Origin: Candidatus Gastranaerophilales bacterium
GTDB lineage: Bacteria; Bacillota; Clostridia; Lachnospirales; Lachnospiraceae
Assembly (NCBI GenBank): GCA_023663225.1
Contig: JAMPHU010000031.1
Span: 1-33,853 of the forward strand
DNA length: 33,853 nucleotides
Direction of reading: 5' to 3'
Within the stretch, counting starts at the first letter, position 1, and every line of letters starts with the position of its first letter. The translations under genes were made by a program, and so were the position numbers. Shown piece after piece: positions 1 through 33,853 of this stretch. The notes beneath the pieces were generated by a model. The model saw only the letters and a program-made list of their open reading frames with translations. It was not told the origin of the DNA and did no database searches.

Positions 1-11
1 ATATTAACCCG

Positions 12-38
12 TCTGCCGGTAATCTATAGTCCGGCAGA
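12..38 (+). terminator. stem-loop, possible terminator of a gene left of the window
   Basis: TCTGCCGG (12-19) pairs perfectly with CCGGCAGA (31-38) across an 11-nt loop. Only a loose T-rich tract follows (ACTTTTAAT), so termination is plausible but not strong. It could close a transcript from outside the window. Confidence 0.35.
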
Positions 39-147
39 TTGGGAAACTTTTAATATATTATAAAATCTATAAAGATAAATCGGTATTATGCTAATAAATT
101 AAACTTCCGGTTTGTAGTAAAGCAAAAGGAAAGCAGAGGATGAAGGT

Positions 148-512
148 GTGAGAATCTATTTGGATAATTGTTGTTATAATCGACCTTATGACGATCAATC
201 ACAGATTAGAATAAGTTTGGAAACAGTAATAATCGGTCAATGCAAAAACGACTTGCCATTGAAAATTTTATGGATGCCAATGCTACAGTTTATGTAACAA
301 ATAAGAATAAGGAAACTGTAGAAAGAAATGCACATTCTATAATGGAAACCGGCATTAAGGTAAAGGATGCCTGTCATGTAGCTTGTGCAATATTGGCAGA
401 ATGTGATTATTTTATTACTACAGATGACAGGTTGTTAAAGTATTATTCTGAACAAATACAGTTGGTTTCTCCTTGCGAGTTTATAAGAAAAATGGAGGCG
501 GATGGATTATGA
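148..512 (+). pseudogene. PIN-domain (VapC-like) nuclease, broken by internal deletion and frameshift
   Basis: PIN proteins are metal-dependent RNases, often toxins of toxin-antitoxin pairs. The GTG at 148 opens with VRIYLDNCCYNRPYDDQSQ, the usual start of this gut-clostridial PIN family, and runs in that frame until about position 230. The C-terminal half is in another frame from about 240: AIENFMDAN, GIKVKDACHVACAI, ECDYFITTDDRLLKY, which is the typical second half including the conserved acidic TTDD motif. From recalled family members about 30 or more residues of the middle are missing, so one deletion removed them and shifted the frame. The stop overlaps the next start (ATGA). A separate shorter product from ATG 240 cannot be excluded but would lack the first catalytic Asp. 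Confidence 0.7.
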
Positions 513-736
513 TGAATGCATCGGAATTAATGGAACAGGGTATTGCTTGTCTTATTGAAAAGTTGGGTGTATTTAATACAGAGCATTTTATTTCAATGCT
601 CAAAAGAGATGATTTTGATTATACTGTGTGGCAAAGAGAGTATTTTGATAGAATGGGAGTGGAAGAATTTATAGAGAAGGCATCTGCTTATGCTGATAGT
701 CACCCATACAAAGGTAACGCGAAAATCATTCTTTAA
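509..736 (+). CDS. small conserved partner of the PIN gene
   Basis: 75 residues from ATG 509, translationally coupled to the broken PIN gene through an ATGA overlap; GGAGG lies about 15 nt upstream, and ATG 512 is an alternative start. The protein is charged and probably helical (NASELMEQGIACLIEKLG, then YFDRMGVEEFIEKASAYADSHPY). Small proteins of this look sit beside PIN genes in related genomes, so an antitoxin or accessory role is possible, but I recognise no characterised family. It looks intact although its partner is not. Confidence 0.55.
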   Translation: MMNASELMEQGIACLIEKLGVFNTEHFISMLKRDDFDYTVWQREYFDRMGVEEFIEKASAYADSHPYKGNAKIIL

Positions 737-790
737 AAATTGTTTACTATAATTGTACTAATCAAATTTCCAAAAAGGAAGTAAAAATAT

Positions 791-832
791 AAAGAGAGCC
801 TCATGGGTGAGAAAATCTGTGAGGTTTTCTTT
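791..832 (+). terminator. rho-independent terminator after the PIN locus
   Basis: AAAGAGAGCCTCA (791-803) pairs over 13 positions, two of them G-U, with TGAGGTTTTCTTT (820-832); the 3' arm is T-rich. It closes the PIN/partner transcript and separates it from the glycosylase gene. Confidence 0.6.
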
Positions 833-885
833 ATGCAAAAACGCACTTAGCTTTATACGCTCCAGCATTTTCTCCTTACGTCAAG

Positions 886-914
886 TTTACTTTTGCCATC
901 GAATGAGATATACT
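886..914 (+). promoter_or_regulatory. sigma-A type promoter for the glycosylase gene
   Basis: TTTACT (886-891), a 17-nt spacer and TATACT (909-914). The next start codon on this strand is at 964. Confidence 0.5.
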
Positions 915-963
915 ATAAACAATCCAGAATTTGTCACACATGAGTCAAGCGAGGAGAAAATAT

Positions 964-1554
964 ATGGAACGTTGCGGTTGGTGCCTTGACGGCGGTATCC
1001 TACAAAAATACCATGATGAGGAGTGGGGAGAACCGCTCCACGATGATCAAAAGCATTTTGAATATCTGTTGATGGAAGCTATGCAGTGCGGGTTGAACTG
1101 GAACATGATGCTCAAAAAGAGGGATGTGTTCAGAAAATGTTTTGATGGATTTGACTACCGGCTGGTTGCGGATTACACAGATGCGGATGTCGAGAGGATT
1201 ATGAATACAGAGGGAATGATAAGATCTCCGAGAAAGATTTCGGCGATCATCAACAATGCGAACTGTTTCCTGAAAGTGATAGAAGAGGTAGGGAGCTTTG
1301 ACAAATACATATGGTCTTTTTCGGACGATCACACTCTTATTTATCGAAAGCATCAGCAGGGGCAGGGAGAAGTGCGCAATGAATTGTCAGACCGATTGAG
1401 CCGTGATATGAAAAAGCGCGGGTTCAAATACTTAGGCTCCATTACGATATTTTCCCATCTGCAGGCATGTGGGATCATCAATGACCATTCCTGCAAATGC
1501 TTCAAATATGAGAAATTGTTGAAGAAAAGCAAGGTAAAATATATCTATGAGTAA
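964..1554 (+). CDS. tag: DNA-3-methyladenine glycosylase I
   Basis: Base-excision repair enzyme that removes 3-methyladenine from alkylated DNA. The protein is 196 residues, the normal size. Start 964 is chosen because MERCGWC is the standard N-terminus and GAGGAG lies just upstream; an in-frame ATG at 931 has no such site. By comparison with the E. coli enzyme, the zinc ligands are visible as Cys4, His17 and the NDHSCKC motif near the C-terminus, and the substrate-pocket Glu38 and Trp46 are in place. The ACGIINDH block is also typical. It has its own promoter at 886-914; the helicase gene follows 65 bp later on the same strand, so co-transcription is possible and would pair an alkylation-repair enzyme with a helicase-nuclease. 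Confidence 0.93.
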   Translation: MERCGWCLDGGILQKYHDEEWGEPLHDDQKHFEYLLMEAMQCGLNWNMMLKKRDVFRKCFDGFDYRLVADYTDADVERIMNTEGMIRSPRKISAIINNANCFLKVIEEVGSFDKYIWSFSDDHTLIYRKHQQGQGEVRNELSDRLSRDMKKRGFKYLGSITIFSHLQACGIINDHSCKCFKYEKLLKKSKVKYIYE

Positions 1555-1619
1555 TCCCTGCGCGAATTTCTCATCGCGTGTCATCGCAGTAAACTGCTCT
1601 GACATGGAGGATTAGGTTG

Positions 1620-4600
1620 ATGAACAGCATATTTCAGGATATTTTCAGGGCCATACATGAAGGTAAATGGTTAAAAATTGAATACCGAAATAGAGAGAAG
1701 CAGACTACAAGTTACTGGATAGGAATCCGTGGAATCAATCCGATTAAGCGCACAATGGCTGTGGACGGTTTGCATTTGAGCCGTTATACCACCGATTCTT
1801 ATAAGTATATTTATATGGATTCGATACTTTCTTCACAAATTGTGGAGGGGACTTACTATCCGGTGAATCAACAACTGGTGCAGGATATCTATTTGAATCC
1901 GCATAAATATAAAAGTTTGTTCGACAATGTCGCTAATCTGAAGATATTAAACTACTTGGAGATGTGCAATCGTATGGATTGTACGCCGTATCATTCTGAC
2001 TTTGCGTTGATTCATTTTTTGGACGAGAGCAGTTTTGATGACCGGAATTATCCGCTGAGTGAAGAACAGTTTCAAGCAATCGTCAATCATTTTCAAATTA
2101 AAATGAAAAATAAGATGAGGCCGGGCGGGAAATTGAAACTGCAGCAATTAGGGATGAATGTATTAAGTATTCACACCAGTAAAGGACTGTATGTGTTGGC
2201 TTATCGAAAATTGCAGTTGGACGTGAAAGAAAAAGTACTGCGGTCGAGTGAAGAAATTACGATTTGCACAGAATTTGCCTTTGGGGAGGAAAAAGAAAGT
2301 ATCCGTAAATATTTAGATGCGGACGAATATGATCTGCTAAAACATTTTGAAGAAAATCAGGAAAAAATTAAAGATTGTATTACGAATCACGCCAAACAGG
2401 GTATACGTGTGGATGACATGCCTTATATGATCGGACTTGGCATGGATGTGGCGGTCGATCTCCATTCAGAGTATCAGGCCATTATCAGGATGTACGATGA
2501 AGATGCGGTCACAACGCCTATCAAAGCTTTCTTTGGAGATTTGTTAAATCGCCCGCTCAGAAGAAAAGAATATCCGATTTCTCTGATCAATCATAAGATC
2601 AACCTGGATCAGCTTTTGGCCATCCAACATGCCATGAAATATCCGCTTGCCTATATCCAGGGGCCGCCGGGAACCGGCAAGACCAATACGATCATTAACA
2701 CGATAACAACGGCCTTTTTCAATGAAAGAACGGTGTTGTTTGTCTCTTACAATAACCATCCGATCAATGGAGTATTTCAAAAGCTCAGCAATTTGGAATA
2801 TAGGGGTCAGAAGATCCCTTTTCCTGTTTTGCGGTTGGGAAACGTGGACAAGGTGGATGAGGCGATTGCATATATAGGCGCAATCTATCAACAAGTGCAA
2901 GGCATTAAAGTGTTTGAGTCCACCTTGGACAAAAAGAAGGATGATCAGGCGGAGCGAGCCAGACGATTGTCAGAACTTTTGAAAAAGTATGAAGATATAT
3001 TGGATTGGAAAGAACGCCAGGAAGCGCTTACGCAAATGATGGAATTTCAAGAGCGGACAAGTATGTCTATGCAAATGCTGCCGTTTCAGGTAGATCTGCA
3101 AGGGCGTCAGTTGCGTCAAGTGCAACAAAAAATTGACGAGGCGGGGGAGGTTACAGACAAAGAGGCATTTGCTTTGTTGGATGACGATTTGGATGATGTC
3201 CTGAAATACCTTTATTATACTTCCGCACGTTATATTAAAAAATTGGAGAAGCCACAATATGAGGATTTAAGGTACATTTTGTTTGAGGAGTCGAAAGATA
3301 CCCGTGTGGCCAGTTTTGAAAAATACCTCAGCGACAGTAAAAACATCAAAAAGTTACAAAGACTTTTTCCGATTATCATAACAACTTGCATATCCGCACA
3401 TAAACTGGGCAAACCGGAACCGTTGTTTGACATGACGATCATGGACGAGGCGAGCCAATGTAATACCGCAGTATCTTTGATTCCGATCATACGAGGAGAG
3501 AATTTGATGTTGGTGGGTGATCCGCAGCAATTAAATCCGGTTATCCTGTTGGATGAGATGACCAATGAGAGATTGCGGAAGAAATATCATGTGGCGGATG
3601 AGTATGACTATCGGAAAAATTCTATTTACAAGACATTTCTCGCTTGTGACGCGGTGAGTGATGAGGTGCTTTTGCGCAATCACTATAGATGTAACAAAAA
3701 AATCATAGATTTTAACAATAAAAAGTATTACAATGCGCAGCTTCGTATTTGCTCTAGCAACGAAGAGAAGCAGCCGTTGGTGTACATGGATGTGAGAAAT
3801 GAGAAGCATGTTTTAAAAAACACGGCGCCCGCGGAAGTGGATGCAATTATGCGTTATGCCGCGTTATACAAAGAAAAAAGCATCGGTGTGATCACGCCGT
3901 TTGTAAACCAGAGAAAAATGATTGAAAAGGCCATACGTGAGGAGCATCTGCAAAATATAACTTGTGGGACGGTACATGCCTTTCAGGGTGATGAAAAGGA
4001 CATTGTACTTTTTTCTACTGCGATCACAGATCAAACGCAGGCGGGTACATATGAATGGCTAAAAAGCAATAAAGAGTTGATCAATGTGGCAACTTCACGG
4101 GCAAGAGAACGATTAATCGTTTTGGCGGATTCTCAGAATCTAAGCCGTCTCCATCAAAATGGCGGGGAGGATGATTTATATGAATTGGTGGAGTATGTAA
4201 AAAGAAACGGACAGACGGAGGTGACACAGCAACAGGCACATTCCAGGGCGTTGGGAGTGAAGCCTTTTAGTACAGCTACGGAAGAGGCTTTTTTGGAGAA
4301 TTTAAAACATGCGTTGGAGTGTATCTGGTTATCCCAAAGCCGATACACAGTGCATAAAGAGGTAGCTATTTCACAGGTTTTTCAAAATAATGTAAGCTAT
4401 AATGATCTGTTTTATTCGGGCCGATTTGACTTTGTGGTATATGAAAAGCAAGGAGATATGGATATTCCTGTTTTGGCTATCGAATTGGATGGAAAGGAAC
4501 ATTTTGAAGATGATATTGTGATGCAGCGGGACAAAAAGAAAAATCAAATCTGTAAAGATCACAACTTACAGCTTATACGTGTAGAAAACTCCTACGCAAG

Positions 4601-4655
4601 ACGTTATCATCATATCAAAGAAATTTTATTGAGTTATTTTTCCTATCAACATTAG
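1620..4655 (+). CDS. WYL-like / SF1 helicase / DUF2726 nuclease fusion, candidate defence protein
   Basis: About 1011 residues. The first ~80 residues resemble a WYL ligand-sensing fold (EGKWLKIEYRNRE...). An unassigned region follows to about 320. A superfamily 1 (UPF1/DNA2-like) helicase core runs to about 840: Walker A GPPGTGKT 348-355, Walker B DEAS 609-612, motif III GDPQQ 633-637, HAFQGDEKD 786-794, and arginine-finger motif NVATSRARER 822-831. A charged, possibly coiled-coil insert at ~430-540 lies between Walker A and B. The C-terminus (~870-1005) is a DUF2726-type PD-(D/E)XK nuclease with RFDF 935-938 and ELDGK 955-959. The TTG at 1617 is an alternative start; GGAGG at 1606-1610 suits both. 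Base composition is more AT-rich than the azl genes next door, suggesting acquisition. ATP-driven unwinding coupled to cleavage of invading or damaged nucleic acid is inference. No partner gene is evident. Confidence 0.85.
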   Translation: MNSIFQDIFRAIHEGKWLKIEYRNREKQTTSYWIGIRGINPIKRTMAVDGLHLSRYTTDSYKYIYMDSILSSQIVEGTYYPVNQQLVQDIYLNPHKYKSLFDNVANLKILNYLEMCNRMDCTPYHSDFALIHFLDESSFDDRNYPLSEEQFQAIVNHFQIKMKNKMRPGGKLKLQQLGMNVLSIHTSKGLYVLAYRKLQLDVKEKVLRSSEEITICTEFAFGEEKESIRKYLDADEYDLLKHFEENQEKIKDCITNHAKQGIRVDDMPYMIGLGMDVAVDLHSEYQAIIRMYDEDAVTTPIKAFFGDLLNRPLRRKEYPISLINHKINLDQLLAIQHAMKYPLAYIQGPPGTGKTNTIINTITTAFFNERTVLFVSYNNHPINGVFQKLSNLEYRGQKIPFPVLRLGNVDKVDEAIAYIGAIYQQVQGIKVFESTLDKKKDDQAERARRLSELLKKYEDILDWKERQEALTQMMEFQERTSMSMQMLPFQVDLQGRQLRQVQQKIDEAGEVTDKEAFALLDDDLDDVLKYLYYTSARYIKKLEKPQYEDLRYILFEESKDTRVASFEKYLSDSKNIKKLQRLFPIIITTCISAHKLGKPEPLFDMTIMDEASQCNTAVSLIPIIRGENLMLVGDPQQLNPVILLDEMTNERLRKKYHVADEYDYRKNSIYKTFLACDAVSDEVLLRNHYRCNKKIIDFNNKKYYNAQLRICSSNEEKQPLVYMDVRNEKHVLKNTAPAEVDAIMRYAALYKEKSIGVITPFVNQRKMIEKAIREEHLQNITCGTVHAFQGDEKDIVLFSTAITDQTQAGTYEWLKSNKELINVATSRARERLIVLADSQNLSRLHQNGGEDDLYELVEYVKRNGQTEVTQQQAHSRALGVKPFSTATEEAFLENLKHALECIWLSQSRYTVHKEVAISQVFQNNVSYNDLFYSGRFDFVVYEKQGDMDIPVLAIELDGKEHFEDDIVMQRDKKKNQICKDHNLQLIRVENSYARRYHHIKEILLSYFSYQH

Positions 4656-4664
4656 TCTGAGAAA

Positions 4665-4693
4665 TTGCAGTATCCAAATATTGGTGCTATAAT
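4665..4693 (+). promoter_or_regulatory. promoter of azlCD
   Basis: TTGCAG (4665-4670), 17-nt spacer, TATAAT (4688-4693), starting 10 bp after the helicase stop codon. It makes azlCD independent of the helicase transcript. Confidence 0.7.
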
Positions 4694-4720
4694 GTGCAAT
4701 ACAGTATACAAAGGAGATGA

Positions 4721-5443
4721 TTGGAAACAATGCAGGGTAAGAAGAATATGCTAAAAAAGGCTTTTACCGCGGCGTTCCCCAATACGATTCCCATTTTTGC
4801 CGGCTTCTGGTTCCTGGGACTGACCTATGGGATCTATATGAATGTCTCGGGATTTTCCTTTTGGTATCCCATGTTGATGAGCCTTACGATTTTTGCCGGT
4901 TCCATGGAGTTTGTGGCGGTGAATCTGTTGATGGGAGCTTTTAATCCCATCCAGGCGTTGACCATGACTTTGATGATCAATGCGAGACATTTGTTTTACG
5001 GCTTGTCCATGTTGGATCGGTATAAGGGGACGGGCCTCAAGAAATTTTATTTGATCTTTGGTATGTGTGACGAGAGTTTTTCGATCAATTACACCGCGGA
5101 CATTCCAGAGGGTGTGGACAAGGGATGGTTCATGTTCTTTGTGACGCTGTTGGATCATTTTTACTGGTTTTTCGGTTCGACTTTGGGGGGAATCTGCGGT
5201 TCTTTGATCCACTTTGACACGGAGGGACTGGATTTTGTGATGACGGCTATGTTTGTGGTGATCTTTTTGGAACAGTGGATGAAGGATAAGAATCATGTCA
5301 GCGCGGTGCTGGGATTGGTGATCTCCTTGGGATGCCTGATCGCGTTCGGCGCCGACGATTTTATCATACCGGCGATGGCAGTCATTTTGGCGGCGCTCAC
5401 ATTGATCAGAAAACCTTTGGAGAAAGGAGGAGAGACGGCATGA
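4721..5443 (+). CDS. azlC: AzlC family branched-chain amino acid exporter, large subunit
   Basis: Large membrane subunit of the AzlCD pair, which exports branched-chain amino acids (and toxic analogues) in Bacillus. The family pattern is clear: [20 protein letters not shown] at the N-terminus, [13 protein letters not shown], the conserved [10 protein letters not shown] block, and CDESF in the middle. Several hydrophobic segments fit a multi-pass inner-membrane protein of about 240 residues. The start is uncertain: TTG 4721 lies 4 nt after AAGGAG, ATG 4730 lies 13 nt after it. The stop overlaps the azlD start (ATGA), so the two are translationally coupled. Own promoter at 4665-4693. Confidence 0.92.
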
Positions 5444-5766
5444 CACTTACACAGCAGATTATTACGATAGCGATGGTGGTCTTGGGCACTATGGCCACCA
5501 GATTTCTACCCTTTATTCTGTTTCCGTCAGGGAAACCCACACCAAAGTATATTCAATATTTGGGCAAGGTGCTGCCGGGGGCGGTGTTCGGACTGTTGGT
5601 TATCTATTGCCTCAAAAACGTGAATCTCTTCTCCGGCAGTCACGGCATCCCGGAGGCCATTGCGATTGCCCTGGTGGCGGCGCTGCATTTGTGGAAACGG
5701 CAGATGCTTCTGTCCATCGCCGGAGGCACCATCTGCTATATGCTGCTGGTGCAGTTTGTGTTCTAA
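5440..5766 (+). CDS. azlD: AzlD family branched-chain amino acid exporter, small subunit
   Basis: 108 residues with about four hydrophobic helices, the partner of Azl[10 protein letters not shown] near residue 20 and the [16 protein letters not shown] segment are family hallmarks, as is a C-terminal [11 protein letters not shown]. Start ATG 5440 is fixed by AAAGGAGG at 5423-5430 and by the 4-nt overlap with the azlC stop. The stop TAA lies next to a structured repeat element that begins within the final codons, so that element forms the 3' untranslated region. Confidence 0.9.
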
Positions 5767-5936
5767 CAGTTCAGCCATGGAATGAATTACAAGCTGTGCG
5801 TGTGTGCTTGCACACAAAGCACAGACTGTAATTCATTCCATGAGCGGAGCGCCCGCGCATGAATAAAAGATGAGCCGCGAAAGCGGCGACGGATGCGAAG
5901 CAGCCGCTTTTATGAATGTGCGGGGCTGAACGGATA
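5764..5936 (+). repeat. structured dispersed repeat, copy A
   Basis: About 170 bp bounded by an inverted repeat (GTTCAGCC 5769-5776, GGCTGAAC 5924-5931). Inside, a perfect 16-bp stem (5776-5791 with 5827-5842) encloses a nested hairpin (GTGTGC TT GCACAC, flanked by CTGTGC/GCACAG). A second domain has CCGC-GAAA-GCGG and ATAAAAG/CTTTTAT pairing. A homologous element lies inverted at 19051-19224, and four base pairs of the main stem differ there on both strands, so the structure rather than the sequence is kept. It sits between azlD and the TPR gene and may work as an RNA 3' structure or as a small mobile palindrome. Confidence 0.8.
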
Positions 5937-5942
5937 TGTGGG

Positions 5943-5991
5943 CATGGAATGAATTACAAGCTGTGCGTGTGTGCTTGCACACAAAGCACAG
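5943..5991 (+). repeat. partial 49-bp duplicate of the repeat's first hairpin
   Basis: 49 bp identical to 5776-5824, covering the left arm of the main stem and the nested hairpin but not the right arm. It ends 3 bp before AGGAGG (5995-6000), so it lies directly in the leader of the TPR gene. It is most likely a partial copy or a tandem duplication remnant of copy A. Confidence 0.85.
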
Positions 5992-6007
5992 GTTAGGAGG
6001 ATCCTAT

Positions 6008-8437
6008 ATGGATATCAGTGGAATTTTGCAGCGGGTAGATACTTTATATGAGGAGTGCAGAGGGCCGGAGGCGGAGCGGCTGCTCCAGGAGGCTGTCTCG
6101 GTGGCGTTGGAGGAACAGGACAGTGTCAGTCTGCTGCAGCTATTAAACGAATTGTTGGGTTATTACAGAGAGACCAGCCAGGCCGAGGAAGCGTTTGCGG
6201 TGGCGGAGCAGGCGATCCGAGTGGCGGAGAATATGGGACTTGCGGGCACGATTCCCTACGCTACCACACTGATGAATGTGGCCAATGCATATCGGGCCGG
6301 CGGGCGGCTTAAGGATTCCTTAAACTGCTATCTGCAAGTGAGGGAGATCTACGAAAAGCTTCTCGCGCCGGACGATCTGCTTACGGCGAGTCTGGAGAAT
6401 AATATCAGTCTTTTGTATCAGGAGATGGGAGATTTTGGGAGAGCAAAGGAGAGTCTGCTGAAAGCGCTTCCTATAGTAGAGCAGAAAAAGGCGGCTTTTG
6501 AGGAGGCTGTGACCTGTGCAAATTTGGCGGGTACTTGCATCCAACTGGGCGAGCCGCAGGAGGCATACGCCTATGCAGAGCGGGCCATCAAAAGCTTTCG
6601 GGAGCAGGGCGTGGAGGACGCTCATTATTGTGCCGCGCTGGCTGCCATGGGAAGCTACCATTTTCAGAGACAGGAGTTTGAGGAGGCGGAGAAGGTATTT
6701 CGGGACGCTATGCGGATCATGGAAGCGAATCTGGGAAAGAACAATTATTATGAACGCCTGAGGGAAAACGCGGAGGCCAGTGCGGAAGCGGCCAGGCAAA
6801 AGGCCGGACAGGGGACGCAGGCATCCGGACGATCGGAGCAGGAAGTACGGATATTCGAGCAGTCAGGGCAGGGAGCGCAGGCGGACGAAGGAATGAAAGG
6901 CATGGAGCTTTGCAGGGAATATTATGAGACCTTCGGCCGACCTATGATAGAGGAACAGTTTGCTGATTTTGCGGACAAAATCGCCGTGGGACTTGTGGGG
7001 GAAGGCTCCGATTGTTTTGGATATGATGATTCCTTTTCGCGGGATCACGATTGGGGGCCGGATTTCTGTATGTGGGTGACGGACGAAACCTATGGACAGA
7101 TAGGGGAGCGGCTTCAGAGGGCGTATGAGGCTCTGCCGGACAATTTTCACGGGATGCAGCGCACTCGCAGCTCTCAGGGACAGGGGAGAAGAGGAGTGAC
7201 GACCGTATCTGCATTTTATCGGAGGCTGCTTGGGACGGACGTTTATGAGGAGATCGACTGGCAGCAGGTGCCAGACGCCGCCCTTGCCGCGGCCGTAAAC
7301 GGCGAGATATTTCGAGATGATGAAGGCATTTTTACTGCGTTTCGGAGGAAGTTGCAGGAGGGATATCCGGAAACCGTCCGTTTTTTGAAGCTGGCGGGGA
7401 GTGCAGCCGGTTTTTCGCAAAACGGCCAATATAATTATCTGCGCACGCGCAGAAGAGGAGATGTTCTGACAGCGCAGATCCTGCTTTCTGACTGTATCAA
7501 GGAAGCTATGAAGCTGCAGCACTATATTGCGAATGTCTATCCGCCCCATGAAAAATGGATGTACAAGAGTCTGCTTTCTCTGAAAAACGGGGAAAGGACG
7601 GGAGCGTTATTGCGGCAGATGCAGGAGGCGGCGCAGCATGGGGAAGTGGCAGCCCAGTCCGGAGGGACGGATGCGGCCCAGTCAGATTGTCGGGTACAGG
7701 ATCTCATGGAACAGTTGGGCGCTTTTTTGGCCTTAGAAATGTATGGGGAGAGCCTGATCAGCGATATCGATCCCTATCTGGACGCTCACACGGAAGAATT
7801 GCTTCAAAAATCTGCGCTTTCCGCCAAGACCGATAAAGAGTTGGTGGAGGAGATCGCAAAACTTGAGTTTGAGGCGTTTGACAAGGTGAAAAATGAAGGC
7901 GGGCGCGCCGATTGTCAAAACGACTGGGCCACTTTTTCCATTATGCGAAAAAGCCAGTATTTAACCTGGAACAGAACGATGCTGCTACAGTATTTGTTTG
8001 ACTTTTATAGAGAGTATCGCAGAGGGCACAATTTGATCACGGAGAAATATGGGCGTATGATGGAGAGCACCGCGCCGGAGGAATACGAGCGAATCAAGGA
8101 CAATTTTCCCGTGCTCACAGAGGAGAAGCGTAAGATCATCGAGCAGGTGGTCGCCATACAGGTGGGGTGGATGGAAGAATTTGCCGCCAAGTATCCGCAT
8201 CTTGCGGATAATGCCCGAAGTGTGCATACCTATGAAGACAATCTGTACAACACTTCTTATGAAACCTATCTGCGGGGAGAGGTGAGCACCTATTCTGACA
8301 AAATGTTGGAATTATATGGAAGATTTATTGCGCAGCGTATGAGAGAAGGCCGGAATCTGGCCTACGACACAATGGAGAACAGCGTGCATCTGTATGGATA
8401 CAAGAGTTTGGAGGACGCTGAAAAATTTTTACAGTAA
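6008..8437 (+). CDS. TPR - DUF4037 - DUF4125 protein
   Basis: 809 residues, cytoplasmic, function unknown. Residues ~30-240 are tetratricopeptide repeats (LMNVANAYRAGGRLKDSL, NISLLYQEMGDFGRAKES, and similar), a protein-binding scaffold. A Gln/Gly/Ala-rich linker follows (~250-300). DUF4037 begins near 305 and carries the nucleotidyltransferase-like signature GSDCFG 333-338 followed by SRDHDWGP 344-351, where the two Asp could bind metal. The C-terminal third is DUF4125, with NDWATFSIMRKSQYL from 638 and a conserved ending. Start ATG 6008 follows AGGAGG by 7 nt; earlier in-frame starts run through the repeat. Nucleotide transfer is an inference from the GS...DxD pattern only. Confidence 0.8.
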   Translation: MDISGILQRVDTLYEECRGPEAERLLQEAVSVALEEQDSVSLLQLLNELLGYYRETSQAEEAFAVAEQAIRVAENMGLAGTIPYATTLMNVANAYRAGGRLKDSLNCYLQVREIYEKLLAPDDLLTASLENNISLLYQEMGDFGRAKESLLKALPIVEQKKAAFEEAVTCANLAGTCIQLGEPQEAYAYAERAIKSFREQGVEDAHYCAALAAMGSYHFQRQEFEEAEKVFRDAMRIMEANLGKNNYYERLRENAEASAEAARQKAGQGTQASGRSEQEVRIFEQSGQGAQADEGMKGMELCREYYETFGRPMIEEQFADFADKIAVGLVGEGSDCFGYDDSFSRDHDWGPDFCMWVTDETYGQIGERLQRAYEALPDNFHGMQRTRSSQGQGRRGVTTVSAFYRRLLGTDVYEEIDWQQVPDAALAAAVNGEIFRDDEGIFTAFRRKLQEGYPETVRFLKLAGSAAGFSQNGQYNYLRTRRRGDVLTAQILLSDCIKEAMKLQHYIANVYPPHEKWMYKSLLSLKNGERTGALLRQMQEAAQHGEVAAQSGGTDAAQSDCRVQDLMEQLGAFLALEMYGESLISDIDPYLDAHTEELLQKSALSAKTDKELVEEIAKLEFEAFDKVKNEGGRADCQNDWATFSIMRKSQYLTWNRTMLLQYLFDFYREYRRGHNLITEKYGRMMESTAPEEYERIKDNFPVLTEEKRKIIEQVVAIQVGWMEEFAAKYPHLADNARSVHTYEDNLYNTSYETYLRGEVSTYSDKMLELYGRFIAQRMREGRNLAYDTMENSVHLYGYKSLEDAEKFLQ

Positions 8438-8556
8438 ACCGCCATTATTTGACTGACTATTCCCATGAAAAATGCACATGATATTCTTTGCGGGGAAGAT
8501 TTGAATACAAACCATTTGAGTCTTGTACCGATTTAGGAAAAGAAGGAGATCATGTC

Positions 8557-8835
8557 ATGGATTCATTTTCAGGAATACCCGGAGATCCATTACCATTGAT
8601 GGGAGTGCCTTTCGGCATCAGCGCGGCATTGGCCGAGAATGAGGCCGTAGGAAACGGTTTTGCGGGACTTTCGGAGACGGACAAGGAACATTTGATTTTG
8701 CGTTGTAAGGATGCGCGGTCCAAGGAGGAAGTTCAGAAGATTCTAAATTCTGTGGCCCCGGATGCGGGAGTCGCCATGCTGGCGGAAGAGGAATCGACGG
8801 TATATGGAGCTTTGGAAAATACGGGAGCATTTTAA
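8557..8835 (+). CDS. small protein of unknown function
   Basis: 92 residues from ATG 8557, with AAGGAG at 8542-8547. The N-terminal third is Gly/Pro-rich (DSFSGIPGDPLPLMGVPFG); the middle (LSETDKEHLILRCKDARSKEEVQKIL) looks like a helical segment. No signal peptide or membrane helix is visible. It follows the TPR gene by about 120 bp on the same strand and could share its transcript. I do not recognise a family. Confidence 0.55.
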   Translation: MDSFSGIPGDPLPLMGVPFGISAALAENEAVGNGFAGLSETDKEHLILRCKDARSKEEVQKILNSVAPDAGVAMLAEEESTVYGALENTGAF

Positions 8836-8879
8836 AAAACGAGCGGACGGCGGAGGGAAAGCGCAGAAATGCGGATGCG

Positions 8880-9617
8880 TCAGTACCATCCGCCGTCTAT
8901 CGTTATGATCTGTCCGGTCATATAGGAAGGACTGCTCACGATCTGTAGCGCAAGCTGCGCCACCTCTTCCCGACTACCCAGGCGATCCGCGGGGATTTCC
9001 GCCGTGAGAGCAGCAATGTCCTCGGGGGAGAGACAGGCGTTCATGGCGGTGTCGATCACACCGCAGGCGATGGCGTTCACCTGAATATTGCTGGGCGCCA
9101 GTTCTTTGGCAAGCGCCTTGGTAAAACTGTTCATGCCGCCTTTGGACGCAGAGTAGGCGACCTCCATGGAGGCGCCCACATTGCCCCACACAGAGGAAAT
9201 GTTGAGAATATGGCCGGCATGTTCTCGAAGCATCAACGGGATAGCGCATTTACAGGTGTAAAAACAGGAGTCCAGATTGACTGCCATGACCCGACGCCAG
9301 TCCGCTACATCCATCTCGGAGAGCAGTCCCATATAGCTGATTCCGGCATTGTTGATCAGCACATCCAGCCTCGAAACCTGAGAAAATACCTCTTGAACCT
9401 GACTATAATCACCCATATCGGCCTGGTATGCCTTACAGGAAATGCCGTATTGGGCCACCAGGTCTGCTGCCAGTTTTGTCAGATCGTCGAAAGATCTGTC
9501 ACAGGTGAGGATGAGACGGTATCCGGCTTGCGCGAAAGCGTCAGCTATAGCGGCGCCGATCCCTCTGGATGCGCCGGTGATCAAGGCTGTGGGTTCATTG
9601 AGTCGAGTTGTCTGCAT
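8880..9617 (-). CDS. SDR family oxidoreductase (FabG-like)
   Basis: 245-residue classical short-chain dehydrogenase, NAD(P)H-dependent, probably acting on a ketone or 3-oxoacyl substrate. Visible motifs: cofactor loop TGASRGIG 14-21, NNAG 89-92, catalytic Ser142 (ISS), Tyr155 and Lys159 (YSASK), and IDGGWY at the C-terminus as in FabG proteins. The start is supported by AAAGGA about 8 nt upstream. It stands alone on the minus strand rather than in a fatty-acid cluster, so fabG itself is not assigned. Its stop is 45 bp from that of the plus-strand small protein, and a 9-bp inverted repeat (8846-8854 with 8889-8897) spans the gap. Confidence 0.88.
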   Translation of the reverse strand: MQTTRLNEPTALITGASRGIGAAIADAFAQAGYRLILTCDRSFDDLTKLAADLVAQYGISCKAYQADMGDYSQVQEVFSQVSRLDVLINNAGISYMGLLSEMDVADWRRVMAVNLDSCFYTCKCAIPLMLREHAGHILNISSVWGNVGASMEVAYSASKGGMNSFTKALAKELAPSNIQVNAIACGVIDTAMNACLSPEDIAALTAEIPADRLGSREEVAQLALQIVSSPSYMTGQIITIDGGWY

Positions 9618-9659
9618 ACGGGGTTCCTTTCTTGCGGTTCAATTATCTAAATAAAAGGC

Positions 9660-9688
9660 TTGAAATTTTGCAGCGTTAATGTTATATT
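9660..9688 (+). promoter_or_regulatory. promoter of a small RNA
   Basis: TTGAAA (9660-9665), 17-nt spacer, TATATT (9683-9688). No start codon with a ribosome-binding site follows before the terminator at 9741-9785. Confidence 0.65.
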
Positions 9689-9694
9689 GTAGAT

Positions 9695-9785
9695 AGAAAA
9701 GGAAGCAACCGCCCACAAAGTGGTTAGCCGCCCTGGGTATAAGCCTACCTGTGTTGGCTAAGTGACAAGGTAGGCTTTTTTATTT
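9695..9785 (+). ncRNA. candidate ~90-nt small RNA with strong terminator
   Basis: From the promoter at 9660-9688 a transcript would start near 9695 and end at the terminator whose arms are AAGCCTACCT (9741-9750) and AGGTAGGCTT (9768-9777), followed by T-rich sequence. It contains CCCAC-AAA-GTGG and repeated CCGCC motifs. A minus-strand promoter at 9874-9902 would drive a converging transcript through the same DNA. This is the geometry of type I toxin-antitoxin loci such as txpA/ratA, but the minus-strand reading frames here (24-25 codons) are not hydrophobic, so the function is open. Confidence 0.55.
9741..9785 (+). terminator. rho-independent terminator of the small RNA
   Basis: Perfect 10-bp stem AAGCCTACCT / AGGTAGGCTT (9741-9750 and 9768-9777) continuing into six T's and a further T-rich tract. 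Confidence 0.85.
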
Positions 9786-9818
9786 AACATAAGGGCAGTT
9801 CGCGGAGCGTGCTGCCCG
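9744..9818 (-). CDS. possible 24-residue peptide on the transcript opposite the small RNA
   Basis: A minus-strand ATG at 9818 preceded by AGGAAT opens a 24-codon frame (MSENNGQHAPRTALMLNKKA...) that ends inside the small-RNA terminator stem. A second overlapping frame starts at a TTG after AGAAGG. Neither encodes the membrane helix expected of a TxpA/Fst-like toxin. I list it only because a good promoter (9874-9902) points at it. Confidence 0.25.
9786..9813. other. short stem-loop between the convergent promoters
   Basis: GGGCAG (9793-9798) pairs with CTGCCC (9812-9817 region) across a GC-rich loop. It sits in the leader of the minus-strand transcript, next to the possible 24-residue frame. 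Confidence 0.4.
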
Positions 9819-9873
9819 TTGTTTTCGCTCATTATTCCTATCAATATAGGTAAGCAATGCGACCTTCTTTAAA

Positions 9874-9902
9874 AGTATAACACAGATAACTTCACACGAC
9901 AA
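9874..9902 (-). promoter_or_regulatory. minus-strand promoter converging on the small RNA
   Basis: Read on the minus strand: TTGTCG (9902-9897), 17-nt spacer, TATACT (9879-9874). Transcription would start near 9867 and run against the small RNA at 9695-9785. Confidence 0.6.
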
Positions 9903-10062
9903 GAAAATTTAAAATTATTGTTATACCGTATTTTTTCTCTGTATATAACCAATACACTGTTCAACCGGTAGACAAAGAATAAAGGAAATCTAAAAAGTAT
10001 ATCCTCCTTGCAACTCGGATCATAACATTAGGTAAAGACCACTCGACATTGCCGGTTACTAA

Positions 10063-10200
10063 GCTCCGGTGGGGTAATTGTTCCCATGAGGAACCGTTGA
10101 AACACGTCGGCACTTAGCGAGGTGTTTTTCGAGCTTAGTGCCGCTACGTGTTTCATCGAGTGGAAACGTGTCCGAATGGGAACAATTACCCCACTGGAGC
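10063..10200. repeat. long imperfect palindrome (MITE-like or structured leader)
   Basis: The outer arms 10063-10087 and 10176-10200 match at 24 of 25 positions; inner arms 10098-10118 and 10133-10155 (around GGCACTTAGC / GCTTAGTGCC) also pair, closing on a 14-nt loop. CCACTCGA before the left arm also matches TCGAGTGG inside. There is no T-run directly after it. Minus-strand reading frames across it are by-products of the symmetry. It is most likely a non-autonomous element remnant. It lies 67 bp before the promoter of the BlaI-like gene. Confidence 0.75.
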
Positions 10201-10266
10201 GTAACATGCTGGTAAGCTGAAAAGGCTGAACCCTTTCCCAAAAAAATGAACCCCCCCAAAAACCGC

Positions 10267-10295
10267 TTGACAGTCTACTCTTTTTATGATATGGT
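10267..10295 (+). promoter_or_regulatory. promoter of the blaI/blaR1-like operon
   Basis: Consensus TTGACA (10267-10272), 17-nt spacer, TATGGT (10290-10295). The -10 overlaps the first operator. Confidence 0.8.
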
Positions 10296-10328
10296 TTATT
10301 TAAATAAACCGGTCTATTGAAATAAAAC
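10293..10328 (+). promoter_or_regulatory. tandem operators for the BlaI-like repressor
   Basis: GGTTTATTTAAATAAACC (10293-10310) is a perfect 18-bp palindrome overlapping the -10. Directly abutting it, GGTCTATTGAAATAAAAC (10311-10328) matches at 15 of 18 positions. Two adjacent sites over the start of transcription fit cooperative self-repression by the downstream repressor; the binding protein is inferred from position. Confidence 0.65.
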
Positions 10329-10354
10329 ACTTTAAAAAAAGGAGGTCTTTGTCA

Positions 10355-10738
10355 ATGGGAGAAGAATTGAAATTATACGACGCAGAATATCGTCTGATGG
10401 AGATTATATGGGAGCGGGAACCGCTCACCTCCACGGAGCTTTATAAATGCTGTCTGCCTGAGCTTGGCTGGAAAAAGTCCACTACCTACACTATGCTGCG
10501 CAAGCTCTGTGAGCGTGGGTTTTTACAAAACGAAGATTCCGTGGTGACCGCCCTCGTCAAAAGGCAGGAGGTTCAACGTTATGAGAGTCAGGCTGTGGTA
10601 GACAAATGGTTTGACCGTTCGCTTCCACAGTTTGTAGCTACTTTTCTTGGAGAGAAAAAATTGAGCGAGAGAGAGGCGGAGGAAATCAAACGCCTGATCG
10701 ATGCCAGCCGTGCGAGAGGAGGAGAGGCAGATGAGTGA
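10355..10738 (+). CDS. BlaI/MecI/CopY family transcriptional repressor
   Basis: 127 residues. Winged-helix DNA-binding domain at the N-terminus (YDAEYRLMEIIWEREPLTSTELY, GWKKSTTYTMLRKLCERGFL), then a dimerisation tail. In the family the repressor is cleaved by its membrane partner when a cell-wall signal arrives. ATG 10355 is preceded by AGGAGG (10340-10345); a TTG at 10349 is less likely. The 3' end overlaps the next gene by 8 nt. It probably represses its own operon through the tandem operators at 10293-10328. No beta-lactamase or PBP gene is nearby, so a resistance role cannot be inferred. Confidence 0.9.
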   Translation: MGEELKLYDAEYRLMEIIWEREPLTSTELYKCCLPELGWKKSTTYTMLRKLCERGFLQNEDSVVTALVKRQEVQRYESQAVVDKWFDRSLPQFVATFLGEKKLSEREAEEIKRLIDASRARGGEADE

Positions 10739-12467
10739 ATGGATGAACACACTTTTTAACTTGAGTCTTGCGGCTTCTTTTGTGGTCGTCACGGTGTTGC
10801 CCTTGCGGTGGCTCTTGCGCCGTGCGCCCAAGAAATATTCCTATTTGATGTGGAGCGTCGTGTTTTGGAGGGCGGTCTGTCCGATCTCTTTTTTCTCACC
10901 CATAAGCCTTTTTCGGTTGTTTCCGTTGATGGGTACGGATGGGAACCGGCTGGAGTTTTCTGTGGGAGCGACTTTGCAGGGCACGGGAAATGCTTGGAAT
11001 CTGGTGCGTGGAAGCTCTGACGCTGGGAACGTCGGGACAAATCTCACCGAAATAGCCATGCCGGAGAATACAGGAGCAGTATCTTGGTGGAACCGTGTAG
11101 AGCCTGGAGAAATCTGTTTTTATCTCTGGCTTATAGGAATCGTGGTTCTTTTGGTCTGTGCAGGCGTTTCCTGGCTGCGGCTTCGCAGGAAGGTGGCATG
11201 GGCCGTCCGTGTGGAGGAGGGAGTCTATGAGTCGGATCGCATCTCCACGGCATTTTTGCTCGGTATGTTTCGTCCTCGAATCTATCTTCCCACCGGTCTG
11301 GCGGGACGAGAGCGTGTCTTTGTGCAGGAACATGAGAGGGTGCATCTTGGCAGGCACGACCATCATATTAAGATGCTCGCATGGTTCATCGTGTTGGCGC
11401 ATTGGTTTAATCCGCTGATGTGGCTTGCCTTTTACTTGATGGTTCGTGACATGGAAATGTCTTGTGACGAGAAAGTATTAAAGAACCTGAGCGGGGAAAG
11501 CAAGGAGGAGTATGGAAGTTTCCTGCTTGCGCTGGCGGCTCCCGCTCATTTTCCGGTGGGGAATTTCCCTGCTTTTGGAGAGAGCAGCGTCAAACAGCGC
11601 ATCCGCAATATTTTACGTTATCGGAAAGAGAGCTGGAAGACAGCGGTGATCGTGCTGGCGCTTGTGGCCGTATGGTCTTTTACTTGCCTTGCCAATCCGG
11701 CGCAAACTCAAGATGCGGCCGGTATGGATGGATTGGATAATACTTCGGTTTTTCTATTTGGAACCGAAGAAGATCCCGCTTCGGAGCCTGAGGTGCAGTT
11801 TTTGATGAGATGGGCCAGGGCCGTGGCGGACAGGGACGCGGATGCCGTCTATGGGATGCTGTCTCCCGCGTTACAGGCGGATGCAGAGCAACTGGGTGTC
11901 TATGAGGTGGACGACGGAGAATGGGTCATGGGATGGTCCAGTCCCTTTGTGAGCGAGGATGTATCCCCCATTATTGTGATGAATGTGGAGGATGGCAAAA
12001 TCAGCGCCGAGATCACCTATCCGGCCATGACTTCCGACCCTCTCTGGTGGGTGTGGAAGGACTATATCACCTTGGAAAAACAGGGAGAGGAATGGCAGGT
12101 GGCACAGTGGGAGCAGAGAGACTTTTTTGAGATTTCCTCTTATCAGGATTTCAAAGAAGCATATGAAAACTGGTTCCCTGATTACTTGTCTGGCTCGGAA
12201 GAGTCGGAGGATGACAGCTTTGCGGCCTATCTGCAAAAAGGCCACGACGACGGCTTCAATCCCGAATATTATGATCGATTCCTCTCGCCTTTGGATGCGT
12301 TGGTGTTGACCATGCACCTGAGCGGCGGAGAGGGGATTATAGAAGATCGAAATTATGGCGAGGTCTATGTCAACTATCGCTGGCCGGACGGGGAAGTGCG
12401 GATCCGAATGGTGCAGCCTTTCAGGGAAGATCCGGATGGAATCTGGGCGCCGTGGGCGTGGGAGTAA
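10731..12467 (+). CDS. BlaR1/MecR1-like M56 membrane metalloprotease with an atypical C-terminal domain
   Basis: 578 residues. Hydrophobic helices near 8-28, 37-57, 126-148, 215-240 and 303-322. The zinc-protease motif HERVH is at 201-205, followed by the third-ligand region DMEMSCDEK, so the protease looks active. In BlaR1 the outer C-terminal domain is a penicillin-binding sensor with an SxxK motif. Here residues ~325-578 are acidic and resemble an NTF2-like domain (RWARAVADRDADAVYGMLSP) plus a further alpha/beta segment; no SxxK-type sensor is evident. The likely role is membrane signal sensing followed by cleavage of the co-encoded repressor, with an unknown ligand. The start overlaps the repressor gene and follows GAGGAGAGG. 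Confidence 0.85.
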   Translation: MSEWMNTLFNLSLAASFVVVTVLPLRWLLRRAPKKYSYLMWSVVFWRAVCPISFFSPISLFRLFPLMGTDGNRLEFSVGATLQGTGNAWNLVRGSSDAGNVGTNLTEIAMPENTGAVSWWNRVEPGEICFYLWLIGIVVLLVCAGVSWLRLRRKVAWAVRVEEGVYESDRISTAFLLGMFRPRIYLPTGLAGRERVFVQEHERVHLGRHDHHIKMLAWFIVLAHWFNPLMWLAFYLMVRDMEMSCDEKVLKNLSGESKEEYGSFLLALAAPAHFPVGNFPAFGESSVKQRIRNILRYRKESWKTAVIVLALVAVWSFTCLANPAQTQDAAGMDGLDNTSVFLFGTEEDPASEPEVQFLMRWARAVADRDADAVYGMLSPALQADAEQLGVYEVDDGEWVMGWSSPFVSEDVSPIIVMNVEDGKISAEITYPAMTSDPLWWVWKDYITLEKQGEEWQVAQWEQRDFFEISSYQDFKEAYENWFPDYLSGSEESEDDSFAAYLQKGHDDGFNPEYYDRFLSPLDALVLTMHLSGGEGIIEDRNYGEVYVNYRWPDGEVRIRMVQPFREDPDGIWAPWAWE

Positions 12468-12507
12468 TGCGCGGCGGATGGCGGATGCGAAGTTTTGGAA
12501 CGATAAG

Positions 12508-12544
12508 AAATATAGGGCGTAGCGAGTTGCTATGCCCTATATTT
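12508..12544 (+). terminator. stem-loop after the blaR1-like gene
   Basis: AAATATAGGGC (12508-12518) pairs with GCCCTATATTT (12534-12544), with an inner TAGC/GCTA. The ATATTT end makes it a weak to moderate terminator, usable in both directions. Confidence 0.6.
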
Positions 12545-12612
12545 ATGGCAGAAAATAGCGCGCGAAAATGATATAATCAAAAAGCAAATCGGGAGATTTC
12601 GGAGAGAAGCAT

Positions 12613-13143
12613 ATGATTAGAATAAGGCCATATAAGGTTACAGATGCAAATACTATATTATCGTGGTGTCAAGAGGAAAAAGTATTTTACCAGTGGACAG
12701 CGGGAGTGCTTGGTGATTATCCCATTACTCAAAATGAATTTGGCTTTGTTGAATCTCTCATGCCATTTACTGCATTAGATGAATCAGAAATAATAGGTTT
12801 TTTTACATTAAGAAACCCTAATGAATCATTGGATGAGTTACGCTTTGGCTTTGTTATTGTAAATCCAACTAAACGCGGGAAAGGTTTCGGAAAAGCGATG
12901 CTTCAATTAGGTTTAAAGTTTGTATTTGAAATATATGGTGCAAAGAGGGCATCGTTGGGCGTTTTTGAGAACAATCTTGCCGCTTATTACTGTTATAAAG
13001 CGGTTGGTTTTAACGATGTGATTCCTGATGTGCCTGAAACATATCAAATTTTGGGCGAAGAATGGGTATGTAAAGAATTAAAGTATACGAAAACTTTTGA
13101 TATAAAAGAGAACGCCGAAAAAACCGGACTCGATTTCACTTAA
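12613..13143 (+). CDS. GNAT family N-acetyltransferase
   Basis: 176 residues. Acetyl-CoA-dependent N-acetyltransferase of the RimJ/RimL-like type; substrate unknown. The acetyl-CoA loop is KRGKGFG (residues 87-93), and the segment LGVFENNLAAYYCYKAVGF is the usual C-terminal strand and helix. Start ATG 12613 has GGAGAG upstream, and TATAAT at 12572-12577 may be its -10, without a good -35. The final ~18 residues (after KELKY) look like read-through into unrelated sequence that is antisense to a minus-strand small frame at 13078-13212, which points to a recombination junction near 13,090. Composition is AT-rich. Confidence 0.85.
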   Translation: MIRIRPYKVTDANTILSWCQEEKVFYQWTAGVLGDYPITQNEFGFVESLMPFTALDESEIIGFFTLRNPNESLDELRFGFVIVNPTKRGKGFGKAMLQLGLKFVFEIYGAKRASLGVFENNLAAYYCYKAVGFNDVIPDVPETYQILGEEWVCKELKYTKTFDIKENAEKTGLDFT

Positions 13144-13212
13144 TGCGTCTATTATTATTTGACGTTCCAGTTTTTCGGCCAATTCTTTGATAAATTCACC
13201 CTGTGATGGCAT
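13078..13212 (-). CDS. small helical protein, probably C-terminally truncated
   Basis: 44 residues from a minus-strand ATG at 13212 with a full GGAGGTGA site 6 nt upstream. The start (PSQGEFIKELAEKLERQIIIDALSEIE) is strongly helical and charged; the last ~15 residues read into the antisense of the GNAT gene and look unrelated. It lies just downstream of the DUF4143 ATPase gene on the same strand. I do not recognise a family. Confidence 0.45.
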   Translation of the reverse strand: MPSQGEFIKELAEKLERQIIIDALSEIESGFFGVLFYIKSFRIL

Positions 13213-13247
13213 ACGGCTTCACCTCCCATTATGGTTTTATATTTCAA

Positions 13248-14444
13248 TTACAGTTTATCGCTCAACAGGAAATCTGCCAAATGCACGATCTTTACACCGT
13301 TGACATTTCCTCCCGCAAGCTCGTCAAGCGTTACCACATATTTCGGATAATGGTCTTTTATATCGAGCAGATTCCCGACCTCTCGATCAGAATCATCGGG
13401 CAGATTCCGGCATACTTGGACGTATATGCGCTCATCACGCTGTATTGCAACGAAATCAATTTCGCGCGTCTCAAGTTTGCCGATATATACCTCGTACCCT
13501 CGTCTGAGCAGTTCAAAATAAACGATATTTTCTAGCATCGATGAGATCGACTTCGGATTGAAACCCATGATACAATATTTTAGCGAAGCGTCTGCCAAAT
13601 AAAATTTCTCCTGTGTTTTCAGCACCGACTTCCCTTGCAGATCGTAACGTTGACAACGATAAATTACAAAAGCCTTCTCCAACCATTCAAGGTAGTTGTA
13701 AACCGACTCGACCGAAAGGGAGCGTCCCTCGCTTTTCAGAAATTTCACGATAGCGTTTGCGGAAAACTCCTTTCCGACATTTTCAACGACATATTTTACT
13801 ACGCGGTTAAACAAGGCGAAATTTGTGATATTGTGTCGTCTGGTAATATCGTTCGTAATCACGGAAGTGTAAATTCCTTCAACTATCTGATACGCTGAGC
13901 GGACGTCAAAATTACCGAGCGCAACGATCGGAAAACCGCCGGTTCGAATGTATTTGTTCAGCGTTTCTTTCGTTGCTCCGTCGTTTTTTTTGAAATCAAG
14001 ATACTCGGCGAACGATAGCGTGAACACGGGTATCAAGATATATCTGCCGCTCAGATATGTTGAGATCTCGCTCGACATCAGTTTAGAGTTAGACCCCGTA
14101 ATATAAATATCCGTATTAGCGTTTTCGAGCAGACTGTTGACGGCTTTTTCCCATCCATCGATCTCTTGTACTTCGTCAAGCAGAATATAATACCGATCAT
14201 CATCAGTCATCTTTTCTTTGATAGTCCGATACATACCCTTATCGGTCAATTCCTCATCTAAATCTTCTGAAGTGTAACGAAAGAAAATAATATGATCGCT
14301 CGAAATCCCACTGTTTTTTAGATCGTCACAGAGCATTTCCAAAATCGTTGACTTTCCGCAACGGCGAACGCCTGCCAAAATCTTGACAAGCGGAACATCT
14401 CTATATTTTTTCAGCGCTTGCATATAATGTGGTCTGATAATCAT
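13248..14444 (-). CDS. AAA+ ATPase with DUF4143 domain
   Basis: 398 residues. Walker A GVRRCGKST 25-33, Walker B ILLDEVQE around Asp90-Glu91, sensor-1 region ITGSNSKLMS, then a winged-helix region and a C-terminal DUF4143 domain whose EIDFVAI...IYVQVC segment resembles a PD-(D/E)XK nuclease fold. Proteins of this family are common, mobile and of unknown function. GGAGG lies 8 nt before the ATG, and a minus-strand promoter is seen at 14465-14494. It diverges from the RelB-like gene. Confidence 0.9.
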   Translation of the reverse strand: MIIRPHYMQALKKYRDVPLVKILAGVRRCGKSTILEMLCDDLKNSGISSDHIIFFRYTSEDLDEELTDKGMYRTIKEKMTDDDRYYILLDEVQEIDGWEKAVNSLLENANTDIYITGSNSKLMSSEISTYLSGRYILIPVFTLSFAEYLDFKKNDGATKETLNKYIRTGGFPIVALGNFDVRSAYQIVEGIYTSVITNDITRRHNITNFALFNRVVKYVVENVGKEFSANAIVKFLKSEGRSLSVESVYNYLEWLEKAFVIYRCQRYDLQGKSVLKTQEKFYLADASLKYCIMGFNPKSISSMLENIVYFELLRRGYEVYIGKLETREIDFVAIQRDERIYVQVCRNLPDDSDREVGNLLDIKDHYPKYVVTLDELAGGNVNGVKIVHLADFLLSDKL

Positions 14445-14464
14445 ATCGTCGCCTCCTATTATGT

Positions 14465-14494
14465 ATTATGACCAAAAAACTTTTGAAAAGTCAA
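14465..14494 (-). promoter_or_regulatory. promoter of the DUF4143 ATPase gene
   Basis: Minus strand: TTGACT (14494-14489), 18-nt spacer, CATAAT (14470-14465). Confidence 0.6.
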
Positions 14495-14541
14495 TAGTTT
14501 TTGCTGAAAATTCGAAAAGTAAGTTAACTATAGTAGTCACA

Positions 14542-14570
14542 TTGACAAGTAACGACAAACGCGTTACAAT
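14542..14570 (+). promoter_or_regulatory. promoter and operator of the relB-like gene
   Basis: TTGACA (14542-14547), 17-nt spacer, TACAAT (14565-14570). An inverted repeat GTAACG-N7-CGTTAC (14549-14567) fills the spacer, a good position for antitoxin self-repression. Confidence 0.75.
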
Positions 14571-14593
14571 TTGACTAAAGGAGATGATTTGAT

Positions 14594-14896
14594 ATGGAAA
14601 AAACAGCAACCTTAAATTTAAGAATAAATCCAATAGTAAAACAACGAGCTGAAGAGGTGCTTACACGATTAGGTATTCCGATGTCTACAGCAATAGATAT
14701 GTATCTCAATCAAATTTTATTAACAGGGGGAATTCCTTTTGCAGTAACATTGCCAAATGCTCCCTCTGTTCTCAATGCAGATTTAATGACAACAGAGGAA
14801 ATTCATAAGAAACTGCAAGAGGGGTATGATGATATACAGGCTGGCAGGGTGCAGGATGCGGTTTCTGCGTTTGCGAAATTCAGGGAGAGTCATTAG
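14594..14896 (+). CDS. RelB/DinJ family antitoxin
   Basis: 100 residues. The N-terminal ribbon-helix-helix region (TATLNLRINPIVKQRAEEVLTRLGIPMSTAIDMYL) and the following LTGGIPFAV are diagnostic of RelB/DinJ antitoxins, which bind their own operator and neutralise an mRNA-cleaving partner. AAGGAG lies about 8 nt before the ATG. The expected downstream toxin gene is missing; only a short fragment resembling a RelE/ParE segment follows (14903-14990). The antitoxin is therefore probably an orphan or acts in trans. Confidence 0.88.
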   Translation: MEKTATLNLRINPIVKQRAEEVLTRLGIPMSTAIDMYLNQILLTGGIPFAVTLPNAPSVLNADLMTTEEIHKKLQEGYDDIQAGRVQDAVSAFAKFRESH

Positions 14897-14902
14897 GCAT
14901 GA

Positions 14903-14990
14903 AGCAATCGGATTGCGAAAGCTATCGAGGAGCTAAACTTGTTTCCCCAAAAAGTAAGACTTATGGAATCTGAGCAGTATTTTGCAGAGG
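14903..14990 (+). pseudogene. remnant resembling part of a RelE/ParE toxin
   Basis: One frame reads NRIAKAIEELNLFPQKVRLM, similar to the helix-turn segment of RelE/ParE toxins (KAI.SLE.FP.R..L). It has no start of its own and runs without the C-terminal core. Its place just after a RelB antitoxin supports the reading, but the match is short. Confidence 0.4.
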
Positions 14991-15015
14991 AGAAGTATTG
15001 GGAAGAAGCGGCACA

Positions 15016-16185
15016 ATGGAATATTATGAGTTTGACGACGCTTTAAAACATTACAATGATTTGTATGAAAGGGGTCTCAAGAAAGAGGCTAACAAATATA
15101 TTGAAAGTTTTTCCAAAGAAATGGAAACGGCAGAGGAGTCTGAAAAAGAACAGATTTTCTATCGTTTTATCGGCGATCTGTGCGATAGTCACAGATATGA
15201 CTATTTAAAGATGCGTGGCAATGGAGAACTACCATTTGCCTTGAAACAAGATATCAGACATTGGCTGTATGAAAGATGTCTCGCTGATAAGATGCCGGAA
15301 TTGCGCTGGTTCTATGAATTATTCCACAATGACGCTTTTGGCGTAAAATATACACATGACTTTTTGAAGAAGGCATACAAGAGTAAAGAGTGTGATGCAA
15401 AAACCGTCAATTTGTTGTTTGCCTCTTACATAGATATTCTAGGTTGGGGAGCACATCATTTTCCTGATGCCCGTATTATTGACAATCAAGCCAGAGACGA
15501 CGCTTTTGAGCAATGTAGAAAAATCATGGAGGAAAGGATTGTCGATGAAACGTTGCAAGCGCAATTAAAATATTATGAGGTTTTATATTCCTGCTATGAT
15601 CGTTATTGCAGTGACGGCAAGAAAAAAGATTTCAAGCAATATTGTACGGAAGCCAATATTGCGTTTTATGAGTGCGAAGCATTTTATTTCCATGAGCGAT
15701 ATAGATCGATCATAGTTTGCGGAGGTACTGAAATGGAATTGCAGTATAAACAATTAACAGAACAATATTTGGATGAATTTATTGAGATGCGGATCGCACA
15801 GTTAAGAGAAGAAGGAGCAACGGAACAAATAGATATAAAACCGAATTTGCTGGACTATTATCATCGTCATATGGCTGATGGAACATTTGTATCCTGGCTT
15901 GCTTTTGACGGTGAGAAAATAGTGGGGACAAGCGGAATGTCATTTGTGGAGAAACCGCCTTATTTTGGCTGCCCATCCGGAAAGATTGGTTTGTTGTCCA
16001 GTATGTATACACACCCCGATTATCGAAGAAGGGGAATTGCAACAGAGTTATTAGATCAAGTAGTAAATGAAGCAAGGCAATATGGATGCGGCACAGTTCA
16101 AATTACTGCGGCTGACATGGGTGTATTACTATATACAAGCTATGGTTTCGTAAAAAATGAAAAGTTTATGTATTATAAACTATAA
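15016..16185 (+). CDS. helical domain fused to a GNAT acetyltransferase
   Basis: 389 residues. Residues 1-239 are a mostly helical, Tyr/Asp/Glu-rich domain I do not recognise (LRWFYELFHNDAFGVKYTHD, LLFASYIDILGWGAHHFPDA). Residues 240-389 are a complete GNAT, with acetyl-CoA loop RRRGIA 337-342 preceded by YTHPDY. At the boundary the DNA contains GGAGG (15721-15725) and 7 nt later ATG 15733 in frame, exactly a start for a stand-alone 150-residue GNAT. So either two genes were fused by loss of a stop, or one mRNA gives both a long and a short protein. Start 15016 is chosen over 14998 because the sequence before it looks like toxin debris, though neither has a strong site. Confidence 0.75.
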   Translation: MEYYEFDDALKHYNDLYERGLKKEANKYIESFSKEMETAEESEKEQIFYRFIGDLCDSHRYDYLKMRGNGELPFALKQDIRHWLYERCLADKMPELRWFYELFHNDAFGVKYTHDFLKKAYKSKECDAKTVNLLFASYIDILGWGAHHFPDARIIDNQARDDAFEQCRKIMEERIVDETLQAQLKYYEVLYSCYDRYCSDGKKKDFKQYCTEANIAFYECEAFYFHERYRSIIVCGGTEMELQYKQLTEQYLDEFIEMRIAQLREEGATEQIDIKPNLLDYYHRHMADGTFVSWLAFDGEKIVGTSGMSFVEKPPYFGCPSGKIGLLSSMYTHPDYRRRGIATELLDQVVNEARQYGCGTVQITAADMGVLLYTSYGFVKNEKFMYYKL

Positions 16186-16272
16186 CAATTTATTTTTGCC
16201 TTCCTATCTGCTTTATGCAGAGATATTGGGGAAATACCATGATCAGTTTGCATTAATTTGTGGAGGAAGAAC

Positions 16273-16815
16273 ATGAATGATAGGGACTTGCCGGAACGAT
16301 TAGATAGAAAAGTGATTTATGAGAGCGATTATGTGTGTTTATATACCGATAAGGTGAAATTATCAAACGGACATATCATAGAGAAGTATCATCAGATACA
16401 TTATCCGCGTGAGTCAGTCAGTATTGTTGTATTCAATGAGAATGATGAGGTTTTGTTGATTCAATCTAAGAGATATACCATAATGCGTTTAGAATGGGAA
16501 ATTCCGGCGGGGCGTGTTGAAGATGGAGAATCAAAAGAAGTTGCCGCGCGTCGAGAATGTATGGAAGAAACAGGGTGTACAGTGAAAGATTTAAAGTTTT
16601 TATGTACTCAAAATCCAGCTAATGGAATGTCTGATTGTGTATGTCATGTTTTTGCTGCAAGAGTTGATACAGAATCTATGAATTTTGATGAAAATGAAGT
16701 AAAAATGAAAAAGTGGGTTTCAAGAGATGGAGTCCTGGAGATGTTAAAAAATAATGAAACAAAAGATGGAGTTTCTATTTTGGCATTGCTTTTTGCCTTT
16801 CAGTTTTATAAGTGA
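16273..16815 (+). CDS. NUDIX hydrolase, ADP-ribose pyrophosphatase-like
   Basis: 180 residues. Hydrolyses nucleoside diphosphate derivatives, probably ADP-ribose or a sugar nucleotide. The Nudix box is complete: Gly80, Glu86, Arg94-Glu95, Glu98-Glu99, Gly101, matching Gx5Ex7REUxEExGU. The preceding LEWEIPAGR is typical of ADP-ribose pyrophosphatases. GGAGG (16262-16266) fits ATG 16273; TTG 16258 lies before it. Composition is AT-rich like the genes to its left. Confidence 0.88.
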   Translation: MNDRDLPERLDRKVIYESDYVCLYTDKVKLSNGHIIEKYHQIHYPRESVSIVVFNENDEVLLIQSKRYTIMRLEWEIPAGRVEDGESKEVAARRECMEETGCTVKDLKFLCTQNPANGMSDCVCHVFAARVDTESMNFDENEVKMKKWVSRDGVLEMLKNNETKDGVSILALLFAFQFYK

Positions 16816-16840
16816 TGACTCATCTTTCCCATTTTAATAC

Positions 16841-16869
16841 TTGCCAAACCAAGACAAAACATGTAAGAT
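16841..16869 (+). promoter_or_regulatory. promoter of the ZTP-riboswitch transcript
   Basis: TTGCCA (16841-16846), 17-nt spacer, TAAGAT (16864-16869). The predicted start near 16876 is a few nt before the riboswitch P1 stem. Confidence 0.65.
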
Positions 16870-16877
16870 AGAACTAT

Positions 16878-16980
16878 GAGCTGCGTTACTGGCGGAAAAG
16901 TGGGATCACCCACGGGGAGCGCAGCAGGCATGAGCCGACCGCCTGGGCATCGCTTATTGTGGTGCGCAGGTGTTTTTTTG
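16878..16980 (+). ncRNA. ZTP (pfl) riboswitch with overlapping terminator
   Basis: The pfl motif senses ZTP/ZMP, which accumulates when 10-formyl-tetrahydrofolate is short, and turns on purine and folate genes. P1: CTGCG 16881-16885 with CGCAG 16920-16924. P2: GTGGG 16900-16904 with CCCAC 16909-16913, followed by GGGGAGC. The conserved 3' domain GCCGACCGCCTGGGC lies at 16934-16948. Expression platform: CGCCTGGGCATC (16940-16951) pairs, with one mismatch, with GGTGCGCAGGTG (16961-16972), then seven T's. The terminator uses the conserved aptamer strand, so ligand binding and termination exclude each other. Confidence 0.92.
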
Positions 16981-17046
16981 ACAGAAGAATCACAAAGAAG
17001 CGAGTTTCACAATCAACCATCTATAGATTCGTTAGGAGGAAACAGT

Positions 17047-17757
17047 ATGATCTCACTGGAACAGGAATTGAAAAGTAATGCATACCCGGGGAGGGGCATC
17101 GTCATTGGAGAGTCAAGGAGCGGCAGATATGCGGTGGTGGCCTACTTCATTATGGGAAGGAGCGTAAACAGCCGCAATCGTGTTTTTGTGGAGGACGGCG
17201 AAGGGATTCGCACCAAGGCATTTGATCCGGACAAGCTGGAGGATCCCAGCCTGGTCATCTACGCTCCTGTGAGGGTGTTGGGCAACAAGACGATCGTGAC
17301 CAACGGGGATCAGACGGACACGATCTACGAGGGAATGGACAGACAGCTCACGTTCGAGCAGTCTCTTCGGAGCAGAGAGTTTGAGCCGGATGCGCCCAAC
17401 TATACGCCTCGTATCTCCGGTATCATGCATTTGAAAGACGGCGGATACAGCTATGCCATGTCCATTTTAAAGAGCAATCATGGAGACCCTTCCTCCTGTC
17501 TGCGGTTTACCTATGCCTACGAGAACCCCTTACCGGGAGAGGGACATTTTATCCATACCTACATGCACGACGGCAATCCGCTCCCCAGCTTTTCGGGAGA
17601 ACCCAAGCTTGTAGAGATTTTGGATGACATGGATGCTTTTATCGAGATGGTCTGGAACAGCCTGAATGAGGACAACAAGGTGTCCCTCTTTGTGCGGTAC
17701 ATAGACATCGCCACGGGTGAGTACCGTACCAGGATTGTGAATAAAAATGTCAAGTAA
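17047..17757 (+). CDS. IMP cyclohydrolase, PurO-like
   Basis: 236 residues. Closes FAICAR to IMP, the last step of purine synthesis. The sequence matches the PF07826-type IMP cyclohydrolase (GRGIVIGESRSGRYAVVAYFIMGRS at the N-terminus; then RTKAFDPDKLEDPSLVIYAP, NGDQTD, LTFEQSLRSREFEPDAPNYTPR). It is a stand-alone enzyme rather than the N-terminal half of bifunctional PurH. Start ATG 17047 follows AGGAGG; the same frame is open upstream only because the riboswitch lacks stops. It is the first gene behind the ZTP riboswitch. Confidence 0.88.
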   Translation: MISLEQELKSNAYPGRGIVIGESRSGRYAVVAYFIMGRSVNSRNRVFVEDGEGIRTKAFDPDKLEDPSLVIYAPVRVLGNKTIVTNGDQTDTIYEGMDRQLTFEQSLRSREFEPDAPNYTPRISGIMHLKDGGYSYAMSILKSNHGDPSSCLRFTYAYENPLPGEGHFIHTYMHDGNPLPSFSGEPKLVEILDDMDAFIEMVWNSLNEDNKVSLFVRYIDIATGEYRTRIVNKNVK

Positions 17758-17866
17758 ATTGTCACGCTAGGGAGATGAAGGGACGTAAAATTAAGAAAAA
17801 GGATATAGCATATAAAGATGTAACAAGCAAAAGATATAATATTATATAGAAAACGGAGAATACAAG

Positions 17867-19045
17867 ATGAAAGAGATGGAATTGAAATACGGATGTAACC
17901 CGAATCAAAAGCCTTCCAGGATCTACATGGAGGACGGCAGCGAGCTTCCTGTCACTGTGCTGAACGGGAAACCCGGATATATCAATTTTTTGGACGCTTT
18001 CAACGGTTGGCAGTTGGTGAAGGAGTTGAAGGAGGCCACCGGCCTGCCCGCAGCAGCTTCCTTTAAACATGTGTCTCCCGCGGGAGCGGCGGTAGGACTT
18101 CCTCTGGATGATACCCTGGCCAAGATCTATTGGGTGGATGATCTGGGAGAGCTGTCCCCTCTGGCATGTGCTTACGCCAGAGCCAGAGGAGCCGACAGAA
18201 TGTCCTCCTTTGGAGATTTTATCGCACTGTCCGATGTGTGCGACGCGGATACGGCCAGACTGATTAAGAGAGAGGTGTCCGACGGCTGTATCGCCCCCGG
18301 CTACACCGAGGAGGCGCTTGTGCTGTTAAAAGAAAAGAAAAAGGGTGGCTACAATGTCATCCAGATTGATCCCGCCTATCAGCCTGCCCCTGTGGAAAAA
18401 AAGCAAGTTTACGGTATCACCTTTGAGCAGGGCAGGAATGAGTTGAACGTAAATAGCGGTCTGCTGGACAATATCGTCACACAAAACAAAGAAATACCGA
18501 ACAGTGCGCTGATCGATATGAAGATCGCCCTGATCACGTTAAAATACACCCAGTCCAACTCTGTCTGTTATGTGAAGGACGGACAGGCCATCGGTATCGG
18601 CGCCGGACAACAGTCTCGAATCCACTGTACCCGTCTGGCGGGCAGCAAGGCGGATAATTGGTTTTTACGTCAGTCTCCACAGGTGATGGGGTTACAGTTT
18701 GTAGATGGACTGAGCAGAGCCGACAGAGATAATGCCATCGACGTCTACATGGGTGACGAGTACATGGATGTGCTGGCCGACGGCGTGTGGGAAAAGACTT
18801 TTAAGGTGAAACCGCCCATATTTACAAGAGAAGAGAAAAGAGCCTGGCTGAACCAGATGCAGAATGTGACATTGGGTTCGGATGCGTTCTTTCCTTTTTC
18901 CGACAATATTGAGAGGGCGCATAAGAGCGGCGTGAAATATATCGCTCAACCCGGCGGCTCCGTGCGGGACGACGCGGTGATAGCATGTTGCGACAAGTAT
19001 GATATGGTGATGGCCTTTACGGGAATCAGGCTGTTCCACCATTGA
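17867..19045 (+). CDS. AICAR formyltransferase, stand-alone
   Basis: 392 residues. Transfers formyl from 10-formyl-THF to AICAR (ZMP), giving FAICAR for the enzyme encoded just upstream. It corresponds to the C-terminal domain of PurH: KYGCNPNQKPSR at the start, the catalytic Lys67-His68 in FKHVSPAG, TQSNSVCY, IGIGAGQQSR, SDAFFPF and GGSVRDD, ending TGIRLFHH. ACGGAG precedes ATG 17867. The gap to the cyclohydrolase gene is 109 bp with no terminator, so both are likely under the ZTP riboswitch. That fits, because ZMP is this enzyme's substrate. Confidence 0.92.
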   Translation: MKEMELKYGCNPNQKPSRIYMEDGSELPVTVLNGKPGYINFLDAFNGWQLVKELKEATGLPAAASFKHVSPAGAAVGLPLDDTLAKIYWVDDLGELSPLACAYARARGADRMSSFGDFIALSDVCDADTARLIKREVSDGCIAPGYTEEALVLLKEKKKGGYNVIQIDPAYQPAPVEKKQVYGITFEQGRNELNVNSGLLDNIVTQNKEIPNSALIDMKIALITLKYTQSNSVCYVKDGQAIGIGAGQQSRIHCTRLAGSKADNWFLRQSPQVMGLQFVDGLSRADRDNAIDVYMGDEYMDVLADGVWEKTFKVKPPIFTREEKRAWLNQMQNVTLGSDAFFPFSDNIERAHKSGVKYIAQPGGSVRDDAVIACCDKYDMVMAFTGIRLFHH

Positions 19046-19050
19046 ACTGG

Positions 19051-19224
19051 TAACAGTTCGGCCCCTCCCATTCATAAAAGCGTCTGCTTCGCAGCCGTCG
19101 CCGCATCCGCGGCTCACCTTTTATTTCATGTGAGGGCGCTCCGCTCATGAAATGATATGGAATCAGTGCTTTGTGCGCAAGCGCCCACGCACAGCTTACA
19201 TATCATTTCATGGCCGAACTGTTA
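19051..19224 (-). repeat. structured dispersed repeat, copy B
   Basis: 174 bp bounded by a perfect 13-bp inverted repeat (TAACAGTTCGGCC 19051-19063; its complement 19212-19224). Read on the minus strand it aligns end to end with copy A at 5764-5936. The main stem is 14 bp (19199-19212 with 19146-19159) and differs from copy A at four paired positions where both partners changed. The CCGC/GCGG hairpin, AGCGGAGCGCCC and GCTTTTATGAATG blocks are shared. It begins 6 bp after the AICAR formyltransferase stop and ends just before the glnS promoter. Confidence 0.82.
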
Positions 19225-19242
19225 TATTCTAAAAAATAATGG

Positions 19243-19271
19243 TTTATAATTCCGCGCTTCTATGTTACAAT
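19243..19271 (+). promoter_or_regulatory. promoter of glnS
   Basis: TTTATA (19243-19248), 17-nt spacer, TACAAT (19266-19271). It starts 19 bp after repeat copy B. Confidence 0.55.
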
Positions 19272-19310
19272 AGTAGGCAGAGCAGTTGTTGAATGAGAGG
19301 TATCCGTGTC

Positions 19311-20972
19311 ATGGGTGAAAAGGAGAGCAGAAATTTTATTGAGCAGATGATCGACAAGGATCTGGCGGAGGGCGTGTACGATACCGTGCATACTCGCTTC
19401 CCCCCTGAGCCGAACGGCTATCTGCACATCGGTCATGCCAAGTCGATTTTGTTAAATTATGGACTATCGCAGCAATACGGCGGGAAATTTAATCTCCGTT
19501 TCGACGACACCAATCCGACCAAGGAGAAGATGGAATTTGTCCAGTCGATCGAGGAGGATGTGAGATGGCTGGGCGCTGATTGGGAGGACAGACTCTTTTT
19601 TGCTTCGGCCTATTTTGAACAGATGTACGAGGCTGCTGTCAAGCTGATCAAAAAGGGGAAGGCGTATGTGTCCGACCTGACCGCGGATCAGATCAGAGAG
19701 TACAGAGGGAGCCTTACGGAACCCGGCAGGGAGGATCCGAGCAGCAGGCGCAGTGTCGAGGAGAATTTGCAGCTCTTTGAGGAGATGAAGAATGGGAAGT
19801 TTGCGGACGGGGAGAAGGTTCTTCGCGCGCGGATCGACATGGCTTCCCCCAATATCAACATGCGGGATCCGGTGATCTATCGCGTGGCGCATATGACACA
19901 TCACAACACGGGGGATACTTGGTGCATTTACCCGATGTATGATTTTGCGCATCCCATCGAGGATGCCATTGAAGGTGTCACACACTCTATCTGTACGCTG
20001 GAGTTTGAGGATCACAGGCCGCTGTACGACTGGGTGGTGAGAGAGTTGGAATACCCTAACCCCCCCAGGCAGATTGAGTTTGCCAAGTTGTATCTAACCA
20101 ATGTGGTGACGGGCAAACGCTATATCAAAAAGTTGGTGGAAGAAGGGATCGTGGATGGCTGGGATGACCCCAGGCTGGTGTCCATTGCGGCGCTGCGCCG
20201 CAGAGGGTTTACGCCGGAGTCCATCCAAATGTTTGTGGAGCTGTGCGGTATATCCAAGAGTCAGTCTTCCGTGGACTATGCCATGCTGGAGTATTGTATC
20301 CGCGAGGATCTGAAAGCGAAAAAACCTCGAATGATGGCGGTCTTGGATCCGGTGAAGCTGATCATCGATAATTACCCCGAAGGGCAGACGGAATATGTCA
20401 CGGCTGTCAACAATCCGGAGAATGAGGCGTTGGGGAGCCGTCAGGTGCCTTTTGGCAGAGAGCTTTATATTGAGCGAGAGGACTTCATGGAGGAGCCGCC
20501 GAAGAAATATTTTCGGCTCTTTCCCGGCAATGAGGTGCGCCTGATGAACGGATATTTTGTGACCTGCACAGGCTGCGTGAAGGACGCGGACGGCAGGGTG
20601 ACGGAGGTTCATTGCACCTATGACCCTGAGAGCAAGGGAGGCAACAGTCCTGACGGCCGCAAGGTCAAGGGCACGATCCACTGGGTTTCGGCAGCGCACG
20701 CCATCAAAGCGGAAGCGAGGCTGTACGAGAATATCATTGACGAGGAGAAAGGTGTTTACAACGAGGACGGCAGTCTGAATCTGAACCCGAACTCTCTCAC
20801 CGTTATGGAGGATTGTCGTCTGGAGCCGGACTTTGCCGACGCGGAGGCGTATGACAGCTTTCAGTTTGTGCGACAGGGGTTTTTCTGTGTGGATTGTAAA
20901 GATTCCACCAAAGATAAGTTGGTCTTTAACCGCATTGTGTCGTTAAAGAGTTCTTACGTGTTACCTAAGTAA
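19311..20972 (+). CDS. glnS: glutaminyl-tRNA synthetase
   Basis: 553 residues, class I aminoacyl-tRNA synthetase charging tRNA-Gln. HIGH is intact at 39-42 within [17 protein letters not shown], and FDDTNP follows. The KMSKS-type loop reads [15 protein letters not shown], with Thr267-Gly268-Lys269-Arg270 where E. coli GlnRS has [25 protein letters not shown] and the C-terminal beta-barrel region (FFCVD near the end) are as expected. ATG 19311 is preferred over 19293 because GAGAGG lies 10 nt before it. Having GlnRS implies direct charging of tRNA-Gln, possibly alongside GatCAB. Confidence 0.95.
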
Positions 20973-21016
20973 CGCTTGGTAAAAGCAGTATTGAAAATAA
21001 AGAAGGAGATGGTAAA

Positions 21017-21856
21017 ATGGCAGGATTGTTGTCAGGATTAGGCGGATTGGGGTTGAAAAACCTCGCAAACGCCGATATCTATGCGGAGAATGATGAAAAA
21101 GAGGAAAAGGAAGTAAAGCCGCAGGTGAAGGAAGCGCCGACGGTGCTGGAAAAGGACATGATCTACGAAAAGACTTTCGAATGTCCCGTCTGTAACGAAC
21201 GTTTTTCCAGCAAGATTATGAAGACGGGCAAGGCGAAACTGATCGGCTCGGATTGGGATCTGCGTCCCAAGTATGAGGGGATCGATTCGACAAAGTATGA
21301 AGTGATCCTTTGCCCTCATTGCGGTTATGCGGCGCTGAGCAGATTCTTTTCCAATATGACCTCCGTGCAGGCGAAGCTGATCAAAGAAGGGATCAGTAAA
21401 AATGTGAAGTTGAAGGCCCATCAGGGTGAGATCTATACCTTTGAGGAGGCTTTTGAGCGGTATCAGCTCTGCCTGGCCAATGCTATGGTAAAACGGGCGA
21501 AAGCAAGCGAAAAAGCATATATCTGTTTGAAGAGTGCGTGGCTGGTGAGAGGCTATCAGGAGTCCGAGGAGGGAGCTGACAAGTTGGAGGAATTGAAGGC
21601 GACGGAGGAAGATTCCCTTCTAAATGCCTACAACGGTTTTGAAGAGGCCCTGCGGAGCGAGAATTTCCCGATATGCGGCATGGATGAGACTACTATGAAC
21701 TATTTGTTGGCGCAGTTGGCTATGCACTTTAAGAAGTACGATGTGGCCAGCAAGCTTGTGGGAGCCATTCTCACTTCAACCGCCACCAATGCCCGTATGA
21801 AGGATAAGGCGAGAGACTTAAAGGAGCAGATCTTAGCGGCGCTCAAAAACAAATAG
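21017..21856 (+). CDS. DUF2225 zinc-ribbon protein
   Basis: 279 residues, function unknown. A short Gly/Leu-rich start (LLSGLGGLGLKNL) and an acidic-lysine linker precede the DUF2225 core from about 50: CPVCNERF and CPHCGYAALS provide two CxxC pairs for a zinc ribbon, and the C-terminal half is helical with TPR-like character (ANAMVKRAKASEKAYICLKSAWLVRG). AAGGAG precedes the ATG. It follows glnS by 44 bp and may be co-transcribed; the next gene starts 21 bp after its stop. Confidence 0.85.
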   Translation: MAGLLSGLGGLGLKNLANADIYAENDEKEEKEVKPQVKEAPTVLEKDMIYEKTFECPVCNERFSSKIMKTGKAKLIGSDWDLRPKYEGIDSTKYEVILCPHCGYAALSRFFSNMTSVQAKLIKEGISKNVKLKAHQGEIYTFEEAFERYQLCLANAMVKRAKASEKAYICLKSAWLVRGYQESEEGADKLEELKATEEDSLLNAYNGFEEALRSENFPICGMDETTMNYLLAQLAMHFKKYDVASKLVGAILTSTATNARMKDKARDLKEQILAALKNK

Positions 21857-21877
21857 TACGTGATGAAGGATATTGGA

Positions 21878-23299
21878 ATGTATGACATGACCATACAGCT
21901 TGACACAGGCGGCGGGAAGTGTCTGTATCAGCAGATTTATGAACATATCAGACAGGAAATAAAGGAGGGGAAGCTTCTGGCAGGTGAGAGGCTTCCCTCC
22001 ACACGTTCTCTGGCGGAATATCTTCAGGTGTCCAGAAGTACTGTGGACTATGCCTACGATCAGCTCTTGAGCGAGGGTTATGTGGAATCCCGCCCTTACA
22101 AGGGTTATTTTGTGTGTTCTCTGGAGAATATTTTGGACATAGAAGGGGAGGGGACGGTGGAGCGCCCCCGAACCGCTTCGGAGAGAGAAAACGAGGCGGC
22201 CCCACATGCTGCAAATCCCTATCAGTATGATTTTTCCCCCAATGGCATTGATATGTCCGGTTTTCCTTTTGGTGTGTGGAAGCGGATCACGAAAAATATA
22301 TTGAACGACGGTAACAGCGAGCTGTTTTCTCAGGGAGAACCGCAGGGAGATTACGATCTGCGGCTGACGATCAGCAGATATCTTCATTCTTCGCGCGGCG
22401 TCAACTGTGCGCCGGAACAGATCGTGGTGGGCGCGGGGCATGATTATCTGCTGATGTTGTTGGAAAAGCTGTTGGGGCGGGATGCGTGCATTGTCATGGA
22501 GAATGCCACATACAAGAAGGCGTATCGCATTTTCCAGTCCTTTGGCTATGAGATTGCGACTGTGGATGCGGATGCAAACGGTATGAGCACGCCAAAGCAT
22601 CTGGAGAGAGAGGCGGATGCCGCCTACCTTATGCCCGCCCACCAGTTTCCCACGGGGGTTGTGATGTCGGTGGGCAGGAGGACAGAGTTTTTGCGCTGGG
22701 CAGGTCAGGTGAAAGGCAGATATTTGATCGAGGACGATTATGACAGTGAGTTTCGCTATCGGGGGAAACCGATTCCCGCCCTGCAATCTTTGGATGAACA
22801 CGGGAAAGTGATCTACATGGGAACCTTTTCCAAGGCCGTTGCGCCGGCCATCCGTGTGGGATATATGGTGCTGCCCCAGGAGTTGTGGGAACGCTATCTG
22901 GACAATGGGCGGCTTTATTCTTGCACAGTGTCACGTATCGACCAGAGGATCTTGAACGAGTTTATACGAGACGGATATTTTGAGCGGCATTTGAATAAAA
23001 TGCGCAAGCGATACCGTGCCAAGCATGATCTTTTGTTGGAATGTCTGAAGCCTTTTTTGAAATGTTTTGACATATCCGGCGAGGATGCGGGACTGCATCT
23101 GGTGCTGCGGTCGAAGGATCAGAAGTCCGAGGCGGAGTTACTTGGGGCTGCGGCCCACAGACAGGTGAAGGTGTATGGGCTGTCGGACTATATGGTGACT
23201 CCTTCTGCGGGACAGGGGACGGTGCTGTTAGGTTTTGGGGGATTGGATGATCGAGAGATCGAGACGGGCGTAGAGCTTTTGAAGGGCGCATGGCTATAG
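21878..23299 (+). CDS. MocR/PdxR family regulator (GntR HTH + aminotransferase-like domain)
   Basis: 473 residues. The N-terminal GntR winged helix (YQQIYEHIRQEIKEGKLLAGERLPSTRSLAEYLQVSRSTVDYAYDQL in pieces) is joined to a fold-type I PLP domain. The PLP lysine is Lys319 in FSKAVAPAIRVGY, and the EDDYDSEF block is the cofactor-binding Asp region. MocR proteins sense PLP or amino-compound ligands and control vitamin B6, GABA or amino-acid genes; the target here is unknown. ATG 21878 follows AAGGA by 7 nt; GTG 21860 is less well placed. No divergent target gene is present, which is unusual for MocR proteins. Confidence 0.9.
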   Translation: MYDMTIQLDTGGGKCLYQQIYEHIRQEIKEGKLLAGERLPSTRSLAEYLQVSRSTVDYAYDQLLSEGYVESRPYKGYFVCSLENILDIEGEGTVERPRTASERENEAAPHAANPYQYDFSPNGIDMSGFPFGVWKRITKNILNDGNSELFSQGEPQGDYDLRLTISRYLHSSRGVNCAPEQIVVGAGHDYLLMLLEKLLGRDACIVMENATYKKAYRIFQSFGYEIATVDADANGMSTPKHLEREADAAYLMPAHQFPTGVVMSVGRRTEFLRWAGQVKGRYLIEDDYDSEFRYRGKPIPALQSLDEHGKVIYMGTFSKAVAPAIRVGYMVLPQELWERYLDNGRLYSCTVSRIDQRILNEFIRDGYFERHLNKMRKRYRAKHDLLLECLKPFLKCFDISGEDAGLHLVLRSKDQKSEAELLGAAAHRQVKVYGLSDYMVTPSAGQGTVLLGFGGLDDREIETGVELLKGAWL

Positions 23300-23331
23300 A
23301 TACAGTCAGAAATATAGATATAGTCAGAGAT
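23296..23331 (+). repeat. tandem 18-bp repeat at the 3' end of the mocR-like gene
   Basis: ATAGATACAGTCAGAAAT (23296-23313) and ATAGATATAGTCAGAGAT (23314-23331) match at 16 of 18 positions. The first copy contains the stop codon. Confidence 0.7.
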
Positions 23332-23362
23332 ATCGGCGTAAGAAAAAAGGAGATGGAAAGAT

Positions 23363-23408
23363 AAAAACGGCGGATGCATGGGAATCAAACCCATACGTCC
23401 GTCGTTTA
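23363..23408. terminator. bidirectional terminator between convergent genes
   Basis: AAACGGCGGATG and CGTCCGTCGTTT pair with a G-U, followed inward by ATGGG/CCCAT around a 7-nt loop. On the minus strand the stem is followed by TTTTTATC, making it the terminator of the acidic membrane-protein gene; on the plus strand it can end the mocR-like transcript, though it lies just before that gene's convergent neighbour. Confidence 0.75.
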
Positions 23409-23456
23409 GAGTGTTCGTTACAGCATGTTCATCACAGCGCAAAAGCCGACTGATCA

Positions 23457-23858
23457 GTTGTTGTCCTCTAAGAGAGCATCCTCATCAGCGGCGTCCTCCT
23501 CGTCAAAGAACTCCTCCACCGTCTCCTCTGATTTTTTGACGGAAGTTCTGGGAGCATTTTCTGCAAGAGGGGTGAAAGCATCCTTGTCTGTCGAGTCGTC
23601 TTCTGCCTTGGCGGATTGCTCCGCTGCCTCTGTGGCGGGAGTGCCTTCCTCCTGTTTGCCGGTGGGGTTGAGCTGCACGTAGTTGCGGGAGGACTCGTTC
23701 TGCTCGTCTGTGTCCTCGCTGAAATCATCGTAGTCGTCGTCCTCATCCCGATCAGAGAATGAGAGCAGATCCTTCTTCTGCAGATAGTAAGCGGCTGCAG
23801 CAGCGGCAGCTCCGACTGTGGCAGTAAAAAGTAAAAATTTACCGAATTTTTTGGCCAT
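23457..23858 (-). CDS. membrane-anchored acidic protein of unknown function
   Basis: About 133 residues. AKKFGKFLLFTATVGAAAAAAAYYL forms a single N-terminal membrane segment (about residues 5-27), followed by a highly acidic, Asp/Glu/Ser/Thr-rich, probably disordered tail (DRDEDDDYDD, EEFFDEEDAADED). Start ATG 23858 is preceded by AAAGGAG; an upstream in-frame ATG at 23879 overlaps that site. The basic N-terminus predicts an inside anchor. Proteins of this shape are frequent in Lachnospiraceae. The tail could be cytoplasmic or outside depending on topology. Confidence 0.65.
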
Positions 23859-23970
23859 GGTTACTCCTTTCCGTTTCATCCTTATACTTGTATAATAATA
23901 CTATTTTATGGAAATGAAAAGAGATTATGTATAAAATTTTTTTAAATAAATTATGATTTTTTCTCCTTGC

Positions 23971-23999
23971 TTGAAACAAAAGGGAGAGTGTGTTACACT
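23971..23999 (+). promoter_or_regulatory. promoter of the tetR-like gene
   Basis: TTGAAA (23971-23976), 17-nt spacer, TACACT (23994-23999). Confidence 0.7.
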
Positions 24000-24022
24000 A
24001 GCAAGTGAACCGATTATGGTTT

Positions 24023-24037
24023 TGACCGTTTGGGTCA
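24023..24037 (+). promoter_or_regulatory. possible TetR self-operator
   Basis: TGACC-GTTTG-GGTCA, a 5-bp-arm palindrome in the leader between the promoter and the ribosome-binding site of the TetR gene. Short, so tentative. Confidence 0.3.
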
Positions 24038-24062
24038 TACGGAAGATAGGAGCAAAAGCTAC

Positions 24063-24665
24063 ATGAATGGCAAGTTTTTTGACCTGAAAAAGGAAAAGCA
24101 GGACAGAATGATCAATGCGGCGCTGAAATTGTTCGCTTTGAACGGATACCGCCATGCCAGCACGGACGATATCGTGCGTGAGGCGGCGATCAGCAAGGGG
24201 CTTTTGTTTCACTATTTTGGCAGCAAGCTGGGCGTATATACCTTTGTGTATGACTATAGCGTGCGGTATATGACGTTGGAGCTGAATACCGCGGTGAACG
24301 CCGGGGAGAGTGACATGTTTGAGTTGATGAAACAGATTGAGACGGCCAGACTCCACGCAATGCGCGGCTATCCATATATGCAGCAGTTTTTGAACCGTTC
24401 CCTGTCGGAGGACGTGAGCGAGGTCCTGTTGGCTGTGGAGGGGAAGCGGGGCGACATGCTCGCCGTCTATGATGCCATCCACAGACAGGCAGACTTTAGC
24501 GGCCTGCCTGCGGGAGTGAGCGGAGAAAAGCTGTGGAAAATGATCGATTTGACCGTAAACGGACTTATGACAGAGCGTTTTCAGGACGCATCCTTTCAAC
24601 CCGATATGCTCTATGACGAGATAACGGGTTATCTGGACATGATGAAGGCGCTGGTCCGCAGATGA
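24063..24665 (+). CDS. TetR/AcrR family transcriptional regulator
   Basis: 200 residues. The N-terminal HTH is classical: RMINAALKLFALNGYRHAS, TDDIVREAAISKGLLFHYFGSK. The C-terminal ligand-binding region is variable and gives no clue to the effector. ATG 24063 follows AGGAG by 10 nt; TTG 24030 is in frame but has no site. The gene ends facing the DUF6062 gene. No obvious target such as an efflux pump is adjacent, so self-regulation through 24023-24037 is the only visible candidate. Confidence 0.9.
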   Translation: MNGKFFDLKKEKQDRMINAALKLFALNGYRHASTDDIVREAAISKGLLFHYFGSKLGVYTFVYDYSVRYMTLELNTAVNAGESDMFELMKQIETARLHAMRGYPYMQQFLNRSLSEDVSEVLLAVEGKRGDMLAVYDAIHRQADFSGLPAGVSGEKLWKMIDLTVNGLMTERFQDASFQPDMLYDEITGYLDMMKALVRR

Positions 24666-24709
24666 AGTCCAAAAGACGAGCCTTTTTTGACTGACTGTGT
24701 CTGCCGCAT

Positions 24710-25471
24710 TTACTTGCTCATCTGGTAGGGCGGATCGGCGGGATAGCCGCCCTTCAATTTCTGCATACCGCGCTGTATAGCGTCCTTGGAGTTCTTCCAG
24801 TCGGCGTCTTTGTTGCGGTAATCAAATTTTTCCACCATCCAGGCTACATCTTCCGCGATGCGCTTCATGTTGTTTTCCATGAGCGGCATGACGCTTGCGT
24901 AAAAATCTGCCCGTTCTTTGTCGTTCAATTTCACATCTGCGGCTTCGCACAGATCCCCGAAATGCGGCAGGCAAAAGCCTTTGCCGTTTGTGATCTTGTC
25001 CCGAAAGGCAGGATCCTGCTTAAAGAGCCAGAAAAAGGTGTCCAGGTAGCGGGCGTAGGTATCCTTGTACTGTTTGCAGATATAACAGGATTCTTCTTTT
25101 TCCCGCACCCACATGCCGATGGCGTTGCCCTCGGCTGCTTTCCCCCGCAGCTTGTCTTTGAGGGAGGTCTTGCCGGGACGGAAACCTTCAAAAGTGCGCT
25201 GCATCTCGCCGATCATGCGCAGATAATGGGTTTTCAGGATCCAGGCGTTCCCCAGGGTATTGCCGTAGCTGAACATTTTCTGGAAATGATCTCGGCAAAA
25301 CCCTGCCTTGTCAGTCATGTCGCGGATATCCGATTCCATGTAAGAGGAGCCGGAACCCAGGCAGAAGTCCAGCAGATCTTGTTCAATACTGCGCTCAATA
25401 TAGCAAAAGGGACATTCATCGTTCGCGTTTACCGCATCGTTTAACGGGATCGTGTAGAGTTGTTCTTTCAT
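24710..25471 (-). CDS. DUF6062-type cysteine-rich protein
   Basis: 253 residues, probably cytoplasmic, function unknown. Two similar cysteine units are visible: CPFC (near residue 20) with a later GFCRDHF, and CYIC with GFCLPHF. This C-x2-C ... C-x2-H arrangement, used twice, suggests duplicated metal-binding modules. The N-terminus KEQLYTIPLNDAV is typical of the family. ATG 25471 is taken as the start, since upstream codons would run into the promoter. Minus-strand promoter at 25508-25536. Confidence 0.75.
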   Translation of the reverse strand: MKEQLYTIPLNDAVNANDECPFCYIERSIEQDLLDFCLGSGSSYMESDIRDMTDKAGFCRDHFQKMFSYGNTLGNAWILKTHYLRMIGEMQRTFEGFRPGKTSLKDKLRGKAAEGNAIGMWVREKEESCYICKQYKDTYARYLDTFFWLFKQDPAFRDKITNGKGFCLPHFGDLCEAADVKLNDKERADFYASVMPLMENNMKRIAEDVAWMVEKFDYRNKDADWKNSKDAIQRGMQKLKGGYPADPPYQMSK

Positions 25472-25507
25472 AACTTTGTGGCGCCTCGCTTTTTTGTCTT
25501 TTCTTTT

Positions 25508-25536
25508 ATTGTAAATCAAAGAGTCGGGAAAGGCAA
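25508..25536 (-). promoter_or_regulatory. promoter of the DUF6062 gene
   Basis: Minus strand: TTGCCT (25536-25531), 17-nt spacer, TACAAT (25513-25508). Confidence 0.65.
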
Positions 25537-25600
25537 AACATTTTACAAAAATAATACAAATATGTAACAAATTGGAGAGGCAAAATTAAGAAAAATTTTG

Positions 25601-25629
25601 TTGTATTGTGTCTAAAAGCGCGATACTAT
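25601..25629 (+). promoter_or_regulatory. promoter of the MBOAT operon
   Basis: TTGTAT (25601-25606), 17-nt spacer, TACTAT (25624-25629). A TATAAT at 25631-25636 could be an alternative -10 with a poorer -35. Confidence 0.45.
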
Positions 25630-25664
25630 ATATAATATAGAAGAGATGAAAGATGTGATGATCC

Positions 25665-27044
25665 TTGATATTCAATAGTATTGGATTCTTGCTTTTTTTT
25701 CTTCCCATCTTCTTTATTCTCTATGGAGTGACACCCTCAAAATATAAGAATGTCGTTCTGTTACTAGGGAGCTTATTTTTTTATGCGTATGGTGATTCGC
25801 GCCATTTGGCGCTTTTGCTGGTGTCGCTTGCGGCCAATTACTTTGTGGGCCTGCATTTGGGCGTGGGAGGAAAGAAAAAGCGTAAAAATAAAAACAGTAA
25901 ATTTTATAAGAGAAAGCGTATGCTGCTTGCCGCCGCTATCATAGGGAACCTGAGTGTTTTGGTGTTTTACAAGACGGCGGATGCGGGCGGATGGAGCGTG
26001 ACGCTGCCGCTCGGGATCAGTTTCTACACGTTTCAGATCTTGTCCTACCTGATCGACGTGTACAGAGGAGATGTGCTGCGTGAGTTTTCGTTTGTCAGGC
26101 TGTCCACCTATGTCACCATGTTTCCCCGCATGGTCTCCGGACCGATCTTCGGTCTTGGTGATGTCAAGCGCGATCTGGAGAGGAGAACCTGTACGGCGGA
26201 AGGGATTCAAAGCGGACTGAAGTTGTTTGTGATGGGGTTGGTGTCAAAGGTGCTTCTTGCGGACAGGATCGGGATCCTTTGGCATGAGGCGCAGACCATC
26301 GGTTTTGTGAGTCTGTCCACCGGTATGGTGTGGCTGGCAGCCATCGCCTATTCCCTGCAGCTTTACTTTGACTTCTACGGGTACTCCCTCATGGCTTCGG
26401 GGCTGGGCAGGATGCTAGGCTTTGAATTGCCCGACAACTTTCATATGCCCTATATGGCGCGGACGGTGCGGGAGTTTTACCGCAGATGGCATATCACCTT
26501 GGGGAGATGGTTCTGCCGCTATGTGTACGTTCCCATGGGCGGCAGCAGGAAAGGGGAGCTGCGCACGGCGCTCAATCTGTTGTTTGTGTGGTTTTTGACT
26601 TCCCTGTGGCATGGTTTTACGCCCAATTTCTTATTGTGGGGCGGCATGTTATGGGCTTGCATCGTCATAGAGCGGCAGTTGGCCAAAACGGGTTGGGGGA
26701 AGCGGCTGAAGGTGCTGCCCCATCTGTATCTGTGGGCGGTGATTCCTGTGACTTGGATGTGTTTTGCCATCACAGATATGGGACAGTTGGAGATCTGTCT
26801 GGGCAGGATGTTCGGTGTGGCAGCAGGGATCAATGTGCGCGCCGGAGATTGGATAGACGCGCTGCAACAATACTGGTATCTGTTTGTCGCCGCTTTTGTG
26901 GGGTGCACGCCCCTGGTGGAGAAGGTCTACAGGAAGCTAAAGGATACCTGGTTCGGAGAGATGGCGCTGGTGATCTTGTTTTGGCTGTGTGTGTGGAGAA
27001 TCAGTATAGAAGGTAACAATCCTTTTATGTATCGCCATTTTTGA
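25665..27044 (+). CDS. MBOAT family O-acyltransferase (AlgI/DltB-like)
   Basis: 459 residues, about 10 membrane helices. Transfers acyl (often acetyl) groups across the membrane to a cell-surface polymer. Family features: N-terminus IFNSIGFLLFFLPIFFILYG, PLGISFYTFQILSYLIDVYRG, the catalytic-site residues His276 (RRWHITLGRW) and His316 (LWHG), and VYVPMGGSRKG. The start is a TTG (25665) because the nearby ATG at 25658 hits a stop; the ribosome-binding site is weak. A typical AlgI-type setting: an SGNH-fold gene follows 88 bp later, and such pairs complete O-acylation of wall polymers. Confidence 0.92.
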   Translation: MIFNSIGFLLFFLPIFFILYGVTPSKYKNVVLLLGSLFFYAYGDSRHLALLLVSLAANYFVGLHLGVGGKKKRKNKNSKFYKRKRMLLAAAIIGNLSVLVFYKTADAGGWSVTLPLGISFYTFQILSYLIDVYRGDVLREFSFVRLSTYVTMFPRMVSGPIFGLGDVKRDLERRTCTAEGIQSGLKLFVMGLVSKVLLADRIGILWHEAQTIGFVSLSTGMVWLAAIAYSLQLYFDFYGYSLMASGLGRMLGFELPDNFHMPYMARTVREFYRRWHITLGRWFCRYVYVPMGGSRKGELRTALNLLFVWFLTSLWHGFTPNFLLWGGMLWACIVIERQLAKTGWGKRLKVLPHLYLWAVIPVTWMCFAITDMGQLEICLGRMFGVAAGINVRAGDWIDALQQYWYLFVAAFVGCTPLVEKVYRKLKDTWFGEMALVILFWLCVWRISIEGNNPFMYRHF

Positions 27045-27132
27045 TTCTTGCGAGTAATGAGCAAGTGCCATGCTCGCATCGGGGTTGTTGACTGTTGTAC
27101 CATGGATTGAAGTATGAAAGTTGGAGGTTATC

Positions 27133-28230
27133 ATGGGTACGAAAAAAAAGTCCGCAGGGAAGTGGAATTTTTTGATCATGTTGATCTTATGCGGCATATT
27201 TTATATGACTTTTTTGGATCCGGAGCGCATCTATGCGGCGCCTTTGGATGAGTTGTATACTTGGGTGAGGGCGAAGGTGGCGTCGGAGCCTGCTTTTACG
27301 CAGGCTGAAAATCCGGCGGAGAACACGGAGACAGGTTCCGGTCAGGTGACGCCCGGAGACAGCGGATTGGAGAGTGGGCCGGATGGCGAATCGGGGGTGG
27401 AGAGCCTTGCGAGCGCTGGGGCGGGAGAGAACGCTGGAGCCGAGGAGGGCGCAACCGGAGAGAATGGTTCTTTAGAGGAGGGAAATATTGCGCCTGATAC
27501 CGTGCCGGATTACAGAGACCCTTCGGAGATCCTTTACACGCAGGTGGAGGACGATTATTTTGCGGATGCGCTTTTCATCGGGGATTCCCGCACGGTGGGA
27601 ATGTTCGAGTACGGCGGACTGGAAGAGATCTCCACTTTTTATGCGGAGACAGGACTGACGATCTACAAGCTGTTGGAGACCGTCGTCTCTGCGGTGGACA
27701 TAGACGGCGTTCCCAGGAAACTGACTATAGAGGAGGCGCTTGCGGAGAGGCAGTATAGCGAGATCTATCTGATGGTAGGGATCAATGAGCTGGGCACCGG
27801 CACGCCGGAGACTTTTTTGGAGAAGTATGCGGAGGTGATAGAGCGTATCCACGAGCTGCAGCCGGGCGCGATCCTCTATATACAGGGGATTATGAAGGTG
27901 ACTGCGGAACGTTCCGGTCAGGGCGACTATATCAATAATGAGGCGATCGAGGTCAGAAATGAGGGATTGGCGGCCATGGTTGACAACGTGACTTCCTACT
28001 ACCTGGATGTCAATCCGGTAGTCTGTGACGAGACCGGCGGAATGGAACCGACCTACACTTTCGACGGTGTACATTTGAAGGCACAATATATTCAACTCTG
28101 GAAAGATTTTTTGAAGGAGCATGTGGTCAGCAATACCTTTGCGGCGGTTGGTACACTTAAGGACGGTGAAGAATATTCTAATATAGAGACGGAAATGGAT
28201 GATGTGGAGGACGGGCAATGGCTGTCGTAG
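27133..28230 (+). CDS. SGNH/GDSL-hydrolase-like protein, partner of the MBOAT
   Basis: 365 residues. An N-terminal membrane anchor or signal (WNFLIMLILCGIFYMTFL, residues ~11-28) points the rest outside the cell. A low-complexity Gly/Glu/Ser linker follows (~55-130). The SGNH triad is visible: Ser152 in FIGDSRT, the GINELG block III, and Asp311/His314 in FDGVHL. By analogy with AlgX/DltD/PatB it would hand acyl groups to, or remove them from, a surface polymer. GGAGG sits 5 nt before ATG 27133 (TTG 27121 also in frame). The next gene overlaps its end by 13 nt. Confidence 0.85.
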   Translation: MGTKKKSAGKWNFLIMLILCGIFYMTFLDPERIYAAPLDELYTWVRAKVASEPAFTQAENPAENTETGSGQVTPGDSGLESGPDGESGVESLASAGAGENAGAEEGATGENGSLEEGNIAPDTVPDYRDPSEILYTQVEDDYFADALFIGDSRTVGMFEYGGLEEISTFYAETGLTIYKLLETVVSAVDIDGVPRKLTIEEALAERQYSEIYLMVGINELGTGTPETFLEKYAEVIERIHELQPGAILYIQGIMKVTAERSGQGDYINNEAIEVRNEGLAAMVDNVTSYYLDVNPVVCDETGGMEPTYTFDGVHLKAQYIQLWKDFLKEHVVSNTFAAVGTLKDGEEYSNIETEMDDVEDGQWLS

Positions 28231-29276
28231 ATATGCACTGTGATACCATACTGGAGTTGTGGAATAAAATAGCGGGAAACCCTGTGGGTTCCCGCTATGT
28301 CGTGTCCTGCGGGGAATCTCTGCGGAGGAATTGCCTTCAGGTGGATCTGGTTCGCATGAAGCAGAGCGGATATCTGTTGCAGAATTTTGCGTTGTTCGTG
28401 GATACGGGCGCCTGTGTGGATCCCTGGCAAAAAGTGTGCGAACTGTACGAACTGTATCAGAGGGAGCTTGCGCAAAATGAGGATCTGATCGCGCCGGTAT
28501 CTTGTTTTGCGGATATCGCCGCCAATCGCGCGGCTGGGAAAATGTCCGCGCTGCTTACTGTGGAAGAAGGGGCGGTATGTCAGGGCGAAGTGGAGAAACT
28601 GCGGGAATTGTACCGTATGGGCGTGCGGATGCTGACGCTGACCTGGAATTATCCCAATGAGCTGGGATATCCCAATCTGGACATGTGCGAGATCCACAAG
28701 ATGCAGGAGAGGAATGTGGAGCAGGAAGTTTTCGCGGAGGCCTTCCGCAGGGGCAATGTGCGGGACGGACTGACGGAGAAGGGGATCGCCTTTCTGGGAG
28801 AGATGGAGGATATGGGAATGATCGTGGATGTGTCCCATCTCTCGGACGCCGGTTTCTATCACGTGTTTGAGCATACCAGAAAACCCTTTGTGGCCAGCCA
28901 TTCCAATGCCAGGGGAGTCTGCCCCAACGCCCGCAACCTGACGGACGATATGCTGAAGAAGCTGGGAGAACGGGGCGGTGTGACGGGACTGAATTTCTGC
29001 AAGGACTTTTTGCGGGAGCCATCGTCAGGGCAGCCTAACCGCGGCGAAATAGAAGATGTGGTGCGCCATGCCAGATATATCACAGATGTGGGAGGCATGG
29101 ATATCCTGGGACTGGGAAGCGATTTTGACGGGATCGAGACGAACGAGGCCCTGCCGGGGGCGGAGAGTATGGAGCTTTTGTGGCAGGCTTTGAAAAAGAA
29201 CGGTTACACGGAGCGGGAGTTGGACAAAATTTTTGAGGAGAATGTTTTGCGGGTGTATCGGGAGGTCTTGGCATAG
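28218..29276 (+). CDS. membrane dipeptidase family (peptidase M19)
   Basis: 352 residues. Zinc-dependent dipeptidase of the renal-dipeptidase family. Metal ligands are visible as His7-x-Asp9 (DMHCDT), Glu in LLTVEEGA (116/117), His207 (VDVSHLSD) and His228 (ASHSNARGV); GLGSDFDG carries the conserved Asp. GGAGG at 28206-28210 fits ATG 28218, which lies inside the end of the SGNH gene, so the two are translationally coupled. No signal peptide is seen, suggesting a cytoplasmic enzyme, perhaps splitting imported or recycled (including D-) dipeptides. Confidence 0.9.
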   Translation: MAVVDMHCDTILELWNKIAGNPVGSRYVVSCGESLRRNCLQVDLVRMKQSGYLLQNFALFVDTGACVDPWQKVCELYELYQRELAQNEDLIAPVSCFADIAANRAAGKMSALLTVEEGAVCQGEVEKLRELYRMGVRMLTLTWNYPNELGYPNLDMCEIHKMQERNVEQEVFAEAFRRGNVRDGLTEKGIAFLGEMEDMGMIVDVSHLSDAGFYHVFEHTRKPFVASHSNARGVCPNARNLTDDMLKKLGERGGVTGLNFCKDFLREPSSGQPNRGEIEDVVRHARYITDVGGMDILGLGSDFDGIETNEALPGAESMELLWQALKKNGYTERELDKIFEENVLRVYREVLA

Positions 29277-29316
29277 GAAAAAATTACTATTTTTTCTGCT
29301 CGGTTTACATTTTCTG

Positions 29317-29345
29317 TTGACTAAATTGAAGTTGTGGTTTACAAT
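29317..29345 (+). promoter_or_regulatory. promoter of the chemoreceptor gene
   Basis: TTGACT (29317-29322), 17-nt spacer, TACAAT (29340-29345). It leaves a leader of about 190 nt before the ATG at 29540. Confidence 0.75.
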
Positions 29346-29539
29346 GGAAAATAAATCAGATAAGAGCCATGGAAGATTGCCGGCTTTGCCTTAATTGCGT
29401 AATATCAGGATCATTTTATGTATACCTTTTTGTGTTGCGGTAGAATGTGGTGGGAAGACAGTTTTCAAGTTTTAGTCTGAACGAGAATTAGGGGTTACTT
29501 TCAACGAATTCTATGGCAAAATACAGGGAGGAAAAAGAA

Positions 29540-31246
29540 ATGTCCAAGAAGTTGAGTAAATATCGGATCAAGGAGCGTCTGGTGCGCGGGTTTGTGATCT
29601 CGTCGAGTATTCCGGCGGCGGTGGCGGTGTTGGTGTTGATCGCTTTGATCGTGGTATCGCAGGTCTATGCAGGCGCTTTGGTGGATTACGGTTTTGCCCA
29701 GGGAGATGTGGGCAAGTGTATGACTTATTTTTCGGAGAGCAGATCTGCGCTTAGAGGCTGTATCGGCTATGAGGATGCGGCGTCCATTCAGAGCATGAGA
29801 ATTGTGCACGATGAGAATGTGGAGCTGTTCAACGCAAGCTTTGCAGAACTGGAAAGTTCCATGGTGTCGGAAACCAACAAAAAGATTTACAGCAATCTGA
29901 TCAGTAATTTGGAGGATTATTGGGTTCTCGAGAATGATATTTTGGAGCAGGGAGCTGTGGAGGATTCGGAAGCCAGCAAGCTTGCACAGGCCAGAGCAAT
30001 GGAAGAGCTGGCTCCCATGTTTGACAGTATCTATGAGGAACTGACCTCCATTATGGATGTGAAGGTTGAGCGGGGCAACAGTGTGGAGACGACCATGGGG
30101 ATCGTGACGCTCGTTTTGATCGTGGCGATCGTGGCGGTGATCATCGTGGCGATTTCCTTCTCCATCCGTATGGGCGCCAATATTGCCAGGGGCATTGCAG
30201 TACCTTTGAATCAGCTTGGGGATCGGTTGGAGAGTTTTGCCAAGGGTGATTTGTTCAGTCCGTTCCCGACCGTGAGTACCACGGACGAGGTGGCGGATAT
30301 GATTACGGCGGCCACGGATATGGCGGAGTCTTTGGACTTCATTATTGCCGATATGGAGCAGATTTTGGCCAGGATGGCAGAGAGCGATTATACCGTCCGG
30401 TCGAAGGACAATTCTCGGTATGTGGGTGAGTTTAGACAGTTGTTTGAGTCTTCCAGAAAGCTCAGAGACGGCATGGTGGCTACGATCAAATTTATCGGCG
30501 AGTCTTCGGTGCAGGTTTTGGCCGGTTCCGATAACCTGGCAGAGACTTCTCAGAGCCTCGCGGAGGGCGCTACGGAGCAGGCAAGCGCAGTACAGGAACT
30601 GCAGGCGACGATCATAACGATCGCGGATGCCGCGACGAAGGCTGCCGCTTCCGCAGAGGAAGCATATCACGAGTCGCAGCGGTACGCTGATGTGGCGAAC
30701 CACAGCAGCGAAGACATGCGGGAAATGGTTGAGGCTATGGCGCGTATCAATGAGACTTCCCAGAAGATCGGCAATATCATTTCCGAGATCGAGAGCATAG
30801 CTTCCCAGACGAATCTGCTCTCCCTGAATGCTTCGATTGAGGCTGCAAGAGCAGGAGATGCGGGACGAGGATTTGCGGTAGTGGCAGATCAGATCAGACA
30901 GCTTGCGGATCAGAGCAGCAAGTCCGCGGTAGATACCAGAGCCTTGATAGAGGGCGCTATGCAAGAGATTGAAAATGGCAATAAAGTGGCAGATCGGGCG
31001 GTGGCTTCCATTGCGTCCGTGGTAGACGGAATCAGAAAGGTCGCAACTTCCTCCAAGGAGCTGAGCGTTGTCTCCGCAACGCAGGCTTCGACGATGAAAG
31101 AGGCGGAGGAAGGCGTAAACCAGATTTCGGATGTCATCCAGACCAACGCGGCGGTTGCAGAGGAATCTTCCGCAACCAGTCAGGAGTTGTCGGCACAGGC
31201 GGCTTCCTTGGATGCGCTGATCGCCAAATTCGAATTGCCGGCGTGA
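29540..31246 (+). CDS. methyl-accepting chemotaxis protein
   Basis: 568 residues. Topology: first membrane helix about 22-46 ([24 protein letters not shown]), an extracellular helical sensor (~47-190; 4-helix-bundle type), a second membrane helix near 195-215 ([20 protein letters not shown]), HAMP-like segment, and a cytoplasmic coiled-coil with the hairpin tip [36 protein letters not shown]. It signals through CheA/CheW to steer motility. Start ATG 29540 has GGAGG 10 nt upstream; 29513 is an alternative. No other che gene is in the window. A strong terminator follows. Confidence 0.95.
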
Positions 31247-31278
31247 TGAATGTGACAAAAATGTTGAAGATGATGGAT

Positions 31279-31311
31279 AAAAGCACTCTACTTTTGGTAG
31301 AGTGCTTTTAA
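31279..31311 (+). terminator. rho-independent terminator of the chemoreceptor gene
   Basis: AAAAGCACTCTAC (31279-31291) pairs perfectly with GTAGAGTGCTTTT (31297-31309) around a 5-nt loop; the symmetric A/T tails make it usable from both sides. Confidence 0.9.
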
Positions 31312-31324
31312 ATGCAATATGATT

Positions 31325-31714
31325 TTAGCTCTGGGCGGTTAGCATATATATGTTATCAGCAGAATGTCCGCTTGCCTCGCTGTCAGCATCATTCTTTTTT
31401 AGTGGATTTAAATGCCCAACTTGGAATTTGGATTTTCTGTTAGTTGGATTTAAAACATCGTCTTCGAATTCAGAATATTGAATGTTATCACCAGTAATTG
31501 GGCATTTACAATATTCGTATTCATTGTCGAGTAGACCTTTGTTTTGGAGTGCCTGGACAAGATCAGGATAACATCCTTCAACTGTTGCAATTTGAAGCAA
31601 CAGTTTTGTTTCTATCTGCATACATTCACGTCTTAACGCATATTGTACTGATTCAGGATGTGCTTCCCATGGAAGACATCCCAAACAAGGTAAACTATGC
31701 GAGGAAAGCGGCAT
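31325..31714 (-). pseudogene. HNH-type nuclease remnant
   Basis: A minus-strand fragment reads YCKCPITGDNIQYSEFEDDV, NRKSKFQVGHLNPLKK and GHSADN, resembling an HNH endonuclease or restriction-enzyme C-terminal core (GHLxPL...GHxxxN). The sequence diverges right after GHSADN and stops eight residues later, where family members usually continue, and no start or ribosome-binding site is seen. The part of the open frame beyond about 31714 is antisense to the response regulator and not real. I infer a remnant cut at both ends. Confidence 0.55.
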
Positions 31715-31809
31715 ACCCGGTGTAGCAAAATTCAGCCGTATGTGGCTGATACCAAAAGACGCAGAGAAGCCCGCTGACGGCAGGATGAAAAAAAGAAAGG
31801 AGAATTTAC

Positions 31810-32328
31810 ATGAGTAATATTCTGTACGTTGAAGATGATTTGAGTTTAATAGACGGATTAAAATATACTTTGGAAGCAAATGGATATATCGTTGATATTG
31901 CAAGGACGGTAAAAGAAGCATTACCTCTCTTTAAAAACAATCAATACGATTTACTTTTGTTAGATGTCACGTTACCAGATGGAACGGGTTTTGATATTTG
32001 TAGTGAAGCACGAGAACGATCTACAGTTCCAATTATTTTTTTAACTGCGTCTGACGCAGAAGTTAATATCGTTAAGGGACTTGATATGGGTGGCGACGAT
32101 TATATTACAAAACCATTTAAGCTGAATGAACTTCTTTCGAGAATCAAAGCCTTATTACGTCGTTCCTTGAAATTCTCACAAGCGGATACCGTTTTAGAAG
32201 CAAATGGTATCAAGATAGATATAGCAGAGCGTCTTGTCTGGAAAAATGACATTCTATTAGAGCTTACTTTAATAGAATACAAATTATTATGTTTGTTCAT
32301 GCAGAATCCAAATCATCTGTTGACAAGG
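31810..32328 (+). pseudogene. OmpR-family response regulator, 3' end deleted
   Basis: Starts at ATG 31810 behind AAAGGAG. The receiver domain is intact: acidic pocket Glu8-Asp9-Asp10, phosphoacceptor Asp52 (LLLDVTLPDG), Thr79 and Lys101. The winged-helix domain begins (LELTLIEYKLLCLFMQNPNHLLTR) but at about position 32328 the sequence switches to a permease gene, and the frame ends after a few codons. About 45 C-terminal residues, including the recognition helix, are missing. It should not bind DNA normally. Regulators of this type usually precede a histidine kinase and an ABC transporter, and the fused permease fits that. Confidence 0.85.
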
Positions 32329-32878
32329 GGATTTAGGATATGTAACGATTGACGTTCAGCTTTCCGATACGCAAAATGATGATACCGTTTCCGCTATCCG
32401 AAATATGTTTCCAAACGATAGCTACGTTTCGGACAAAAGGCTTTCAAATTCTGAATCGCAAAGCTCATATTATACGGGTGCAATTTTTATTTATGGTTTT
32501 TTAATTATTATCGCCTTGATAACTGTATTTAACATTTTTAACAGTATGAACGCCAGCGTAGCTTCCCGAACAAAACAATATGGTATCATGCGTGCTATTG
32601 GTATGGGTATGAATCAGCTATACAAAATGATTGCCGCCGAAGCTGCTACCTATGCCATGTTAGGGTGTATCATAGGGTGTGTTTTGGGAGTACCCCTTAA
32701 TAAAATGATGTTTCAATTTTTAATTGCTGACAAATGGGGAACAAATTGGACTGTTCCTATTAGCTCATTATTGCTGATTGTTCTGTTATGCCTTATATCG
32801 GCTGCAATCGCAATTAGACGCCCGATTAAGCAAATCAGTAAAATAGCAATCGTAGACACAATAAAATCACAACAATAA
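32327..32878 (+). pseudogene. FtsX-type ABC transporter permease, C-terminal fragment
   Basis: The frame from GGG 32327 reads GDLGYVTIDVQLSD, then the extracytoplasmic end and a final FtsX/MacB-type domain: helix GAIFIYGFLIIIALITVFNIFNSM, SRTKQYGIMRAIGMGMNQLYKMI, and two further helices ending RRPIKQISKIAIVDTI. This is the last ~180 residues of a permease of the VncB/BceB-like or MacB-like kind. The 5' part is gone. It abuts the truncated regulator, so one deletion removed the regulator's end, probably a sensor kinase and ATPase, and most of the permease. A short product from ATG 32405 is possible but unlikely to work. Confidence 0.8.
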
Positions 32879-32890
32879 CCATGTTAAAGA

Positions 32891-32933
32891 AAAAGCTGCT
32901 CTTTAATGAATTTTCGTTAGAGGGCAGTTTTTT
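32891..32933 (+). terminator. terminator after the permease fragment
   Basis: CTGCTCT pairs with AGGGCAG (one G-U), extended by TTAA-type pairing and followed by TTTTTT. Confidence 0.75.
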
Positions 32934-33010
32934 ATATGGTGATCATTCTTACAAAAGAGTAAGATAGATTTCACTTCAAAGTAAGATTGAAACTATAAAA
33001 TATCTTAAGT

Positions 33011-33315
33011 GTGCGGCGCGACAGCCTGGAGGATATGGGCGTTAAGGCAGATGCCAAGAGCGTGACCCAGGACACACACCATGAAAACCTGAAAAAGTGC
33101 CGTGTTCAGAGCAAGTATGCCGGAAAGGTGACAGACGTGCATAAAGGGGTGGTCTATATCCGGCTGTCGAACGGCGTCAATGCGGTGGTCCACGCCTGCT
33201 ATGATTACAGAATGTCAGGGAAAAGGATGATGTGAGCTTTGCTGTGACGAAGATCGACGAGAAGCGGGGTGTGACTGTGGGGATCATTACACGGATTATA
33301 AGGCAGAATCTGTAG
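33011..33315 (+). pseudogene. S1/OB-fold-like fragment of a mobile element, frameshifted
   Basis: GTG 33011 opens DMGVKADAKSVTQDTHHENLKKC...GKVTDVHKGVVYIRLSNGVNAVVH, an S1-like beta-barrel pattern. Around 33222-33230 the frame breaks: read one base over, the protein continues DVSFAVTKIDEKRGVTVGIITRIIRQNL to the TAG at 33315. A single lost A in GGGAAAAGG explains it. The 5' part is also missing. Proteins like this are carried on conjugative elements, which fits the recombinase remnant next to it. Confidence 0.6.
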
Positions 33316-33377
33316 AGAGTAATATATAAAGAATGTTGCCTGGATCTTAAATGGATAATCGCTGAAAGAATATGCTT

Positions 33378-33406
33378 GTGGGACTGCTTTAGGAAAGCAG
33401 TCCCAC
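33378..33406 (+). repeat. perfect 13-bp hairpin between element remnants
   Basis: GTGGGACTGCTTT (33378-33390), loop AGG, AAAGCAGTCCCAC (33394-33406). No T-run follows. It sits between the S1-like fragment and the recombinase remnant and may be an old terminator or element end. Confidence 0.6.
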
Positions 33407-33440
33407 AGACAAGTTCCAGGCCAAGCTTCAGGGACAGGGC

Positions 33441-33578
33441 ATGGCAAACAGTGGCATGAATCCCAAAACACTGCAGTACATTATGGGTCGCTCAGACATT
33501 GGCGTTACGTTGAACACTTACACGCATATCGGCTATGAGGACGCGAGCAGGGAAATGAAAAAGGTAAGCAACGCCTGA
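33441..33578 (+). pseudogene. tyrosine recombinase (integrase) C-terminal remnant
   Basis: 45 codons reading MANSGMNPKTLQYIMGRSD, then IGVTLNTYTHIGYEDASREM, the last part of a Tn916/phage-type integrase with the catalytic Tyr in NTYTH. The preceding conserved GHSD is GRSD here, so one catalytic His is replaced, and the whole upstream part of the protein is missing. It marks the edge of a lost or decayed integrated element. Confidence 0.8.
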
Positions 33579-33587
33579 AAAGCCGAG

Positions 33588-33618
33588 TAGTACAAATTTT
33601 CAATTTACTACTTTTTTA
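33588..33618 (+). terminator. terminator after the recombinase remnant
   Basis: GTAGT and AAATT pair with AATTT and ACTAC (small bulge), followed by TTTTTT. Confidence 0.7.
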
Positions 33619-33639
33619 CCACTTTTCAGCGCCAAGATA

Positions 33640-33685
33640 TGCCGGGATAAGCCAGGATATGCCGAAAAACCGGATGAGCCGGGAA
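33640..33685. repeat. short degenerate repeats beside the recombinase end
   Basis: GATATGCCG occurs twice (about 33642 and 33656), with a related GATAAGCC between and GATGAGCCGG after. Clusters like this can be recombinase arm or attachment-site repeats, but they are short. Confidence 0.35.
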
Positions 33686-33763
33686 AATTCCTGAAAGCCC
33701 TGAAACGCCCCAAAAGTCAAGAAAAACCACGATAAACCAACTTATGCAAGGAGTTTAAAATAG

Positions 33764-33829
33764 ATGATTAAGATGCTTTTCGTGTGCCACGGCAGTATCT
33801 CAACTCTTTGCGGAAATGTTGGAAAATAG
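33764..33829 (+). pseudogene. start of a low-molecular-weight protein tyrosine phosphatase, broken
   Basis: With AAGGAG well placed upstream, ATG 33764 opens MIKMLFVCHGSI, the standard start of LMW phosphatases (MIKILFVCHGNICRSP). After Ile12 the P-loop is lost: the CX5R arginine is absent and the frame stops at 33829. A different frame (AVSQLFAEMLENSGFEDGLKG) is open from here to the end of the window, so foreign or rearranged sequence probably begins at about 33798. Confidence 0.5.
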
Positions 33830-33853
33830 CGGGTTTGAGGATGGATTGAAGGG

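Follow-up and report, generated by a model that had tools for sequence, protein, structure and literature searches.

What is the element of about 170 bp that occurs twice in one contig of a gut bacterium, and is it the DNA or an RNA made from it whose form is kept? The window, by which we mean the whole stretch of DNA analyzed (33,853 nucleotides), is contig C36 of a host genome of 3.29 Mb in 111 contigs that is 94.5% complete. A preliminary description of the window had reported a ~170-bp element repeated in inverted orientation, and this is indeed so, with copy A on the plus strand (5764-5936) and copy B on the minus strand (19051-19224) being 84% identical over 168 of the 173 query bases. 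The two copies and their parts are as follows.

5764..5936, plus strand: copy A, a structured non-autonomous DNA transposon (MITE), from sequence comparison, with a match of 36.2 bits (cut-off 48) to Clostridiales-1 RNA (RF01699)
Ends of copy A: left end CTAACAGTTCAGCC, with its first base at 5763; right end GGCTGAACGGATAT, degraded
5776..5842, plus strand: long hairpin (P2) of copy A with the apical sequence GUGCUUGCAC, from the predicted fold and covariation in P2
5852..5924, plus strand: second domain of copy A, P3 and a three-way junction (P4, P5), from the predicted fold and a 54-copy alignment
5764..5766, plus strand: TAA of the element, which is the stop codon of azlD (ORF 5332-5766)
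5943..5991, plus strand: half-hairpin duplicate beside copy A, 49 nt identical to 5776-5824
19050..19225, minus strand: copy B, a structured MITE, flanked by a purH-like gene and glnS
Ends of copy B: a 13-bp perfect terminal inverted repeat, one end having its outermost base altered
19146..19212, minus strand: long hairpin (P2) of copy B, from the predicted fold
19063..19136, minus strand: second domain of copy B (P3-P5), from the predicted fold and the 54-copy alignment

Both copies fold stably as predicted RNAs, with copy A at -90.7 kcal/mol (z -11.9) and copy B, in a 186-nt stretch, at -79.5 kcal/mol (z -6.1), and none of 200 shuffles equals either value. By eye, P3 of copy A contains a tandem G-A mismatch. 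When A and B are compared on a 63-pair structure, seven pairs are changed on both sides with pairing kept, and four of these seven are in the main stem, as had been described; two more double changes leave B unpaired, and since one of these falls within that stem, calling it perfectly paired in both copies slightly overstated the case. The inverted repeats said to bound the element are perfect over 13 bp in copy B but degraded at the right end of copy A. The position of both copies at the end of a gene holds as reported, with the TAA of copy A itself terminating azlD, and copy B (from 19050) lying antisense and 4 nt from the stop of the purH-like gene that ends at 19045. We note that the 5943-5991 duplicate, which corresponds to the 5′ half of the copy A hairpin placed 167 nt downstream, directly precedes the putative ribosome-binding site of the next gene; it matches RF01699 with 17.8 bits (E 0.12).

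The element is not confined to the window. The host genome contains 19 matches to copy A, seven of them near full length (A and B counted) and on six contigs; the other twelve include partial copies, fragments and palindrome self-matches. Copy B was matched in 16 of the 61 genus genomes searched, the host among them, and a covariance model of the host copies, the check that had been proposed for further copies, matched all 12 genomes to which it was applied, each of them preselected as an earlier match. Scanning named genomes for the pattern gave 72 stretches, which by title are from Lachnospiraceae (69), Bacillota (2) and Acetatifactor (1), and the carriers include Lachnospiraceae bacterium GAM79. 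Altogether, 102 covariance-model matches were reduced to the best 79 and, after removal of identical sequences, to 73 distinct copies from the genus and other Lachnospiraceae loci, host copies included; the 23 lower-scoring matches that were excluded comprise fragments and opposite-strand matches among others. A single intra-contig duplication of one element followed by gene conversion would suit two inverted copies sharing a contig, but it is refuted by seven near-full copies on six host contigs and by the many in other species, and we give it virtually no chance.

The boundaries of these copies are those of a transposon. They are bounded by GTAACAGTTCAGCC and its complement GGCTGAACTGTTAC, and terminal inverted repeats of the GTAACAGTTCRGCC type are present across the family. 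With up to two mismatches the terminal 14-mer occurs 155 times in the host genome versus 53 times for the reversed pattern, and in seven relatives the exact 14-mer occurs 125 times versus none for the reversed pattern. Nine of the 73 distinct copies lack a recognisable right end, leaving 64 evaluable for target duplications; 8-bp duplications are perfect in 16 of these and match at six or more of the eight positions in 29, with both L249 entries, which had a false right end, scored as failures. In a cross-pair control joining left and right flanks of different copies, 0.02% are perfect and 1.8% match at six or more positions, such that about one of 64 copies is expected to reach six of eight by chance. 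Copies A and B each have one altered end, and no 8-bp duplication is recognisable at either (three of eight positions identical at A, one of eight at B).

Comparison of the copy B site among relatives provides evidence of a second type. A match to glnS is present in 131 of 138 genomes, from which thirty loci, that of the host included, were taken, and nine relatives have a purH-like gene and glnS adjacent within 300 nt; L394, with its purH match 1.3 kb off, was excluded, and the rest have no purH match in the stretch. By eye, seven of the nine lack the element; of the other two, one retains an end remnant and the second carries a different insertion. A base-exact empty site for copy B was not obtained because the nearest relative is only 82% identical in glnS. 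The different insertion (L401 in G124) has the same end type and, like the end remnant (L395 in G122), is in the purH-like/glnS spacer, which is perhaps a recurrent insertion spot. The check for empty sites and target duplications thus came out in part, with seven of nine sites empty at B and duplications across the family, but none visible at A or B themselves.

Among the options offered in the preliminary description, a small palindromic mobile element is therefore the one that the inverted ends, the 8-bp duplications and the empty copy B sites bear out, and we conclude that the ~175-bp element is a non-autonomous DNA transposon (MITE) that occurs many times over in this group of gut bacteria. 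REP and BIME elements are moved by RAYT, a Y1 transposase, with a RAYT gene and without target duplication; we rejected such a system for the window family, which makes 8-bp duplications.

Several other sequences share these ends or parts of the element. A different hairpin-rich element ending in AAAAGGCTGAAC is present in the window at about 10043-10232 and resembles same-ended mosaics elsewhere in the genome. At L050-L057 and L059-L061 (host contigs C40, C64, C69, C76, C84, C44, C47, C55, C78, C88 and C31) these ends flank mosaics built from large palindromes that are interchangeable; the host mosaics are 271-532 bp, one in C76 has a perfect 8-bp duplication, and several host contigs begin or end within such elements. 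In G001 there are seven exact end pairs (in C21, C25, C42, C98, C131, C173 and C252), each of 140 bp, which make up a further family of short, uniform elements that share these ends.

Which transposase moves the element is a separate question. GTAA-type ends together with 8-bp repeats presumably indicate the IS66 family. GAM79 (G006) carries two 1.8-kb PF03050 elements with GTAACTATTCAG ends and perfect 8-bp repeats, and the one PF03050 ORF read is 485 aa. Related transposases are present in five of 138 genus genomes at E up to 1e-40, G006 included, and in the four others of these five there are GTAA[CT]T[AG]TTCAG ends beside the transposases, with just one such end seen in G003 and in G106. 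The MITE ends are identical to ISBst12-type ends at 9-12 of 14 positions (10 of 12 in G106, where 12 were read). Among 30 genus IS66 loci a GTAA-type inverted pair is present only at L120 and L127, and the others end differently. Passages of PMC12898284 report that ISDge4, a member of the ISBst12 group, transposes, and give its ends as GTGACTACTCAGCA and GTAACTGCTCAGCA and its 8-bp direct repeat as CCTCGATG.

In the host genome, at 94.5% completeness, nothing matches PF03050 at E 0.001, and among seven relatives no autonomous element with exact MITE ends facing inward 1-5 kb apart was seen by eye. Among the roughly 100 of the 155 host end matches that were listed there is no transposon-sized pair except one of 979 bp (C71:20122-21100), which contains mosaic hairpins and a short ORF; and at a three-copy GAM79 element (L267-L269) the ORFs beside one copy resemble, by eye, chromosomal genes. 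The MITE was rejected as an IS66/ISBst12 member in its own right, being at ~175 bp too short for a transposase and lying in a genome without PF03050. ISBst12-group elements such as ISDge4 share with it the GTAAC...TTCAG-like ends and the 8-bp direct repeats, whereas the exact MITE ends have no ISBst12 counterpart among those found. Since the host lacks PF03050 and an exact-ended autonomous element was not found, we infer the mobilizer from the similar ends and 8-bp repeats, which point to a transposase of the ISBst12 group. A DDE transposase of this group (IS66 family) supplied in trans would act on the 14-bp MITE ends, and insertion would duplicate 8 bp of the target.

The structure was followed across the family. 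For the alignment we used the 54 of the 73 copies that are 165-180 nt long and without an inserted GAGGAGG module; these were aligned with MAFFT, which is blind to structure, and the 63-pair structure was drawn from the alignment and the folds. Pairing of the two ends gives a closing stem, which encloses the long hairpin and a domain with a three-way junction; conserved unpaired positions surround the junction. The structure is formed in 94.5% of pair cells across the 54 copies, so that the fold stands under the further copies. Double changes affect 33 of the 63 pairs (254 cells), compared with an average of 17 pairs (64 cells) in shuffles and 14-20 pairs (29-76 cells) in slid controls, and 14 of the 17 pairs of the long stem have them; these covariation counts, like the strand counts below, represent non-independent events because the copies are related. 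The fold of the element is thus kept through many double changes.

Template switching perfects quasi-palindromes, and the element may be an ordinary MITE whose palindromes are maintained by DNA-level processes alone, with no RNA function; it is very palindromic and its end stem is paired too. However, the two strands are not equivalent. Among the 59 copies (of the 73) used for the strand test, the strand that the Rfam model calls is the more stable in 53, and it is so in 17 of 18 assemblies, as well as in 17 of 19 copies of a second subfamily (A5) and in 30 of 30 true Clostridiales-1 RNAs, although conserved loops that they share may cause much of this. Counting once per pair and assembly, G-U cells outnumber A-C cells by 74 to 39 (p 0.0013) in the window family, but no G-U excess was found in the 19 copies of A5, where an RNAalifold table has 8 G-U versus 11 A-C cells and leaves the long hairpin mostly outside the structure. 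A strand preference is not expected from template switching, and together with the G-U excess and the conserved unpaired junction positions it makes maintenance at the DNA level alone, to our minds, distinctly unlikely. It is the greater stability of one strand, in 53 of 59 copies, that points to RNA rather than DNA, and the RNA form of the element seems to keep a fixed fold. The conserved RNA structure suggested in the preliminary description is accordingly backed both by covariation and by strand asymmetry.

There are variants on this architecture. At six named MAG loci (L199, L205, L209, L220, L242 and L184) the second domain contains an additional hairpin module, with GAGGAGGGG-type sequence replacing part of P3, and five of the six have perfect 8-bp duplications. 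In G018, at least L276-L283 are three-way-junction modules without MITE ends, L282 being in tandem, and the module may occur on its own. Two GAM79 (G006) loci, L272 and L273, are weak model matches (E about 6e-5 to 8e-5), and the sequence just downstream of them resembles the beginning of a 23S rRNA gene.

The fold has a probable relative among catalogued RNAs. At Rfam gathering thresholds the window contains only a ZMP-ZTP riboswitch (16875-16955, 62.3 bits), about 0.9 kb upstream of an AICARFT-type purine gene (17867-19045), and at that level the earlier remark that the element belongs to no named family is true; below the threshold, however, both copies match RF01699, for which the gathering score is 48. 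Copy A scores 36.2 bits (E 1.4e-6 for 321 nt), with register kept over the closing stem and the long hairpin and the inner domain mostly unaligned, and copy B scores 24.3 bits (E 0.002), out of register. Relatives with window-family ends match at 6 of 15 loci at E up to 1, with three below 1e-4 and a best score of 39.8 bits (L143), and 7 of 18 further loci match at E up to 0.01; all window-type copies that were scored fall below 48. In the reverse direction, the window-family model (R2) recovers 1 of 30 true RF01699 members (E 0.12), and a bridging model of the second subfamily (R3) recovers two of 30, weakly, below E 0.02; neither matches any of 30 control loci. R3 matches both window copies (E 4e-11 and 7e-10), aided by the MITE ends they have in common. 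In a permissive search (E up to 1) the copies matched nothing but RF01699, a single thermometer model and miRNA models, and at gathering no mobile-element RNA of Rfam, be it IS605 omega RNA/HEARO or another, has a match in the window.

Clostridiales-1 RNA and the window family are on the same strand and of similar length, and by eye they share the closing stem, the long hairpin with an apical GCUUGC, the CGCC linker and a stem with a CAU-GA/GA-AUG tandem mismatch. They differ in the interior, which forms a three-way junction in the window family, whereas RF01699 has one inner hairpin and an additional hairpin on the 3′ side. Because the RF01699 scores are below the cut-off and partly out of register, we regard the window family as probably a distant homologue of Clostridiales-1 RNA, and not as a member.

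Another reading is that the element is a small RNA acting in trans, the type under which RF01699 is catalogued, and that it spread through capture by a transposon. Rfam types RF01699 as 'Gene; sRNA', and in those parts of PMC2864571 that deal with it, Clostridiales-1 is listed, since 2010, as a candidate small RNA and has the table entry y n n (probably RNA, not cis-regulatory); the lack of orientation bias relative to genes described below would also fit. However, many divergent copies per genome with gain or loss among relatives suit a parasite better than a single conserved regulator, and neither A nor B contains a promoter-like site, and we consider a captured small RNA unlikely.

Clostridiales-1 RNA appears itself to sit in mobile elements of Lachnospiraceae. 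Of 299 Lachnospiraceae genomes sampled, 129 contain RF01699 above threshold, at up to at least nine places per genome (the best nine being scored). We inspected 50 loci, the best 30 and 20 chosen mostly from complete genomes. In 32 of these a second end, CTTTTGACCCCAACATCA (up to four mismatches), is present past the Rfam 3′ boundary, and at the other 18 an outer end was not recognised. The resulting elements are 184-212 bp, with left ends of the TGATRCCAGGGTCAAAAGG type. Exact 5-bp direct repeats flank 17 of the 32 (11 of 22 in one set, 6 of 10 in another), compared with 1.2 in each of the two sets in cross-pair controls that include the AT-rich flanks; 6-bp repeats are found at 3 of 22 and 2 of 10. 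The two groups are thus alike in being short elements with inverted ends and target duplications, but the window family has other ends and 8-bp rather than 5-bp duplications, so that RNA of one kind would sit in elements of two kinds, and transposon ends of two types may carry a single RNA architecture. More end types are hinted at by a GAM79 copy (L240, L275) whose closing stem is of a third type.

A broader, speculative reading is that the Clostridiales-1 superfamily is a selfish RNA domain tied to no single transposase, with its closing stem adopting the ends of whichever DDE transposase is available (the ISBst12 type with 8 bp, another type with 5 bp, and perhaps more), and with the same bases under selection both for the RNA fold and as transposon end. 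The out-of-register match of copy B lowers its odds, and we hold it as possible but doubtful.

Where do the copies lie relative to genes, and what might the RNA do? The suggestion of a conserved RNA structure at mRNA 3′ ends, as a cis-acting 3′-end or terminator element, has in its favor that both window copies adjoin a stop codon and that 18 of the 22 copies co-directional with their upstream gene are within -22 to +23 nt of its stop; copy A also has one terminator-like site (5890-5874), though on the opposite strand. However, for the 40 copies between genes in the same direction (among 57 of the 73 copies evaluable for orientation) 17 are sense and 23 antisense (p 0.43, with crude ORF calling), and the suggested 3′-UTR role finds no backing there. 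No promoter-like site is present inside copies A and B, nor a terminator-like site on the RNA strand of either. Open frames of at least 100 codons end at the TAA of the element at 9 of 61 left ends and 4 of 48 right ends, not above the 16% at random points, and the supply of a stop codon as an insertion preference was rejected on these counts. It is the lack of orientation bias and of promoter-like and RNA-strand terminator-like sites that disfavors a dedicated 3′-end element, which we regard as very improbable.

The explanation that we prefer as a whole, and consider quite probable, is a MITE mobilized by an ISBst12-group transposase and carrying a structured RNA. The element's RNA would presumably be transcribed. 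Any transcript crossing a copy would fold that copy into a closed and stable module, and insertions folded away in this manner, between genes or at gene ends, would do little harm and so persist. That the RNA works in cis in this way is a model to which we give a little under even weight, and the equal frequency of sense and antisense copies speaks against it; next after it comes an RNA that acts in trans for the benefit of element or host, which is possible though rather unlikely.

The element, then, is a MITE whose RNA fold appears to be under selection, and a catalogued RNA family is probably its relative. A limited search of the open-access literature found no report of Clostridiales-1 as a mobile element, and in the passages of the main text of PMC2864571 that we consulted its mobility is not mentioned, 'transpos' occurring only in the name of another motif. 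Open-access searches for a MITE in Lachnospiraceae, an ISBst12-linked MITE and an IS66 MITE with 8 bp gave no relevant report; the titles and excerpts on IS66 and MITEs together concern other bacteria, and one paper may describe an IS66-type MITE. If the Clostridiales-1 family rides a mobile element, its copy number, conservation and covariation are to be reread, and other orphan RNA families are worth checking for inverted ends and target duplications. The large natural set of copies makes selection on the RNA fold separable from that on the transposon ends, and the function of a non-autonomous element's RNA becomes testable.

There are two groups of known elements with which this family can be compared. 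ERIC, Nezha and CIR are bacterial MITEs or palindromic repeats that are short, non-coding, mostly intergenic and foldable with inverted ends, and the window family is like them in all of these respects; it departs from them in showing covariation and a strand bias, signs that an RNA fold is being selected, and in that a curated RNA family has the same habit. The retrozymes are comparable in being non-autonomous mobile elements built around a structured RNA; as portrayed in PMC4918200, they are plant retrotransposons with hammerhead ribozymes, whereas the window, in which no catalogued ribozyme reaches the Rfam thresholds, has a DNA transposon with target duplications.
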